Shown here piece after piece: positions 1 through 64,000 of a DNA stretch of 64,000 bases. Position 1 is the stretch's first letter. Each line of letters begins with the position of its first letter. A model generated the notes under the pieces. It did not search any database. It was not told the origin of the DNA and was given only the letters and a program-made list of their open reading frames with translations. The translations under genes and the position numbers were made by a program. The stretch is from Massilia sp. CF038 (GTDB taxonomy: Bacteria; Pseudomonadota; Gammaproteobacteria; Burkholderiales; Burkholderiaceae_D): contig NZ_FQWU01000005.1 of assembly GCF_900129765.1 (NCBI RefSeq), forward strand, positions 1 through 64,000, in the 5' to 3' direction.

Positions 1-153
1 CCAGCGGACAAAGAAATGGTTATGCCAGGCGATAACGTGTCGATCACCGTCAAGCTGATCAACCCGATCGCAATGGAAGAAGGTCTGCGCTTCGCAATCC
101 GCGAAGGTGGCCGTACCGTTGGTGCAGGTGTTGTTGCAAAAATCATCGCCTAA
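1..153 (+). CDS. tuf: Elongation factor Tu, C-terminal end (partial)
   Basis: Only the last 50 codons are present; the gene starts upstream of the window. The frame reads from base 1 to a TAA stop and matches the C-terminal beta-barrel domain of EF-Tu, including the conserved [14 protein letters not shown] ending. EF-Tu delivers aminoacyl-tRNA to the ribosome as a GTP complex in the cytoplasm. It is followed by a hairpin and then rpsJ, the usual tuf-rpsJ order of proteobacterial str/S10 clusters. Identity is certain, but the missing GTPase domain means nothing can be said about which tuf copy this is. Confidence 0.97.
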
Positions 154-175
154 TTATTCAGGTTAAGTGATTCAA

Positions 176-213
176 AGCGGGGGGAACAGGTTATACTGTG
201 CCCCCTGCTTTTT
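176..213 (+). terminator. Hairpin with T-tract between tuf and rpsJ
   Basis: A 9-bp stem (bases 176-184 with 201-209, one G-T wobble) is extended by an inner ACAG/CTGT stem and followed by five T residues. It looks like a rho-independent terminator or attenuator after tuf. The loop side carries TATACT (192-197), a good -10 hexamer, but no convincing -35 was seen at the right spacing. rpsJ may therefore be expressed by partial read-through or by a weak promoter nested here. Confidence 0.7.
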
Positions 214-285
214 GTTTAGCAGCACGTACTACCTTATTCATATTGCCGGCGCGACAAGCCCGGTTCGCTCTTTAAAGGAAATACC

Positions 286-603
286 ATGTCCGCACCAAAC
301 CAGAAAATCCGCATTCGCCTGAAGGCTTTCGATTACAAGCTGATCGACCAGTCCGCACTGGAAATCGTTGACACCGCCAAGCGTACCGGCGCTGTTGTCA
401 AAGGCCCAGTACCACTGCCAACCCGCATCCAGCGTTTTGACGTTCTGCGTTCGCCGCACGTCAACAAAACCTCGCGCGATCAGTTCGAAATCCGTACCCA
501 CCAGCGTCTGATGGACATCGTGGACCCAACGGACAAGACCGTTGACGCGCTGATGAAGCTGGACCTGCCAGCTGGCGTTGACGTCGAAATCAAACTGCAA
601 TAA
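286..603 (+). CDS. rpsJ: 30S ribosomal protein S10
   Basis: The 105-residue product is full length for S10, with the family's N-terminal [10 protein letters not shown] and the RSPHVNK and FEIRTHQR segments. S10 sits in the 30S head; in other bacteria it also forms the NusB-NusE antitermination complex. The start ATG is preceded by AAAGGAAATACC, a good ribosome binding site. It is normally the first gene of the S10 operon and followed at once by rplC. Here a strong terminator follows it, and rplC lies about 14 kb downstream. Confidence 0.98.
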
Positions 604-640
604 TCGCAGCAGCCGGCGGGGTGATCTCCGTCAGCTTGGA

Positions 641-684
641 AGGGCCGGGCCGATCCGCTTGACAGCGGATTGCCCGGCCCTTTC
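641..684 (+). terminator. Strong rho-independent terminator after rpsJ
   Basis: A perfect 10-bp GC-rich stem, AGGGCCGGGC (641-650) with its complement at 672-681, encloses a second stem ATCCGC/GCGGAT (653-658 with 665-670). T residues follow directly. It lies 38 bases after the rpsJ stop, so rpsJ is transcriptionally closed off from everything downstream. Confidence 0.85.
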
Positions 685-807
685 TCTATGGGACTGACGG
701 TGAGGACGGGGGCAAGGATGCCAGCGATGGTTCGTTGGTGGCGCTGCGCTGGCTGTGGCTCAGACCCGTGCTCCAGTGGCGCCGAAGGGCGGCCACGGGA
801 ACTTGAA

Positions 808-1167
808 TTACTTCGCTTCCACTGCCAGCGGCAGTCCCACTTTTTTGCGGCAGACATTGCGCAATTCCAGCTCTTCCTTGTTCGACTGCTCCAGCGATGG
901 TGGTTTGCCGCCGGCCTGCATTGCGCTCATGGCCTTCATGGCACGCGCGCCAAATGCTTCGCTGAAGCACTTGCAGTAATCTGGCAACTTGGCATTACCC
1001 TTCAGGTCGTATTCGCCATACGGCTTTGGCATGTTGGCCGACTGGACGCACATGGCGCTGTAATCCATGCCCTGTTTGCCGTTGCCTTGCGCTTGGGCAG
1101 GTGCGATGGCGGCTGCAGCGAAGCCGAGGACAATGATGCTGCGCTGGAAGAAAGCGCTGAGTTTCAT
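808..1167 (-). CDS. Small exported Cys-containing protein of unknown function
   Basis: No family is recognised. The product (119 residues from the chosen start) begins [10 protein letters not shown] and has a typical Sec signal peptide with an AQA cleavage site near residue 26, so the mature protein is probably periplasmic. The mature part holds four cysteines, including a C-K-C pair, consistent with disulphides or a small metal/haem site. I chose the ATG at 1167 because AAGG lies six bases upstream. The ATG at 1191 lacks such a site and would put a polar stretch before the signal peptide. It is divergent from creB and convergent with rpsJ. Confidence 0.7.
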
Positions 1168-1322
1168 GGTGGCCTTATGAAGAGTGAACATTGATGCAGG
1201 AAATATAGCACGTCAATATTGCGCGAAATGCCATTTTTTGTAAGCGTGCGTAAGCTTCCCGATTGACGCCAGGGCAGCCCAGAGCTGATACTCACGCCAC
1301 CACCACCATTGCCCGGCAGGAC

Positions 1323-2009
1323 ATGTCCCGAACCATTTTGATCGTCGAAGACGAAGCAGCCATCGCTGACAGCATCGCCTACGCGCTGCGCACGGATGGC
1401 TTCACGCCTGTCCATGTGGGCTTGGGCGAGCAAGCCCTGGCAGCGATGCGGGTGCCAGCCGGGCCGGTGCCTGAATTGGTGGTGCTCGATGTCGGTCTGC
1501 CCGACATGAACGGATTCGAAGTGTGCCGCCAGCTGCGCCAGTTCTCCAATGTGCCGGTGATTTTTCTGACGGCACGCAGCGATGAAATCGATCGCATTGT
1601 TGGCCTTGAAATCGGCGCTGACGATTACGTCACCAAGCCATTTTCGCCGCGCGAGCTGGTCGCACGTATCCGGGTCGTGCTGCGCCGCCTGACGGCGCTG
1701 GCGCCGCCAGCAGCCGCGCCGGCGCGCTTCGAATTGCGGCAGAACGAGGCACGGGTGGTATTTTGCGGCCAGCCGCTCGATCTCACGCGCTATGAGTACC
1801 TGCTGCTCAAGACACTGCTCGAGCATCCGTCCCACGTCCTGTCGCGGGCCCAGTTGATGGACCGTGTCTGGGCCGACGCGCCCGAAACGCTTGATCGCAC
1901 AGTCGACGCGCACGTCAAATCGCTGCGTGCCAAATTGCGTTTGATCGACCCCGCGTCCGATCCGATTCAAACCCATCGCGGCATGGGCTACAGTCTGGCG
2001 CCCGCGTGA
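1323..2009 (+). CDS. creB: Response regulator, CreB-like (OmpR family)
   Basis: Two domains are visible. The receiver domain (about residues 1-120) has the acidic pair in VEDE, the phosphoacceptor Asp56 in VVLDVGLPD, Thr83 in FLTAR and Lys105 in YVTKPF. The C-terminal winged helix of the OmpR type (about 135-228) has DRTVDAHVKSLRAKL. It is assigned to CreB because creC-like and creD genes follow. The longer frame upstream (from 1263) adds only a non-conserved tail, so the ATG before SRTILIVED is preferred. Its stop overlaps the GTG start of the kinase gene, so the two are translationally coupled. Confidence 0.88.
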   Translation: MSRTILIVEDEAAIADSIAYALRTDGFTPVHVGLGEQALAAMRVPAGPVPELVVLDVGLPDMNGFEVCRQLRQFSNVPVIFLTARSDEIDRIVGLEIGADDYVTKPFSPRELVARIRVVLRRLTALAPPAAAPARFELRQNEARVVFCGQPLDLTRYEYLLLKTLLEHPSHVLSRAQLMDRVWADAPETLDRTVDAHVKSLRAKLRLIDPASDPIQTHRGMGYSLAPA

Positions 2010-3427
2010 AGATCGGCCTGCGGATCCTGCTTGGCTACTTCCTGATCGTGGGGCTGGCCGCATATTTTGTACTGAACGTGTTTGTGCAGCAGGTCAAGCC
2101 GGGCGTGCGCGCCACCCAGGAAGACACCCTGGTCGATACCGCGCACCTGCTGGCCGCCATGGTGGCAGATGACGTCAAGGCCGGCCACCTGGAGCAATCA
2201 GTCCTGATGCAGCGCATGGCATCGGTCCGCAAGCGCAGCGCCGACGTCAAGATCGCAGGCTTTGTGAAGCCGGAGTTCAGCTACCGCGTCTACATCACCG
2301 ATGCCAGGGGCATCGTGATCTTCGATTCGACCGGTACTGATGTGGGGGCGGATTATTCGAAGTGGAATGATGTCTACCGCACTTTGCGTGGGCAGTACGG
2401 CGCGCGCAGCACGCGTGCCGAGTATGGCGATGAGCAAAGTACCGTCATGCACGTGGCGGCGCCCATCCGCGACGGCGAGCGTATCATCGGCTCGCTGACG
2501 GTGGCCAAGCCCAATCTGGCAGTGCAGCCCTTCGTCGAGCGCAGCCAGCAGATCATCGTGCAGCGCGGCGCGCTGCTGCTTGGGTTGTCGCTGCTGATCG
2601 GCGGCGCGTTCGCCTGGTGGCTAAGCCATTCGCTGCGCAAGCTGATGCTGTATATCGCCGACGTTGAAGCGGGCAGAAAAGCGGCGCTGCCGGCGCTGGG
2701 GAACAATGAAATCGGCACCCTGGGCCGGGCGCTCGATGCGATGCGCGAACAGCTTGAGGGCAAGGAGTATGTCGAAGAGCTGATGCACACCATGGCCCAT
2801 GAACTGAAAAGCCCGATCGCGGCAATTCAAGGGTCGGCTGAGCTGCTGCAGGAAGAGATGCCGGCCGAGCAGCGCCGCCACTTCCTTGCCAATATCCTCA
2901 ACCAGAACGCGCGCCAGAAGCAGTTGATCGACAAGCTGCTGGCACTTGTACGCGTAGAAAAGCAGCAGCATCTGGCAACGCCGGCGCGGGTTGATCTGCA
3001 GGAATTGGCCCTCCAGGTGCGCGAAGACTGCGCTGCACGGCTGGCCGCGCGCGCGCTCACACTGGAGGTGGACGCGGCAGCGATTGCGCTGCCCGGCGAC
3101 GCGCTGCTGCTACGCCAGGCGCTGGGCAATCTGCTTGATAACGCGATCGATTTTTCGCCGCCCAATACCAGCATCGTGCTGCGTGTGGTCCAGCGCGGCG
3201 ATGCAGTGCTCATCAGCGTACGTGACCAGGGCGCCGGCATTCCTGACTATGCCCGGGAGCGGCTGTTCGAGCGCTTCTATTCGCTGCCGCGTCCCGACGG
3301 CGCTAAAAGCACGGGCCTGGGCTTGCCGTTTGTGCGCGAAGCCATTGCCCTGCATCGTGGTCGGGTCACCGTGGCCAATGCGCCAGGCGGCGGGGTGCTG
3401 GCCGAGGTCGAACTACCGATCGGCTGA
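2006..3427 (+). CDS. creC: Sensor histidine kinase, CreC-like
   Basis: The 473-residue protein is close to the length of E. coli CreC. It has an N-terminal membrane segment (about 5-22), a periplasmic sensor region, a second membrane segment (about 190-208), a HAMP linker, the H-box MAHELKSPIAA with His265, and an ATPase domain with N-box NLLDNAIDF, G1 DQGAGIP and G2 STGLGLP. It starts with GTG, overlapping the creB stop by four bases. It would phosphorylate CreB in response to a metabolic or envelope signal; the signal cannot be inferred here. Confidence 0.9.
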   Translation: MKIGLRILLGYFLIVGLAAYFVLNVFVQQVKPGVRATQEDTLVDTAHLLAAMVADDVKAGHLEQSVLMQRMASVRKRSADVKIAGFVKPEFSYRVYITDARGIVIFDSTGTDVGADYSKWNDVYRTLRGQYGARSTRAEYGDEQSTVMHVAAPIRDGERIIGSLTVAKPNLAVQPFVERSQQIIVQRGALLLGLSLLIGGAFAWWLSHSLRKLMLYIADVEAGRKAALPALGNNEIGTLGRALDAMREQLEGKEYVEELMHTMAHELKSPIAAIQGSAELLQEEMPAEQRRHFLANILNQNARQKQLIDKLLALVRVEKQQHLATPARVDLQELALQVREDCAARLAARALTLEVDAAAIALPGDALLLRQALGNLLDNAIDFSPPNTSIVLRVVQRGDAVLISVRDQGAGIPDYARERLFERFYSLPRPDGAKSTGLGLPFVREAIALHRGRVTVANAPGGGVLAEVELPIG

Positions 3428-3498
3428 ACTTCACACAGAACGCATCACCAACGCACAAGCGTTCCCTACACTGGCCGCATTATCAACAGGGAGCGGCC

Positions 3499-4848
3499 AT
3501 GCAACGTACATTGTTATTCAAGATTCTCATCATCCTCGGCATCACCGTGCTGATCGCCGTGGCGTTGGGGATGATTCAGTCAACCATCAACGATCGCGCC
3601 CAATTTCGCGATGACGCCGTCAAAAGCGTGTCGTCGGAGTCGGTGCGCGAGCAAACCATCACCGGGCCGATTCTGGTGGTGCCCTACGTTGACGAGTATG
3701 TGGAACTGATTCCGGCCAAGAGCAAAAACGAGCCTGCGGAAACGGTGCGCCGCAGCGTCACCCGCAAACATCTGGTGTTTCCGAACCAGCTCGACATCAA
3801 TGGCAAGATCGATACCTATCGCCGCTATCGTGGCATCCACCAGGTGCTGATGTATGGCGGCGTGCACGCGATCAAGGGTGATTTTGCACTGCCCGCGTTA
3901 AACGCGCTGCCGCGCGCTTCGCCCAATTCCAGCCTGACCTTGCGCCCGGCCTATCTGGCCCTCGGTATCGAGGACGTGCGCGGCATTGCCGACTTTCCAA
4001 AGGTGGACTGGAACGGCGGCGCGATCGAGTTCCAGCAAGGCAGCGGCCTGCAAGCACTGCGCGGCGGCCTGCATGCCGATCTGCCCGCGATGGAACTGGG
4101 CGGCAAAGCGAAGTTTTCGTTCACCCTGAAACTGAATGGTATCGAACGTCAGCATGTGGTCCCGGTGGGGAAGAACAATACGATCACGCTTGCGTCGAAC
4201 TGGCCGCATCCGCAGTTTGGCGGGGATTTTTTGCCGTCGCCCGAGCGCACCATTAACGAGAATGGTTTCAATGCGACGTGGACGATTGCCTCTTTGGCGA
4301 CCAACGCCCAGCAGCAGCTGCGCGACATTGAAGTGGGCAGCGAACCAGGCAAGGTCTGTAATGTGGACTCGTTCAGCGTCGCCTTCATCGAACCGGTCAA
4401 TGTGTATTCGATGGCCGAGCGGGCCACCAAGTACGGGCTGCTGTTCGTGGCGCTGACGTTTGCCGCCTTCTTCATGTTCGAGGTGCTCAAGCTGCTGCCG
4501 ATTCACCCGGTGCAGTATTTGCTGGTCGGCCTGGCGCTGGTGCTGTTCTTCCTGCTCCTGGTGAGTTTGTCCGAGCACATCGCGTTCCTGACGGCGTACC
4601 TGATTGCCAGCGCGGCGTGCATTCTGCTGATTGGCTACTACCTTGCTGCGGTGCTGCGTGACTGGACCCGGGGGCTTGGCTTCGGCACCGCGCTCACGCT
4701 GCTGTACGGCGCGCTGTATGGCTTGCTGGTGTCGGAAAATAATGCGCTGGTGCTGGGTAGTATTCTGCTGTTCGCCGTGCTGTCGGGCGTGATGGTTGCA
4801 ACCCGCAAGGTCGACTGGTACCAGATCGGGAAGACCAGCGCCATCTGA
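3499..4848 (+). CDS. creD: Inner-membrane protein CreD
   Basis: The 449-residue product matches the CreD family in length and layout. One N-terminal membrane helix (about 9-27) is followed by a large periplasmic domain (about 30-310) and a cluster of hydrophobic helices at the C-terminus (about 315-440). CreD is a CreB-regulated envelope protein in enterobacteria and Stenotrophomonas, linked to envelope integrity and beta-lactam or colicin responses; its molecular activity is not known. The start ATG follows GGGAG at a six-base spacing. A 71-base gap separates it from creC, but no TTCAC-N6-TTCAC CreB box was found there. Confidence 0.9.
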   Translation: MQRTLLFKILIILGITVLIAVALGMIQSTINDRAQFRDDAVKSVSSESVREQTITGPILVVPYVDEYVELIPAKSKNEPAETVRRSVTRKHLVFPNQLDINGKIDTYRRYRGIHQVLMYGGVHAIKGDFALPALNALPRASPNSSLTLRPAYLALGIEDVRGIADFPKVDWNGGAIEFQQGSGLQALRGGLHADLPAMELGGKAKFSFTLKLNGIERQHVVPVGKNNTITLASNWPHPQFGGDFLPSPERTINENGFNATWTIASLATNAQQQLRDIEVGSEPGKVCNVDSFSVAFIEPVNVYSMAERATKYGLLFVALTFAAFFMFEVLKLLPIHPVQYLLVGLALVLFFLLLVSLSEHIAFLTAYLIASAACILLIGYYLAAVLRDWTRGLGFGTALTLLYGALYGLLVSENNALVLGSILLFAVLSGVMVATRKVDWYQIGKTSAI

Positions 4849-4935
4849 ACATCGCCCTCGCGGAGGCGGGGGCCTATACCACTTAACCGAATTCGGTTAA
4901 GTGGTATGGCCCCCCGCCTTCGCGAGGGCGATGTT
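4849..4935. repeat. Long palindromic repeat, copy 1
   Basis: An 87-base near-perfect palindrome centred on GAATTC, with arms of about 43 bases (one mismatch, one bulge). The outer arms carry the CGCCCTCGCG...GGCGGGGGCC core shared by all copies. It starts at the creD stop codon and could fold into a very stable hairpin on either strand, so it may act as a bidirectional terminator for the convergent creD and terA-like genes. Confidence 0.9.
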
Positions 4936-5192
4936 GATTTTTAGTCCGTGGTACCCGTTTTTTATCAATCAGATTAGCAAGGAAAGCGCAGTGTGAGAAG
5001 GTTATCCTCGTGCCGCATACCTCATCGCCCTCGCGAAGGCGGGGGCCTATACCGCCTAACCGAATTCGGTTAAGTGGTATGCGCCCCCGCCTTCGCGAGG
5101 GCGATGTTGATTTAATCCGTGGTACCCGTTTTTTATCAATCAGATTAGCAAGGAAAGCGCAGTGTGAGAAGGTTATCCTCGCGCCGCATACC
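4936..5192. repeat. Duplicated spacer between palindromes (172-bp tandem unit)
   Basis: Bases 4936-5022 and 5108-5192 are almost identical to each other (TGATTT, a CCGTGGTACCCG motif, a T-run, ATCAATCAGATTAG, GAAGGTTATCCTCG). Together with the adjoining palindromes they form a tandem direct repeat with a period of about 172 bases, two full units plus a third palindrome. The palindrome and its flank have therefore been amplified as one unit, not inserted independently. Confidence 0.88.
5023..5107. repeat. Long palindromic repeat, copy 2
   Basis: Same element as at 4849, with the same CGAATTCGG centre and outer arms and a few substitutions in the inner arms. It is embedded in the tandem array between creD and the terA-like gene. 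Confidence 0.9.
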
Positions 5193-5278
5193 TCATCGCC
5201 CTCGCGCAGGCGGGGGCCTATACCGCATGGCCGAATTCGGCGAGGTGGAATAGGCCCCCGCCTTCGCGAGGGCGATGT
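5193..5278. repeat. Long palindromic repeat, copy 3 (diverged centre)
   Basis: The outer arms are conserved, but the inner right arm has drifted so the centre pairs less well. A degenerate half copy (about 5314-5340, GGCCCCCGCC...GGCGATGC) follows just before the stop codon of the terA-like gene. The 496-base stretch 4849-5344 holds nothing but this array. Confidence 0.88.
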
Positions 5279-5344
5279 GGTGCTAGTCCTAAGTTTCCGT
5301 CTCCAGCGAAGGTCGGCCCCCGCCTGCCCGAAGGCGATGCTGGT

Positions 5345-6568
5345 TCAGTCCTTGGTGCCCGTGGTCCAGCGCAGGCCGAAGCCGAAACGGCGGTCCATCA
5401 GCTCGTGCGCGCTTTCGCGGCCCTGCTGCGAGAAGTACTCTTCCAGCTTGGTGATCTGCAGATTGCCGCTGCGGTTTTCGATCATCGCAATCGCGCACAT
5501 CATCTGGGTGCCGCCTTGCTGCAGCTTGACTTCAATTGGCGCCTGGTCCGGCATCGCCACTGTCACCACGCCGTCGGTCGCGGCCCAGTTCGGGGCGCCC
5601 TTGTAGATGAACGCAAAAATCATCGCGCGCTTGATGTCGCCCACATGGTCGCCGTTGATGACCAGATTTTCACCGTTGCTGGCCTGGCCCGTGCGATCGT
5701 CGCCTTCCAGTTTGATGTAGGGCGGGCGGTCGAAGTCGCCCCAGGCATTGCCCAATGCCTGCACCAGGCCCGGACGGCCGTCGGCCATTTCGTACATGCA
5801 GCCCAGATCGAGGTCGATGCCTTCGCTGGCGCCACCGCCGGTGATGCGCGCCAGGAAGCCGGTGCGCTGGGCCGGTGGTGCCGAGCCACCGCTGCGGTTC
5901 CAGTTCAGGTTGACGTGAATGCGACCGAAACCGCGGCCACCGGCGCGTTTTTCGAGCGAGACTTTGTCGCCACGCTTTTCCAGCGTCACCTTCGACAGCG
6001 ACACGCGCGGCGGCGGTGCTGCCGAAGGGCCGGGTGCGGGCGCCGATGGCGACGCCGGCGCAGCCTCGGTGCCGCCGAAGTGCTTGAGCAGCGCCGACAG
6101 GCCGCCATTGAAGCCCTGGCCAACCGCGCCAAAGCGCCATACCCCATCCTTGCGGTAGATCTCGCCGAGAATGAGCGCCTTTTCGTCCTGGAAGTCGGCC
6201 CCGCTGAGTGGGAACTGAACGGCGTCACCCAGCGTCATGCTGCTCGCGCCCAGCGCGCGCATGGTGCCGTTACCGTCGATGGCGGCCACGAACACCAGCT
6301 TGACGATGGAATCGGGCAGGGCGTTCAGGTTCAGTGTAAAACGCGCGCGGCCATTGTCCAGATTGAGCACGATGGCGTCGGCCGGTGCGGCCAGCTGGTT
6401 GTAGAACACCATGAAGCGCTCGTCGGACAGTTTGTCGGCGCTGTCAACACCGAAGCACGAGACGTCGATCGACATGCCGTTGGCGCCCAGCGCCAGGTCG
6501 ACCGGGAAGGGTGCATTCAGGCCCAGGTCGGCCAGTTTGCCCTTTTGTCCACGCGAGAATATATTCAC
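5345..6568 (-). CDS. TerA-like protein with two TerD-type domains
   Basis: From a GTG start preceded by AAGGA the product is 407 residues. Residues about 1-170 form a TerD-like domain ending in GEIYRKDGVWRFGAVGQGFNG, very close to the same segment of the TerD protein encoded at 11636-12211. An Ala/Pro-rich linker follows (about 170-200). The second half (about 235-400) resembles TerA and contains many acidic residues (DLDLG, GDFDRPP, EGDDRTG) as in Ca-binding Ter folds. It is the last gene of the ter operon. TerA proteins belong to stress and tellurite-response clusters and are thought to act in cytoplasmic metal-dependent complexes. The terA name is likely but not proven. Confidence 0.8.
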   Translation of the reverse strand: MNIFSRGQKGKLADLGLNAPFPVDLALGANGMSIDVSCFGVDSADKLSDERFMVFYNQLAAPADAIVLNLDNGRARFTLNLNALPDSIVKLVFVAAIDGNGTMRALGASSMTLGDAVQFPLSGADFQDEKALILGEIYRKDGVWRFGAVGQGFNGGLSALLKHFGGTEAAPASPSAPAPGPSAAPPPRVSLSKVTLEKRGDKVSLEKRAGGRGFGRIHVNLNWNRSGGSAPPAQRTGFLARITGGGASEGIDLDLGCMYEMADGRPGLVQALGNAWGDFDRPPYIKLEGDDRTGQASNGENLVINGDHVGDIKRAMIFAFIYKGAPNWAATDGVVTVAMPDQAPIEVKLQQGGTQMMCAIAMIENRSGNLQITKLEEYFSQQGRESAHELMDRRFGFGLRWTTGTKD

Positions 6569-6594
6569 AATGCTTTCCTTTTCGGTTGAAGAGT

Positions 6595-7488
6595 TCAGGG
6601 AGCGGCAGTATCGCTCTGGTGCGCACCAAAAATGTTCGACTGCTCGACCATGCGCTGGGCCCAGGCGCGGTGGGTCGCCACTTCGCACATTGAATTATGC
6701 ATCTTGAACACGGCCGGGCTGTCTTCGTCCAGAATGGCACGCGCAGCTTCCAGGTCGCGTGCCTTGACCCGGTAATGCTGCTCGATCAGCGCGATCTGGC
6801 TGGGATGGATGGCGGTTTTGCCCACCATCCCGTAGGCCATGTCCTCGGCCACTTCCTGGTCCAGCAGTTCGGGCAGATCCAGGTGCTCGAACACGGGCGC
6901 TGTCAGCACGAAGCCATACGGGCGGAAGGTGGTGACCAGGCGCGCAATGACGGGGCCCAGTGGGGTGCGGTAAATGGTCAGGTTGCGCGGACGGCGCAAG
7001 CCCAGCAAGGCAAGCAGGTCGTTGCCGCCAATGCGCAGCGCCAGGATACGCGAGCGCACGCCCGGCGCTTCCAGCACTTCGCGGAACAGGCGCATCTCGT
7101 TGTCATTGAATACGTCTGCTGTCTCCAGCGTTGGCATCAGCATGTGTTCGGTGTGGCGCACCAGTTTGAAGTAGGCGTCAAAGTTGTGCCGGGTGCACTT
7201 GGGCAGCACGAAGCCGGTCAGCTTTTCGGCGCCTGGCATGGCCAGTACGCGGGCCAGTACTTCCGGATTGCGGACCCGGACAAAGCGTTCTGCGCTGGCT
7301 TCAGCGCGCATATTGGCCAGCACCACTGACAGATTGAACAGCGCCCAGCTCAAGTCGGCATCAGCGACGGCATCCTCGGTACAGAAGATCAGCGAGCGGG
7401 TGTGACCAAGGCGGCTGCCATCGGCCACCGCCATCAGATGCTTGTGGTTTGCGGGTATATAGAGCGAAGCGCCCATTGACTTAGCCAT
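6595..7488 (-). CDS. HpcH/HpaI aldolase / citrate-lyase-like enzyme of the ter operon
   Basis: The 297-residue product fits the TIM-barrel family of HpcH/HpaI aldolases and citrate lyase beta subunits: SLIFCTEDAV near the N-terminus, LPKCTRH in the middle, an LMPTLET strand with the conserved Glu, a RIGGNDLL segment, and the closing GKTAIHPSQIALI typical of CitE. Such enzymes make or break C-C bonds of oxo-acids or CoA thioesters using Mg2+. In ter clusters this gene is a standing member of the predicted nucleoside-type biosynthesis set. The ATG at 7488 is chosen because AGGAG lies eight bases upstream; it overlaps the end of the previous gene by eight bases. Confidence 0.85.
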   Translation of the reverse strand: MAKSMGASLYIPANHKHLMAVADGSRLGHTRSLIFCTEDAVADADLSWALFNLSVVLANMRAEASAERFVRVRNPEVLARVLAMPGAEKLTGFVLPKCTRHNFDAYFKLVRHTEHMLMPTLETADVFNDNEMRLFREVLEAPGVRSRILALRIGGNDLLALLGLRRPRNLTIYRTPLGPVIARLVTTFRPYGFVLTAPVFEHLDLPELLDQEVAEDMAYGMVGKTAIHPSQIALIEQHYRVKARDLEAARAILDEDSPAVFKMHNSMCEVATHRAWAQRMVEQSNIFGAHQSDTAAP

Positions 7489-8566
7489 CCAGTGCACTCC
7501 TGATCAGCGATACTGCGTGGTAGGGCAGACCAGGGTCGGTCGCCACGGGGATGTTTTTTTCCTGGGCCAGCAGGAGCAGGTGAGCTACTTCGGGCGCCTG
7601 CGGCTCGCGCACGATCAGCAGGCGCGGGCTGCGCCGCAACAGCACGCGGGTGGCTTCGCCAATGCCCGGCTTGACCAAGTTGACGTCGGCAATGCCGTGC
7701 TGCGCCAGCGCGGCCTGCATGTACTGGCGCGATACGGCGGCGGCCCGGGCGCGGTCCATGGGCGCCGCCGTGCCTTGCGGCTGCCCTTGTCCGCGAGCGC
7801 GCGCGATCAGGTCGTCGGCAAAGCGCTGCGACTGGTCGTGCGCTTCAAACTGCTGGTAATACACGCAGCCATGGAAGTCGCCGGGGCCGATGGCGTCATT
7901 CAGGATCGAGCGGCTGACCAGGCCGGAGACGGTCGCATTCAGAATGCTCGACGGGATCAGGTAGTCGTCGCAGGAGGCGGCACAAGCCGCCGTACCGGCC
8001 AGGTCGGACAGCACGTACAGACCACCATCAATGGCGGTGCCGTGGTGCGCATTGAAGCTGGCGACGGCCGTTTCCAGCTCGCGCGAGATGACCCCCTTGC
8101 CGGTCCAGCCGTCGATAAACACCAGCGACTCGGGCGCGTGGCCGGCTGCCAGAATATGTTCGAGCGCGACCTGGTCGATACCGCGGTCGCGGATGATCGA
8201 CACCGAATAATGCGCCGCTTCGCGTCCCAGCACGCCAGTGAGCAGGTGTTTCAGGACGACGCCCACCGGCGTGCCGGCGCGTGCCAGCGAGACCAGCGTG
8301 ATCGGGCCGCTACGGCGCGCTGCAATCAGCGCGGCCAGGGTCAGGCAGTCGCGCGCCATGCGCTCCAGATTGATGGCACAGGCCTGGCGGAACACTTCCA
8401 GGTAGCGTGCGGAAGGCAGTGACTCCGGCGACAGCATTTCGCTGTAATGGCGCTGGCCGGACTGGATCAGCCTTTCCTTTTCCGGAATGTCGACAAAGTC
8501 CTGCAAGGCCAGAGGCTTGAGCAGGAAGCTGACGTCGCCGCTGCGGTAGCTGCCAGAGAAATTCAT
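7481..8566 (-). CDS. StiP-family protein with C-terminal Pelota-like RNA-binding domain
   Basis: The 361-residue product starts at an ATG preceded by GGAGG and overlapping the upstream stop (ATGA). Residues about 10-250 match the family annotated as 'cysteine protease StiP'. That part contains SLARAGTPVGVVLKHLL and FIDGWTGKGVIS, which look to me more like the substrate and PRPP loops of a phosphoribosyltransferase than protease motifs. Residues about 285-360 (VKPGIGEATRVLLRR ... VATDPGLPYHAVSLI) fit the small Pelota/L7Ae-type RNA-binding domain found fused in this family. It is one of the ter-operon enzymes; its reaction is not known. Confidence 0.8.
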   Translation of the reverse strand: MNFSGSYRSGDVSFLLKPLALQDFVDIPEKERLIQSGQRHYSEMLSPESLPSARYLEVFRQACAINLERMARDCLTLAALIAARRSGPITLVSLARAGTPVGVVLKHLLTGVLGREAAHYSVSIIRDRGIDQVALEHILAAGHAPESLVFIDGWTGKGVISRELETAVASFNAHHGTAIDGGLYVLSDLAGTAACAASCDDYLIPSSILNATVSGLVSRSILNDAIGPGDFHGCVYYQQFEAHDQSQRFADDLIARARGQGQPQGTAAPMDRARAAAVSRQYMQAALAQHGIADVNLVKPGIGEATRVLLRRSPRLLIVREPQAPEVAHLLLLAQEKNIPVATDPGLPYHAVSLIRSALDG

Positions 8567-9324
8567 AGCGCCTCCAGCGTCAGGCCAGCCAGCTGGGTGC
8601 GGGGCGGCACGATGGCGTAGTCGCAGGCGGCCATGAAGCGCGCGTCGGAACGGCTGTCGCCCATGCCGAAGGTGAGAATGTCGCCGTGCTGTTCGCGCAG
8701 GCGCTCGATCACGTATTGCACCGCGTGCGCCTTGTTGAGCGCATTGGGCAGAATCGCCAGGTTGTTGCCGTTGCGATGAATGAAGTAGTCGTGTCCCCCA
8801 GCTGCGATCCACGGCGCGACTACCTCGGTTTCAATCGGCACCAGGCGCGCGGCGATCTTGTCGACGTCCTTGACCACCAGGTAGAAGGGCGTGTCGAAGT
8901 CTTCGATCAGGCGCGCACGGCCGGCAAAGCCGGTGCGCTCGGCCCAGGCATCGATCAATGCAGCCAGTTCACGCAAGCCGGGCAGGGCGGCTTGCATGGC
9001 GCCCTGCATATGCGCGTGCCAGTGCTGATCGAGCGCACCGCCCGGCTGCAGCACCACCCCGCCGTAGTCAAGCACGGCCCAGCTTTCGAAGGGCAGGTCG
9101 ACCCGGCCAAAGGCGTTCAGGTTGCGCGCCGTCGCGGGAATCATGGTCATGCCGTCCTGCGCAAAGGCGATGAATGCGCGCTGGCGCTCGGTGCTGTACG
9201 AGATCGGGCTGCCATCCTTGAGGAAGGCAGCCGGACGCAGGGCGTCGCTGTCGCCGCATTTTTCGCGCGACTGGAACAGGGTGTCGTCCAGGTCAGCGAA
9301 CAGGAATTTCTGATACTTCTTCAA
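8563..9324 (-). CDS. HAD-superfamily phosphatase of the ter operon
   Basis: Motif I is clear at the very N-terminus (LFADLDDTLF, with DxDDT), and motif IV is near the C-terminus (FGMGDSRSDARFM). A Lys-bearing middle region completes a 253-residue Cof-like HAD hydrolase. The family dephosphorylates sugar phosphates and nucleotides, which fits a late step after ribosyl transfer. It appears to start with TTG, 32 bases inside the preceding gene, because no ATG occurs before motif I. Its stop overlaps the ATG of the StiP-like gene by four bases. Expression therefore depends on translational coupling. Confidence 0.85.
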   Translation of the reverse strand: MKKYQKFLFADLDDTLFQSREKCGDSDALRPAAFLKDGSPISYSTERQRAFIAFAQDGMTMIPATARNLNAFGRVDLPFESWAVLDYGGVVLQPGGALDQHWHAHMQGAMQAALPGLRELAALIDAWAERTGFAGRARLIEDFDTPFYLVVKDVDKIAARLVPIETEVVAPWIAAGGHDYFIHRNGNNLAILPNALNKAHAVQYVIERLREQHGDILTFGMGDSRSDARFMAACDYAIVPPRTQLAGLTLEAL

Positions 9325-10462
9325 CTTCGGTCTCGCTTATAAAGTGGAACAGGCGTGCCTTGAACACGCCGGCCAGCTGGAACAGCGCCTCATTGGGCGC
9401 GGTCTCGTGGCAGATGAACACATGCTGGTACTGGTCAGGGGCGACGTTATACAGGAAATTGGTCACGCCTTCACCATAGTTGTCGTGGAACGCAAGCGCG
9501 GCCGACACGGCGCCCCATTTCAAGATGGGAGAGCGGGTGGTGGACTGCACCACCACATCGACGCCGCGCTGCTCCAGCGCTGCACCCAGCAGGAAGGCAG
9601 GGTGCATGAATTCGCCCGTGCCCAGCACCAGCACACGCTCGCCGCCGCGCACCTGGCCGGCCAGGCTGTCGGCCAGCGCGGCTGGCACGGTCAATGGGTC
9701 GTTCAGGCCGAAGCGGCCAAATGCGCCGCTGGCGCCGCGGTCGGCGCTGGCGTCGAAACGCTGGGCTGGCGCCCCTTCGGCAGCCAGTTCGCCAGGAATG
9801 AACTGATATTCGCCATTCAGGGCCGCGGCCATGCTGGTGGGCAGGCCAAAGCGCTCGCGCAGTGCGGCGGTGGCATCGTCCCCCATGAAGTTGGTGATGG
9901 CAGCCAGGTGCACCCGTTCGATCCCGGGATTGAGTTCGCGGCATGCATTGGCCAGATTCAGGAAGGTGTTGCCGGTGCTGGCTTCATCGTCGACCAGCAC
10001 CAGGGTGCGGGCCGAGAGCAGCAGGGCGCGCTGCTGCGGGTCGGGCGGCATGTGCAGGAACTGGCGCGGCGCATGGCTGTGCGCTTCGGCGAACTCGATG
10101 ATGGGCACTTCGCCCACGTGATAGCGGGTGGTGTGAATGAACAGGGCTTCGCGCCCGGGATGGGCGCGCAGCCAGGCTTCGAAGACGCCCTGGCCCAGGC
10201 CGATCGCCGTTTCGGCCATGGCGATGAATACCACGGGCCCCTCGATGGCTGGCACGCTGGCCGCCATCTGGTCATGGATGGTGCGCATGGTCGATGGCGT
10301 GACCGGCCAGTGCTTGCCCAGCACCTTGGACAGGAACAGAAAACCGCGCTTGTTGTTGGCGCGCGCGGCAAAGCCGACCAGTTCGTCGAGCGGGAAGGCG
10401 CTGTTGGTCACGCTCAGTTCCAGCGTGCCGGTGGGCAGGGTGATGGTGTGTTGTTCGATCAT
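9293..10462 (-). CDS. PRPP-dependent phosphoribosyltransferase with TRSP-type C-terminal domain (ter operon)
   Basis: The 389-residue product carries an unmistakable PRPP-binding loop, TLVLVDDEASTGNTFLN (about residues 155-171), in a type I phosphoribosyltransferase fold. Its C-terminal part (about 265-389: GERVLVLGTGEFMHPAFLLG ... HDNYGEGVTNFLYN) matches the TRSP domain that accompanies such enzymes in ter clusters. It would transfer a ribose-phosphate onto an unknown base or base-like acceptor. The ATG at 10462 has GGAG five bases upstream and overlaps the ATP-grasp stop (ATGA). A longer frame reaching to 10873 lies antisense-like within the ATP-grasp gene and is discarded. Confidence 0.87.
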   Translation of the reverse strand: MIEQHTITLPTGTLELSVTNSAFPLDELVGFAARANNKRGFLFLSKVLGKHWPVTPSTMRTIHDQMAASVPAIEGPVVFIAMAETAIGLGQGVFEAWLRAHPGREALFIHTTRYHVGEVPIIEFAEAHSHAPRQFLHMPPDPQQRALLLSARTLVLVDDEASTGNTFLNLANACRELNPGIERVHLAAITNFMGDDATAALRERFGLPTSMAAALNGEYQFIPGELAAEGAPAQRFDASADRGASGAFGRFGLNDPLTVPAALADSLAGQVRGGERVLVLGTGEFMHPAFLLGAALEQRGVDVVVQSTTRSPILKWGAVSAALAFHDNYGEGVTNFLYNVAPDQYQHVFICHETAPNEALFQLAGVFKARLFHFISETEVEEVSEIPVR

Positions 10463-11478
10463 GCCAGCTCCGTCGCTTCGCTCAGTTCGGCCACGCGGAT
10501 GCCGTTGCGCACAGGTGCCACATGGACCTGGTCGAAGCCGTCGGCAAATCCGGCCAGGGCAATGTAGGGCAGGTTGGGGCCCGCCACGCAGGCCATGCCG
10601 ATTCCACCCGACATGCGCGGATTGATTTCGAGCAGGCGCAGCTGGTCGCCCCCTTCGCGGAATTGCACGTTGAAGCAGCCGTTCAGGCCAAACTGCGCGG
10701 CCAGGCGGGTGCAGGCGTCCACGATATCGGCGCGCATGTCGATCAGCTGCCCGCGGCCGGCCTGCTGCGGCTTCTTGCGCGCCACTGCTGCCACCAGGCG
10801 GCCCTGGTCGCCGACGCAGTCGACGCTGTATTCGTGGCCGTCCAGGTACTCCATCAGCAGCATGGTGCGGCACTCGCCCAGCTCTTCCAGCCCGCGCCGC
10901 ATGTCGGCCAGACCAATGTGGTACTGGGCGCCGGCCATCAGCAGGGCGGCGCTGCTGCGTTCTTCATCAAGCACGGCAAAGCCCAGGCCAAATACCGACT
11001 GTGCCGGTTTGACGCACAGCTTGGGGTGGCGCTGGCGCAGTTCGGCATAGGCAGCATCGAACTGGGCCAGGTTTTCGAACATGCGCGTGTCGGCCAGCGG
11101 CGCCTGGGGCAGGTCCAGGCTGGCGTAGAAGCGGGCCTTGTCATGGATCAGTTCCAGCGCGGCAGGCTGGCCTGCGCTGAGCACACGCGTGCCTTGCGCT
11201 TCAAAGCGGGCATGGGCGCCAGCCAGGGCAGTTGATTCCTTGCCGGGAATGAAAATGTCGACCGCATGCTCACGGCAAAATGCCAGGCACCAGTCAATGT
11301 AGGCATCCGTGTCCAGGCCGGTGGGTTCGGGCAGGAACTGGTGCGCCACGCGGGCCGCCGCAGCGTGCGGATTGGCATTGCTGTAAATCAGATGGAAACG
11401 TCCAGCCTGATCCGCTTCACGGATCAGGCCGATGGCCGCATACACGGACGAGAACGTCCTGTTAAACCAGACACGCAT
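10459..11478 (-). CDS. ATP-grasp ligase of the ter operon
   Basis: The 339-residue product has the ATP-grasp layout. An N-terminal pre-ATP-grasp Rossmann region is followed by the lid and Lys region (KLCVKPAQSVFGLGF), an acidic strand (LLMEYLDGHEYSVD) and the metal-binding RLLEINPRMSGG near residue 285. Family members join a carboxylate to an amine or thiol with ATP. In this operon it probably activates a carboxylic acid on the small molecule made by the neighbouring transferase and lyase. The start ATG follows GAAGG at six bases. A 157-base gap with a 26-base inverted repeat (11551-11576) separates it from terD. Confidence 0.87.
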   Translation of the reverse strand: MRVWFNRTFSSVYAAIGLIREADQAGRFHLIYSNANPHAAAARVAHQFLPEPTGLDTDAYIDWCLAFCREHAVDIFIPGKESTALAGAHARFEAQGTRVLSAGQPAALELIHDKARFYASLDLPQAPLADTRMFENLAQFDAAYAELRQRHPKLCVKPAQSVFGLGFAVLDEERSSAALLMAGAQYHIGLADMRRGLEELGECRTMLLMEYLDGHEYSVDCVGDQGRLVAAVARKKPQQAGRGQLIDMRADIVDACTRLAAQFGLNGCFNVQFREGGDQLRLLEINPRMSGGIGMACVAGPNLPYIALAGFADGFDQVHVAPVRNGIRVAELSEATELA

Positions 11479-11550
11479 GAATTACCTTCAAAAACTGTTG
11501 GAACGCGGGGTGGGACGGACACGGGAATCGTGTCGTTTTGTCAATTCTAA

Positions 11551-11576
11551 CCGGAATGGCGCGTTTGCCATCCCGG
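11551..11576 (-). terminator. Inverted repeat between terD and the ATP-grasp gene
   Basis: On the minus strand a 10-bp stem (CCGGGATGGC pairing with GCCATTCCGG, one wobble) encloses a six-base loop. Only a weak T-rich stretch follows, so it is more likely a partial terminator or RNA-stability element setting the ratio of terD to the downstream enzymes than a full stop. A second small stem, GACACG/CGTGTC, lies at 11518-11534. Confidence 0.4.
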
Positions 11577-11635
11577 CTGTCGTGCAGGGTGCGCCGCCTG
11601 CGCTGGCCGGCACAGGCAGGTGTGCTGCGGATGAA

Positions 11636-12211
11636 TCAGGCGTTCACGCCGTAGGAGCGGGCCAGGGGACCGAGGCCGCCCTTGAAACCCTGGCCAATGG
11701 CCTTGAATTTCCACTCGGCGCCAGCGCGGTACAGTTCGCCAAAGATCATGGCCGTTTCGGTCGAGCCGTCTTCGGACAGATCGTAGCGCGCCAGCTCCTT
11801 GTTGCTGCTGTTGTCGACGCAGCGGATGTAGGCCTTGCTTACCATGCCAAAGTTCTGGCGGCGCGCATCGGCTTCGTGGATGGTGACGCTGAACGGAATG
11901 CGGTCGATGTCGGCTGGTACGCGCGACAGGTCGACAATGATTTTTTCGTCATCGCCATCGCCCTGGCCCGAGGTATTGTCGCCCTGGTGCACAACCGAGC
12001 CGTCCACTGACTTCAGGTTGTTGTAGAAGATGAAGTCGGAATCGCTACGGACCTTGCCGTCGGCCTTGACCATGAAGGCGCTGCCGTCCAGGTCGAAGGC
12101 GGCGCCGTCGGTGGCGCGCGGGTCCCAGCCCAGGCCGATCAAGACCTGGGTCAGCCCTGGCGCTTCCTTGCTGAGGTTGACGTTGCCGCCTTTTTGCAAA
12201 CTGATTGCCAT
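11636..12211 (-). CDS. terD: TerD-family Ca-binding stress protein
   Basis: The 191-residue product is full length for TerD. It starts [10 protein letters not shown], has the acidic Ca2+-binding segments [16 protein letters not shown] and [13 protein letters not shown], and ends with the family signature [19 protein letters not shown]. TerD proteins are cytoplasmic and linked to tellurite, phage and oxidative stress resistance. The start has an ideal AAGGAG six bases upstream. It is the first gene of the seven-gene minus-strand operon and probably the most highly expressed. TerE or TerZ are close paralogues and cannot be excluded by name. Confidence 0.92.
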
Positions 12212-12240
12212 CGAATACTCCTTGTCTGGTTAGAAAATGA

Positions 12241-12260
12241 CCCGCGCGACGCGGCGCGGG
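12241..12260. promoter_or_regulatory. Perfect GC hairpin in the terD 5' leader
   Basis: CCCGCGC (12241-12247) pairs with GCGCGGG (12254-12260) around a six-base loop, 30 bases upstream of the terD start and inside the 190-base divergent region with the gene at 12402. It could be an mRNA leader hairpin or a dyad operator. No convincing pair of -35/-10 boxes was found for terD. Confidence 0.35.
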
Positions 12261-12401
12261 CTCGCACACCCTAAATGGGCACGCTACGTAATCAATCAAG
12301 CAATCTATTTTAGCCCGGGTACAACGGAAAACCGGTAGTTGCTAGGCAGAAATTGAGATTGCACTGTACACTGGAGGTCTTCCCCTCGCTTTGCCGCCAC
12401 C

Positions 12402-12899
12402 ATGACGACCGATCTCGACAGCCGCCGTTCCATCCGCACCATTTCGCGCGCCGATTTCGCCGGTTTCCCGGTGTGGGAGTGGGCGCTGAACGAAGAAGCG
12501 ACCCTGGGCCAGAATGAATCGTTCGTGCGCCCGACCGCCCTGGCCGCGATCGCACTCGAACAGCCATGCCAGCTGGTGGTCGCTGCCACCTTCACGCTCA
12601 GCAATGGCGCCTGTCTGCCGGGCTGCGTCGAGCTCGACATCCGGGCCCGCAAAGTGCGCGCCGTGCCCATGTTCCTCCTGCTGCAAGACCGCCACCTGGA
12701 ATTGGGCGACGAGCAGACCTTGAGTACGCTGGCCCACTTCACCAAGGTGGCCGACGTGCGCCCGGTGGCCTGGGAACTGGCGGTGCCTGTTGCCGGCCAG
12801 AGCGGTCCGCTGCGCGGCAGCATCCGCCGCAGCCTGCGCAGCCGGATTGCCAGCCTGTGGCGGCGCTCGCCTTCGCAGGTCGCCTCGATCCTGGGTTGA
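12402..12899 (+). CDS. Hypothetical protein divergent from terD
   Basis: I do not recognise this 165-residue protein. It has no signal peptide or membrane helix. The body (about residues 18-135) has a mixed strand pattern (QLVVAATFTLSNG, ELDIRARKVRAVPMFLLLQD), and the C-terminus is Arg/Ser-rich (RGSIRRSLRSR). Two cysteines occur in LPGCVEL and QPCQL. There is no ribosome binding site just before the ATG; the only GGAGG lies 24 bases upstream. Codon composition fits the neighbours. Its position head to head with terD suggests a link to the ter operon, but no function is assigned. Confidence 0.65.
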   Translation: MTTDLDSRRSIRTISRADFAGFPVWEWALNEEATLGQNESFVRPTALAAIALEQPCQLVVAATFTLSNGACLPGCVELDIRARKVRAVPMFLLLQDRHLELGDEQTLSTLAHFTKVADVRPVAWELAVPVAGQSGPLRGSIRRSLRSRIASLWRRSPSQVASILG

Positions 12900-12942
12900 G
12901 CCGCCTCACCCGGCCGCCTTGCTCAACTTGCGAAAAGTTTAA

Positions 12943-12958
12943 GGGCACAGCTTTAGCC
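12943..12958 (+). promoter_or_regulatory. Candidate sigma-54 promoter upstream of the PEP-CTERM pair
   Basis: GGGCAC at the -24 position and TAGC at -12 keep the invariant GG-N10-GC spacing of RpoN promoters (GG at 12944-12945, GC at 12956-12957). The leader to the first PEP-CTERM gene would be about 200 bases. RpoN with PrsK/PrsR is known to control PEP-CTERM genes in related bacteria, so the match is worth testing, but the -12 half is imperfect. Confidence 0.35.
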
Positions 12959-13167
12959 TGTCACCGGTAAAGTCTTGTTGCTTTCACCGCGCAATATATC
13001 GCTCCGGAAAGTTAAGTGGTCATCTTGCACTTTCGGTAAACTTTACATTTGTTCATCCCAGCGAGAGTATGGTTGCGCGCTTGCCCAGTAACGGCGGGCG
13101 CTCTGCATAGCGGCATGAATTGTGCTTTGTGCAACGTCACATCAATTTGATGCTCACTGGAGAAATC

Positions 13168-13740
13168 ATGACCCGCCTTAAACTTTTGCTCGCAACTCTG
13201 TGCATGACCGTTTCAAGCCTGGCCTCGGCCGGCGTTGTCTACACCTGGCAGGCAAGCAGCCTCTCGACCGAGATCTACAATATGAGCGGCTACATCGAGC
13301 TGGCCGACTCGGCCGCAGGCCATATTAACTACAACGCGGTCAATTGCGCCGACTGGCCTTGCGACTTGTCCGATCCAGGCAGCCCCATCCTGAAATTCGT
13401 GATGAAGATCAATCAGCCACAGGGATCGCTGGATATCGATTTGCTGGCGGGGACCGGCTACAACTTCAACACCCCATCGTTTGACGCCAGCTTCGACATT
13501 CTGGGTGACCGTCTGAGCAACTTCAGCCTGTATATCAACACCATCCAATCGTCCCTGCGCATCGACGGCGACTATGTTGCCCTGTTCAGCAGCGACACTG
13601 ACAATTGTCTGTTTGGCTGTTCCGGCGCTACCGGCGAGTTCGTGCGCGCTGCCCAGGTGCCGGAACCCGGTTCGCTGGCACTGCTGGCGCTGGCCGGTTT
13701 CGGCCTGGCCTTTGGCCGCAAGCGCGCTGCCTCCGTCTAA
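13168..13740 (+). CDS. PEP-CTERM exported protein 1
   Basis: The 190-residue product has a Sec signal peptide (residues 1-21, cleaved near LASAG) and a canonical PEP-CTERM tail: VPEP at about residue 164, a hydrophobic helix, then GRKRAA. Such tails are recognised by an exosortase (EpsH/XrtA type) that anchors the protein at the cell surface in exopolysaccharide-producing bacteria. The mature part has two cysteine pairs (NCADWPC and NCLFGC), probably disulphides. The ATG at 13168 follows GGAG at five bases; the frame upstream is discarded. A near paralogue follows directly. No exosortase gene is in the window. Confidence 0.92.
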   Translation: MTRLKLLLATLCMTVSSLASAGVVYTWQASSLSTEIYNMSGYIELADSAAGHINYNAVNCADWPCDLSDPGSPILKFVMKINQPQGSLDIDLLAGTGYNFNTPSFDASFDILGDRLSNFSLYINTIQSSLRIDGDYVALFSSDTDNCLFGCSGATGEFVRAAQVPEPGSLALLALAGFGLAFGRKRAASV

Positions 13741-13756
13741 GGCAGGATAAGCTGAG

Positions 13757-13798
13757 AGCGCTGGTGGGGCAGTTTGCCCCGCCAGCGCTTTTTTCTTT
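13757..13798 (+). terminator. Strong terminator between the two PEP-CTERM genes
   Basis: A 14-bp stem (13757-13770 with 13776-13789, one G-T pair) and a five-base loop are followed by TTTTTTCTTTT. The second gene's ribosome binding site lies directly after the T-tract. Most transcripts should stop here, so the downstream paralogue would be expressed at a lower, read-through level or conditionally. Confidence 0.88.
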
Positions 13799-13811
13799 TC
13801 CAGGAGACATG

Positions 13812-14393
13812 ATGAAACCCCTAAAATTGCTGTTTGCACTTGCCTGTCTGAGCTTGTCGTCGCTGGCCTCGGCCGGCGTCCTCTACCAGTGGAACGTGGC
13901 CAGCGTGTCGACCGAGATCCGCAACGTGACCGGTTTCATTGAATTGCGCGATGGGGCCGCTGGCCATATTGATTATTCATTGCCGCCGTGCAACAGCACC
14001 CCCTGCGACCATGCCGATCCGCTCAGCCCGATTCTACGGATCGGCATGATGTTCAACGACCTGTGGGACGGCGCCATCGATATCGATGTGCTGGCCGGTA
14101 CCGGCTTTGTGCTCGACGATCCCAAGTTTGACCTGGCGTTCACCATCGATGGCAACCGCCTGACCCATCTGAACCTGATGATCAACACGCTGTTTTCGAC
14201 CCTGCGCATTGATGAGGGCAATATCGTGTTTTACGCCAGCGACAGCGACAATTGCTATCTGGGCTGCAGCGGCAGTTCGGGCCAGTTTGCGCGCCCGGCG
14301 GTGGTGCCCGAGCCCGCTTCCATGGCCTTGCTGGCGCTGGCTGGGATGGCGCTGGCATGTGTCCGCAGGCGCCCGGCGGCTCGATCGAAGTAA
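13812..14393 (+). CDS. PEP-CTERM exported protein 2 (tandem paralogue)
   Basis: The 193-residue product has the same build as its neighbour: signal peptide ending LASAG, the shared segments VSTEI, GFIEL, AAGHI, IDVLAGTG, INT and DSDNC, two Cys pairs (CNSTPC, NCYLGC), and the tail VPEPASMALLALAG then CVRRRP. It is clearly a tandem duplicate diverged by about half of its residues. Of two adjacent ATG codons, the second (13812) is better placed, five bases after AGGAG. It would be an exosortase substrate at the cell surface; its specific role is not known. Confidence 0.9.
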   Translation: MKPLKLLFALACLSLSSLASAGVLYQWNVASVSTEIRNVTGFIELRDGAAGHIDYSLPPCNSTPCDHADPLSPILRIGMMFNDLWDGAIDIDVLAGTGFVLDDPKFDLAFTIDGNRLTHLNLMINTLFSTLRIDEGNIVFYASDSDNCYLGCSGSSGQFARPAVVPEPASMALLALAGMALACVRRRPAARSK

Positions 14394-14541
14394 GTACTCG
14401 CTTTCGGCTTGGGTGGCATGGCAGGCGCCATCCGGCCTGACTATGCAGCCAGTTGGCAAGGGGCCGGGCAGCTGCTGTCTGCCCGGCTGTGCGATTGCCG
14501 CAACGGGCGCCGTTTACCTCGACATACCCCCAACTAAGTTG

Positions 14542-14570
14542 TTGCGTCAAGCCCTTTTGCGGGTTATACT
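14542..14570 (+). promoter_or_regulatory. Sigma-70 promoter for rplC
   Basis: TTGCGT (14542-14547) and TATACT (14565-14570) are 17 bases apart, giving a strong housekeeping promoter about 100 bases before the rplC start. It replaces the usual transcription from upstream of rpsJ. A GC hairpin without T-tract (14462-14488) lies upstream and may end transcription of the PEP-CTERM genes. The rest of 14394-14666 shows no gene. Confidence 0.82.
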
Positions 14571-14666
14571 AGCCGGCTTCGGTATGGATTCGTCTTTTTT
14601 GAATCTGTCCTTTACTTGGTAGTTAAACATCAGCCCCGCCCAATCGCAGGTGGGAATGGAGAAAAA

Positions 14667-15323
14667 ATGAGCCTGGGCCTTCTCGGTCGCAAGGTTGGTA
14701 TGATGCGCATCTTCACGGATGACGGGGATTCGATCCCAGTTACCGTGCTTGACGTGTCGAACAACCGTGTTGCGCAAATCAAAACTCCTGAAACAGACGG
14801 TTATACCGCTGTTCAGGTCGCTTTCGGTCAACGTCGCGCTTCCCGCGTGAACAAGGCTGTAGCGGGTCATCACGCCAAAGCTGGCGTGGAAGCCGGCACC
14901 ATGCTGCGCGAATTCCGCGTCGATGCTGCCAAAGCCTCCGAACTGAAAGCTGGCGACGTTGTCGCTGCCTCGCTGTTCGAAGTCGGTCAAAAGATCGACG
15001 TACAAGGCGTCACGATCGGTAAGGGTTACGCTGGCGTCATCAAGCGTTACCACTTCGCTTCCGGTCGTCAGACCCACGGTAACTCGCGTTCGCACAATGT
15101 GCCGGGCTCGATTGGTATGGCGCAGGATCCAGGTCGCGTGTTCCCTGGTAAGCGCATGACCGGTCACCTGGGTGACGTTACCCGTACCGTACAGAATCTC
15201 GAAATCGCCCGTATCGATGCCGACCGTCAGCTGCTGCTGGTCAAAGGCGCCGTACCTGGTGCGAAAAATGGTCAGGTCGTTGTTTCGCCTGCGATCAAAG
15301 CCAAAGCACAGAAAGGAGCTTAA
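14667..15323 (+). CDS. rplC: 50S ribosomal protein L3
   Basis: The 218-residue product starts [12 protein letters not shown] and has the L3 signatures [10 protein letters not shown] and [18 protein letters not shown], where the conserved Gln is the methylation site in enterobacteria. L3 is an early 50S assembly protein reaching towards the peptidyl transferase centre. The ATG at 14667 follows TGGAG; the longer upstream frame is not conserved. It is the first gene of an operon running to rpsQ, driven by its own promoter. Confidence 0.98.
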
Positions 15324-15325
15324 TT

Positions 15326-15946
15326 ATGGAACTCAAGCTTCTCAATGAGCAAGGTCAAGCAGGTTCGAACGTTGCTGCTGCCGATACCGTATTCGGCCGT
15401 GACTACAACGAAGCCCTGATTCATCAGATCGTCGTCGCCTACGCTGCCAACGCACGTAGCGGCAACCGCAAGCAGAAAGATCGTGAAGAAGTTCACCACA
15501 CGACCAAGAAGCCATGGCGTCAAAAAGGTACGGGCCGCGCTCGTGCTGGTATGTCGTCCTCGCCACTGTGGCGCGGCGGTGGTCGCATCTTCCCGAACTC
15601 GCCTGACGAGAACTTCACCCACAAAGTGAACAAGAAGATGTATCGCGCAGGTATCTGCTCGATCCTGTCCCAGCTGGCACGCGAAGAGCGCCTGGTGGTT
15701 GTTGAAGGTCTGTCGATCGACGCGCCAAAAACCAAGCTGCTGTCGCAAAAGCTGCAGGGCATGGGCCTGGAATCGGTCATGATCATCACCGACAACCTGG
15801 AAGAAAACCTGTTGCTGGCATCGCGCAATCTGCCGAACGTGCTCGTCGTTGAGCCACGTCACGCTGACCCGATGTCGCTGGTGTTCTACAAAAAAATCGT
15901 GGTCACCAAAGCAGCACTGGCCATGATCGAGGAGATGTTCGCATGA
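15326..15946 (+). CDS. rplD: 50S ribosomal protein L4
   Basis: The 206-residue product has the L4 core: [23 protein letters not shown] at the loop that enters the 50S exit tunnel, then GTGRARAG. In E. coli, L4 represses the S10 operon by binding the leader before rpsJ. That leader is no longer joined to rplC here, so the same control cannot act in the same way. The gene starts two bases after rplC, its AAAGGAG site lying inside the end of rplC, and overlaps rplW by four bases. Confidence 0.97.
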
Positions 15947-16260
15947 GCGGCGTAATCAAATTCAGCGAAGAGCGCCTGATGAAGGTGCTCCAGGCGCCGG
16001 TCATTTCCGAGAAGGCCACCATGGTCGCGGAAAAGAACGAGCAGATCGTGTTCCGCGTATTGCCGGATGCGACCAAGCCTGAAATCAAGGCAGCCGTTGA
16101 ACTGTTGTTCAAGGTTGAAGTCCTGTCGGTGCAGACAGTCAATCGCGAAGGTAAGCAAAAGCGTTCGGGCCGTTTCAATGGCCGTCGCAACCATACCAAG
16201 CGTGCTTTCGTGTGCCTGAAGCCTGGCCAGGAAATCAATTTTGTCGAGGAGGCTAAATAA
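15943..16260 (+). CDS. rplW: 50S ribosomal protein L23
   Basis: The 105-residue product has the L23 features [17 protein letters not shown] at the N-terminus and [16 protein letters not shown] in the extended loop. L23 lines the exit of the peptide tunnel and is the docking site for trigger factor and SRP. It overlaps rplD by ATGA and rplB by one base (TAATG). It is slightly longer than the E. coli protein at the N-terminus; an internal Met at residue 13 is less likely to be the start. Confidence 0.96.
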
Positions 16261-17087
16261 TGGCACTCGTTAAGATGAAGCCAACCTCCCCAGGCCGTCG
16301 TGGCATGGTGAAAGTTGTTAACGCCGATCTGTACAAGGGTCGTCCGTTCGCAGCACTGGTTGAAAAGAAATCGAAGACTGCTGGCCGTAACAACAACGGT
16401 CACATCACCACCCGTCACATCGGCGGCGGTCACAAGCAGCACTATCGCCTGATCGACTTCAAGCGTCAGAAGGATGGTATTCCGGCAAAGGTTGAGCGTA
16501 TCGAATACGATCCTAACCGCACCGCGAACATCGCCCTGCTGTGCTACGCAGACGGTGAGCGTCAGTACATCATCGCCACCAAAGGCATGGCCGTTGGCGA
16601 CAGCGTGATGAACGGTTCGGAAGCGCCGATCAAGTCGGGCAACTGCCTGCCAATCCGCAACATCCCAGTCGGCACGGTCATGCACTGCGTCGAAATGCTG
16701 CCAGGTAAGGGTGCCCAGATGGCCCGTACCGCTGGCGCTGGTGTTGTGCTGATGGCCCGCGAAGGTACTTACGCTCAAGTGCGCCTGCGCTCGGGTGAAG
16801 TGCGTCGCGTGCACATCGAGTGCCGCGCAACCGTTGGCGAAGTCGGCAATGCCGAACACAGCCTGCGCAAGATCGGTAAAGCTGGTGCGATGCGCTGGCG
16901 CGGTGTTCGTCCTACCGTTCGCGGTGTGGTCATGAACCCGGTCGATCACCCGCACGGTGGTGGTGAAGGTAAAACCGCAGCTGGTCGTCATCCAGTGTCG
17001 CCTTGGGGCCAACAGACGAAGGGCAAGAAGACGCGCCGTAACAAGCGCACGACTTCGATGATCGTCTCGCGCCGCGGCAAGAAATAA
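16260..17087 (+). CDS. rplB: 50S ribosomal protein L2
   Basis: The 275-residue product is full length and holds the hallmark segments [17 protein letters not shown] and [17 protein letters not shown], the latter with the His required for peptidyl transferase activity, and a basic [11 protein letters not shown] tail. L2 binds 23S rRNA and bridges the subunits. It starts within the rplW stop (TAATG) and is nine bases before rpsS. Confidence 0.98.
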
Positions 17088-17096
17088 GGATAAGAC

Positions 17097-17372
17097 ATGA
17101 CACGTTCATTGAAAAAAGGGCCGTTCACTGACGCCCACCTGGTGAAAAAAGTCGAGACCGCGCAAGCGAACAAAGACAAAAAGCCAGTAAAAACCTGGTC
17201 GCGCCGCTCGACCATCACGCCAGACTTCATCGGCCTGACGATCGCGGTTCACAATGGCAAGCTGCACGTGCCAGTGTATGTTTCCGAGAACATGGTTGGT
17301 CACAAGCTCGGCGAATTCGCACTGACCCGTACGTTCAAGGGCCATGCCGCTGACAAGAAGGCGAAGAAATAA
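17097..17372 (+). CDS. rpsS: 30S ribosomal protein S19
   Basis: The 91-residue product begins TRSLKKGPF and contains KTWSRRSTI and the closing [17 protein letters not shown], all typical of S19 in the 30S head beside S13. A plain ribosome binding site (AAGGATAAGAC) precedes the ATG. The stop overlaps the rplV start by one base. Confidence 0.97.
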
Positions 17373-17701
17373 TGGAAACCAAAGCTATCCTCAAAGGTGT
17401 GCGCCTGTCCGACCAAAAAGGTCGCCTGGTTGCCGATCTGATCCGTGGCAAGAAAGTTGAAGCAGCACTCAACATTCTCCAGTTCAGCCCGAAAAAAGGT
17501 GCAACGATCATCAAGAAGGTTCTGGAGTCCGCCATCGCGAACGCCGAGCACAATGATGGCGCTGACATCGACGAGCTGAAAGTTGTTCAGATCTACGTTG
17601 AAAAGGGCCCGATCCTCAAGCGCTTCACTGCACGCGCTAAGGGCCGGGGTGATCGTATCTCGAAACAATCCTGTCACATCTACGTGACTGTCGGCAACTA
17701 A
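17372..17701 (+). CDS. rplV: 50S ribosomal protein L22
   Basis: The 109-residue product has the L22 signature ([20 protein letters not shown]) and the beta-hairpin region with [14 protein letters not shown] that lines the exit tunnel and is the site of macrolide-resistance changes elsewhere; no unusual change is apparent. It shares the TAATG junction with rpsS and is ten bases before rpsC. Confidence 0.97.
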
Positions 17702-17710
17702 GGGGTCACG

Positions 17711-18538
17711 ATGGGACAGAAGATTCATCCAACAGGCTTTCGCCTGTCAGTAACCCGTAACTGGGCTTCGCGTTGGTACGCTGGCAATGGCAACTTTGCC
17801 GCCATGCTCAACGAAGACCTCAAGGCACGTGCGTTCCTGAAAAAGAAACTGAAAAACGCCTCGGTCGGCCGCATCGTTATCGAGCGTCCAGCCAAGAACG
17901 CGCGCTTCACGATCTACAGCTCGCGCCCAGGCGTGGTCATTGGTAAAAAAGGCGAAGACATCGAAGTACTGAAGTCGGCCCTGACCAAGATCATGGGCGT
18001 GCCTGTGCACGTGAATATCGAAGAAATCCGCAAGCCGGAAATCGACTCGCAGCTGATCGCTGATTCGATTTCGCAGCAGCTGGAAAAACGGATCATGTTC
18101 CGCCGTGCCATGAAGCGCGCAATGCAAAATGCAATGCGTCTCGGTGCACTCGGGATCAAGATCATGTCGTCCGGCCGTCTGAACGGTATCGAAATTGCGC
18201 GTAAAGAGTGGTACCGCGAAGGCCGCGTGCCTCTGCATACCCTGCGCGCCGATATCGACTACGGTACCAGCGAAGCTTCGACGACCTACGGCATCATCGG
18301 CGTCAAGGTCTGGGTATACAAGGGTGACCGCGCGCCAAACGGCGATGCGCCAGTCATCGATACCCCGGCTGACGAGAAGAAGCCACGCGGTCCGCGTCGT
18401 GACGATGGCAAGCCAGCAGGACGTCCACGTCCAGCCGGCGCTAAACCACCAGCTCCAGCTGGCGCCCCACGTGCTCGTGCTGCTGTCAAGAAGCCGGCCG
18501 ATGGCGCTGCTGCACCAGCTGAGAAAGCAGGAGAATAA
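17711..18538 (+). CDS. rpsC: 30S ribosomal protein S3 with long basic tail
   Basis: The first 215 residues match S3, with the KH domain ([20 protein letters not shown]) and the mRNA-entry segment [14 protein letters not shown]-like. Residues about 218-275 form a Lys/Arg/Pro/Ala-rich tail with no fold, making the protein about 40 residues longer than E. coli S3; such tails are common in Burkholderiales. S3 forms the mRNA entry pore with S4 and S5. The ATG is ten bases after rplV. Confidence 0.97.
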
Positions 18539-18540
18539 GC

Positions 18541-18960
18541 ATGCTGCAACCATCACGCAGGAAGTATCGTAAAGAGCAGAAAGGCCGTAACACCGGCATT
18601 TCGCACACCCGCGGCACCGCGGTTTCGTTCGGTGAATTCGGCTTGAAGGCAGTTGCCCGCGGTCGTATCACGGCACGCCAGATTGAGGCGGCACGTCGCG
18701 CCATGACCCGTCACATCAAACGTGGCGGTCGGATCTGGATCCGTATCTTCCCGGACAAGCCGATTTCGAACAAGCCAGCAGAAGTTCGTATGGGTAACGG
18801 TAAAGGTAACCCGGAGTACTACGTCGCTGAAATCCAGCCTGGCAAAGTACTGTACGAAATGGATGGCGTTGCCGAAGAACTGGCACGCGAAGCATTCCGC
18901 CTGGCTGCCGCCAAACTGCCACTGGCCACGACGTTTGTCGTACGCCAAGTTGGTACTTAA
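18541..18960 (+). CDS. rplP: 50S ribosomal protein L16
   Basis: The 139-residue product starts [17 protein letters not shown] and has the L16 segments [22 protein letters not shown] and [22 protein letters not shown]16 helps place the A-site tRNA acceptor arm. It starts two bases after rpsC with an internal GGAG site in the rpsC end, so the two are coupled. Confidence 0.97.
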
Positions 18961-18973
18961 TAAGGAGTCGTAA

Positions 18974-19165
18974 ATGAAAGCAACAGAACTCCGCGGCAAA
19001 GACCAGGCAGCGCTTGAAAAAGAGCTGAATGAATTGTTGAAGGCCCAGTTCGGCATGCGCATGCAAATCGCAACGCAGCAGCTGAGCAACACTTCGCAAC
19101 TCAAGAAGGTACGCCGCGACATCGCGCGTGTGAAGACGGTAATGAACTCGAAGGAAGCCAAATGA
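18974..19165 (+). CDS. rpmC: 50S ribosomal protein L29
   Basis: The 63-residue two-helix protein has the family core [33 protein letters not shown] and the C-terminal [12 protein letters not shown]29 sits at the tunnel exit next to L23. The ATG follows TAAGGAGTCGTAA. Its end overlaps rpsQ by four bases. Confidence 0.95.
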
Positions 19166-19428
19166 CCGAAACTACTAAACTGAAGCGTACGCTGGTTGGT
19201 AAGGTTGTCTCGGACAAGATGGACAAGACGGTTACCGTCCTGATCGAGCGCCACGTCAAGCACCCGCTGTACGGCAAGATCATCATGCGTTCGAACAAGT
19301 ATCACGCGCATGACGAAACCAACCAGGTCAAGATGGGTGATACCGTCGAGATCCAGGAAGGTCGTCCTATCTCGAAGACCAAGGCTTGGACCGTTACCAA
19401 AGTTGTGCAAGCAGCACAGGTAATCTAA
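19162..19428 (+). CDS. rpsQ: 30S ribosomal protein S17
   Basis: The 88-residue OB-fold protein contains [20 protein letters not shown] and the S17 signature [16 protein letters not shown]. It binds 16S rRNA helix 11 early in 30S assembly. It ends the first ribosomal transcription unit, and a 290-base intergenic region with a hairpin and promoter follows. Confidence 0.96.
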
Positions 19429-19453
19429 CAGCCTTAAGCAATACCAGCAGTGC

Positions 19454-19496
19454 CGGATGGGGAGGCCGCAGAGCAACGCGGCAGCCAGCTTCCGGA
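19454..19496 (+). other. Nested hairpin after rpsQ
   Basis: Outer CCGGA/TCCGG and inner GGCCGC/GCGGC arms form a nested stem about 25 bases after the rpsQ stop. There is no T-tract, so it may be an mRNA 3' stabilising structure or a weak terminator. The remainder of 19429-19718 holds the rplN promoter and a roughly 180-base leader with a small CCCAC/GTGGG stem (19673-19685); no gene is seen. Confidence 0.45.
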
Positions 19497-19506
19497 TAAA
19501 TAGTTC

Positions 19507-19542
19507 TTGCGGGCCCGCCAGTATTGTGTGATACTAGCGGGC
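19507..19542 (+). promoter_or_regulatory. Promoter for rplN overlapping a terminator-like hairpin
   Basis: TTGCGG (19507-19512) and GATACT (19530-19535) are 17 bases apart. The same bases form a stem GCCCGC-CAGTAT / ATACTA-GCGGGC (19513-19542) followed by TTCGTT, so transcripts arriving from rpsQ could pause or end where a new one starts. It corresponds in place to the spc promoter of E. coli. Confidence 0.72.
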
Positions 19543-19718
19543 TTCGTTCATGTATTGCCGCATTATTAGTCACCCCGGTGGCAGCGGTCTGGAACGAAAG
19601 TTTATGGAAAGTCCATCACCCAATCAGGGGCTCCAGCAGGGGCGTCTGGCGGGACCAAGACTGACCGACAGGCCCACGCTGTGGGGATTCTTCGGCTTAA
19701 GTTGGGAAAGAGAATACT

Positions 19719-20087
19719 ATGATTCAAACTGAAAGCCGGCTCGAAGTAGCCGACAATACCGGTGCCAAAGAAGTCATGTGCATCAAGGTATTGGGCGGTT
19801 CCAAGCGCCGTTATGCTGGCATTGGCGATGTGATCAAGGTAACCGTCAAGGTTGCTGCGCCACGCGGCCGTGTCAAAAAAGGTGAAATTTATAACGCTGT
19901 GGTTGTGCGTACCGCTAAAGGTGTGCGCCGCCAAGACGGCTCCCTGGTGAAGTTCGACGGCAATGCCGCCGTACTGCTTAACGCCAAACTCGAGCCGATC
20001 GGTACCCGTATTTTTGGACCAGTCACGCGCGAATTGCGTACTGAGAAGTTCATGAAGATCGTGTCCCTGGCACCTGAAGTTCTGTAA
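19719..20087 (+). CDS. rplN: 50S ribosomal protein L14
   Basis: The 122-residue product has the L14 features [19 protein letters not shown]-like, [23 protein letters not shown] and ARIFGPV-type ([10 protein letters not shown]). L14 forms an intersubunit bridge and binds the silencing factor RsfS. It is the first gene of the spc-type operon; a long leader precedes it. Confidence 0.97.
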
Positions 20088-20096
20088 GGAGTCGTA

Positions 20097-20411
20097 ATGG
20101 ATAAGATTCGTAAAAACGACGAAGTCATCGTTCTGACCGGCAAAGACAAAGGCAAGCGCGGGCTGGTTTCGCGTCGCGTCGATGCTGAGCATGTCGTGGT
20201 TGAAGGCGTCAACGTTGCTAAAAAAGCGACCAAGCCTAACCCAATGACCGGCGTAACTGGTGGTATCGTCGATAAGACTATGCCGATTCACGTGTCCAAC
20301 GTTGCATTGTTCAATGCAGCGACTGGCAAGGCAGACCGCGTGGGCTTCAAAGACGTAGACGGCAAGAAAGTCCGTGTCTTCAAGTCCTCCGGCGAAGTAG
20401 TGAAGGTTTAA
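20097..20411 (+). CDS. rplX: 50S ribosomal protein L24
   Basis: The 104-residue KOW-domain protein starts [22 protein letters not shown], the family signature, and has [16 protein letters not shown]24 starts 50S assembly at the 5' end of 23S rRNA. A TAAGGAGTCGTA site precedes the ATG nine bases after rplN. Confidence 0.97.
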
Positions 20412-20413
20412 TC

Positions 20414-20953
20414 ATGGCCCGTCTCCAGCAGTTTTACAAAGATAAGGTCGTTGCTGACCTGGTAGCGAAGTACGGCTACAAATCGGCAATGGAAGTGCCA
20501 CGCCTGACCAAGATCACCCTGAACATGGGTGTGGGTGAAGCGATCGCCGACAAGAAGGTTCTCGAGCACGCTGTTGGCGATCTGACCAAGATCGCCGGCC
20601 AGAAGCCAGTGACCACCAAGTCGCGCAAGGCTATCGCGGGTTTCAAAATCCGTGAAGGCTATCCAATCGGTACGATGGTCACCCTGCGTGGTGCCCGCAT
20701 GTATGAATTCCTGGATCGTTTCATCACCGTGGCTCTGCCGCGCGTGCGTGACTTCCGTGGCGTCAACGGCAAATCGTTCGATGGTCGTGGTAACTACAAC
20801 ATCGGTGTCAAGGAACAGATCATCTTCCCTGAAATCGAATACGACAAGATTGACGCGTTGCGCGGTATGAATATCAGCATCACGACAACCGCTAAGACCG
20901 ACGACGAAGCGAAAGCTCTGCTCGCCGCCTTCAAATTCCCGTTCAGAAACTGA
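20414..20953 (+). CDS. rplE: 50S ribosomal protein L5
   Basis: The 179-residue product is exactly the usual length and has [29 protein letters not shown] and the C-terminal [16 protein letters not shown]5 binds 5S rRNA in the central protuberance. Two bases separate it from rplX, showing tight coupling. Confidence 0.97.
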
Positions 20954-20957
20954 GATC

Positions 20958-21263
20958 ATGGCAAAACTAGCACTGATTAACCGCGAACAGAAGCGTGCAG
21001 ACCTGGTGGAGAAATTCGCCGCAAAGCGTGCAGCTCTGAAAGCCATCATCGATGACCAGTCGAAGACGGAAGAAGAACGTTATGAAGCCCGTCTGAAGTT
21101 GCAGGCCTTGCCGCGCAACTCGGCACCGACCCGTCAGCGTAACCGCTGCGCCGTCACCGGCCGTCCACGTGGCACATTCCGTAAATTCGGTCTGGGTCGC
21201 ATCAAGCTCCGTGAATTCGCCATGCGTGGTGAAATTCCGGGTATGACTAAAGCAAGCTGGTAA
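20958..21263 (+). CDS. rpsN: 30S ribosomal protein S14 (zinc-free type)
   Basis: The 101-residue product has the S14 ending [38 protein letters not shown]-like and only one cysteine in that region, so it lacks the CxxC pairs of zinc-binding S14. It is the long, zinc-independent form found in E. coli. It starts four bases after rplE. Confidence 0.97.
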
Positions 21264-21277
21264 TAGGAGAATATGCA

Positions 21278-21673
21278 ATGAGTATGAGCGATCCTATCGC
21301 CGATATGCTGACCCGCATTCGCAATGCACAAGGCGTTCAAAAAACGACCGTGGCCATGCCATCGTCGAAAGTCAAAGTAGCGATTGCCAACGTCCTCAAG
21401 GACGAGGGTTACATTGAAGATTTCGCCGTCACCGAAGCTGGTGGCAAGGCGGAACTGAAGATCGGTTTGAAGTATTACGTTGGCCGTCCGGTCATCGAGC
21501 GCCTCGAGCGCGTATCCCGTCCAGGGCTGCGCATCTACAAAGGCAAAGATGAGATCCCTACCGTGATGAACGGTCTGGGTGTTGCTATCGTGTCGACCCC
21601 GCAAGGCGTGATGACCGACCGCAAAGCTCGCGCCACCGGTGTCGGCGGCGAAGTTATTTGCTACGTGGCTTAA
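21278..21673 (+). CDS. rpsH: 30S ribosomal protein S8
   Basis: The 131-residue product begins [18 protein letters not shown] and ends [25 protein letters not shown], the S8 signatures. S8 binds 16S rRNA helix 21 and in E. coli represses the spc operon by binding mRNA near rplE. Whether that site is kept was not determined. The ATG follows TAGGAGAATATGCA. Confidence 0.97.
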
Positions 21674-21683
21674 GGAGTAGACG

Positions 21684-22217
21684 ATGTCCCGAGTAGCTAA
21701 AATGCCTATCGCTGTCCCAGCTGGCGCCGATGTGGCGATCACTGCAGCAGCGATCACCGTCAAGGGCCCGTTGGGCACCCTGACCCAGAGCCTGAACGGC
21801 CTGGTTAAAGTAGAAAACAATGGCGGCACCCTGACGTTTGACGTAGTCAACGACAGCCGTGAGTCGAATGCGATGTCCGGCACCTTGCGTGCCCTGGTCA
21901 ACAATATGGTGACCGGCGTGACCAAAGGCTTCGAGAAGAAGCTGTCCCTGGTGGGCGTGGGCTACAAAGCCCAAGCCGCTGGCGACAAGCTCAATCTCTC
22001 GCTGGGTTTCTCGCATCCTGTTGCGCATCAAATGCCAGCAGGCGTGACCGTGGCCACCCCAACCCCGACCGAAATCATCATCAAGGGTATCGATCGTCAA
22101 CAGGTTGGTCAGGTCGCTGCAGAAGTGCGCGCTTACCGCTCCCCTGAGCCTTACAAAGGCAAGGGCGTCCGCTATGTGGACGAAGTGGTTAAGCTTAAAG
22201 AAACCAAGAAGAAATAA
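21684..22217 (+). CDS. rplF: 50S ribosomal protein L6
   Basis: The 177-residue product has the two L6 repeats, with the C-terminal signature [16 protein letters not shown]. It lies near the sarcin-ricin loop and the factor-binding site. An AAGGAGTAGACG site precedes the ATG, ten bases after rpsH. Confidence 0.97.
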
Positions 22218-22228
22218 TAGGGCTGACC

Positions 22229-22591
22229 ATGGACAAGAAAGAATCACGTCTGCGTCGTGGACGCCAGACCCGCATCAAGATTGCGGAGCTGAAAGTAAAT
22301 CGCCTGTCGGTACATCGTACCAACCTGCACATTTACGCCAACCTGATCAGCCCGGACGCGAAAATCCTGGTTTCGGCCTCGACCGCCGAAGCCGAAGTGC
22401 GCGCCGAACTGGCAGGCAAGTCCGGCAAGGGTGGCAATGCTGCCGCTGCCGCACTGATCGGCAAGCGCGTCGCCGAGAAAGCACTGAAAGCAGGGATTAC
22501 CGAAGTTGCGTTCGACCGCTCCGGTTTCCGTTACCACGGCCGTGTGAAGGCGCTGGCAGAAGCCGCGCGTGAAGCCGGTCTGAAGTTCTAA
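22229..22591 (+). CDS. rplR: 50S ribosomal protein L18
   Basis: The 120-residue product starts [15 protein letters not shown] and has the ending [25 protein letters not shown], typical of the 5S rRNA-binding protein L18. It starts eleven bases after rplF and is followed by rpsE with a twelve-base gap. Confidence 0.97.
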
Positions 22592-22603
22592 GGAAGAATC
22601 GTC

Positions 22604-23122
22604 ATGGCAAAAATGCAAGCGAAAATGCAAAGCGACAAGCCGGATGATGGCATGCGCGAAAAGATGATCGCGATCAACCGCGTGACCAAAGTGGTCAAGG
22701 GTGGTCGTATCATGGGTTTTGCAGCACTGACCGTTGTTGGTGATGGCGATGGCCGTATCGGCATGGGCAAGGGCAAGTCGAAGGAAGTACCGGTTGGTGT
22801 GCAGAAGGCAATGGAAGAAGCCCGTCGCAACCTGATCAAGGTGCCTCTCAAGAACGGTACCCTGCAGCACACCGTCTCGGGCCGTCACGGCGCATCGAAA
22901 GTAATGATGATGCCAGCCAAGCCAGGTACTGGCGTGATCGCCGGCGGCGCAATGCGCGCTATCTTCGAAGTGATGGGTGTGACTGACGTTGTAGCGAAAT
23001 CGACCGGTTCGTCGAATCCTTACAACCTGGTACGCGCAACGCTCGACGGCCTCGCAAAAATGAGCACTCCTGCCGACATCGCTGCTAAACGCGGCAAGTC
23101 GGTCGAAGACATCCTGGGCTAA
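22604..23122 (+). CDS. rpsE: 30S ribosomal protein S5
   Basis: The 172-residue product has the S5 double-stranded-RNA-binding segment [23 protein letters not shown]-like and [20 protein letters not shown], and the C-terminal [18 protein letters not shown]5 acts at the mRNA entry and in decoding fidelity. The loop VVKGGR is normal, without the usual spectinomycin-resistance changes. Confidence 0.97.
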
Positions 23123-23133
23123 GAGGAAAAAAA

Positions 23134-23313
23134 ATGGCAAACACCATCAAAGTACAATTGGTCAAGGGTTTGATCGGCACGCGTCAAGATCACCGTGCCA
23201 CCGTTCGCGGCCTGGGCCTGCGTCGTGTTAACTCGGTTTCCGAGTTGCAGGACACCCCATCCGTGCGCGGCATGATCAACAAAGTCTCGTACCTCGTTAA
23301 AGTTGTTGCTTAA
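23134..23313 (+). CDS. rpmD: 50S ribosomal protein L30
   Basis: A 59-residue gene between rpsE and rplO, easy to miss because of its size. It starts [20 protein letters not shown] and has [11 protein letters not shown] and a C-terminal [12 protein letters not shown], the L30 fold of bacteria. AGAGGAAAAAAA precedes the ATG, eleven bases after rpsE. Confidence 0.96.
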
Positions 23314-23342
23314 GCCCTCGGGCTTAAGTCACGGAGAAATTC

Positions 23343-23774
23343 ATGGAATTGAACACAATTCAACCAGCTGAAGGCGCCAAGCATTACAAGCGTCGCGTAG
23401 GCCGCGGTATCGGCTCCGGCCTGGGCAAGACCTCGGGTCGTGGCCACAAGGGTCAGAAGTCGCGTTCGGGCGGTTTCCACAAAGTCGGTTTCGAAGGCGG
23501 TCAAATGCCTCTGCAACGCCGTCTGCCTAAGCGTGGTTTCAAGTCGCTCAATGCAACGTTCAAAGCGGAAGTACGTCTGTCGGACCTGAACAACCTGGCT
23601 GTCGGCGATGTCGACATCCTGGTGCTCAAGCAAGCAGGCATCCTGTCCGTGCTGGCGCGCGATGTGCGCGTGATTCTGTCCGGCGAAGTCACCAAAGCGG
23701 TGAACCTCAAAGGCCTGAAAGTCACTGCAGGCGCGAAAGCGGCAATCGAAGCAGCTGGCGGCTCGGTAGCGTAA
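23343..23774 (+). CDS. rplO: 50S ribosomal protein L15
   Basis: The 143-residue product has the Gly/Arg-rich N-terminal extension ([22 protein letters not shown]) that threads into 23S rRNA, followed by [19 protein letters not shown]15 is a late 50S assembly protein. It lies 29 bases after rpmD and 32 bases before secY. Confidence 0.97.
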
Positions 23775-23806
23775 GTTGCAAGCTAACAGCTTGATCGGAG
23801 CACAAA

Positions 23807-25141
23807 TTGGCGACTAATTCACAACTTGGTAAGAGTGCAGCTGCCGGTTTCCCGTGGAGTCGTCTCTGGTTTTTGCTTGGCGCCTTAGTCGTCTATCGTA
23901 TCGGTGCACATATTCCGGTTCCCGGAATTGACCCGAGCGTATTGGCTTCGACGTTCAAGCAGAACCAAAGTGGCATCCTGGGCATGTTCAACATGTTCTC
24001 GGGCGGCGCGCTGGAACGCTTTGCAGTATTTGCACTCGGTATCACGCCGTACATCTCGGCTTCGATCATCATGCAGCTGGTGTCGATCGTTGTGCCGCAG
24101 ATGGAAGCTTTAAAGAAAGAAGGCGAAGCAGGACGCCGCAAGATTACCCAGTACACCCGGTATGCAACGGTGGCACTGGCCCTGTTCCAGGCCTTCGGCA
24201 TTGCCGTGGCGTTGGAGCATCAGGCCAATCTGGTGATCGACCCGGGCTTTGTATTCCGCTTCGTGACGGTCGTAACGCTGTTGACCGGTACCATGTTCCT
24301 GATGTGGCTGGGTGAACAAATCACCGAGCGCGGTCTGGGCAACGGTATCTCGATCATCATCTTTGCTGGTATTGCTGCTGGCTTGCCTAGCGCACTGCAC
24401 AACCTGTTCACCCTGGTTGAGAAAGATGCGATTGGTCCTGTATCGGCCATTCTGATCGTGGCACTGGTGGCAGTCGTAACGTACTTCGTGGTATTCGTCG
24501 AACGTGGTCAGCGCAAGATTCTGGTCAACTATGCGAAGAAGCAGGTCGGTAACAAGGTGTATGGCGGCCAGTCGAGCCATCTGCCTCTGAAGCTGAACAT
24601 GGCGGGTGTGATTCCCCCAATCTTCGCGTCGTCGATCATCTTGTTCCCGGCAACGATCGTGGACTGGTTCACCAAGGGTAAGGAAACAACGAGCCCCGTG
24701 ATCGGTTTCTTGAAGGACTTGGCAGCATCGATGGGGCCTGGTGAGCCTATCCATGCGCTGTTGTATGCAGTGGCAATCGTGTTCTTCTGTTTCTTCTATA
24801 CGGCGCTGGTATTTAACAGCAAGGAAACAGCGGATAACTTGAAGAAGAGCGGCGCCTTTGTTCCCGGGATTCGTCCAGGTGACCAGACCGCACGCTATAT
24901 CGACAAGATCCTGATGCGCTTGACACTGGCCGGAGCGGTGTACATCACCTTAGTGTGCTTGTTGCCGGAATTTATGCAAGCCAAATGGAAAGTACCTTTC
25001 TATTTTGGCGGTACTTCCCTGTTGATTATTGTGGTTGTCACCATGGACTTCATGGCGCAAGTACAAAACTATGTCATGTCGCAGCAATATGAATCACTGC
25101 TGCGCAAGGCCAATTTCAAGGGCGGAATTCCGACGCGATAA
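23807..25141 (+). CDS. secY: Protein translocase channel SecY
   Basis: The 444-residue membrane protein has ten hydrophobic segments with the SecY signatures [15 protein letters not shown] in the first, [12 protein letters not shown] in the plug region, and [12 protein letters not shown]. It forms the SecYEG channel in the inner membrane for exported and membrane proteins. The start is TTG, six bases after CGGAG; no upstream ATG is in frame. Its place between rplO and infA is the usual one. Confidence 0.97.
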
Positions 25142-25164
25142 GCGCCCAGGAGTGCACAAACCGA

Positions 25165-25383
25165 ATGGCAAAAGACGACGTCATACAAATGCAAGGCGAG
25201 ATTCTTGAGAATCTTCCCAATGCAACGTTTCGAGTAAAGCTGGAAAACGGGCACGTGGTGCTCGGACACATCTCGGGTAAAATGCGGATGAACTATATCC
25301 GCATTCTCCCTGGCGATAAAGTAACGGTGGAACTCACGCCGTATGACTTGAGCCGGGCCCGGATTGTGTTCCGGACCAAGTAA
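25165..25383 (+). CDS. infA: Translation initiation factor IF-1
   Basis: The 72-residue S1-like OB-fold protein starts [19 protein letters not shown] and has [20 protein letters not shown], the IF-1 core. It blocks the A site during initiation. The AGGAG upstream is about twelve bases from the ATG, which is long, so initiation here may be modest. Confidence 0.95.
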
Positions 25384-25423
25384 AACATTTTAAGTAGTTG
25401 AACCAATCCAAGAGAGTGCAAAT

Positions 25424-25537
25424 ATGAAAGTTCTCGCATCAGTCAAGCGGATCTGCCGCAACTGCAAGATCATCAAGCGCAAAGGCGTTGTCCGCGTAAT
25501 CTGCGTGGAACCGCGTCATAAGCAGCGTCAAGGTTAA
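25424..25537 (+). CDS. rpmJ: 50S ribosomal protein L36 (zinc-binding type)
   Basis: Only 37 residues, starting [20 protein letters not shown] and ending [11 protein letters not shown]. The CxxC ... C ... H set marks the zinc-ribbon form of L36. It lies between infA and rpsM, as in many betaproteobacteria. Confidence 0.95.
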
Positions 25538-25565
25538 TTTAACGTTATTTATTGAGGAATAACGA

Positions 25566-25931
25566 ATGGCACGTATTGCAGGGGTTAATATCCCAAATCA
25601 TCAGCACACCGTCATCGGCCTGACCGCCGTGTATGGTATTGGCCGTCCACGCGCAAAGAAAATCTGCGCTGAAACGGGTGTAGCGACCGACAAAAAGGTC
25701 AAGGATCTGGACGACAGCGAACTGGAAAAACTGCGTGATGCAGTTGGCACGTTCGTGGTCGAAGGCGATCTGCGCCGTGAGCTGTCCATGAACATCAAGC
25801 GTTTGATGGACCTGGGCTGCTACCGTGGCATGCGTCACCGCAAGGGTCTGCCTTGCCGTGGCCAGCGTACTCGCACCAATGCTCGTACCCGCAAAGGTCC
25901 GCGCAAAGCCGCACAATCGCTTAAGAAATAA
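25566..25931 (+). CDS. rpsM: 30S ribosomal protein S13
   Basis: The 121-residue product starts [20 protein letters not shown] and has [27 protein letters not shown], the C-terminal tail that contacts P-site tRNA. GAGGAATAACG precedes the ATG. It begins the alpha-operon part and is thirteen bases before rpsK. Confidence 0.97.
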
Positions 25932-25944
25932 CTAGGAACCGACC

Positions 25945-26349
25945 ATGGCCAAGCAACAGAGCAGCGCAGCAGCAGCGCGCGTACGCAAAAAAGTTAAAAA
26001 GAACGTTGCCGAGGGCATCGCCCACGTGCACGCTTCTTTCAATAACACCATCATCACGATCACCGATCGTCAAGGCAATGCCCTGTCCTGGGCAACGTCC
26101 GGCGGTGCTGGCTTCAAGGGTTCGCGTAAATCGACCCCGTTCGCAGCGCAGGTTGCAGCTGAAGCAGCAGGCAAGGTCGCGGTTGAATGCGGCGTCAAGA
26201 ACCTCGAAGTACGCATCAAGGGCCCAGGTCCTGGTCGTGAATCGGCTGTTCGCGCTTTGAACAACCTGGGTATCAAGATCACCGAAATCCAGGACGTGAC
26301 GCCAGTGCCGCACAACGGCTGCCGTCCACCGAAGCGTCGTCGTATCTAA
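25945..26349 (+). CDS. rpsK: 30S ribosomal protein S11
   Basis: The 134-residue product has the S11 segments [30 protein letters not shown] and the ending [18 protein letters not shown]11 forms the platform at the mRNA exit. The operon appears to end here. A CCGGATCG/CGATCCGG stem (about 26359-26375) and then a promoter separate it from rpsD. Confidence 0.97.
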
Positions 26350-26396
26350 ATTCGATGCCCGGATCGTCGATCCGGTGTCGTTAGCGAAAAAAGTGA

Positions 26397-26426
26397 TTGC
26401 CGGAGCAGGCCCCGCAAGGGTATACT
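26397..26426 (+). promoter_or_regulatory. Promoter for rpsD-rpoA
   Basis: TTGCCG (26397-26402) and TATACT (26421-26426) at 18-base spacing form a good sigma-70 promoter. The leader to the GTG start of rpsD is about 130 bases with several GC-rich arms, which leaves room for S4 autoregulation of its own mRNA, although no S4-binding fold was worked out. Confidence 0.72.
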
Positions 26427-26562
26427 GCCCGGCTATTCTCGCCTGCCATGGTTTCATGCGCGGGTTGTTCTTGTAAGCCACCGTCAGTTCGCATGTGGAG
26501 CTGACTAGCGCCTGCCTTTCCCTCGTGGAAGCGCCGGGGCGTCATAATTTAAAGGAAATATT

Positions 26563-27186
26563 GTGGCACGTTATATCGGACCTAAAGCAAAACTGTCCCG
26601 CCGTGAAGGTACGGACCTGTTCCTCAAGAGCGCACGCCGCTCCCTCGATTCGAAATGCAAACTGGACGTCAAGCCAGGTCAGCACGGTGTCAAATCCGGT
26701 GCCCGTACCTCGGACTACGGTAACCAGCTGCGCGAAAAGCAAAAAGTCAAGCGTATGTACGGCGTCCTCGAGCGTCAGTTCCGCCGCTACTTCGCTGAAG
26801 CCAATCGCCGCAAGGGCAACACGGGCGAAGCCCTGCTGCGCCTGCTGGAATCGCGTCTCGACAACGTTTGCTACCGTATGGGCTTTGGCTCGACCCGCGC
26901 CGAAGCGCGCCAGCTGGTCAGCCACAAAGCATTCACGGTCAACGGCCAGGTTGTCAACATCGCTTCGTACGCTGTGCGTACCGGCGACGTGATCGCAGTT
27001 CGTGAGAAGTCGAAGAAACAAGTTCGTATCGTCGAAGCCCTGTCGCTGGCTGAGCAAGTTGGTATGCCAAGCTGGGTGTCGGTTGATGCCAAGAAAATGG
27101 AAGGTACCTTCCGTTCGTTCCCAGAGCGTAACGAGATCGCTAACGACGTCAACGAATCGCTGATCGTCGAACTGTATTCCCGTTAA
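26563..27186 (+). CDS. rpsD: 30S ribosomal protein S4
   Basis: The 207-residue product starts with GTG ([20 protein letters not shown] follows) after AAAGGAAATATT. It has the zinc-free N-terminal domain and the S4 RNA-binding domain ([26 protein letters not shown]). S4 nucleates 30S assembly and is an mRNA repressor in E. coli. It has its own promoter and is separated from rpoA by 164 bases with hairpins. Confidence 0.97.
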
Positions 27187-27222
27187 GAACGGGGCATCCG
27201 GCGACGTTGCCGGAGTCAATTC

Positions 27223-27289
27223 GGCTTCCCGTTCCACGGGAAGCCGTCCTCGCGAAAGCGGGGATCCAATTTCTCCCACGTCAGTGGGA
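27223..27289. repeat. Hairpin cluster between rpsD and rpoA
   Basis: A perfect 9-bp stem GGCTTCCCG/CGGGAAGCC (27223-27245) is followed by CCTCGCGAAAGCGGGGATCC (about 27247-27266), which resembles the CCCCGCGAAAGCGGGG dispersed repeat found in many proteobacteria, and by TCCCAC/GTGGGA (27274-27289). No T-tract follows. They probably modulate read-through into rpoA. Confidence 0.6.
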
Positions 27290-27350
27290 ATCTCTTAATG
27301 CCATCAGCCTTATCGGCGTAACGAGCCGAGGGTATTGAAAAGGACATTTC

Positions 27351-28328
27351 ATGCAAAACAGTTTGTTGAAGCCACGTATTATCGATGTTGAAGCCCTCGG
27401 TGCCGGTCACGCCAAAGTCGTGATGGAGCCGTTCGAGCGTGGCTATGGCCACACCCTCGGTAACGCGTTGCGCCGCGTGCTGCTGTCGTCGATGGTCGGC
27501 TACGCGCCAACCGAAGTGACGATCGCCGGCGTGGTCCATGAGTACTCGTCGCTGGACGGCGTGCAGGAAGACGTTGTCGATCTGCTGCTGAACCTGAAGG
27601 GCGTGGTCTTCAAAGTCCACAACCGTGATTCCGTCACCCTGACCCTGAAAAAGGAAGGCGAAGGCGCGATCCTGGCGTCGGATATCGATCTGCCGCATGA
27701 CGTTGAACTGATCAACCCGGACCACGTGATTGCTCACCTGACCGCTGGTGGCAAGCTGGACATGCAGATCAAGGTCGAAAAAGGCCGTGGCTATGTACCA
27801 GGTAACGTGCGCCGTCTGTCGGAAGACACCAACAAGACCATCGGCCGCATCATTCTGGACGCCTCGTTCTCGCCAGTGCGCCGCGTGTCGTACTTCGTTG
27901 AATCGGCTCGCGTGGAACAGCGTACCGACCTGGACAAGCTGATCATCAACATCGAAACCAACGGCGTGATCACGCCGGAAGAAGCGATCCGCCAGTCGGC
28001 CCGCGTTCTGGTGGACCAGTTGAATGTGTTCGCTGCCCTGGAAGGCACGGAAGCTGCTGCCGAAGCGCCATCGCGCGCACCGCTGGTCGATCCGATCCTG
28101 CTGCGTCCAGTGGACGATCTGGAACTGACCGTGCGTTCGGCCAACTGCCTGAAAGCAGAAAACATTTACTACATTGGCGACCTGATCCAGCGTTCGGAAA
28201 ACGAACTGCTCAAGACGCCAAACCTGGGCCGCAAGTCGCTCAACGAAATCAAGGAAGTCCTTGCTTCGCGCGGCTTGACCCTGGGCATGAAACTCGAGAA
28301 CTGGCCACCTGCAGGCCTCGAGAAATAA
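27351..28328 (+). CDS. rpoA: RNA polymerase alpha subunit
   Basis: The 325-residue product has the N-terminal dimerisation domain ([21 protein letters not shown]) and, after a flexible linker near residue 235, the C-terminal DNA- and activator-binding domain ([36 protein letters not shown]-type helices). It assembles RNA polymerase and binds UP elements. AAAAGGACATTTC precedes the ATG. Confidence 0.98.
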
Positions 28329-28451
28329 TTGCTGCACCTGCCCGGGGCATGTTGCTCCGGGTATTCATTTATATACTAACCGGCCCGCGCATCATACGTT
28401 TTCGTATAAGCGATCGAAGAGCTGGATTTAAACAACTCGAAAGGAATTACC

Positions 28452-28847
28452 ATGCGTCACCGTCACGGCCTTCGCAAGCTGAATCGTACTTCGTCCCACC
28501 GCCTGGCTATGCTGCGCAACATGACCGTTTCCCTGCTGCGTCATGAAGCCATCAAAACCACCGTGCCTAAAGCCAAGGAACTGCGCCGCGTCATCGAGCC
28601 GATCCTGACCCTGGGCAAGACCGACACCCTGGCCAACAAGCGCCTGGCGTTCTCGCGTCTGCGTGACCGCGAAATGGTGTTGAAGCTGTTCGCTGAACTG
28701 GGCCCACGCTACGCCAACCGTAACGGTGGCTACCTGCGTATCCTGAAGATGGGTTTCCGCGTTGGCGACAATGCGCCAATGGCTTACGTTGAACTGCTCG
28801 ACCGTCCAGAAGTCTCGGACGTGGATGCTGCTCCAACGGCTGAGTAA
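28452..28847 (+). CDS. rplQ: 50S ribosomal protein L17
   Basis: The 131-residue product begins [24 protein letters not shown] and has the family segment [18 protein letters not shown]17 lies near the tunnel exit. It is the last r-protein gene of the cluster, 123 bases after rpoA, and ends at a strong terminator. Confidence 0.97.
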
Positions 28848-28868
28848 TCAGTACCCCGGTTTGACCAG

Positions 28869-28899
28869 ACGGCCGCTGTTGATCAGCGGCCGTTTTGCG
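28869..28899 (+). terminator. Terminator after rplQ
   Basis: A perfect 10-bp stem ACGGCCGCTG / CAGCGGCCGT (28869-28878 with 28884-28893), a five-base loop and TTTTGCGTTTT make a textbook rho-independent terminator closing the ribosomal cluster. Confidence 0.9.
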
Positions 28900-28947
28900 T
28901 TTTGTGCAACATTTCGTCGATTAATATGCTGTTCTTGTCAACATTGG

Positions 28948-28976
28948 TTGACTGGGTATTGTGCGTCCTTTAGAGT
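28948..28976 (+). promoter_or_regulatory. Promoter for the small exported peptide gene
   Basis: TTGACT (28948-28953) and TAGAGT (28971-28976), 17 bases apart, lie about 45 bases before the ATG at 29022. Confidence 0.65.
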
Positions 28977-29021
28977 GGGTCGATGGTGCAATTTCGCACC
29001 TGTCCTTAGAAGGAATGCGCG

Positions 29022-29204
29022 ATGATGAACAAGTTGTTACTGGCAGTAGCCGCAGCGCTGGCATGCTCGGCCGCCCTGGCCGTCGAACCGACCCTGCCTG
29101 AAGAACCCGATATGAGCGCGATGGCCGAAGACCTGTGTTCGCGTGACGGCGGCGCCGGTTGCTATATTCCGCCATCGCCACCACCGAAGAAGCCGCGTCA
29201 GTAA
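29022..29204 (+). CDS. Small exported Cys/Pro-rich peptide
   Basis: No family is recognised. The 60-residue product has a clear signal peptide (MNKLLLAVAAALACSAALA) and a mature part of about 38 residues with two cysteines (LCSRDGGAGC) and a Pro/Lys tail (PPSPPPKKPRQ). A good ribosome binding site (AGAAGGA) and a sigma-70 promoter precede it, which supports it being real. The small mature peptide could carry one disulphide, and dsbD, a disulphide reductase, is the next gene. In many Burkholderiales cutA lies between rplQ and dsbD; here this peptide takes that place. Confidence 0.62.
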   Translation: MMNKLLLAVAAALACSAALAVEPTLPEEPDMSAMAEDLCSRDGGAGCYIPPSPPPKKPRQ

Positions 29205-29308
29205 TCCCGCTGGGGCTTCGCCCCATCCTTCCGCTGGGCAATTAGTTGGCCGCAGGCGAGAACGCCGTCGCCGGTGTACTATGCTGCTTCGCCCAGCGAA
29301 AGGAAGTC

Positions 29309-31138
29309 ATGTCACGTCATTTGTTCAAGGCGGCGTTTGCGCTGCTGCTCCTCGCCTTCACTGTATTAAGCGCCGGCCTCAGCCGCGCCGAAGATGCCTA
29401 TCTGGAACCAGAGGCCGCGTTCCGCTTTTCCGCCCGCATGCTCGACCCGGAAACCGTGGCAGTGAGCTACGCCATCGCGGACGGTTACTATATGTATCGC
29501 GAACGCTTCAAATTCCGCGCCGAGGGCGCGACCCTGGGCGAGCCGGTTTTCCCCCACGGTAAAGTCAAGTTCGACGAGACCTTCCAAAAAGACGTAGAAA
29601 CCTATCGCGGTACAGTGACCATCACGCTGCCAGTCAAAGCAGCCGGCATGTTCAGCCTTGTCGCCACTTCCCAAGGCTGCGCCGATGCCGGTTTGTGCTA
29701 CGCGCCGCAGGATGCCTCGGCGCGCCTGGTCGGCGCACTTAGCGGCGGCCAGAGCAGCGCTGCCGACCCGCTCCAGGTCCGCTTCGGGCAGGAGCCAGCG
29801 CCGCTGGTCGACCGGCCCGGCACCAGCCCGGCTGCGGCCGCCGTGCCGCCACAAGGCGCGCCGGCAAGCGCCGCGCCTGATACCAGTGAACAAGGTCATC
29901 TGGCCAGCTTGCTCGGTGGCGGCAAATTGTTGATCATCATTCCCGCTTTCATCCTGCTTGGCCTGGGTTTGTCTTTCACGCCTTGCGTGTTGCCCATGGT
30001 GCCGATCCTGGCCTCCATTATTGTCGGCTCCGGCAGCACTGTGACGCGCGCGCGTGGCTTCACCCTGGCGCTGGCGTATTCGCTGGGCATGGCCCTGGTG
30101 TACACGGCGCTGGGCGTTGCCGCCGGCCTGATCGGCGAAGGCTTGTCCGCGTCCTTGCAGAACCCTTGGGTGCTGGGGGCCATCGGCCTGATGATGGCGC
30201 TGATGTCCTTGTCCATGTTCGGCGTCTACGAATTGCAGCTGCCGTCGGCGCTGCAGACGCGCCTGGTGGGCGCCTCCGGACGCATGTCTGCGGGCAAGTT
30301 CGCCGGCGTGTTTGCCATGGGCGCGCTCTCGGCCCTGATTGTCGGCCCCTGCGTGGCCGCGCCGCTGGTGGGCGCCCTGGTCTACATCGGTCAGACCCGA
30401 GACGTGCTGATTGGCGGCCTGGCCTTGTTCTCGATGGCGGCCGGCATGAGTATTCCGTTGCTGCTGGTGGGCTTGTCGGCTGGCACGCTGTTGCCGCATG
30501 CGGGTGCCTGGATGGATCAGGTCAAGAAATTCTTTGGCGTGCTGATGCTCGCGGTGGCGCTGTGGCTGGTGTCGCCGGTGCTGCCGCCGCTGCTACAAAT
30601 GCTGTTGTGGAGTGCGCTGCTGATTGGCTACGGCGCCTACCTGTTGCGTGCCACGCGGCACTGGGGCGGCATGGCGCTGGCGGCTGTCTGCGCCATCCTG
30701 GGCGCGGTGCAACTGACCGGGGCGGCGACCGGTGGCCGCGATGTGCTGGCGCCCTTGGGCCACTTCGGTCCGCAGGAACACGGCGTGACCTTCAAGCGCA
30801 TCAAGACCGTGGCCCAGCTTGACGCGGCGCTGGCCGCCAATCGTGGCCGTACTGCCATGCTCGACTTCTACGCCGACTGGTGTGTCTCGTGCAAGGAAAT
30901 GGAAAAGCTGACCTTTGTTGATCCGGGCGTGAAACGCCAGCTGGCCGATACCTTGCTGCTGCAAGTCGACGTGACGGCCAACGATGCGGATGACAAGGCG
31001 ATGCTCAAGCGCTTCGGCCTGTTCGGGCCGCCAAGCATCATCCTGTTTGACCGGGATGGCCGAGAAATTGCCGGCAGCCGGGTGGTGGGTTACCAGGATG
31101 CAGGCAAATTCGGCAACTCGCTGCGCAAGCTGCAATAA
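29309..31138 (+). CDS. dsbD: Thiol:disulphide interchange protein DsbD
   Basis: The 609-residue product has all three DsbD parts. A periplasmic N-terminal domain with Cys124 and Cys130 (GCADAGLC) follows a signal peptide. Then come eight membrane segments with the paired cysteines Cys226 (FTPCVLP) and Cys348 (VGPCVAAP), and a C-terminal thioredoxin fold with Cys525-V-S-Cys528. It carries electrons from cytoplasmic thioredoxin to periplasmic DsbC, DsbG and CcmG-like partners. The ATG at 29309 follows AAAGGAAG; the ORF upstream is not conserved. It also serves the ResB/CcsB cytochrome c pathway encoded later in the window, by keeping apocytochrome thiols reduced. Confidence 0.95.
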   Translation: MSRHLFKAAFALLLLAFTVLSAGLSRAEDAYLEPEAAFRFSARMLDPETVAVSYAIADGYYMYRERFKFRAEGATLGEPVFPHGKVKFDETFQKDVETYRGTVTITLPVKAAGMFSLVATSQGCADAGLCYAPQDASARLVGALSGGQSSAADPLQVRFGQEPAPLVDRPGTSPAAAAVPPQGAPASAAPDTSEQGHLASLLGGGKLLIIIPAFILLGLGLSFTPCVLPMVPILASIIVGSGSTVTRARGFTLALAYSLGMALVYTALGVAAGLIGEGLSASLQNPWVLGAIGLMMALMSLSMFGVYELQLPSALQTRLVGASGRMSAGKFAGVFAMGALSALIVGPCVAAPLVGALVYIGQTRDVLIGGLALFSMAAGMSIPLLLVGLSAGTLLPHAGAWMDQVKKFFGVLMLAVALWLVSPVLPPLLQMLLWSALLIGYGAYLLRATRHWGGMALAAVCAILGAVQLTGAATGGRDVLAPLGHFGPQEHGVTFKRIKTVAQLDAALAANRGRTAMLDFYADWCVSCKEMEKLTFVDPGVKRQLADTLLLQVDVTANDADDKAMLKRFGLFGPPSIILFDRDGREIAGSRVVGYQDAGKFGNSLRKLQ

Positions 31139-31150
31139 AGCTGGGTAGGT

Positions 31151-31831
31151 CTAGCCGCCAAGCAGTTGGTCGAGGCGGCTGGACAGGCTCAGCGCCATTT
31201 CGCGGCCCTTGGCTTTGAGCACCGCTTCCACGTAGGTATCACGCAGGGCGCGGAAGTCGGCCAGATTGCCGCATTTTTCCACTTTCAACTGCAGCATCAT
31301 GCCGCGCAGTCCCAGCGTGCTCTTGATGGTCTGGGTGTAGAACTCCTGCACTGCCATGTGGCGTTCGGCGTCGCTCATCCTGGGCGCGGCTGGCGCGGCC
31401 GGTGCCGCAGCCGGCGCAGGGCTGCCAATGATGGAAGCGGGCCCGTTGTCATCCATGCCCAGCATGGAATCCGGTCCCAGCATCGAATCGGGGCCCAGCA
31501 CCGAATCGGCACCATGGGCTCGGTCTGCCGCGGCTTTGCGCCGTGCCAGCTGGCGCGCCTGTGCCGACATGCCGGATTTGTGCGCGGTGATGGTGTCTGG
31601 TCCTGGGTCAGGTTCGCCCGCATCCACCAGCACAATCATGCCCAGAGCGAGCAATTCCTCAACGTTCTCTACAGACAAGCCCATCGTGCCAAAGCTTTTC
31701 ATCAGCACATCGATCGAGCGATGGCCGTCGATCATGAGCAGCAAGGAACGCAGCTTGGCCGGGACATGGTGCTTGCGGGTGGCGATCTCTTCGCGGCCCT
31801 TGTCCGTCTTGTCATAAATGTGCTTGTTCAT
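31151..31831 (-). CDS. Hypothetical protein with short tandem repeat and Ala/Pro linker
   Basis: I do not recognise a named family. The N-terminal part (about 1-75) is helical and resembles a small winged-helix or anti-sigma-like domain (HHVPAKLRSLLLMIDGHRSIDVL ... LSVENVEELLALGMIVLVD). Residues about 108-127 hold three copies of a six-residue PDSMLG-type repeat (SVLGPDSMLGPDSMLGMDD), then an Ala/Pro linker. The C-terminal third is helical (AERHMAVQEFYTQTIKSTLGLRG ...). It is cytoplasmic. GGAG lies eight bases before the ATG. It is convergent with dsbD with a 12-base gap, and its promoter may be TTGACT at about 31958-31963 on the minus strand. Confidence 0.75.
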   Translation of the reverse strand: MNKHIYDKTDKGREEIATRKHHVPAKLRSLLLMIDGHRSIDVLMKSFGTMGLSVENVEELLALGMIVLVDAGEPDPGPDTITAHKSGMSAQARQLARRKAAADRAHGADSVLGPDSMLGPDSMLGMDDNGPASIIGSPAPAAAPAAPAAPRMSDAERHMAVQEFYTQTIKSTLGLRGMMLQLKVEKCGNLADFRALRDTYVEAVLKAKGREMALSLSSRLDQLLGG

Positions 31832-31964
31832 GCTGAAACCCCAGGAGAAGCAAAATATTGCTTTGTAGATAGATGGGCCTCAGCATACACCGATGGGTAC
31901 GCACAGACTAGTCCTGCACGTCATTTCGATGTCGTGTCGTTACAATTTGTATACATTCAGTCAA

Positions 31965-32004
31965 CCCGGGAGGCGCTGCCATTCAATCCGCATAGTCTCC
32001 CGGG
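31965..32004. terminator. Inverted repeat after the Spy-like gene
   Basis: CCCGGGAG (31965-31972) and CTCCCGGG (31997-32004) form an 8-bp GC stem with a 24-base loop, 15 bases downstream of the Spy-like stop on the minus strand. It may terminate that transcript, although no T-tract follows. Confidence 0.4.
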
Positions 32005-32018
32005 CTCGGCCAGGCCGC

Positions 32019-32498
32019 TCAGGCGCCCATGTGATGCATGCCGCGCCCGCCTTTGCGGTGGTGGCGGCCATGTCCCTGGGTTTTCTCATCAAACAACTTC
32101 TTCTGCTCGGCATTGAGAGCACCGTAGAAACTTTGCAGGGCAGCCAGGCGCGCTTCCATGCGCTCGGTGTGCTCGCGTGAGCGTGCGATCTGCAGTTCCA
32201 GCCGCTGCGGTGCGGTCAGCGTCTTCCAGTCGGTGCGGGCGCCGCCCTGGGCCTGGTCCATGCGGGACTTATGGGCCAGCGCCGCCTGGTAGTTACTCCA
32301 GGCGCCTTCCTGGGCTGCGCTCAGCTTCAAGGCATCGTGCAGCCGCTGCTGCCGCTCTGCGGCGCGCTCGGCCCACTGGCCGTGGCGCTGGCCGTGCGCT
32401 GCGGGGCTGGCCGGTTCGGCTGCCTGGGTGCTGAAGGCGGCGCCGGACAGGCCCAGTACCGTCATGCCAATCAAGATCTGCTTGCGTAAGGTGTTCAT
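32019..32498 (-). CDS. Spy/CpxP-family periplasmic protein
   Basis: The 159-residue product has a signal peptide (cleaved near TQAAEP) and a mostly helical mature part with the LTxxQ motif (LTAPQRLELQ) of Spy/CpxP proteins, and a His/Gly/Arg-rich C-terminal tail (HGRHHRKGGRGMHHMG) that could bind metal. Spy is an ATP-independent periplasmic chaperone, and CpxP a negative regulator of the Cpx kinase. It is divergent from a two-component system, the arrangement of cpxP with cpxRA, so it may be controlled by that regulator and damp the kinase. The ATG follows AAAGGAGTCACC. Confidence 0.87.
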   Translation of the reverse strand: MNTLRKQILIGMTVLGLSGAAFSTQAAEPASPAAHGQRHGQWAERAAERQQRLHDALKLSAAQEGAWSNYQAALAHKSRMDQAQGGARTDWKTLTAPQRLELQIARSREHTERMEARLAALQSFYGALNAEQKKLFDEKTQGHGRHHRKGGRGMHHMGA

Positions 32499-32584
32499 GG
32501 TGACTCCTTTGGTGGGGTGAAAGTGCGGGGTGCAAGGCCATCATGCGAGCCGCATGTCAACGCGACGTGTCTCGTACGCCAGAG

Positions 32585-32633
32585 TTTGTATCGATTTGTT
32601 TCGGTCGCATCCGTATACACATGCCGATACAAA
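32585..32633. promoter_or_regulatory. GTATCG/GTATAC half-site cluster in the divergent region
   Basis: TTTGTATCG (32585-32593) and CGATACAAA (32625-32633) are exact inverted copies, with GTATAC (32613-32618) between them. A further TTTGTATAC lies at 31946-31954, upstream of the hypothetical gene at 31831. These could be binding sites for the response regulator encoded next door. This is inference from symmetry and position only. Confidence 0.4.
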
Positions 32634-32674
32634 TACGCTATTCATTCCCCCGCCAAGCCGACATAATTGCAGTC

Positions 32675-33403
32675 ATGGATACTCCCTCTACCATTCTGAT
32701 CGTCGACGACGACCGTGATATCCGCTCGCTGCTGGCCGACTACCTCGAGTCGAACGGCTACCGCGCGCTGGCTGCCGCCGACGGCACCGGCATGTGGAAA
32801 ATTCTCGATGAAGCGCGTCCCGACCTGATCGTGCTCGACCTGAACCTGCCGGGCGACGATGGTCTGACCCTGTGTCGCAAGCTGCGCGCCAATTCGACCC
32901 TGCCTGTCATCATGCTGACCGCGCGCAACGAGCCGCTCGATCGCATCCTGGGCCTGGAGATGGGCGCCGACGATTACCTGCCGAAGCCCTTCGAGCCGCG
33001 CGAACTGCTGGCGCGCATCCGCAGCGTGCTGCGGCGCAGCCATGCGATGCCCTCGAACACGCCGTCCGAGCACGCCCAGCAAATGCGCTTTTCCGGCTGG
33101 ACCCTGGACCTGACCGCGCGCCACCTGCTCAACCCGGAAGGCATCGTGATCATGCTCTCGGGCGCGGAATTTCGCCTGCTGCGGGTGTTCCTGGAGCACC
33201 CCAACCGGGTCCTCAACCGCGACCAGCTGCTCAACCTGACCCAGGGCCGCGACGCCGATCCGTTTGACCGCTCGGTCGACATCCAGATCAGCCGCCTGCG
33301 CCAGAAGCTGGGCGAAGATGCGCGTCTGCCGCAAATCATCAAGACGGTGCGCAATGGCGGCTACGTACTGGCCGGCCAGGTCACGGTGGAGCCGTCTGCG
33401 TGA
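32675..33403 (+). CDS. OmpR-family response regulator
   Basis: The 242-residue product has a receiver domain with the acidic VDDDRD segment, Asp55 in IVLDLNLP, Thr in MLTAR and Lys104 in YLPKPF. A winged-helix DNA-binding domain (about 135-235) contains DPFDRSVDIQISRLRQKLG. The ATG before DTPSTILIVDDD is chosen because the family starts there, although its ribosome binding site is weak; the longer frame from 32543 is not conserved. It is coupled to the kinase by GTGA. It likely controls the divergent Spy-like gene and the RND pump downstream. Confidence 0.88.
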   Translation: MDTPSTILIVDDDRDIRSLLADYLESNGYRALAAADGTGMWKILDEARPDLIVLDLNLPGDDGLTLCRKLRANSTLPVIMLTARNEPLDRILGLEMGADDYLPKPFEPRELLARIRSVLRRSHAMPSNTPSEHAQQMRFSGWTLDLTARHLLNPEGIVIMLSGAEFRLLRVFLEHPNRVLNRDQLLNLTQGRDADPFDRSVDIQISRLRQKLGEDARLPQIIKTVRNGGYVLAGQVTVEPSA

Positions 33404-34764
33404 AGGCGTTCTTCAGTTCGATGACCGGACGCGTGTTTCTGACCCTGCTGCTGGGGACCGTGATTTCCGCCATCCTGACCCAGCTGCTGGTGGAAGAGCA
33501 GCACAATGACATCTTCCAGGAATACCGCGACAACCAGGCCCTGGAACGCTCCGAGCAACTGATTTTTTCCGCCGAAATCGTGCCCGCTTCGGCGCGCGCC
33601 GCCTATCTGCTGTCGGCCAACCGGCCCGGCATTCGGCTCGAGGAAGCCAGCGAGCAGCTGCCGGTGGCGGCAGCGCCGTCGCGCTTTGCCACCTTGCTGG
33701 CCGCGCGCATCGGCAAGCAGTACAAGCTTGAAACAGTGGCCGTGCGTCCGCCCGCCTGCGATGTGCCGCGCATTGTGCACAGCATGTTTGGCTCCTCGCG
33801 CCGGGTCTGGCCGGGCGTATGCGAAAGCCTGAACGTGCGCATGCGCGACGGCGAGCTGCTGCGCCTGCAGATCCTGCCACCGGCATCGTCGGTGCTGGCC
33901 GAACTGACCGATTACCGCATGATCATTGCCATTTTCCTGGCCAGTATCATCGTGCTGGCCTACGTGGTGGCGCGCATGACCACGCGCCCGCTCAAGCAGC
34001 TGGCGCAGGCCGCCAAGGATCTGGGCAATGACATCAACCATCCGCCCCTGTCGCTGCAGGGCGCGTCCGAAATCCGCCAGGCCAGCGCTGCCTTCAATGC
34101 GATGCAGGCGCGCATTCGCCAGTACATCTTCCAGCGCACCCAGATGCTGGCGGCCATCACGCACGACTTGCAAACGCCGCTTACGCGCATGCGCCTGCGG
34201 CTGGAAAAAGTCGGCGACGCCGAACTGCAGCAGCGCCTGGTGGGCGATCTCTCGGCCATGCAGGAGATGGTGCGCGAAGGACTGGACCTGGCGCGCTCGA
34301 TGGACACCACCGAAACCATGGCCCCGCTGGACCTTGACTCGCTGCTGCGTAGCGTGTGCTGCGACGCCACCGACGCCGGCCAGCAGGTGGAGCTGGTGGG
34401 CAGCGCCAAAAAAGCCCTGCTGGGGCGCCCGATGGCCTTGCGCCGCTGCCTGGTGAACCTGATCGACAACGCGGTCAAGTATGGCCAGCGCGCGGTGGTG
34501 ACCGTGGATGCCGCCTCCGGCCTGGCCCGGATCCGGATTCGTGACAATGGTCCCGGCATCGCCGCCGACGAACTGGCGCGCGTGTTCGAACCGTTCTACC
34601 GGATCGAAACCTCACGCTCGCGCGAGTCGGGTGGCACCGGCCTGGGGCTGACGATTGCGCGCAATATCGCCGAGCAGCACGGGGGCTCGATTGCACTGGA
34701 AAACCATCCTGACGGCGGGCTCGAAGTGACACTCGTGCTGCCGCCGTACTACGCCGGAAAATAA
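33400..34764 (+). CDS. Sensor histidine kinase (EnvZ/RstB/CpxA-like)
   Basis: The 454-residue product starts with GTG overlapping the regulator's stop. It has two membrane segments (about 8-28 and 168-187) around a periplasmic sensor of about 140 residues, a HAMP domain (TTRPLKQLAQAAKDLG), the H-box ITHDLQTPLTRMRLRLE with His255, and the ATPase motifs NLIDNAVKYG, DNGPGIAADEL and GTGLGLTIARNI. It would sense envelope stress and signal to the regulator just upstream. Confidence 0.9.
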   Translation: MKAFFSSMTGRVFLTLLLGTVISAILTQLLVEEQHNDIFQEYRDNQALERSEQLIFSAEIVPASARAAYLLSANRPGIRLEEASEQLPVAAAPSRFATLLAARIGKQYKLETVAVRPPACDVPRIVHSMFGSSRRVWPGVCESLNVRMRDGELLRLQILPPASSVLAELTDYRMIIAIFLASIIVLAYVVARMTTRPLKQLAQAAKDLGNDINHPPLSLQGASEIRQASAAFNAMQARIRQYIFQRTQMLAAITHDLQTPLTRMRLRLEKVGDAELQQRLVGDLSAMQEMVREGLDLARSMDTTETMAPLDLDSLLRSVCCDATDAGQQVELVGSAKKALLGRPMALRRCLVNLIDNAVKYGQRAVVTVDAASGLARIRIRDNGPGIAADELARVFEPFYRIETSRSRESGGTGLGLTIARNIAEQHGGSIALENHPDGGLEVTLVLPPYYAGK

Positions 34765-34789
34765 AAAAACAAGCAGGTCCACGCCCACC

Positions 34790-35947
34790 ATGAAAACAAA
34801 AACCATCGTTATCTCCCTCGTGGCTGCCGCCGCCGTTGCCGGCACCGCCTACAGCCTGACCCGGCCCGATGCGGCCGCCAAAGCGAAGGAGGGTGGCGGC
34901 GCCAAGGGCGAGCAGCCGCCCACGGTCGTGAACGTGGTCAAGCCGCGCCGTGAAGACGTGCCGGTGGTGCTCTCGGCCAGCGGCAGCGTCACGCCGGTGA
35001 CCAGCGTGGTGCTGCATCCGCAGACCACCAGCACCATCCGCAAGGTGCATATCCGCGAGGGCCAGTTCGTCAAGGCGGGCGACCTGATGTTCACCCTGGA
35101 CGACCGCAGCGAGCGCGCCAATGTCAGCAAGGCCGACGCCCAGATCCGGCGCGACAGCGCTTCTGTGGCTGACCTGGAACGCCAGGTGGCGCGCAGCGAG
35201 CAGCTGCTGGCACAGAAGTTCATTGCCCAGGGCGCGCTGGACACCCTGCGCGCCCAGCTTGACGCCGCCCGCGCGGCCACGGGCGCCAGCCGCGCCGCGC
35301 TGCAGGCCGAGCAGGTCGCTGCCAGCTACAGCACCATCCGCGCGCCGCAGGCGGGCAGGGTGGGCGCCATCGACGTGTTTGCCGGCAGCCTGGTGCAGCC
35401 CACCAGCGCCCTGACCAGCATCACCCAGCTCGACCCGATCGACGTCGCCTTCACACTGCCCGAGTCGGCCCTGGCCGGCCTGCTGGCGGCCCAGCAGCAG
35501 GGCAAGCTGGCAGTGCAAGCGAGCACCGGTGCCGGCAAGCCGGTGGAAGGGGTACTCAATTTTGTCGACAACGCCGTCAATACCCAGGCTGGTGCGATCC
35601 GCGCCAAGGCGCGCTTTGCCAATCGCGACAGCCAGCTGTGGCCGGGGCAGTACGCCACCGCCCACATCACCCTGCAAACACTGAAGAACGCGGTCGTGAT
35701 TCCGCAGACCGCCATCATCATTACGCCGCGCGGCACTTCGGTGTATGTGGTGGACGCCGAGCGCAAGGCCAAATCGGTGGCGGTCACGCGCCTGCATGCG
35801 TTTGGCCAGAATGTGGCGGTGACTGGACTGGAAGGCAACGAGCAAGTCATCACCGAGGGCAAGCAGAATCTGCGCCCGGGCGGCAAGGTCAAGCTGGCCG
35901 AAGCGCCTGCCGCCAAGGCTGACGACGTGAAGACGGCGGCGCGATGA
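34790..35947 (+). CDS. RND efflux periplasmic adaptor (membrane fusion protein)
   Basis: The 385-residue product has a membrane-anchoring N-terminus, the lipoyl-like half-motifs (VHIREGQFVKAGDLMFTLD and STIRAPQAGRVGAIDVFAG), a coiled-coil hairpin between them (about 110-175) and a beta-barrel region, as in MdtA/AcrA. It bridges the inner-membrane pump and an outer-membrane channel. It starts 25 bases after the kinase and overlaps the pump gene by ATGA. No TolC-type gene follows, so the channel must come from elsewhere in the genome. Confidence 0.92.
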   Translation: MKTKTIVISLVAAAAVAGTAYSLTRPDAAAKAKEGGGAKGEQPPTVVNVVKPRREDVPVVLSASGSVTPVTSVVLHPQTTSTIRKVHIREGQFVKAGDLMFTLDDRSERANVSKADAQIRRDSASVADLERQVARSEQLLAQKFIAQGALDTLRAQLDAARAATGASRAALQAEQVAASYSTIRAPQAGRVGAIDVFAGSLVQPTSALTSITQLDPIDVAFTLPESALAGLLAAQQQGKLAVQASTGAGKPVEGVLNFVDNAVNTQAGAIRAKARFANRDSQLWPGQYATAHITLQTLKNAVVIPQTAIIITPRGTSVYVVDAERKAKSVAVTRLHAFGQNVAVTGLEGNEQVITEGKQNLRPGGKVKLAEAPAAKADDVKTAAR

Positions 35948-38900
35948 ATCTGTCCGAACTGTGTATCCGGCGCCCCGTGATGGTGGTGCTGCTCTCGGTC
36001 AGCATGGTGCTGGTCGGGATCCTGGCCTACCTGCATATTCCGGTGGCGGCCCTGCCGAGCTATAACACCCCGGTCATCAACGTCCAGGCCAATCTGTCCG
36101 GCGCCAGTCCGGAAACCATGGCGTCCTCGGTGGCGCTGCCGCTGGAAAAGCAGTTTTCCACGATTGCCGGCATTGGCGTGATCACCTCGACCAGCACCCA
36201 GGGTTCGACCTCGCTGACGCTGGAATTTGACCCTTCGATCGACATCAACACGGCCGCCATTGATGTCCAGGCAGCCCTGCTGGGCGCCCAGCGCCAGCTG
36301 CCCCAGGAAATGACGGAGCTGCCGTCCTACCGCAAGGTCAATCCGGCTGACGCGCCAGTGCTGTTCATGGCCATGACGTCGCCGTCGATGAATTTGTCGG
36401 ACTTGAATGACTACGCCGAAAACCTGATTGCGCCATCGCTGTCGACCCTGCCCGGGGTGGCCCAGGTCAGCGTCAATGGCCAGAAAAAATTTGCGGTGCG
36501 CATACGCGCCAATGCCGAACTGCTGCGCGCGCGCGACATGTCCATGGACGAACTGGCGCTGGCCCTGCGCGCGGCCAATTCGAACGCCCCGCTGGGCATC
36601 ATCGATGGCCCCAGCCAGACCATGACGATTCAGGGCAATGGCCAGCTGATGAACGCGGCTGCGTTTGCGGACCTGATTGTCGCCACCCGCGGCGGCCAGC
36701 CGGTGCATCTGCGCGACGTGGCCACGGTGGAAGACAGCTACCAGTCCGTCAAAGCTTACGGCAGTTACAACGGTGAGCGCTCGATCGTGCTGCTGGTGCA
36801 GCGCCAGCCGGACGCCAACACAGTGCAGGTGGTGGACGCGGTGCGCAAGCTGCTGCCGCGCTTCCAGGCCCAGGTGCCGGCCTCCATCAAGATCAACCTG
36901 GTCAACGATCGCTCGATCTCGATCCGCGAAGCGATCCACGACGTCAACCTGACCCTGGCCCTGACGGTGGTGCTGGTGGTGCTGGTGATTTTCCTGTTCC
37001 TGCACCGCGCGGCGGCCACCTTCATTCCGGCCGTGACGATGCCGATTTCGCTGCTGGGCGCCCTGTCGCTGCTGTACTGGCTGGGCTACAGCCTGGACAA
37101 CGTCTCGCTGCTGGGGATCACGCTGGCCGTGGGCCTGGTGGTCGATGACGCCATCGTGGTCCTGGAAAACATCGTGCGCCATATCGAAATGGGCAAGAAG
37201 CCCATGCAGGCGGCCCTGGTGGGCGCGCGCGAAATGGGCTTTACCATCGTCTCGATTTCGATTTCGCTGGTGGCGGTGTTCATCCCGATCTTCTTCATGC
37301 CGGGTGTGATTGGCTTGCTGTTCCACGAGTTTGCGGTGGTCGTAGGGCTGTCGATCCTGGTGTCGGCGCTGGTGTCGCTGACGCTGGTGCCGATGCTGGC
37401 CTCGCGCCTGCTGCCCGAACACGCCGAACATGGCGAAGGCGAGAAAAGCTTCATCGGGCGCCACTTCGAGCGCGCCTTTGCGCGCGTGCGCGACAGCTAT
37501 GCGCGCACGCTGGACGTGGCGCTGGCGCACCGCTTCTTCGTGCTGATGATCGCGCTGGGCACCTTTGTGCTGACCGTGGTCCTGTACACCACCATCCCCA
37601 AGGGCTTCTTTCCCGAAGAAGACCTGGGCCAGATGCGCATGAGTATCGAGGCGGCCGAAGATACCTCGACCGAGGCCATGCTGGTGCTGCAGACCAAGGT
37701 GGTCGACATCATCCGCGCCGACCCCAACATCCAGGACGTAACCTCGTTTACGGGCGGCGGCAACACCGGGCGCGGCTTCATTGCGCTGAAACCGCGCGGG
37801 GAACGCAAGCCGATGCCGGAAGTGGTTGATGGCCTGCGCAAGAGCCTGCGCCAGGTGGCCGGCGTGTCGGTGTTCCTGTCGCCGGTGCAGAACTTGCAGC
37901 TGGGCGGACGCCCAAGCAAGAGCCGCTACCAGTACACGCTGCAAAGCGTGAGCTCGGACGCACTCGGGGAGTGGGCCAACAAATACCTGGAGCGCATGCG
38001 CGCCGATCCGGCCTTCCGCGACGTCACCAGCGATTCTCAAAACCGCGGCTTGCAGGCGACCCTGAACATTGACCGCGACAAGGCCAATGCCATGGGCGTG
38101 CAGCTGGCCGACGTGCGCACCGCGCTGTACGCGGCCTTTGGCGAGCGCCAGGTCTCGACCATTTACGGGCCCACGGCCAGTTACAACGTGATCCTGGAAG
38201 CCGATGCCGCCGACCGCCAGTCGGAAGAAGCGCTGTCGCGCATGACGGTGCGCAGCAAGAGCGGCCAGCTGGTGCAGATCAACGCCTTTGCCACGGTTGA
38301 ACGCACGGTGGGGCCAACCTCCGTCAATCACCAGGGCCAGCTGCAGGCCATCACCCTGTCGTTCAATCTGCCGCCGGATGTGCCGCTGGGCGTGGCCACG
38401 GCCAAGATCGACCAGATGGGCGTGCAAATGAAGCTGCCGGCCTCGGTCATCACCAAATACGGCGGCGACGCGGCCGTTTTCCAGGATTCGCAATCGTCCC
38501 AGATCATTCTGATCGTGGCGGCCCTGGGCGTGATTTATGTGCTGCTGGGGGTGCTGTACGAAAGTTATATCCACCCGCTGACGATTCTGGCAGGCTTGCC
38601 GTCGGCGGCGGTGGGCGCGCTGCTGACTCTGCGTCTATTCAACATGGATCTGACGATGATTGCCATCATCGGGATCTTGATGCTGATCGGGATCGTCAAG
38701 AAAAACGCCATCATGATGATTGACTTTGCCCTGGATGCCCAGCGCAGCGAGGGCATGACGCCGCAGGCTGCCATCCGCGAAGCGTGCGTGCTGCGCTTCC
38801 GCCCGATCCTGATGACGACCCTTGCGGCCCTGATGGGGGCCTTGCCGATTGCTCTGGGCCTGGGCGCCGGCGCCGAGCTGCGTCAGCCGCTGGGCCTGGC

Positions 38901-39033
38901 CGTGGTGGGCGGCTTGCTGTTCTCGCAAGTGATCACCTTGTACATCACACCAGTGATTTATCTGTACCTGGACCGCTTCAGCGGGACCGGACCAATGTCT
39001 GATGAGAAACTAAACGGACTAAGCGCCGCTTAA
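35944..39033 (+). CDS. RND efflux pump inner-membrane transporter (HAE1/MdtB-like)
   Basis: The 1029-residue product has the RND layout of two repeats, each a membrane helix, a large periplasmic loop and five helices. The proton-relay aspartates are seen in GLVVDDAIVVLENI (about residues 400-413). It opens with SELCIRRPVMVVLLSVSMVL, typical of MdtB/C-like pumps, and exports drugs or toxic compounds using the proton gradient. It lies in one unit with the adaptor and probably with the two-component system, resembling BaeSR-MdtABC logic. The substrate cannot be read from the sequence. Confidence 0.94.
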   Translation: MNLSELCIRRPVMVVLLSVSMVLVGILAYLHIPVAALPSYNTPVINVQANLSGASPETMASSVALPLEKQFSTIAGIGVITSTSTQGSTSLTLEFDPSIDINTAAIDVQAALLGAQRQLPQEMTELPSYRKVNPADAPVLFMAMTSPSMNLSDLNDYAENLIAPSLSTLPGVAQVSVNGQKKFAVRIRANAELLRARDMSMDELALALRAANSNAPLGIIDGPSQTMTIQGNGQLMNAAAFADLIVATRGGQPVHLRDVATVEDSYQSVKAYGSYNGERSIVLLVQRQPDANTVQVVDAVRKLLPRFQAQVPASIKINLVNDRSISIREAIHDVNLTLALTVVLVVLVIFLFLHRAAATFIPAVTMPISLLGALSLLYWLGYSLDNVSLLGITLAVGLVVDDAIVVLENIVRHIEMGKKPMQAALVGAREMGFTIVSISISLVAVFIPIFFMPGVIGLLFHEFAVVVGLSILVSALVSLTLVPMLASRLLPEHAEHGEGEKSFIGRHFERAFARVRDSYARTLDVALAHRFFVLMIALGTFVLTVVLYTTIPKGFFPEEDLGQMRMSIEAAEDTSTEAMLVLQTKVVDIIRADPNIQDVTSFTGGGNTGRGFIALKPRGERKPMPEVVDGLRKSLRQVAGVSVFLSPVQNLQLGGRPSKSRYQYTLQSVSSDALGEWANKYLERMRADPAFRDVTSDSQNRGLQATLNIDRDKANAMGVQLADVRTALYAAFGERQVSTIYGPTASYNVILEADAADRQSEEALSRMTVRSKSGQLVQINAFATVERTVGPTSVNHQGQLQAITLSFNLPPDVPLGVATAKIDQMGVQMKLPASVITKYGGDAAVFQDSQSSQIILIVAALGVIYVLLGVLYESYIHPLTILAGLPSAAVGALLTLRLFNMDLTMIAIIGILMLIGIVKKNAIMMIDFALDAQRSEGMTPQAAIREACVLRFRPILMTTLAALMGALPIALGLGAGAELRQPLGLAVVGGLLFSQVITLYITPVIYLYLDRFSGTGPMSDEKLNGLSAA

Positions 39034-39119
39034 GCCAATCTTAACCTAAACTAACATTGCTGAAACATACTGTCACATCGACAGGTGCCCGAGCGGGTAT
39101 CCTGTTGGTGTTCCGGCAG

Positions 39120-39148
39120 TGCACAAAGCCGCGTAAAGCGGTTAGACT
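39120..39148 (+). promoter_or_regulatory. Candidate promoter before the one-TM hypothetical gene
   Basis: TGCACA (39120-39125) and TAGACT (39143-39148) are 17 bases apart, each matching four of six consensus positions, 46 bases before the TTG start at 39194. Confidence 0.5.
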
Positions 39149-39193
39149 CCGCACGGACCCAACCCGATTCATCGTTCCCGTGGGATAACAGTT

Positions 39194-40081
39194 TTGATTT
39201 TGAGTGAGCATGCCCATTTTTCGTCGGACCAGTCCGGCATTTGCGCGCACTGCGGCCAGCCCCTGCCGGGCTCGTCCGAGCCGCGCTACGGGCAGTCGCG
39301 CACCAAGCCCTGGGGCTTGCTGGCGACCATACTGCTGCACTTGCTGCTGGTACTGATCTACATCCTCAAGCCGTCCAAGGACATGACCAAGGCGCCGCCC
39401 CCTGCGGGCGAAGCGATTACCTACATCGCCCCCTTGCCAGGCAAACCCAAGAAGAAGGAAATGGCGGCCGCGCCGGCCAAGCCGGTCAAGCGCCGGCCCG
39501 AGGTGGTGCAGATTGAACGTTTGCCCAACACGATTACGCTGCCCAAAGAGCAGCGCGTAGAACCGGTACCCAAGCCCGAACCGAAACCCGAGGTCGACAC
39601 CAGCATCGACATGGCGGACGCGATTGCCGCCAAGCGGCGCGCGCGCGGTCAGGCCACCGAAGAGCAGGCCGGCGAGGAAAGCGAGAAGGACCGCGGCATG
39701 CGCAATGCGCTGGCCAATATCGCTGCGGCCAATGGCAAGAGCAAGGGCGATGACCGCAATGACACAGGTGGCGTGTTCAGCATTTCGGACCAGTCGTTCA
39801 GCAGCGCCCAGCTCAAGTTCCGCGGCTGGAACCCCAGCTTCAAGCGGCGCTGGCTGCAGCAGGTGGATGTTCAGCTGGGCACCGAGCGCGATATTGAGAC
39901 GGCCATCGTTAAAAAGATGATCGAGCTGATTCGCAAGGAAAAGACCGGTGACTTCGAATGGGATTCGCACCGCTTGCAGCGCGTGGTCAAGATGAGCGCG
40001 CGGCCGCAGGATCAGGCCGAGCTGGAAGCGTTCCTGTATCTGGAGATGTTCCCGGGGTACAAGCCGCCAAGGACCCGGTAG
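39194..40081 (+). CDS. One-TM protein with N-terminal CxxC and acidic/basic linker
   Basis: I do not recognise a named family. The 295-residue product has a short cytoplasmic N-terminus with C17-x-x-C20 (CAHCGQP, a half zinc knuckle) and one membrane helix (about 42-58). A long Pro/Lys linker follows (PKKKEMAAAPAKPVKRRPE, PKPEPKPE), as in TonB-like periplasm-spanning proteins, then a folded C-terminal domain (about 205-290, FRGWNPSFKRRWLQQVDVQLG ...). It starts with TTG; a second TTG two codons on is also possible. It stands alone between the RND pump and a palindrome. A role in the envelope is likely from its shape. Confidence 0.75.
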   Translation: MILSEHAHFSSDQSGICAHCGQPLPGSSEPRYGQSRTKPWGLLATILLHLLLVLIYILKPSKDMTKAPPPAGEAITYIAPLPGKPKKKEMAAAPAKPVKRRPEVVQIERLPNTITLPKEQRVEPVPKPEPKPEVDTSIDMADAIAAKRRARGQATEEQAGEESEKDRGMRNALANIAAANGKSKGDDRNDTGGVFSISDQSFSSAQLKFRGWNPSFKRRWLQQVDVQLGTERDIETAIVKKMIELIRKEKTGDFEWDSHRLQRVVKMSARPQDQAELEAFLYLEMFPGYKPPRTR

Positions 40082-40088
40082 CAAAACC

Positions 40089-40174
40089 ACATCGCCCTCG
40101 CGAAGGCGGGGGCCTATGCCACGTTACCGAATTCGGTGAAGTGGCATAGGCCCCCGCCTTCGCGAGGGCGATGT
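40089..40174. repeat. Long palindromic repeat, copy 4
   Basis: The same palindrome as at 4849-5278 (outer arms ACATCGCCCTCGCGAAGGCG, centre CGAATTCGG), 35 kb away. It again lies between two convergent genes (the one-TM protein and hemB). A short fragment of its right arm (GCGAGGGCGATGTGG, 40202-40215) sits directly before the hemB stop. Confidence 0.9.
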
Positions 40175-40217
40175 TGTTCAAATGCCATCTATCCGGCCAC
40201 TGCGAGGGCGATGTGGT

Positions 40218-41970
<1,753 letters not shown>

Positions 41971-42168
41971 GGAATGGGCAGAAAATGCAAGAATTTGGAA
42001 CAACAGGGGGCGATAACCCAAGAAAGCTATTGTACAATAAGGGGTTACGAATTGTTGCGGCGCAGAAGCCATCGCGCCCTTGCAAGGTCGTCTGCAGGAT
42101 GTGGCGGGATGAATTTCCCCGGGAATCTCCTAATAAAATCAATTTTTGACTTGTCTCAGGGTGTTTGA

Positions 42169-42861
42169 ATGAATCGTGCGTTTTCTTCGTTGGTGAAATC
42201 CGTGCTGGTGGCAACGCTGGCAGTGTCCGGCCTGGCGTCGGCAGCCGAACATGCCGCCGCTGCGGCACCAGCCAAGGCTGATGCAGCCAAGGGCGCCACG
42301 CTGTACGACAGCGGCGACGCCGCGCGCGGCATCCCGGCCTGCGCGTCGTGCCACGGCGCGAATGGCAACTCGACCATTGCCGCCAACCCGAAACTGGCCG
42401 GCCAGCCTGAAGCCTATATTTACAAGCAGCTGGTGGACTTCACCACGCCCAACCGCGTCAACCCGGTCATGAGCACCTACGCCAAGGCCCTGTCGGAAGA
42501 CGAAAAGAAAAACCTGGCTGCCTATCTGTCGGCGCAAACCCAAAAGCCGGGCGCTGCCAAGAACAAGGACATCGTCGAACTGGGCAAAAAGATTTACCGC
42601 GGCGGTATCGCGGCCAACGGCGTGGCCGCCTGCGCCAGCTGCCACGGCGCCAACGGCCACGGCATTCCAGCCCTGTTCCCGCGCCTGGCCGGTCAGCACC
42701 AGGATTACACCGTCGCCCAGCTGCAATCGTTCAAGGCATCGAACAGCAGCACCCCGCCGTCGGGCGCGCGCAAGAACAGCGTGCAGATGCAAACGCTGGC
42801 CAAGCGCATGACCGAAGACGAAATGAAAGCCGTGGCCGATTACATCGCCGGCCTGAAATAA
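42169..42861 (+). CDS. Dihaem cytochrome c4
   Basis: The 230-residue product has a signal peptide (cleaved near ASAAEH) and two similar domains, each with a haem-binding CASCH (Cys58-His62 and Cys155-His159) and a distal Met region (NPVMSTYAKALS, NSVQMQTLAKRM). This is the cytochrome c4 pattern of a periplasmic electron carrier to terminal oxidases. It sits directly upstream of the resB/ccsB genes that attach such haems. Confidence 0.93.
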   Translation: MNRAFSSLVKSVLVATLAVSGLASAAEHAAAAAPAKADAAKGATLYDSGDAARGIPACASCHGANGNSTIAANPKLAGQPEAYIYKQLVDFTTPNRVNPVMSTYAKALSEDEKKNLAAYLSAQTQKPGAAKNKDIVELGKKIYRGGIAANGVAACASCHGANGHGIPALFPRLAGQHQDYTVAQLQSFKASNSSTPPSGARKNSVQMQTLAKRMTEDEMKAVADYIAGLK

Positions 42862-42912
42862 GCAGCATCAGGTGTGCGGCAGCGCCTGCGGGCGCGCCGC
42901 GCGGCAGGACCC

Positions 42913-42945
42913 AAAGGGCAGCGGCGCAAGCGGGCTGCCCTTTTT
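42913..42945 (+). terminator. Terminator between cytochrome c4 and resB
   Basis: AAAGGGCAGC pairs with GCTGCCCTTT (42913-42922 with 42934-42943) followed by TTTTTG. It separates the abundant cytochrome transcript from the maturation genes. Confidence 0.83.
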
Positions 42946-42996
42946 GTTGGTATCCTCGCGGGTTGCTCACCTGCGCCGACTGGAATTGTAGAACGT

Positions 42997-45120
42997 ATGA
43001 GTACCACCGGAATTACCCTCAAGACGCGTCACCGCACCGTTGCCGACCTGGTCGAGCTGGTGTCGTCGATGCGTTTTGCGATCACCATGCTGGTGATGAT
43101 CATGATTGCCGCCATCATTGGCACGGTCCTGACCCAGAACCAGCCCATGCCGAACTACGTCAATCAGTTCGGTCCGTTCTGGTATGTGATCTTCGACAAG
43201 CTGGGCCTGTATGCGGTGTACTCGGCCTGGTGGTTCATCCTGATCCTCACGCTGCTGCTGGCGTCGACCACCTTCTGCATCCTGCGCAACGCCCCTAAAA
43301 TGCTGCGCGACATGCGCAGCTGGCGCGAAAACGTGCGCGAAGCGTCCCTGCGCAATTTCCATCACAAGGTCGAATGGCAAGCTGGCATGAGCCGCGATGC
43401 GCTGGCCCAGCAGACTGCCGCGCGCCTGGTGCATGCCGGTTATTCGGCCAAGGTGGTGGACAAGGGCCATGGCTTGCTGGTGGCGGCCAAGAAGGGCGCG
43501 GCCAACAAGTTCGGCTACATCTTTGCGCACAGCGCCATTGTGATCATTCTGGTGGGCGGCATGCTCGACTCGGACTTGCCCATCCAGTTCCAGGAAAAAG
43601 TGCTGGGCAAGACGGCCTACCTGGGCGGTGGGGTCATTGCTGACATCCCGGCCCAGCACAAGCTGAGCCCGTCCAACCCCACTTACCGCGGCAACACCTT
43701 CATCCCGGAAGGGCAGTCCAGCGACATCGCCCTGATCCCGCGCGCGGAAGGCAATCTGCTGCAGCCGCTGCCGTTTACGATCGAACTGAAAAAATTCATC
43801 ATCGATTTTTACTCGACCGGCATGCCCAAGCTGTTTGCCAGTGAAGTGCAGATCCATGACCCCGAGACGGGTAAAAAATTCAGCGCCACCATCAAGGTCA
43901 ACGAGCCGCTGATCTACAAGGGTGTGGCGGTGTACCAGTCCAGCTTTGAAGACGGCGGCACCCGCCTGAAGCTGACCGGTTTTCCCATGAGCGGCAACAG
44001 CCAGACCCCGTTTGCCCTGGAAGGCGAAGTCAATGGCGCCACGCCGCTGGCGCGCGGCGCGGAAACCTTCAGCGTCGAGTGGTCGGGCTTTCGGCCGTTT
44101 AACGTGGAGAACGTCGCCGCCAGCAACGATGCGCGCAGCGTGGCCAAGGGCGACAGCCTGAATGAAGCGCTGGCGCGCACGCTTGACCAGCACTCCGGGT
44201 CCGCCGCCAAAAACGCCAACAACAAGGACCTCAAGAACGTCGGCCCCAGCGTGCAGTACAAGCTGCGCGACGCCACGGGCCAGGCGCGCGAATACCAGAA
44301 CTACATGCAGCCGGTCACCATTGACGGCGCCCAACTGTTCCTCGCCGGGGTGCGCGCCAACCCCAACGATGCCTTCAGTTACCTGCGCATTCCGGCCGAC
44401 GATGCCCATACCGTCAAGGAATGGATGCGCATGCGTGCCGCGCTGGCCGAGCCGGCCCTGCGCGCCGCTGCTGCCGCCCGCTATGCGCGGCGCGCCTTGC
44501 CGGCCAGGGGCAGTGCCGACAATGGCGCACTGGAGCGCCAGCTGGAGGAATCCGCAGCGCGCAGCCTGGCCATTTTTGCCGGCGCGAGCGGGCAGGGAAC
44601 TGGCGGCACCGACAATGGCCAGGGGGGCTACGCAGCCGTGGCCCGCTTCCTGGAAAAAATCCCGGCCGCCGAGCAGGAAAACGCCGCCCGCATCTTCATG
44701 AAAATCCTGAACGGCACCTTGTGGGAATTGTGGCAGGCCGCGCGCGAGCAGGACGGGCTGGCCGAAGCCGAGCCGAACGACACGCACGGGCGCTTCATCC
44801 AGCTGGCGGCCAATGCCCTGTCCGACAGCTTCTTCTACGGCGCACCCGTGTATCTGCAACTGGATGAATTTGTCGAAGTCAAAGCGTCCGTGCTGCAAGT
44901 GACGCGTTCACCGGGCAAGCCGGTGGTCTACTTTGGCTGTCTGTTACTGGTGCTGGGGGTGTTTGCCATGTTCTATATCCGCGAACGGCGGCTGTGGGTC
45001 TGGATCCGCGCCGACGAAGGCGGCGCGCACGCGCTGATGGCAATGAGCACCCAACGCAAGACGCTCGATTTCGAGCATGAATTTAACGATCTGAAAACGA
45101 AGCTGCCGCAATCGGCGTAA
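42997..45120 (+). CDS. resB: Cytochrome c biogenesis protein ResB
   Basis: The 707-residue membrane protein has the ResB/Ccs1 layout: membrane segments at about 30-50, 75-95 and 165-185, a large periplasmic region, and a last helix near 645-665 (GKPVVYFGCLLLVLGVFAMFYI). With CcsB it carries haem out and joins it to apocytochrome c (System II). The ATG at 42997 starts the conserved STTGITLKTRHRTVADL; the longer frame upstream contains the preceding terminator. An Ala/Gly-rich insert (about residues 500-545) makes it somewhat long for the family. Confidence 0.93.
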   Translation: MSTTGITLKTRHRTVADLVELVSSMRFAITMLVMIMIAAIIGTVLTQNQPMPNYVNQFGPFWYVIFDKLGLYAVYSAWWFILILTLLLASTTFCILRNAPKMLRDMRSWRENVREASLRNFHHKVEWQAGMSRDALAQQTAARLVHAGYSAKVVDKGHGLLVAAKKGAANKFGYIFAHSAIVIILVGGMLDSDLPIQFQEKVLGKTAYLGGGVIADIPAQHKLSPSNPTYRGNTFIPEGQSSDIALIPRAEGNLLQPLPFTIELKKFIIDFYSTGMPKLFASEVQIHDPETGKKFSATIKVNEPLIYKGVAVYQSSFEDGGTRLKLTGFPMSGNSQTPFALEGEVNGATPLARGAETFSVEWSGFRPFNVENVAASNDARSVAKGDSLNEALARTLDQHSGSAAKNANNKDLKNVGPSVQYKLRDATGQAREYQNYMQPVTIDGAQLFLAGVRANPNDAFSYLRIPADDAHTVKEWMRMRAALAEPALRAAAAARYARRALPARGSADNGALERQLEESAARSLAIFAGASGQGTGGTDNGQGGYAAVARFLEKIPAAEQENAARIFMKILNGTLWELWQAAREQDGLAEAEPNDTHGRFIQLAANALSDSFFYGAPVYLQLDEFVEVKASVLQVTRSPGKPVVYFGCLLLVLGVFAMFYIRERRLWVWIRADEGGAHALMAMSTQRKTLDFEHEFNDLKTKLPQSA

Positions 45121-45149
45121 GCTGTCAGGGCGGGTTTCTGGAGAACGAC

Positions 45150-46313
45150 ATGGAATTATCACAAACGCAACCATCGGGCGCGACTTATCAGCAAGCGCCA
45201 GGCTACTTCAAACGGCTGGGCATGGCGGACTGGCTGTATGCAGCCGGGCTGCTCGCTGCCGCCTTGTTTGCCCTGTCACGCTATGGCCACTTCATGGATG
45301 GCTATGAAAAGGCCATTTTGCTGCTGACCGCGCCTGTCTTTGCGGCCCTGGGCTGGCACTGGAAGCCGGTGCGCGCGCTGCTGCCTGCGGTGGCGGTGTT
45401 GAGCTTGCTTGCAATCAGTTTGTACGCCGGCAATCTGGACTTGGCCAACAAGAAATTCTTCCTCAAGTACATGCTGTCGAGCCAGTCGGCCATCTTGTGG
45501 ATGAGCACGCTGTTCGCGTTTTCCACCGTGTTTTACTGGGTCGGCCTGGCCGGGCGCAGCGAATTCGGCGGTGCAGTGGGTTCCAAGCTGTGCTGGGCTG
45601 CAGTGCTGCTGGGCTGGACCGGCATGATGGTGCGCTGGTACGAGTCTTACCTGATTGGCGCGGACGTTGGCCATATTCCCGTGTCGAACCTGTATGAAGT
45701 GTTCATTCTGTTCTCGATGATCACCGCCATGTTCTATCTGTATTACGAGCAGCATTACGGCACCCGTCAGCTGGGCGCGTTTGTGCTGCCGGTCATCACG
45801 GCGGCTGTCATCTTCCTGATGTGGTACACCGTCACCCGCAACGCCGCCGACATTCAGCCGCTGGTGCCGGCCCTGCAAAGCTGGTGGATGAAGATCCACG
45901 TGCCGGCCAATTTCATCGGTTACGGCACCTTTGCCCTGGCTGCGGGCGTGGCCACGGCCTATCTGCTCAAGACCCATGGCATCCTGGCCGACCGCTTGCC
46001 AGCGCTGGAAGTGCTCGACGACCTGATGTACAAGTCGATCTCGGTCGGCTTCGCCTTCTTTACCGTTGCCACTATCCTGGGCGCGCTGTGGGCAGCGGAA
46101 GCCTGGGGCGGCTACTGGTCCTGGGATCCGAAGGAAACCTGGGCCCTGATTGTCTGGTTCAACTATGCTGCCTGGCTGCACGTGCGCCTGCTGACCGGCT
46201 TGCGCGGCCCTGCCACCGCCTGGTGGGCCCTGATCGGCTTGCTGATAACGACGTTTGCCTTCCTGGGCGTCAATATGTTCCTGTCGGGCTTGCATTCCTA
46301 CGGCAAATTGTAA
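45150..46313 (+). CDS. ccsB: Cytochrome c biogenesis protein CcsB/CcsA (ResC)
   Basis: The 387-residue polytopic protein carries the tryptophan-rich haem-handling WWD motif (AWGGYWSWDPKETWALIVW, about residues 310-328) with flanking histidines, as in System II haem lyases. It forms the complex with ResB. A TCTGGAG site precedes the ATG, 29 bases after resB, so both are in one operon. Confidence 0.94.
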   Translation: MELSQTQPSGATYQQAPGYFKRLGMADWLYAAGLLAAALFALSRYGHFMDGYEKAILLLTAPVFAALGWHWKPVRALLPAVAVLSLLAISLYAGNLDLANKKFFLKYMLSSQSAILWMSTLFAFSTVFYWVGLAGRSEFGGAVGSKLCWAAVLLGWTGMMVRWYESYLIGADVGHIPVSNLYEVFILFSMITAMFYLYYEQHYGTRQLGAFVLPVITAAVIFLMWYTVTRNAADIQPLVPALQSWWMKIHVPANFIGYGTFALAAGVATAYLLKTHGILADRLPALEVLDDLMYKSISVGFAFFTVATILGALWAAEAWGGYWSWDPKETWALIVWFNYAAWLHVRLLTGLRGPATAWWALIGLLITTFAFLGVNMFLSGLHSYGKL

Positions 46314-46424
46314 GTACGCGCGCGGGGAAATGGCCCGCTGCCGGTGAATTTCGGCCAGATGGTGTAAGGTTTATGGAAGTTGCACGACCAAAACCTGTCA
46401 CCATCTGAATCGCCGGAGCACGCC

Positions 46425-47399
46425 ATGCTGATCAAACGCAGTCCCCAGTCCCTCGTCCTGCCCGCATCCGAGATCACGCCGCAAGCGGTGTACGAAGAGC
46501 GGCGCCGCTTCATTGCCCGCATGGCTGCCGGTGCCGTGGCTGGTGGCGCGCTGTGGGAAATGGCCAATCGCGAAGCCTTTGCTGACGTGCCTGCCCAGAA
46601 GCTGGCCGCCAAGCCCAATCCTGCCTACGCGCCGCTGGAAAAGCAGACCCCGTTCAAGGATGCCAGCAGCTACAACAATTACTACGAATTCGGCCTCGAC
46701 AAGGATGAGCCAGCCCAGACCGCGCACACCTTGCGCACCCGGCCATGGACGGTGTCGATCGAAGGCGAAGTCAAAAAGCCAATGACGCTCGACATCGACA
46801 GCCTGCTCAAGCTGGCACCGCTGGAAGAGCGCATCTATCGCCTGCGCTGCGTGGAAGGCTGGTCGATGGTGATTCCCTGGGTCGGTTATTCACTGTCAGC
46901 CCTGATCAAGAAGGTCGAGCCGACCGGCAACGCCAAGTTCGTTGAATTCACCACCCTGGCCGACAGCAAGCAAATGCCGGGCATCGGCAACCGTGTGCTC
47001 AACTGGCCATATGTGGAAGGCTTGCGCATCGACGAAGCCATGCATCCGCTCACCTTGCTGGGCCTGGGCATGTATGGCCAGACCCTGCCCAATCAGAACG
47101 GCGCACCGGTGCGCGTGGTGGTGCCCTGGAAATACGGCTTCAAGTCCGCCAAGTCCATCGTCAAGATCCGCTTCCTCAAGGAGCAGCCACGCACTGCCTG
47201 GAACGTGTCGGCCCCAAGCGAATACGGCTTCTATTCCAACGTCAATCCTGAGGTCGACCACCCGCGCTGGTCGCAGGCGAGCGAACGGCGCATTGGCGAA
47301 GATGGCTTCTTCCAGAAAAAGCGCAAGACGCTCATGTTCAACGGCTATCCCGAAGTGGCATCGCTGTACACCGGCATGGACTTGAAAAAGAACTTCTGA
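46425..47399 (+). CDS. msrP: Methionine sulphoxide reductase catalytic subunit MsrP
   Basis: The 324-residue product has a Tat signal (ERRRFIARM, residues 25-33) and the sulphite-oxidase fold with the molybdenum-ligand Cys142 in [15 protein letters not shown]. MsrP repairs oxidised methionines of periplasmic proteins. CGGAG lies six bases before the chosen ATG. It forms a two-gene operon with msrQ, two bases apart. Confidence 0.95.
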
Positions 47400-47401
47400 G
47401 C

Positions 47402-48022
47402 ATGGCCTTCAATCCAAGTCCCAAACAGCTGGTCCTGATCAAGGCGGCGCTGTTCGTGCTGGCCCTGTTGCCGCTGGCACGGTTGGTTTGGCTGACCGTC
47501 AGCGGCCAGTTTGTCGATCCGCTGGAAGCGATCACGCGCGGCACCGGCGACTGGGTGCTGTATCTGCTGTGCATCACGCTGGCCGTGACGCCCCTGCGCC
47601 GCCTGTCGGGCTGGAACTGGGTCGTCAAGCTGCGCCGCATGGCGGGCTTGTTCGCGTTCTTTTATGCCTTCCTGCACTTCCTCGCCTTCCTCTGGTTCGA
47701 TCACTTTTTCGATCTGGCGGCGATGTGGAAGGATGTCCTCAAACGGCCTTTCATCACGGTCGGTTTCATTGCCTTCGTGCTGCTCATTCCGCTGGCGGTC
47801 ACCAGCACCAACGGCATGATCAAGCGCCTCGGCGGCAAGCGCTGGCAATGGCTGCATCGCCTTATCTACCTCATTGCGCCACTTGGCATTCTGCATTTTT
47901 GGTGGATGAAGGCAGGCAAGCATAACTTCACGCAGCCCATCATTTTTGGCGTGATCGTGGCGGTCCTGCTTGGCTTGCGCCTGGTTTGGCTGCGTCAGAA
48001 AGCGGTGCGCGCGCACGCTTGA
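47402..48022 (+). CDS. msrQ: Haem-binding membrane subunit MsrQ
   Basis: The 206-residue protein has six hydrophobic helices and the ferric-reductase-like core of YedZ/MsrQ, with membrane histidines (FLHFLAFLWFDHFF, WQWLHRLIYL). It passes quinone-pool electrons to MsrP. It starts two bases after the msrP stop. Confidence 0.94.
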   Translation: MAFNPSPKQLVLIKAALFVLALLPLARLVWLTVSGQFVDPLEAITRGTGDWVLYLLCITLAVTPLRRLSGWNWVVKLRRMAGLFAFFYAFLHFLAFLWFDHFFDLAAMWKDVLKRPFITVGFIAFVLLIPLAVTSTNGMIKRLGGKRWQWLHRLIYLIAPLGILHFWWMKAGKHNFTQPIIFGVIVAVLLGLRLVWLRQKAVRAHA

Positions 48023-48064
48023 GGCAGGCCAGATTGCGGGCTTGCTCCGGGCCCAGAATGGTGC

Positions 48065-49135
48065 ATGAGTGGCCGCTACGATCTTGGTTACAAGCAATTA
48101 TTCGCGCACCCGGAACTCGTGCGCGAATTGCTGACCCAATTTACCCCCTGCACCTGGCTGGCCGCGCTCGAGGTGAGCGCATTTGAGCGCGTCAATCCCA
48201 GTTATGTTGGCGAGCACAAGGCCGAGCGTCAGGATGATCTGGTCTGGCGTGTGCGTTGCGGCGCGGACTGGGTGTACATCTATATTCTGCTTGAGTTTCA
48301 GTCCAATATCGACCGCTGGATGGCGCTGCGCATGCAAGTGTATGTGGGCTTGCTGTACCAGGATCTCGTCAAGCGGCACGAGCTTGCACCGGGCCACAAG
48401 CTGCCTGCCGTGCTGCCCCTGGTGTTCTACAACGGCGCCACGCCCTGGAGCGCTGCGCTTGAGCTGAGCCAGATGATTGTTCCGGCGCCGGATGGTTTGC
48501 ATGGCCTGCAGGCGGCCCAGCGCTATTTGCTGGTCGACCAGCAGCGTCTCGATCCGAACGCGCTCGAGGCGCACGGCAGCTTGCTGGCGCTCTTGTTCAA
48601 GCTTGAACTTTCAGAGGCGACGACGGTCTTACCGGACGTACTGGCATCGCTGTCGGCATGGTTTGCCGATGTCGCACAAGAACCATTGCGGCGCAGCGTA
48701 CTGCTTTGGCTGGAAGACGTCGTCGCGCGTGAAATGCCAGGCGTACCAGTCGAGCAAGTCATCCTTGGACATGGAGGTCATATGGCGGCGCGCAAATATG
48801 CAACCTGGCTTGATTGCTGGAAGGACGAAGGCAGGCAGATCGGCCTGGAATTGGGCAAGTTGGAGGGGATGGAACTGGGCAAGGCAGAGGGCAAGGAACT
48901 GGGCAAGGCAGAGGGCAAGGAACTGGGCAAGGCAGAGGGAAAGGCAGAAGGACAGCGCCATGCACTTGTCAAAGTGATCGAGGCGCGCTTCGGGGCGCTG
49001 CCACCTGCCACCGCACAAATCGTGGCTGACATTCCCAACGATGATCTGGAGCGCTGGATCGTCAAGGCCGCCAGCGCCCCCAGTTTGCAGGCGCTGGCCG
49101 ATGGCGCAGCGCCATCGGCACATCACGCCAGTTAG
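48065..49135 (+). CDS. Rpn-family recombination-promoting nuclease / putative transposase
   Basis: The 356-residue product matches the Rpn/YhgA family. An N-terminal PD-(D/E)xK nuclease domain (about 1-230) has DLGYKQLFAHPELV, the acidic QDDLVWRVR and YILLEFQSNIDRWMALRMQVY. The C-terminal part (about 240-356) has an eight-residue ELGKAEGK tandem repeat and a helical end. Rpn proteins are DNA endonucleases, and several E. coli members act in phage defence. There is no ribosome binding site before the ATG, in contrast to the internal start at 48782. It abuts lysA tail to tail with no gap. Confidence 0.88.
   Translation: MSGRYDLGYKQLFAHPELVRELLTQFTPCTWLAALEVSAFERVNPSYVGEHKAERQDDLVWRVRCGADWVYIYILLEFQSNIDRWMALRMQVYVGLLYQDLVKRHELAPGHKLPAVLPLVFYNGATPWSAALELSQMIVPAPDGLHGLQAAQRYLLVDQQRLDPNALEAHGSLLALLFKLELSEATTVLPDVLASLSAWFADVAQEPLRRSVLLWLEDVVAREMPGVPVEQVILGHGGHMAARKYATWLDCWKDEGRQIGLELGKLEGMELGKAEGKELGKAEGKELGKAEGKAEGQRHALVKVIEARFGALPPATAQIVADIPNDDLERWIVKAASAPSLQALADGAAPSAHHAS
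48782..49135 (+). CDS. Predicted internal RpnS-type small protein (in-frame C-terminal part)
   Basis: An ATG in the same frame as the Rpn gene (its Met240) is preceded by GGAGGT at three bases, far better than the site of the full-length start. The 117-residue product (MAARKYATWLDCWKDEGRQI...) would be the C-terminal variable domain alone, including the ELGKAEGK repeats. In characterised E. coli rpn genes such an internal product binds the full-length protein and blocks its toxicity. The start signal is seen in the sequence; the function is inferred from that family. Confidence 0.55.
   Translation: MAARKYATWLDCWKDEGRQIGLELGKLEGMELGKAEGKELGKAEGKELGKAEGKAEGQRHALVKVIEARFGALPPATAQIVADIPNDDLERWIVKAASAPSLQALADGAAPSAHHAS
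48846..48953 (+). repeat. 24-bp tandem repeat inside the Rpn gene
   Basis: About four copies of a 24-base unit (consensus AAGGAACTGGGCAAGGCAGAGGGC in parts) encode ELGKAEGK. The last three copies are nearly identical in DNA, a sign of recent expansion and of likely length variation between strains without frameshift. Confidence 0.9.
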
Positions 49136-50413
49136 TTACTTCAGCAACGATTCCAGCGCGAACAGATCAGCAGGGTTTTCCCGCTCGCGCACCAGGTGCA
49201 CGTGGTCACCGTCGACGATGACTTCAGCGGCACGTCCGCGCGTGTTGTAGTTCGAGGACATGGTCAAGCCATACGCACCTGCCTGCATAATGGCAAGCAA
49301 GTCGCCCTGCTCGACAGCCAGCGCGCGTTCGCGTGCCAGCCAGTCGCCGGACTCGCACACCGGGCCCACTACGTCATACAGTGCCGGCGCCGTATCGCGC
49401 AGTGCGACCGGCCGCACATCCATCCAGGCTTGGTAAAGGGCAGGGCGCATCAAGTCATTCATGGCCGCGTCAACGATGCAGAAATTCTTTTCGGCGCCGG
49501 GCTTGAGGTATTCCACGCGCGTGAGCAAGACCCCGGTATCACCCACGATGGCGCGGCCCGGTTCGAAAATCACCTTGATCGGGGCGCCACCATAACTGGC
49601 AGCGCGCCAGGCGTCGATGCGGGCAAACACGCGGCCCAGGTAGTCGCCCACTGGCACCGGTTCGTCTTCACCGGCTTCGCCGTAATTGATGCCAATGCCG
49701 CCGCCCATGTCCAGGTGGTGCAGCACAATGCCCTCCTGCGCCAGTGCATCGATCAGTTCGATGAGCTTGTCGAGCGCCTCCAGCAGCGGCGCGTCGTCGA
49801 GCAGCTGGGAGCCGATATGGCAGTCGATCCCCACCGGCTCAAGATGGGGCAGGGCAGCGGCAGCGCGGTAGGTGGCGAGCGCGTCGTCGAACGCGACGCC
49901 GAACTTGTTGGCCTTCAGGCCGGTCGCAATGTAGGGATGGGTCTTGGCATCCACGTTCGGATTGACGCGCAGCGACACTCGCGCCGTCAGGCCCATGGCG
50001 CCGGCGACGGCATTGAGGCGGTGCAGTTCCGGGATCGATTCAACGTTGAAGCACAAGATGTCGTGTTCCAGGGCCAGGCGCATCTCCGCCTCGCTCTTGC
50101 CGACGCCGGAGAAAATCACCTTGCCCGGATCACCGCCGGCCGCGACCACGCGCAGCAGTTCGCCGCCGGAAACGATGTCAAAGCCGGCGCCTTGCCGGGC
50201 CAGCAGGTTCAGGATGGCCAGGTTGGAATTGGCCTTCATGGCGTAGCAGACCAGGGCATCGCGACCGGCGCAGGCGCTGGCAAACGCGTCGAAATTGGCC
50301 AGCAGGGCGGCCTTCGAATAGACGTAGGTGGGCGTGCCGAACTGCTCGGCAATGTGGTGCAGGGGCGTGGCTTCGGCGTGCAGGACGCCATCAAGGTGAA
50401 AGAATTGCGACAT
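49136..50413 (-). CDS. lysA: Diaminopimelate decarboxylase
   Basis: The 425-residue product has the PLP lysine (CYAMKANSN, Lys60), the HIGSQ loop (GIDCHIGSQLLD), the Gly-rich MGGGIGI phosphate loop, the FEPGRAIVGDTG segment and the C-terminal CESGDWLARERAL. It makes L-lysine from meso-diaminopimelate. It is downstream of lptM in the same unit (three bases apart), and its stop codon directly abuts the Rpn gene's stop on the other strand. Confidence 0.96.
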   Translation of the reverse strand: MSQFFHLDGVLHAEATPLHHIAEQFGTPTYVYSKAALLANFDAFASACAGRDALVCYAMKANSNLAILNLLARQGAGFDIVSGGELLRVVAAGGDPGKVIFSGVGKSEAEMRLALEHDILCFNVESIPELHRLNAVAGAMGLTARVSLRVNPNVDAKTHPYIATGLKANKFGVAFDDALATYRAAAALPHLEPVGIDCHIGSQLLDDAPLLEALDKLIELIDALAQEGIVLHHLDMGGGIGINYGEAGEDEPVPVGDYLGRVFARIDAWRAASYGGAPIKVIFEPGRAIVGDTGVLLTRVEYLKPGAEKNFCIVDAAMNDLMRPALYQAWMDVRPVALRDTAPALYDVVGPVCESGDWLARERALAVEQGDLLAIMQAGAYGLTMSSNYNTRGRAAEVIVDGDHVHLVRERENPADLFALESLLK

Positions 50414-50416
50414 GAA

Positions 50417-50596
50417 TTATTCGTTGGTGGGGGTGGGCGTGGGCGATGGAAGTGGCACCGGCGCGCTCGCCTTGGGTGTGGCTTTGGCCGGTGGGGCAGG
50501 CATGTACAGCGGTCCGGTTTGACCGCAGCCGGCCAGCAGCAGTCCGGATAAGACCACGGCGGCAATGCCGGTATTACGCGAGAAAGAAGACTTCAC
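50417..50596 (-). CDS. lptM: LptM (YifL-like) small outer-membrane lipoprotein
   Basis: The 59-residue product has a signal peptide with lipobox LLAGC (Cys24) followed by the family signature GQTGPLYMP and a Pro-rich tail. LptM helps LptD fold and mature in the lipopolysaccharide translocon. GTG at 50596 is preferred as start, giving a basic SSFSRN region before the hydrophobic core; a TTG four codons further up is possible. It is encoded just before lysA and divergent from cyaY, as in other betaproteobacteria. Confidence 0.88.
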   Translation of the reverse strand: MKSSFSRNTGIAAVVLSGLLLAGCGQTGPLYMPAPPAKATPKASAPVPLPSPTPTPTNE

Positions 50597-50637
50597 GATT
50601 AGAATCAAGGTTTGATGGGTAGACCTTGGAGTGTAGC

Positions 50638-50964
50638 ATGAGCGAAAAAGAATTTTTGGACCTGGCAGAATCGACCTTGAACACCATCGAAGCAGCCATG
50701 GACAGGCTGAACGACGAGGACGTCATCGATGTGGAATGCAAGCGCAGTGGCAATGTGCTGGAGATCGAATTCATCGACAACGGCAGCAAGATCATTGTCA
50801 ACAGCCAGGCGCCCATGAAGGAATTGTGGGTAGCCGCCAAGTCGGGCGGCTTCCATTACCGGCACCAGGACGGTGCCTGGCGCAATACCCGGGACGGCTC
50901 GGAACTGTTCGCGGCCCTGTCGGCCCTGGCCAGCGCCCAGGGCGGCGCCGCCGTCACGCTTTGA
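50638..50964 (+). CDS. cyaY: Frataxin-like iron protein CyaY
   Basis: The 108-residue product has the acidic first helix (SEKEFLDLAESTLNTIEAAMD) and the beta-sheet segment ending KELWVAAKSGGFHYRHQDGAWRNTRDG, the frataxin signature. It delivers iron to, or regulates, Fe-S cluster assembly. GGAG lies seven bases before the ATG. Divergent from lptM, and convergent with mrcA. Confidence 0.95.
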   Translation: MSEKEFLDLAESTLNTIEAAMDRLNDEDVIDVECKRSGNVLEIEFIDNGSKIIVNSQAPMKELWVAAKSGGFHYRHQDGAWRNTRDGSELFAALSALASAQGGAAVTL

Positions 50965-50980
50965 AGCGCAGGGACCCGTC

Positions 50981-53332
50981 TTAGAACAGCTCGTTCTTGA
51001 CCGCGTCCTTGCTCTTTTCTTCCGCCGGCACGGTTTGTTCGCCGACATCCAGACTCTGTACACCCGTGCCTGGCGGGTTTTCGGCATAGTAATAGTCATC
51101 CCCCACCTTGATCATGCCGTCGGGTACGGCACGCTCTTCGATGGGCACGTCTTTCAAGGCCTTCTGCATGTAGCCAATCCAGATCGGCAGTGCCAGGCCG
51201 CCCCCGGTTTCCTTGTTACCCAGGTTCTTCGGCTGGTCGTAGCCGATCCAGGCAATGCCCACCAGATGCGGCTGGTAGCCAGCGAACCAGGCATCGATCG
51301 AATCGTTGGTGGTCCCGGTCTTGCCGGCCAGATCGGTGCGTTTCAGCGACAAGGCCTTGGTGGCGGTGCCGTAGCGCACCACGTCCTTGAGCATGCTGTC
51401 GACCAGGAAGGCATTGCGGGCGTCGATCACGCGGTTTGCTTCATTGCCGGCCTTGTCGGGCGTGGCCTGTGACAGCACCTTGCCGTCGCTGTCGGTGACC
51501 TTGGAAATGAGGTAGGGACTGACGCGGTAGCCGCCGTTGGCAAACACCGAATAGGCGCCTGCCATCTGCAAGGGGGTGGTCGCGCCGGCACCCAGTGCCA
51601 GCGTCAGGTAGGGCGGATTCTTTTCCGGCTCGAAGCCGAAGCGGGTGGTGTATTCCTGGCCGTACTTGGCGCCAATCTTGTTCAAGATGCGGATCGAAAT
51701 CATGTTCTTGGACTTGGTCAGTCCGCGCCGCATGGTCATCGGTCCTTCATACTTGTTGTCGTAGTTCTTCGGTTCCCAGGCCTGGCCGCCGGTCTGGCCC
51801 GCATCAAAGCTGATCGGGGCATCGTTGATGATGGTGGCCGGCGACAAACCACGCTCGAGCGAGGCGGAATAGATGAAGGGCTTGAACGAGGAGCCCGGCT
51901 GGCGCCAGGCCTGGGTCACGTGGTTGAACTTGTTGCGGTTATAGTCGAAGCCGCCCACCAGCGCGTGGATGGCGCCGTCAGTCGGATCGGTGGCCACGAA
52001 GGCCGATTCGACTTCCGGCATTTGCGTCACGCTCCAGTCGCGCCCTTCCTGGGTCACCCGGATCACGGCGCCGCGCTTGACGCGGCGATTGGGCGCGGCC
52101 TTGGCCGACAGCCAGTTCTGGGCAAAGGCCAGTCCCGTGCCCTTGATGCGGATATCTTCGCCCGAAGCGAGCACCGCGTGGATTTCAGTGGGCGAGGCTT
52201 CCAGCACCATGGCGGCGACGATGTCGTCGCTGTCGGGATGGTCGGCCAGTTCGGTTTCAATCGCTTCGTCCGCCTCTTCCTTGGCAGCGGGAATCTCGAT
52301 ATACGCTTCCGGTCCGCGGTAGGGATGGCGCCGCTCGTACTCCATCACGCCGCGCCGCAGTGCCAGATAGGCCGCATCCTGGTCGGCCTTGGTGATCGTG
52401 GTAAACACATTCAGGCCGCGCGTGTAGGTGTCTTCCTTGAACTGCTCATACACCAGCTGGCGCGCCATTTCCGCCACATACTCGGCATGCACGCCGAACG
52501 CGCTGCTGTCGGTCTTGATCTTGAGCTCTTCGTTCTTGGCCTTTTCGAACTGGGCATCGGTCAGATAACCAAGCTGGTGCATGCGCACCAAAATGTATTG
52601 CTGGCGCGTACGGGCCCGCTTCGGATTGACCACCGGGTTATAGGCTGACGGTGCCTTGGGCAAGCCAGCCAGCATGGCCGCTTCGCCAATACTGATGTCC
52701 TTGATATTCTTGCCAAAATAGATTTGCGCGGCAGAGGCGAAGCCGAACGCACGCTGGCCCAGATAAATCTGGTTCATATAGACCTCGAGGATCTGGTCCT
52801 TGGTCAGGTTTTTCTCGATTTTCCAGGACAGCAGAATTTCGTAGGCCTTGCGCTTGTACGATTGCTCGGATGACAGGAAGAAGTTGCGCGCCACCTGCTG
52901 GGTGATGGTGGACGCGCCCTGGCGCGCCCCGCTGCTCGAGGCATTGTGCAAGAACGCGCGCAGGGCACCCTTGTAGTCGACCCCGCCATGTTCGTAGAAG
53001 CGGTCATCCTCGATCGCCAGGATGGCTTTTTTCATCACATCCGGAATGTCTTTGAGGCGCACCAGGTTGCGCCGCTCCTCGCCAAACTCGCCAATCAGGA
53101 CATTGTCGGCAGAAAAGATACGCAAAGGCATTTTTGGCCGGTAATCGGTCAGGGTGTCGAGTGCCGGCAAGTTCGGGTAGGCCATGGCAAGTGCAAAAAC
53201 CACAAGCAAGAGGCCGACCAGGCCCAGCCCGACGATGCCGCCCAGCACCATAAACAACAGTTTTTTGACACTGCGCTTGCTGCCTGCGCCAGAGGGAGAA
53301 GAGGGTTTACGGTCCGTTGCGGAGGAGGCCAT
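50981..53332 (-). CDS. mrcA: Penicillin-binding protein 1A
   Basis: The 783-residue bifunctional enzyme has an N-terminal membrane anchor (about 24-52), the glycosyltransferase domain with catalytic Glu108 (AIEDDRFYEHGG) and GASTITQQVARNFFL, then an OB-like insert and the transpeptidase domain with the SxxK serine at about 481 (GSSFKPF), the SKN motif and KTGTTND. It polymerises and cross-links peptidoglycan. The ATG before ASSATDRK is chosen; the 37 extra upstream residues are not conserved. It is divergent from pilM, a standard arrangement. Confidence 0.95.
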   Translation of the reverse strand: MASSATDRKPSSPSGAGSKRSVKKLLFMVLGGIVGLGLVGLLLVVFALAMAYPNLPALDTLTDYRPKMPLRIFSADNVLIGEFGEERRNLVRLKDIPDVMKKAILAIEDDRFYEHGGVDYKGALRAFLHNASSSGARQGASTITQQVARNFFLSSEQSYKRKAYEILLSWKIEKNLTKDQILEVYMNQIYLGQRAFGFASAAQIYFGKNIKDISIGEAAMLAGLPKAPSAYNPVVNPKRARTRQQYILVRMHQLGYLTDAQFEKAKNEELKIKTDSSAFGVHAEYVAEMARQLVYEQFKEDTYTRGLNVFTTITKADQDAAYLALRRGVMEYERRHPYRGPEAYIEIPAAKEEADEAIETELADHPDSDDIVAAMVLEASPTEIHAVLASGEDIRIKGTGLAFAQNWLSAKAAPNRRVKRGAVIRVTQEGRDWSVTQMPEVESAFVATDPTDGAIHALVGGFDYNRNKFNHVTQAWRQPGSSFKPFIYSASLERGLSPATIINDAPISFDAGQTGGQAWEPKNYDNKYEGPMTMRRGLTKSKNMISIRILNKIGAKYGQEYTTRFGFEPEKNPPYLTLALGAGATTPLQMAGAYSVFANGGYRVSPYLISKVTDSDGKVLSQATPDKAGNEANRVIDARNAFLVDSMLKDVVRYGTATKALSLKRTDLAGKTGTTNDSIDAWFAGYQPHLVGIAWIGYDQPKNLGNKETGGGLALPIWIGYMQKALKDVPIEERAVPDGMIKVGDDYYYAENPPGTGVQSLDVGEQTVPAEEKSKDAVKNELF

Positions 53333-53366
53333 GCGGATTAAATCTTTCAGGGAGAAGTTGCGCTTG

Positions 53367-53372
53367 ATTATA
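53367..53372 (-). promoter_or_regulatory. Candidate -10 box for mrcA
   Basis: A perfect TATAAT on the minus strand lies 35 bases before the mrcA start, but the -35 position is poor. The divergent gap 53333-53687 (355 bases) is otherwise AT-rich on the pilM side (TATAAC at 53585, TATAAA at 53594), with no clear pilM promoter and no gene. Confidence 0.45.
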
Positions 53373-53687
53373 ATGCAAGGGGATGCGCTGCGGCGCACCG
53401 GCCCGGTCGCCGGACCGGAGGTATTGTTTTTTCCTGTGGACAACTATGATGTCGGCATATTCATAGAGTGTCGTTTTCCTGCCAGTCTCGGCAAAATTCC
53501 AATGCAGAAATACCTTTACATCCCTTGAGGATAGTTGCTACGATTTAATGTAGTGTCTTATGAGTGCGGTCTAAATGGCGGTTTTATAACAAATATAAAG
53601 CCCAATTGGCCGCAATTTCATCAATCGTACTGCAATGCAACTGTTGCAGCGTAAGCAGTGATGTTGGTAGGTGAGGGAGTTCGCTCG

Positions 53688-54764
53688 ATGGTCAATCTAG
53701 GTTCGCTGTTCGGTCAGGCTAACCCACCCTTGTTGGGACTGGACATAAGTACGTCCGGCGTCCGCTTGGTGGAATTGGTGGTGATCGGTAAAAATGAGCT
53801 GCGCTTGGAACGCTATGCGTCCGAGCCGCTGGCGCGCGGCGCTGTAGTCGATGGCAACATCGAAAATATCGAGCTCGTCTCCGAGGCGGTGCGCCGCGTC
53901 TGGAAGAAAAGCGGTACCCGCACCAAGCAGGTAGCGCTGGGCATGCCGCCGGCATCGGTGATTACGAAAAAAATCATTCTTCCAGCAGGGATGTCGGAAG
54001 ATGCGCTCGAGGTTCAAGTCGAATCCGAAGCCAGCCAATATATTCCATTTGCGCTCGACGAGGTCAGCCTCGATTTCGACGTGCTGGGACCGTCCGCCAA
54101 TTCGGCCGACGACATTGAAGTCATGCTGGCCGCCTCGCGCCGCGAAAAGGTCGAAGACCGGGTCGCCATCGCTGAAGCTGCCGGCCTGACCGCCGTGGTG
54201 ATGGATGTCGAATCGTATGCCGCGCGCGCTGCCCTCGACCGCATCACGGCCCAGCTGCCCAAAGCCGGTGCCGGCCAGATCGTGGCCTTGTTCCAGATCG
54301 GCGCCCAGGTCACCCACATTTCGGTCATGCTCGATGGCGAAACCATCTACGAGCGCGAGCAGCCCTTCGGCGGCAACCAGCTGACCCAGGATATTGTGCG
54401 CGCCTACGGCTTGTCCTTCGATGATGCCGATGCCAAGAAAAAATCGGGCGATTTGCCGGACGGCTATCAGCAGGAACTGTTGATGCCGTTCCTGGAAAAC
54501 GCCGCGCTCGAAGTCACGCGCGCCATCCAGTTCTTCTATACGTCCACGCCGTACACCCGCATTGACCAGCTGTTCCTGGCCGGCGGTTGCGCCATGATTC
54601 CTGGACTGCTGGACATTGTTGCCAGCCGTACCAAGATCTCGAGCGCCGTGGTGTCGCCGTTCAAGGGCATGTCTTTGGGCCCGTCGGTGCGTGAGCAGCA
54701 GCTGCGCGCCGAGGCGCCTGCCTATTTAGTTGCCTGCGGGCTGGCCCTGCGGAGGTTTGGCTGA
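53688..54764 (+). CDS. pilM: Type IV pilus assembly protein PilM
   Basis: The 358-residue actin-like ATPase has LGLDISTSGVRLVEL as phosphate loop 1, AAGLTAVVMDVESYA in the middle and LFLAGGCAMIPGL as the adenosine motif. It sits on the inner face of the membrane and binds the N-terminus of PilN. The ATG at 53688 with GGGAG eight bases upstream gives the conserved start; an in-frame ATG at 53658 is less likely. First gene of pilMNOPQ. Confidence 0.95.
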   Translation: MVNLGSLFGQANPPLLGLDISTSGVRLVELVVIGKNELRLERYASEPLARGAVVDGNIENIELVSEAVRRVWKKSGTRTKQVALGMPPASVITKKIILPAGMSEDALEVQVESEASQYIPFALDEVSLDFDVLGPSANSADDIEVMLAASRREKVEDRVAIAEAAGLTAVVMDVESYAARAALDRITAQLPKAGAGQIVALFQIGAQVTHISVMLDGETIYEREQPFGGNQLTQDIVRAYGLSFDDADAKKKSGDLPDGYQQELLMPFLENAALEVTRAIQFFYTSTPYTRIDQLFLAGGCAMIPGLLDIVASRTKISSAVVSPFKGMSLGPSVREQQLRAEAPAYLVACGLALRRFG

Positions 54765-55537
54765 TGATCAAAATTAATCTACTCCCCCACCGGGAAGCCA
54801 GGCGCAAGCTCAAGAAAACGGCCTTCATCGCCCTCATGGCGCTGTCGGCTGTGGCGGGCGTCGTGGTGGTGATCGTGGTGGGCGGCTATAACCAGAGCCG
54901 CATCTCGATCCAGAATGAACGCAATGCCGTCATCACCCGTGCCAATGCCGAGCTCGATGTCCAGATCGCCGAAATTGCGACCCTGAAACAGGAAATCGAA
55001 GCGCTCAAGGCCCGCCAGCAGGCAGTGGAAGACTTGCAGGCCGACCGTAACCAGCCCGTGTATCTGCTGGAAGAGCTGGTCAAGCAAACGCCGCCAGGTG
55101 TGTACCTGAATTCCTTCAAACAAGAAGGTCAGCGGGTGTCCATCAACGGCTTTGCACAGTCGCAAGAACGGGTGGCCGAACTGCTGCGCAATCTGTCGGC
55201 CGGCTCGCCCTGGCTGGACGGCCCGCAGCTTAGCGAAGTCAAGCTCGTGACACTGGCCAACAGCAAGTCCGGCAAGAAGGTCAATGAGTTTACGCTGACG
55301 GTGGCCATCAAGCGCCCGCGTGACAAGGAAGCGGCCCAGGCCGGTCCTGAGACTGCCGCCGTGGACGCTGGCGCGACACCGGCTGCCACGCCGGCCGCTG
55401 GTGCCACCCCTGCTGCCACGCCGGCAGCGGGCGCGCCTGCCACCGCCAAGCCAGCGCCTGCTGGCGCAGCGGTGACCCCGCCTGCCCCAGCGGCCAAGAC
55501 TGCCCCAGCGGCCAAGACCGCACCAGCGGCCAACTAG
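54764..55537 (+). CDS. pilN: Type IV pilus assembly protein PilN with long Ala/Pro tail
   Basis: The product starts MIKINLLPHREARRK, the PilM-binding motif of PilN, followed by a membrane helix (about 24-45), a coiled coil (about 50-95) and a periplasmic domain to about residue 185. The remaining 70 residues are a low-complexity Ala/Pro/Thr/Lys tail with a repeated GATPAATPA unit. PilN is normally about 185-200 residues, so the tail is an addition. It shares TGATG with pilM. Confidence 0.95.
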   Translation: MIKINLLPHREARRKLKKTAFIALMALSAVAGVVVVIVVGGYNQSRISIQNERNAVITRANAELDVQIAEIATLKQEIEALKARQQAVEDLQADRNQPVYLLEELVKQTPPGVYLNSFKQEGQRVSINGFAQSQERVAELLRNLSAGSPWLDGPQLSEVKLVTLANSKSGKKVNEFTLTVAIKRPRDKEAAQAGPETAAVDAGATPAATPAAGATPAATPAAGAPATAKPAPAGAAVTPPAPAAKTAPAAKTAPAAN

Positions 55538-55555
55538 CCGAGAACGGATACGAGA

Positions 55556-56224
55556 ATGAATATAGACCTGAAAGATCTCGGCAAGTCGCTGAGTTCGCAA
55601 TTTCAGAACCTGTCCGGGCTGCCGCCTGGCCAATGGCCGCTGGCGCCGCGCATCTTGTGCGGACTTGGGGTCGTGGCTGCGGTCGTCGTGGGTGGTTACT
55701 TTGCCTACTGGCAAGGACAGTTTGAAGAGCATGACGCGCTGGCCGCGACCGAACTGACTTTGCGCGACCAGTACAAGAGCAAGATGGCGCAAGCGATCAA
55801 CCTCGAAGCACTCAAGATGCAAAAAGTGCAGGTCGACCAGTACGTCGAACGGCTCCAGAAGCAATTGCCAAGCAAAGCCGAAATGGCGGCCTTGCTGTCG
55901 GACATTAACCAGGCTGGCGTCGGGCGCGGCCTGACCTTCACCCTGTTCAAACCGGGCAGTGTGGTCGTCAAGGATTACTACGCTGAACTGCCGATCGAAA
56001 TCCGCGTCAACGGCAATTACCACGACGTGGGCGCGTTCGCCAGCGACATGGCCAATTTGCCGCGCATCGTCACGCTCAACAACATGAGCTTGTCGGCGAC
56101 CAAGGATGGCGATCTGCAGCTCGACGCCGTGGCCAAGACCTTCCGCTACCTGGATCAGGAAGAAGTGGCCGCCCAGCGCCAGTCGGCGGCGGAAGCCGCG
56201 GCCAAAGCGAAAGGCAAGAAATGA
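55556..56224 (+). CDS. pilO: Type IV pilus assembly protein PilO
   Basis: The 222-residue product has one membrane helix (about 38-58), a coiled coil (about 60-105) and the periplasmic PilO domain (LTFTLFKPGSVVVKDYYAELPI ... YHDVGAFASDMANLPRIVTL). It pairs with PilN to form the alignment complex. It overlaps pilP by ATGA. Confidence 0.95.
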   Translation: MNIDLKDLGKSLSSQFQNLSGLPPGQWPLAPRILCGLGVVAAVVVGGYFAYWQGQFEEHDALAATELTLRDQYKSKMAQAINLEALKMQKVQVDQYVERLQKQLPSKAEMAALLSDINQAGVGRGLTFTLFKPGSVVVKDYYAELPIEIRVNGNYHDVGAFASDMANLPRIVTLNNMSLSATKDGDLQLDAVAKTFRYLDQEEVAAQRQSAAEAAAKAKGKK

Positions 56225-56766
56225 GCACCAAAAAAATTCTGATGCCGGCCTTGCTTTGCGCGACCCTGCTGGCAGGCTGCAGCGACAGCGATGTGGCCGA
56301 AGTCAATTCGTGGATGGACGAAGTCAAGAAGACCACCAAGGTCAACGTGACCCCCATCTCGGAACCGAAGACCTTCATTCCGTTCGCCTATGGCGTGCGC
56401 GACGAGGTCCCACCGTTCGACCAGAACAAACTGCTGGCCGAGCTGGCGCGCGCAGCCGCCTCCTCGAACAGCCAGTTCCGTCCCGATCTGGACCGGCGCA
56501 AGGAATTCCTTGAATCGTTCCCGATCGACAGCATGAAGATGATCGGCACGATCAACAAGGCAGGCGTGAGCTACGGTCTGATTCAGATCGATCGCAACGT
56601 CTATCAAGTAAGAGTAGGTGCACGACTGGGTCAGAACTTTGGCCAGGTCACGGGCATAGCGGAATCCGCTATCAGCCTCAAGGAAACTGTTCAGGATGCC
56701 GGCGGCGACTGGGTCGAGCGGTTGTCGAAGCTAGAGTTGCAGGAAGGTAAGGAGACCACGAAATGA
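56221..56766 (+). CDS. pilP: Type IV pilus lipoprotein PilP
   Basis: The 181-residue product has a lipobox LLAGC with Cys20 and the C-terminal HR domain (MKMIGTINKAGVSYGLIQID ... VRVGARLGQNFGQVTGI) that docks on the secretin PilQ. It links the inner-membrane alignment complex to the outer membrane. It overlaps both neighbours by four bases. Confidence 0.95.
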   Translation: MSTKKILMPALLCATLLAGCSDSDVAEVNSWMDEVKKTTKVNVTPISEPKTFIPFAYGVRDEVPPFDQNKLLAELARAAASSNSQFRPDLDRRKEFLESFPIDSMKMIGTINKAGVSYGLIQIDRNVYQVRVGARLGQNFGQVTGIAESAISLKETVQDAGGDWVERLSKLELQEGKETTK

Positions 56767-58925
56767 TCGCACTGAGAAAACACTTCACCACCCTGACGGG
56801 CCTGGTGGTACGCACGGGCGCACTGCTGGCTCTGGCTTTGGGCAGCAACGCCGCCCTGGCCCAGGAAAACGCGATCGAATCGATCACGGCAAATCAGCAG
56901 GGTAACAACGTGGTGGTCAACATCGCGATGAAAAACACCCCGACCAAGTTGCCAATCGGCTTCTCGATTTCCAATCCGTCGCGCATTGCGCTCGACTTTG
57001 GCGCAACCGGCAACGGCACGGGCAAAACCTCGCAAGACATCAATCTCGGTGACCTGCGCGCCATCAACCTGATCCAGGCGGGCGAACGTACCCGTCTCGT
57101 GTTCAATCTGAAAAAGGCCCTCAACTACGCCATGGCCATCGATGGTAAATCGATTGTGGTCACGGTCGACGGTTCCGGTGGCGTGGCGCAAGCGGTTGAC
57201 AAGGCTGGTCTGCCCGTGGCCTCGACGGCACCGGCGGCACCGAGCGGACGCCAGTTCCTCAAGAACATGGACTTCCGCAAGGGCCCAGGCGGCGAAGGCC
57301 GCGTCGTGGTCGATCTGCCACACAACCAGGTCGCTGTCGATGTGCGCCAGGTGGGCAACTCGATCGTGGTCGACTTCATGAAGATGGGCCTGCCGGAAAC
57401 GCTGCGCCGCCGTCTGGACGCGACCGACTTCGGCACCCCGGTGTCGCAGATCACCACCGTTCAGCAAGGCGACAATGTACGCATGACCGTGGAAGCGCGC
57501 GGTCTGTGGGAGCAAAGCGTCTACCAGAGCGACACCCAGCTGGTCATCGACGTCAAGCCGATCAAGGAAGATCCAAACAAGCTGGTGCAGGGCTCGCAAG
57601 GCTACCGCGGCGAAAAGATCACCTTCAACTTCCAGAACGTGGAAGTGCGCGCGGCACTGCAAGCCATTGCTGACGTCTCGGGCCTGAACATCATTACCAG
57701 CGAATCGGTCAGCGGCAACCTGACCATGAACCTGAAGGAAGTGCCTTGGGATCACGCCCTGAACGTGGTCATGCAGGCGAAGAACCTGGACATGCGCAAG
57801 GACGGCAACGTGGTCTGGATCGCACCGAAAGATGAATTGCTGACCAAGGAAAAGCTGGAGCTCGAGCAGAAGGCACAAATCGCCGACCTCGAACCGCTGC
57901 GCTCGGAAATCTTCCAGCTGAACTATCAGAAAGCCGATGCCTTCAAGACCGTATTCGGTATTGGCGGCGAAGGTGGCGGCAAGAGCATGCTGTCCAAGCG
58001 TGGCAGTGCCGTGATCGATGCCCGTACCAACCAGCTGTTCGTGACCGATATCATTTCCAAGCTGGAAGATATCCGCAAACTGGTATCGAAAACCGACGTG
58101 GCTTCGCGCCAGGTCCTGATTGAAGCGCGTCTGGTCGAAGCCAATGATGGCTTCAGCCGTAACCTGGGTGCCAAGCTGGGCTTTGTTGACCTGCGCAGCC
58201 TGCGTGGCCAGCAGCCGGGCTGGGATACCATCGGCAACAACCGCATCGGTCTGGGCGGCAACTACGTGGGTGTGGGTCAGACCACCACCCAGGCCAAAGG
58301 TGCCGACATCGACGGTTACACGAATGCCCAGATGGTCAACCTGCCAGCCGCTGAAATCGGTGGCGTGCAGGCTGCGACCCTGGCCGCGAGCCTGTTCTCG
58401 GCCGCCTCCAACCGCTTCCTGAACCTGGAACTGTCGGCACTGGAAGCAGACGGCAAGGGCAAGATCATTTCGAGCCCACGCGTTGTGACCGAAGACAAGA
58501 ACCTGGCCGTGATCGAACAAGGTGTGGAACTGCCTTACCAGGTCGCCACCAGCAGCGGCGCCACCTCGATCACCTTCAAGAAAGCCAACCTGCGTCTGGA
58601 AGTGACGCCGCAGATCACGCCTGACGGCATGGTCATGCTGGACGTGAACGTGAACAAAGATTCGCGCGGCGAAGAAACCCGTGCCGGCTTTGCGATCAAC
58701 AACCAGCACGTGCAGACCAAGGTCATGATCGAAAACGGCGGTACCGTGGTGCTGGGTGGTATCTACCAGCAATCGGAACGCAACGACGTCGACAAAGTGC
58801 CTCTGCTGGGTGACATTCCACTGCTGGGCTACCTGTTCAAGACCAGCAAGAAGCAGACCCAGAAGACGGAATTGCTGATTTTCATTACGCCGAAAATCAT
58901 CGCCGAGCGCCTGTCGACGCGCTAA
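56763..58925 (+). CDS. pilQ: Type IV pilus secretin PilQ
   Basis: The 720-residue product has a signal peptide, two AMIN domains (about 40-130 and 165-255), N0 and N1 domains (about 285-440) and the secretin barrel (about 460-715) with [34 protein letters not shown] at the end. It forms the outer-membrane pore for the pilus. The pilM-Q order and coupling are standard. A 28-base gap separates it from aroKB. Confidence 0.96.
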
Positions 58926-58953
58926 GCATGACGGGTGGTCAGGGAGCTCGCAC

Positions 58954-60606
58954 TTGAGCTCGGGCAATATCTTTCTGGTAGGGCTGATGGGGGCCGGCAA
59001 GACCACCATCGGCCGCATCCTTGCCAGAAAGCTTGGCAAGCGCTTCATCGATTCCGATCACGAGATCGAGGCCCGTACCGGCGCCTCGATTCCGTGGATT
59101 TTCGAGATCGAAGGCGAGGCCAGTTTTCGCCGTCGTGAAGCGGAAGTCATCCGCGACCTGACGGCACAGGACGGGATTGTGCTGGCCACTGGCGGTGGCG
59201 CAGTCCTGAATCCTGACAACCGTGCCTACCTCCAGGCGCGTGGCAGCGTGGTCTACCTGCGTGCCAATGTCGCTTCCATCATGCTGCGTACCGCACATGA
59301 CAAAAATCGTCCGCTGCTGCAAACGGCCGATCCGCGCAAGAAACTCGAAGAACTGACTGCCCAGCGCGAGCCGCTGTACCGCGAGATTGCCGATCTGGTG
59401 ATCGACACGGGCCGTCCTAACGTACAATCGATGGTGCAGACCATTCTGGCGCAGCTGAACGCGCTCGAACAATCCGGCGCCCGGTCTGGGCGCAGTCCTG
59501 ATCCTTCACCATCAATGACCGAGCAATCCCGTATTCATTTGAACGTCGACCTGGGCGAGCGCAGCTACCCGATCACCATTGGCGCCGGCCTGCTGGGCGA
59601 CGCGGCCCTGCTGGCCCCGCACATCAGCGGACGCCGGGTGGCCATTGTCACCAACACCACCGTCGCGCCCCTGTACCTGGCGCGCGTGGCAGGCGCCCTG
59701 CGCGCGGGCGGGCACGAGGTGCTCGAGATCGTGCTGCCCGACGGCGAAGAACATAAAAACTGGGCCAGCCTGATGCACGTGTTCGACGCGCTGCTGGCCA
59801 ACAAATGCGACCGCAAGACCACCCTGGTGGCGCTGGGCGGCGGCGTGATCGGCGACCTGACCGGCTTTGCCGCTGCCAGCTACATGCGCGGCGTGCCCTT
59901 CGTGCAGATTCCCACCACGCTGCTGTCGCAGGTCGATTCCTCGGTGGGCGGCAAGACCGGCCTGAATCACCCGCTTGGCAAAAACATGATCGGCGCCTTC
60001 TACCAGCCGCGCGCGGTGCTGGCCGATACCGCCACCCTGGCCACGCTGCCGGCGCGCGAACTGTCGGCCGGCCTGGCCGAAGTGATCAAGCACGGCGCCA
60101 TCATCGACGCCGAATTCTTTGACTGGATCGAACACAATATCGGCAAGCTGATGGCGCGCGACGAACAGGCGCTGGCCCACGCCATCGCGCGTTCGTGCGA
60201 AATCAAGGCCGACGTGGTGCGCCAGGACGAGCGCGAAGGCGGCTTGCGGGCGATCCTCAATTTCGGCCACACCTTCGGCCACGCCATCGAAGCGGGCATG
60301 GGTTACGGCGCCTGGCTGCACGGCGAAGCGGTTGGCTGCGGCATGGTCATGGCAGCGGACCTGTCGCAGCGCGCCGGTCTGATCGACGCAGCCACGGTGG
60401 CGCGGATGCGCGCGCTGGTCGCGGCCGCCGGTCTGCCGGTCAAGGCGCCCGACCTGGGCACAGCGCGCTGGCTCGAGCTGATGGAAGTCGACAAAAAGAA
60501 CGAGGGCGGCGCCATCAAATTCATTTTGCTCAAGCCGCTGGGCGCGCCCAGCATCCAGAGCGTGCCGCAGGACCTGTTGCTGGCCACCCTGGCTGCCAGT
60601 GTCTGA
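58954..60606 (+). CDS. aroKB: Shikimate kinase / 3-dehydroquinate synthase fusion
   Basis: One open frame of 550 residues covers two shikimate-pathway enzymes. Residues 1-170 are shikimate kinase (P-loop GLMGAGKTT at 10-18, [23 protein letters not shown]). Residues about 188-548 are 3-dehydroquinate synthase ([26 protein letters not shown], the metal-binding HGEAVGCGM and [10 protein letters not shown]). The linker is [14 protein letters not shown]. No stop occurs between them, and the Met that would start a separate AroB has no ribosome binding site. Translation starts at TTG, seven bases after GGGAG. In most relatives these are two adjacent genes. Confidence 0.88.
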
Positions 60607-60607
60607 C

Positions 60608-61744
60608 ATGAATCCCGACGCCCACCTGGCCCCGTACGCGGTCCATTCGCAAGGCGCGCGTGCGCGCCGCTATCCGGAAGCGGCGCATGCCTCGCGCAGC
60701 GAATTCCAGCGCGACCGCGACCGCATCATTCACTGCTCGGCCTTCCGCCGTCTCGAATACAAAACCCAGGTTTTCCTCAATCACGAGGGCGACATGTTCC
60801 GCACGCGCCTGACGCACAGTCTGGAAGTGGCGCAGGTGGGCCGCTCGATGGCGCGCAATCTGCGCCTGAACGAAGATCTGGTCGAAGCGCTGGCACTGGC
60901 GCACGACCTGGGCCACACCCCGTTTGGCCATGTGGGCCAGGACGTGCTCAATGAATGCATGCGCGAGCATGGCGGCTTCGAACACAATCTGCAAAGCCTG
61001 CGCGTGGTCGACACGCTGGAAGAGCACTACGGTGCTTTTGACGGCCTCAATCTCATGTTCGACACGCGCGAAGGCATCCTCAAGCACTGCTCGCTGGCCC
61101 ATGCGCGCGAGCTGGGCGAAGTAGCGCAGCGCTTCATCGACCGCACCCAGCCCAGCCTGGAAGCGCAGCTGACCAACCTGGCCGACGAAATCGCCTACAA
61201 CAGCCACGATATCGACGACGGCCTGCGTTCCGGCCTGATCACCATTGCCCAGCTCGAAGAAGTCGATTTCTTTGCGCGCCGCTGGCGTGAAGTGCAGGCC
61301 GCGTATCCCGGTTTATCGGGCCGGCGCGCCATTTACGAGACCTTGCGGCGCCTGATCACGGTGCTGGCCGACGACCTGATTACCACCTCCAGCGCTTTGC
61401 TGGCCGACGCCGCGCCGGCAGACGTGGCGGCTGTGCGCGCCGGGCCGCCGCTGATTCGTTTCTCCGATCCGGTGCGCAAGGATGCCACCGAACTGAAGCG
61501 TTTCCTGCGCCAGAATCTGTACCGCCACTACCTGGTGAACCGGATGCGGGTCAAAGCAAGCCGCATCGTGCGCGAACTGTATGAAGCCTTCATGGCTGAA
61601 CCGGTGCTGCTGCCGCCCGACTACCAAGTCGCTGGCGGCGAACCCACGCGCCAGGCACGCAAGATTGCCGACTACATCGCTGGCATGACCGACCGCTACG
61701 CCATCCGCGAACACCGCCGCATCTTCTCGCTCGACGAACTCTGA
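60608..61744 (+). CDS. dgt: dGTP triphosphohydrolase-like HD-domain protein
   Basis: The 378-residue product has the HD-domain metal ligands in [31 protein letters not shown] and [13 protein letters not shown], typical of the short Dgt class. It hydrolyses dNTPs to deoxynucleoside and triphosphate and helps set dNTP pools. The ATG one base after the aroKB stop is preferred to a GTG nine bases upstream. The pilQ-aroK-aroB-dgt order is conserved in betaproteobacteria. Confidence 0.92.
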
Positions 61745-61755
61745 TTTTTTTGTTG

Positions 61756-61818
61756 CACAATCGGGGTCAGACCTCAATTAAAAAACAATTGCAGTATTGA
61801 GGTCTGACCCCGATTGTG
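61756..61818. repeat. GGGGTCAGACC inverted repeat, copy 1
   Basis: Perfect 23-bp arms (CACAATCGGGGTCAGACCTC... and complement; 61756-61778 with 61796-61818) enclose a 17-base A-rich loop. It follows the dgt stop at once, preceded by T-rich sequence, and can serve as a terminator. The motif is a known dispersed palindrome of betaproteobacterial genomes. Confidence 0.92.
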
Positions 61819-61942
61819 AAAGATTTTTGTGGCAGAGCGCTGCTTCTGCGGCCCGGCTGCGCGACGGGGCGGCTCACTCGCATACCCGCCTGCAAGATTC
61901 CGGTCGCACCGCCTCCATCCACAGACCGCGATTTTTTTGTTG

Positions 61943-62005
61943 CACAATCGGGGTCAGACCTCAATTAAAAAACTATTTCAGTATTGAGGTCTGACCCCGA
62001 TTGTG
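61943..62005. repeat. GGGGTCAGACC inverted repeat, copy 2
   Basis: Same 23-bp arms as copy 1 (61943-61965 with 61983-62005) and a loop differing at three bases. The preceding T-run and TGTTG are also repeated (61744-61755 and 61930-61942), giving direct repeats 187 bases apart. The 124 bases between the copies are unrelated to either gene and show no coding potential. Confidence 0.92.
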
Positions 62006-62020
62006 AAACTAATTTTAGGC

Positions 62021-63118
62021 TTAGGGGAACAGGGAGGGGCGGACCAGCTCAATCAGCAGTTTCTTGATCGGCGATGGCAGGGCGGCCTGCTCGATCTTGT
62101 TCAGGTCCCACCATAGGTGGTTGTCCGGCAGCGCGGCGCGGGCCGACAGCGCAACTTGATACGGTGCGATGTGCAGCTTGTAGTGGGTGAAGCCGTGCAC
62201 CAGCGGCAGTAACGCTTGCACCTCTTCCACCGTGCCAAACTGTTGCGCCGCCCGCGTCAAGGCGTCCTCGCACAGCGCGTCGCGCACCACGTGGCCGTCG
62301 ACTTCGGGCAGTGACATCAGTCCGCCCCAGATCCCGCTGCCAGGGCGCTGCTCAAGCAGCACCTGGCCGTCATCGATCAGCACAAGCACGGCGGCCTGTT
62401 TTTCGGGAATTGTCTTTTTCGGTTTGCGCACCGGCAGCTCGGCCGTGCGCCCGCTGGCAAAGGCCACGCAGCGCGCCTGCAGCGGACAGCGTTCGCAGGC
62501 CGGGCTGCTGCGCGTGCACAGCGTCGCGCCCAGGTCCATCAAGCCCTGGGTATAGGCTTCAATGCCTGCTTCCGGCAACAGCGCGTCGGCGCGCCGCCAC
62601 AAGGCATCTTCCACGCTTTTCACGCCCGGATACTGGTCGATGCCGAACACGCGCGCAAACACGCGCTTGACGTTGCCGTCCAATATGGCGGCGCGCACGC
62701 CGCTGGAAAACGCAGCAATCGCGGCCGCGGTGGAACGCCCGATGCCAGGCAAGTCGGCCAGCAGCGCCGGGTCGCTGGGGAACACGCCGCCGTGTTCGGC
62801 CACCACCCGTTTGGCGCAGGCGTGCAGATTGCGCGCGCGGGTATAGTAACCAAGGCCGGCCCAGTGCGCCATCACGTCTTCCGATGGAGCGGCGGCCAGC
62901 TCGTGCACGGTGGGAAAGCGTGCCAGGAAGCGCGCGTAATACGCCAGCACGGCGGCGACCTGGGTTTGCTGCAGCATGATTTCGGACAGCCACACGCGAT
63001 ACGCGTCGCGCGTGTTCTGCCACGGCAGCGTGTGCCGCCCGTGGCGTTTCTGCCAGTCGATCACGGCGCTGGAAAACGCCGGATCGGCCAGGGTGTCGAA
63101 CTCGGTCAGGCGTTTCAC
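62021..63118 (-). CDS. mutY: A/G-specific adenine glycosylase MutY
   Basis: The 365-residue product has the helix-hairpin-helix LPGIGRSTAAAIAAF, catalytic Glu46 (SEIMLQQTQV) and Asp147 (ILDGNVKRV), the Fe-S ligands Cys201, 208, 211 and 217, and a C-terminal NUDIX-like domain recognising 8-oxoguanine. It removes A mispaired with 8-oxoG. The GTG start at 63118 overlaps the preceding stop (GTGA). The longer frame upstream has no family match. Confidence 0.95.
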   Translation of the reverse strand: MKRLTEFDTLADPAFSSAVIDWQKRHGRHTLPWQNTRDAYRVWLSEIMLQQTQVAAVLAYYARFLARFPTVHELAAAPSEDVMAHWAGLGYYTRARNLHACAKRVVAEHGGVFPSDPALLADLPGIGRSTAAAIAAFSSGVRAAILDGNVKRVFARVFGIDQYPGVKSVEDALWRRADALLPEAGIEAYTQGLMDLGATLCTRSSPACERCPLQARCVAFASGRTAELPVRKPKKTIPEKQAAVLVLIDDGQVLLEQRPGSGIWGGLMSLPEVDGHVVRDALCEDALTRAAQQFGTVEEVQALLPLVHGFTHYKLHIAPYQVALSARAALPDNHLWWDLNKIEQAALPSPIKKLLIELVRPSLFP

Positions 63119-64000
63119 GCCGCTTCGCTCTCCAGCGCCGTGTCGGCGTTCATGGCCTCGGTCACGCGGCCGGACAGCCAGGTCAGACGTTCCTTGACCA
63201 GCTCCACTTCCTGCTGGCTGGCGGTAAACGAGGTGATTTTCGATTCCAGGCCGTCGCTGGCGTCGTGGATGCGCTGGATCGAGGCCAGGCGGTGCTTGAG
63301 CTGGTCCTTGTGCTGGCGGATCTGCGCTTCGAGCGGCGACATGATCACTTTCAGCCATGCTTCCACATCGGCATTGGCGGCGCGGAAGGTGCGGCGCACG
63401 CGCGAGGCGATCGAATCGAAGAAGCGTTCCATGATCGCGCTGCGGCTCGTCATGAGCAGGGTGGTGGTGCCAAACTGCTTGTTGTAGACGTCTTCAATCT
63501 TGTCCAGCTCGCGCCGGTATTTTTCGATCGAGAAGGTCATCGGCACGGCCAGCGTCAGACCATGTTCGGCCGCGAACTTGCGGTACATGATTTCCATCAT
63601 CTCGCTGATCTCGACGATCTTGGCCGACGAGGTTTCGAGGTTGGCGCGCGCCTGGCTGAAGAAGTCCTGCACCGGCACCCGCATGCCGGTGGCAAAGCGC
63701 GACGATTCCATCGCTTCGCGCACCTTGTTGATTTCCTGCTGCACCAGGTCCATGCCCAGCGTGGTGTACAGCTCGGTCGACAGGCGCGCAAACACGGCGC
63801 GCGTGCCCTGCAGCTTGAACAGGCTGCCGTCGAATTCCTTCTTCTCGACTTCGACCCGCTTCATCATGTGCGCAATCACGCTCTTGTTCTTGCCGCGCAG
63901 GCTCTTCAGTTCCTGCAGCTGCTCGACGATGTCGCGCACGCGCGCGGCCAGCATGCCTTGCTGGGTGTTGACCAGGGCGCCCAGGTCGTCGGCCAGCTGC
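63115..64000 (-). CDS. Dynamin-family protein, C-terminal part (partial)
   Basis: The frame is open to the window edge, so only the last 294 residues are seen. They are almost all long amphipathic helices with heptads (VRDIVEQLQELKSLRGKNKSVI ..., IEKYRRELDKIEDVYNKQFG), fitting the stalk and trunk of bacterial dynamin-like GTPases that lie before mutY in related genomes. The GTPase domain itself is outside the window, so the assignment rests on helical pattern and context. Its stop overlaps the mutY start by four bases. Confidence 0.6.
   Translation of the reverse strand, partial: QLADDLGALVNTQQGMLAARVRDIVEQLQELKSLRGKNKSVIAHMMKRVEVEKKEFDGSLFKLQGTRAVFARLSTELYTTLGMDLVQQEINKVREAMESSRFATGMRVPVQDFFSQARANLETSSAKIVEISEMMEIMYRKFAAEHGLTLAVPMTFSIEKYRRELDKIEDVYNKQFGTTTLLMTSRSAIMERFFDSIASRVRRTFRAANADVEAWLKVIMSPLEAQIRQHKDQLKHRLASIQRIHDASDGLESKITSFTASQQEVELVKERLTWLSGRVTEAMNADTALESEAA

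Follow-up and report, generated by a model that had tools for sequence, protein, structure and literature searches.

Seven genes on the minus strand of Massilia sp. CF038, at positions 5345-12211 of the 64,000-nucleotide stretch of DNA analysed here (the window), raise the question of whether the five enzymes encoded between two TerD-domain genes form a pathway to a nucleoside-like compound, and whether the Ter proteins bind or respond to it. The first gene, terD (12211-11636), encodes a TerD protein of 191 amino acids (PF02342, 286 bits). The enzyme genes comprise an ATP-grasp ligase gene (11478-10459; 339 amino acids; PF15632 ATPgrasp_Ter, 158 bits), a gene for a PRTase_2 protein with a C-terminal TRSP domain (10462-9293; 389 amino acids; PF15609 and PF12500), a HAD-type phosphatase gene with a TTG start (9324-8563; 253 amino acids; PF08282 and PF05116, both above cut-off), a StiP/Pelota gene (8566-7481; 361 amino acids; PF11202, 332 bits, and PF15608 (PELOTA_1), 102 bits) and a citrate-lyase-like C-C_Bond_Lyase gene (7488-6595; 297 amino acids; PF15617, 311 bits). 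The last gene, which has a GTG start, encodes a TerA-like protein (6568-5345; 407 amino acids; PF02342 over residues 29-164, 100 bits) whose C-terminal region gave neither a Pfam nor a vWA-TerF match. The ATPgrasp_Ter, PRTase_2-TRSP, PF11202-PELOTA_1 and C-C_Bond_Lyase families all score above their Pfam cut-offs and their genes are adjacent, with the phosphatase gene sitting between the two PRTase-type genes.

From terD to the TerA-like gene, the spacings are 157, -4, -32, -4, -8 and +26 bases; the ORF boundaries thus bear out the seven minus-strand genes with overlaps of 4, 32, 4 and 8 bases described by an earlier, sequence-only reading. The very tight coupling proposed there holds for the five enzyme genes, to which the overlaps are confined, but not for terD, 157 bases upstream, or for the TerA-like gene, which starts 26 bases past the lyase gene. 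The 157 bases that separate terD from the enzyme genes (11479-11635, minus strand) may hold a separate promoter. They contain a weak promoter-like match at 11571-11544, which is not evidence by itself; four promoter-like sites were found on both strands of the 8.5-kb region, against 1.4 expected.

The locus is a chromosomal copy, intact and otherwise ordinary, of an already predicted Ter-linked biosynthetic module. The gene set is the one named in the sequence-only reading: comparative genomics predicts that it makes a nucleoside-like metabolite, according to summaries in the accessible text of PMC7824862 and PMC8115787; the original description is that of Anantharaman, Iyer and Aravind (2012, Mol Biosyst 8:3142). 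To the extent that this description is accessible, the window locus has the enzyme families and the TerD-domain neighbours in common with it and, unlike it, is without TerC, TerB and TerF. Chemical proof of the product, of which the earlier reading also knew none, was not found among the matches listed in a literature search of mainly open-access papers. Assignment to a terZABCDEF-type tellurite resistance operon was rejected, since this calls for terC in the cluster and no TerC is encoded at the locus; TerC is found on another contig of the same genome, in a TerC-TerD-AIM24-TerD locus. A catalogued anti-phage defence system was likewise rejected, with none of the seven proteins matching PADLOC 2.0.0 models at E 0.01.

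The association of StiP, PRTase_2 and TerD exceeds chance. StiP is present in 20 of 116 genomes of the same family and PRTase_2 scores above cut-off in the same 20 (11 further genomes have weak, sub-cut-off matches); TerD occurs in 20/20 StiP genomes versus 9/96 of the others (Fisher p 7e-16). On the opposing side, two of nine genomes tested carry the module without TerD, although both are possibly incomplete MAGs; of the 80 wider loci, 25 show no TerD or TerA gene in the available DNA, many of them on short contigs. Within the genus, 12 of 17 genomes encode StiP, in 11 of these 12 with creD and rplD on either side, and a mobile-island reading was therefore dropped for this genus. In the twelfth genome, about 0.7 kb separates creD from rplC, and the module lies on a different contig.

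The order of the five enzyme genes is kept in all 18 family loci that were fetched and mapped, and conserved order was seen in 37 of the 80 wider loci. The surrounding Ter genes vary; TerA in our locus maps is to be read as TerA- or TerF-type, as its profile also catches TerF-type genes (TerD domain plus vWA; for example, L028:4669-5472). Near StiP in the 42 loci with full flanks, we found PRTase_2 in 39, HAD in 39, the lyase in 38 and ATP-grasp in 25, the constancy of StiP itself being by construction because loci were collected through it. In the three remaining loci, StiP stands without PRTase_2 or HAD nearby. To speak of one assembly line was therefore an overstatement: many loci retain both PRTases and the phosphatase but lack ATP-grasp and the lyase, and the flanking Ter genes vary. 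The module is not a fixed seven-step line.

The same five-enzyme order (ATP-grasp, PRTase, HAD-type, StiP, HpcH/HpaI lyase) is found on the one Klebsiella plasmid examined, pKPN-bbef (IncFIB/IncHI1B), where the gene in the HAD position, annotated as hypothetical, matches a custom HAD profile and no Pfam model. On this plasmid the module is divergent from terA-E-type genes and has vWA, TerY-type and PP2C genes after it, whereas the window copy is chromosomal. A search of 72,556 plasmid records detected StiP in 2568; 1684 of these are predicted to be conjugative, and most are from Enterobacteriaceae genera. The window StiP shares 40-42% identity with enterobacterial plasmid StiPs among the matches listed and 72% with a StiP on a Polaromonas plasmid. 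The Acinetobacter jumbo phage vB_AbaM_ME3 encodes PRTase_2, HAD and StiP (31% identity to the window StiP) in the same order as the window, beside TerC and TerD; a profile search of a 17-kb stretch of this phage gave no lyase or ATP-grasp. The independent coming and going of ATP-grasp and lyase relative to the core would suit a set of genes that only travel together, with separate and unrelated functions. We consider this very unlikely, given the identical 20/116 genome sets of StiP and above-cut-off PRTase_2, the overlapping genes, and the recurrence of the order both on the Klebsiella plasmid and at loci from further named groups.

Judged from the alignments, the active sites of the module enzymes are intact. 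In PRTase_2, residues D158, D159, E160, G164 and T166 are invariant and the acidic pair and T/S-G-x-T loop are present in 62/62 aligned rows; in the ATP-grasp enzyme, K114, K157, E216, E284 and N286 are invariant in 32/32 rows. Loss of the PRPP and ATP-grasp active sites in relatives, which the earlier reading took to count against itself, was not seen in the rows aligned. The HAD enzyme belongs to the Cof/MPGP-like (IIB) type, with sub-cut-off matches to NCBIfam HAD-IIB models, and has D11, D13, T65, K198, D223 and D227 invariant in 41/41 rows. The lyase is a CitE/HpcH-type TIM barrel with a profile match to CitE structures, and its R71, E122 and D157 are invariant in 44/44 rows. It shares the TIM-barrel family of the RipC/CitE C-C lyases, although its score against RipC, 44.7 bits, is far under the RipC cut-off of 375. 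The catalytic roles of these invariant residues are presumably those of their superfamilies. All genes compared are under purifying selection (dN/dS 0.10-0.35; 20 gene pairs, three relatives).

A structure model of PRTase_2 (pLDDT 93.9) matches APRT/XPRT chains in the PDB, with two PurR rows among the matches; by sequence, the search for solved relatives gave a marginal match to UMP synthase and one chance-like match. The StiP model (pLDDT 95.4) gave PRTase-type and L7Ae-like matches. Its PRTase-type matches are HGPRT/PyrR chains, with four PyrR rows among them, and are weak (Foldseek; best E 1.4e-3, none at or below 1e-3); a sequence search for solved relatives of the transferase half returned none. 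A PRPP-type loop of unusual sequence, DGWTGKG, has F150, D152, W154, K157 and G158 in 77/77 rows. The current family title, carried in Pfam and in database annotation, makes StiP a cysteine protease. Across the same 77 rows, however, no cysteine is invariant, the best kept, C234, being replaced by A, S or V in four, and PF11202 is given as PRTase_1 in the accessible text of a 2026 paper (PMC13109261). We regard the protease reading as extremely improbable. From its predicted PRTase-type fold, PRPP-type loop and lack of an invariant cysteine, StiP instead looks like a second phosphoribosyltransferase.

The C-terminal Pelota domain of StiP has a profile match to L7Ae, in which K-P-G-I-G-E-A-T-R aligns to K-K-G-T-N-E-T-T-K. 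The L7Ae signature is largely kept: K299, G301, E304, R307, R311 and R312 are found in 77/77 rows and T306 in 75/77. This domain has no obvious role in a purely small-molecule pathway, an observation that counts against such a pathway as the main reading. StiP-Pelota might instead act on RNA, the L7Ae-type domain binding kink-turn-like RNA, the PRTase domain adding ribosyl phosphate or exchanging a base, and the HAD enzyme trimming the added phosphate to leave a modified RNA. Yeast Rit1, which carries out PRPP-dependent ribosylation of an RNA, is a precedent, and the three full-flank loci where StiP has no PRTase_2 or HAD nearby would fit. Against this, StiP has Gly or Ala in place of the L7Ae asparagine, the partners of StiP are small-molecule enzymes, and the domain might just as well act in regulation or localisation; we hold the RNA reading to be unlikely. 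It is similarly doubtful that a minimal Ter engine of two transferases and one phosphatase has an L7Ae-headed transferase that ribosylates RNA or is switched by it. If so, the Ter nucleoside-like metabolite would be made on, or released from, RNA.

PyrR and PurR are PRTase folds too, and their presence among the structural matches, together with the unusual StiP loop, might indicate that both PRTases are regulators or sensors in an operon that adjusts nucleotide pools during stress. The acidic pair and loop of PRTase_2, and the invariant active sites of the catalytic enzymes encoded alongside, make this quite improbable.

We therefore return to a Ter-linked module that makes a nucleoside-like compound from PRPP, with TerD and TerA binding or responding to the product, which we think is rather likely. 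In the pathway that we infer, for its catalytic activities, step order, product and sensing alike, PRTase_2-TRSP and StiP-Pelota would transfer ribose 5-phosphate from PRPP onto an acceptor, and the HAD phosphatase would strip the 5'-phosphate to give a nucleoside-like compound; these two PRTases and the phosphatase would form the core. The CitE-like lyase may make or cut a C-C bond, shaping or supplying the acceptor, and the ATP-grasp enzyme may ligate a carboxylate to an amine, both as tailoring steps dispensable in some lineages. TerD, a predicted ligand- or metal-binding partner, and the TerA-like protein would bind the product or respond to it, and TerC, a membrane partner encoded at another locus, would act at the envelope. 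Although unproven, the explanation that fits the locus best is a nucleoside-like compound that Ter proteins sense, probably a small ribose-containing signal for these proteins of stress and phage resistance.

Ter genes have been linked to phage, colicin and tellurite resistance (PMC12054061, accessible text). StiP is a marker of the module, and its cysteine protease label is called into question. In vitro tests of the earlier prediction should become simpler with this compact copy from a chromosome, for which two PRTases and a phosphatase are named as the likely minimal core.

The cluster is composed of seven minus-strand genes that run from position 12211 to position 5345 of the window. In order, these encode a TerD protein (Pfam TerD), an ATP-grasp enzyme (ATPgrasp_Ter), a phosphoribosyltransferase (PRTase_2 and TRSP; hereafter PRTase_2), a HAD hydrolase (Pfam HAD models Hydrolase_3 and S6PP), a StiP–Pelota protein (StiP, PF11202, and PELOTA_1; hereafter StiP), a lyase (C-C_Bond_Lyase) and a second protein with a TerD domain. 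The last is labelled TerA-like from its size, its position and the absence of a vWA match, following what we take to be the TerA architecture. NCBIfam matches to the seven proteins all fall below the model cut-offs, and a PADLOC search of the seven returned no defence-model match. Distances between successive genes are 157, −4, −32, −4, −8 and +26 bases. The overlaps of 4, 32, 4 and 8 bases given in the sequence-only reading are thus exact, but the tight coupling that it extended to all seven genes holds for the five enzymes, ATP-grasp through lyase, which are the only genes that the overlaps join.

Beyond the TerA-like gene, on the plus strand, lie a response regulator, a histidine kinase and CreD; on the opposite side, pointing away from the cluster, are two genes recognized by profiles built from the window and presumed to be rplC and rplD. 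Many proteobacteria carry rpsJ (S10) directly upstream of rplC; none was recognized there (14393–14649) among open reading frames of at least 100 amino acids. The region 13120–14393 encodes two similar proteins in tandem, both with a PEP-CTERM motif at the end, and a plus-strand frame of 165 amino acids with no Pfam match (12402–12899) faces away from terD. Just downstream of the operon, 4848–5345 holds three long near-perfect palindromes and a partial fourth arm (arms of 42–46 bases, 87–93% complementary, no spacer, 171–173 bases apart), an arrangement suggestive of REP-type elements or of an array of terminators. Within the genus, StiP is present in 12 of 17 genomes (in three pieces in G526), 11 of which have it between creD and rplD (3499–15946 in the window); the twelfth, G111, has the slot between creD and rplC/rplD closed and carries the module at another place. 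Eight genus loci (L028 and L162–L168) have, upstream of ATP-grasp, TerD and a further TerD-domain gene; this further gene is TerF-type (TerD plus vWA-TerF-like) in L028, the one locus tested, and the window and L161 are without it.

The order of the five enzymes is conserved well beyond the window. Profile mapping covered 18 loci (L018–L035) from the 19 other StiP-bearing genomes of the family; the remaining one, L012, is a 3.1-kb contig that ends inside the gene set. All 18 display the unbroken order ATP-grasp, PRTase_2, HAD, StiP, lyase, and eight the full seven-gene string. A scan of named genomes found at least 593 StiP relatives; the best 80, which favour near relatives (Massilia, Duganella, Janthinobacterium, Rugamonas and allied genera) and in part duplicate family-locus records (for example, L079 and L031), so that the sets are not additive, include the five-gene string in 37, the seven-gene string in 13, PRTase_2–HAD–StiP in 62 and PRTase_2–StiP–HAD in 4. 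Among 14 loci from a phylum-level sample, the counts are 3 for the five-gene order, 11 for PRTase_2–HAD–StiP and 2 for PRTase_2–StiP–HAD. In the 42 of the best 80 loci with full flanks, PRTase_2 (39), HAD (39), lyase (38) and ATP-grasp (25) lie near StiP, and the locus includes a TerD- or TerA-type gene (36), TerC (18) and AIM24 (19). Genes of these wider loci were assigned by custom profiles, of which that for TerA also picks up TerF-type genes, and all loci were located via StiP, leaving StiP-less loci invisible to the counts. Three Nocardia loci (L148, L149 and L150) have two lyase-profile matches ahead of PRTase_2 and the order PRTase_2–StiP–HAD. The module also occurs on two IMG/VR viral contigs (L152 and L153), the former with all five enzymes and several TerD/TerA-type genes.

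Across the family, StiP is present in 20 of 116 genomes, and PRTase_2 exceeds its cut-off in the identical 20 (11 others have weak sub-cut-off matches); TerD occurs in 29, including all 20. Fisher tests, with kinship ignored, give P = 7e-23 for PRTase_2 and 7e-16 for TerD. In the phylum-level sample, StiP matches at E 0.001 in 20 of 397 genomes, of which 15, the window's own included, pass the cut-off. dN/dS is 0.10 to 0.35 across 20 gene pairs (seven genes each against L028 and L033, six against L032). Residues with presumed functional roles are invariant in the aligned rows: D158, D159, E160, G164 and T166 of PRTase_2 (62/62), D11, D13, T65, K198, D223 and D227 of HAD (41/41), R71, E122 and D157 of the lyase (44/44) and K114, K157, E216, E284 and N286 of ATP-grasp (32/32). 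Rows comprise the window and subsets of the long-enough genes (76/82 StiP, 61/69 PRTase_2, 43/67 lyases, 31/46 ATP-grasps and 40/76 HADs) picked by eye, and the counts cover these rows. The locus is a well-preserved member of the known, predicted Ter-linked system.

Six genomes (G219, G195, G323, G481, G462 and G214) have PRTase_2, HAD and StiP with neither lyase nor ATP-grasp in the local stretch. In whole-genome searches of these six, the lyase family was absent from two, below cut-off in two (1.6e-5 and 3e-5) and weakly above it in G323 (4e-7) and G481 (2e-8), as in 4 of 14 control genomes. The ATP-grasp family was weakly above cut-off in all six (8e-11 to 2e-7) and in 12 of 14 controls; the best-matching frames in G195 (367 codons) and G219 (372 codons) could encode a stand-alone ligase. 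In phage ME3, PRTase_2, HAD and StiP occur with TerC and TerD, and custom profiles found neither lyase nor ATP-grasp in the 17-kb stretch covered. On the basis of these six genomes and the phage, the engine would consist of two transferases and a phosphatase, with the lyase and ATP-grasp as tailoring enzymes. Counter to this core, L104, L119 and L124 have StiP with no PRTase_2 or HAD nearby, and L062 has PRTase_2, StiP and lyase with HAD undetected.

The PRTase_2 model (pLDDT 93.9) has 187 PDB matches at E ≤ 1e-3; the 50 listed comprise 43 with PRTase or PRTase-related titles, two purine repressors and five uninformative entries. The StiP model has a mean pLDDT of 95.4 and weaker fold matches (best 1.4e-3, none ≤1e-3), the 50 listed being 29 PRTase titles, 4 PyrR, 9 inhibitor complexes that we take to be HGPRT, one L7Ae-like RNA-binding protein and 7 PLP-type enzymes (TM about 0.2). 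In its loop F-x-D-G-W-T-G-K-G, F150, D152, W154, K157 and G158 are kept in 77/77 rows. On this evidence StiP looks like a phosphoribosyltransferase, an assignment that is clearer for PRTase_2. For StiP as a protease, we found no support for the title and no invariant cysteine in the 77 rows (at best C234, in 73). A 2026 paper lists PF11202 as PRTase_1 (PMC13109261), so the family may have received its protease title afterwards. The StiP profile matches archaeal L7Ae (E 0.0017), aligning K-K-G-T-N-E-T-T-K of L7Ae with K-P-G-I-G-E-A-T-R; K299, G301, E304, R307, R311 and R312 of the Pelota domain are kept in 77/77 rows, and the L7Ae asparagine position is Gly or Ala. Given this match and the largely kept signature residues, RNA binding by the Pelota domain is plausible.

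Eight of the 18 family loci carry TerC, TerD and AIM24 ahead of the enzyme genes, on their upstream side. The window's genome has a second ter locus, TerC–TerD–AIM24–TerD, on contig C6 (L036, G000:C6:1712000-1731999, at 9948–13033), and a third, TelA–TerD, on contig C3 (L003, G000:C3:349691-353257). Among the loci of the best 80 of at least 593 StiP relatives, 25, many on short contigs, have no TerD/TerA-type gene in the available DNA; nine of their genomes (six with full flanks) were searched whole, and TerD was found elsewhere in seven and was absent from two, the metagenome-assembled L124 and L127. At 9983–13727 of L124, a lone StiP stands ahead of genes for an Eco57I-type methylase and a restriction enzyme of the BsuBI/PstI type.

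The founding prediction, by Anantharaman et al. in 2012, reportedly came from comparative genomics. Among the papers listed by literature searches that mostly excluded subscription papers, we found no experimental test of the five enzymes. Later papers describe a Ter system whose PRTases and HAD enzymes produce nucleoside or nucleotide derivatives as threat signals, in which TerB and TerD are possible sensors and TerC is the membrane part, and name phage ME3 in connection with it (PMC7824862); they also describe a plasmid cluster predicted to make a nucleoside-like metabolite, with an unclear tie to TerC (PMC8115787). One words the same prediction, metabolite included, as shown, citing the 2012 paper (PMC12054061), which we take as loose wording because that work was reportedly comparative genomics. 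Relative to these later summaries, the three-gene core and StiP as a putative second phosphoribosyltransferase would be useful additions, as is the spread of the Ter system across three loci in the window's genome.
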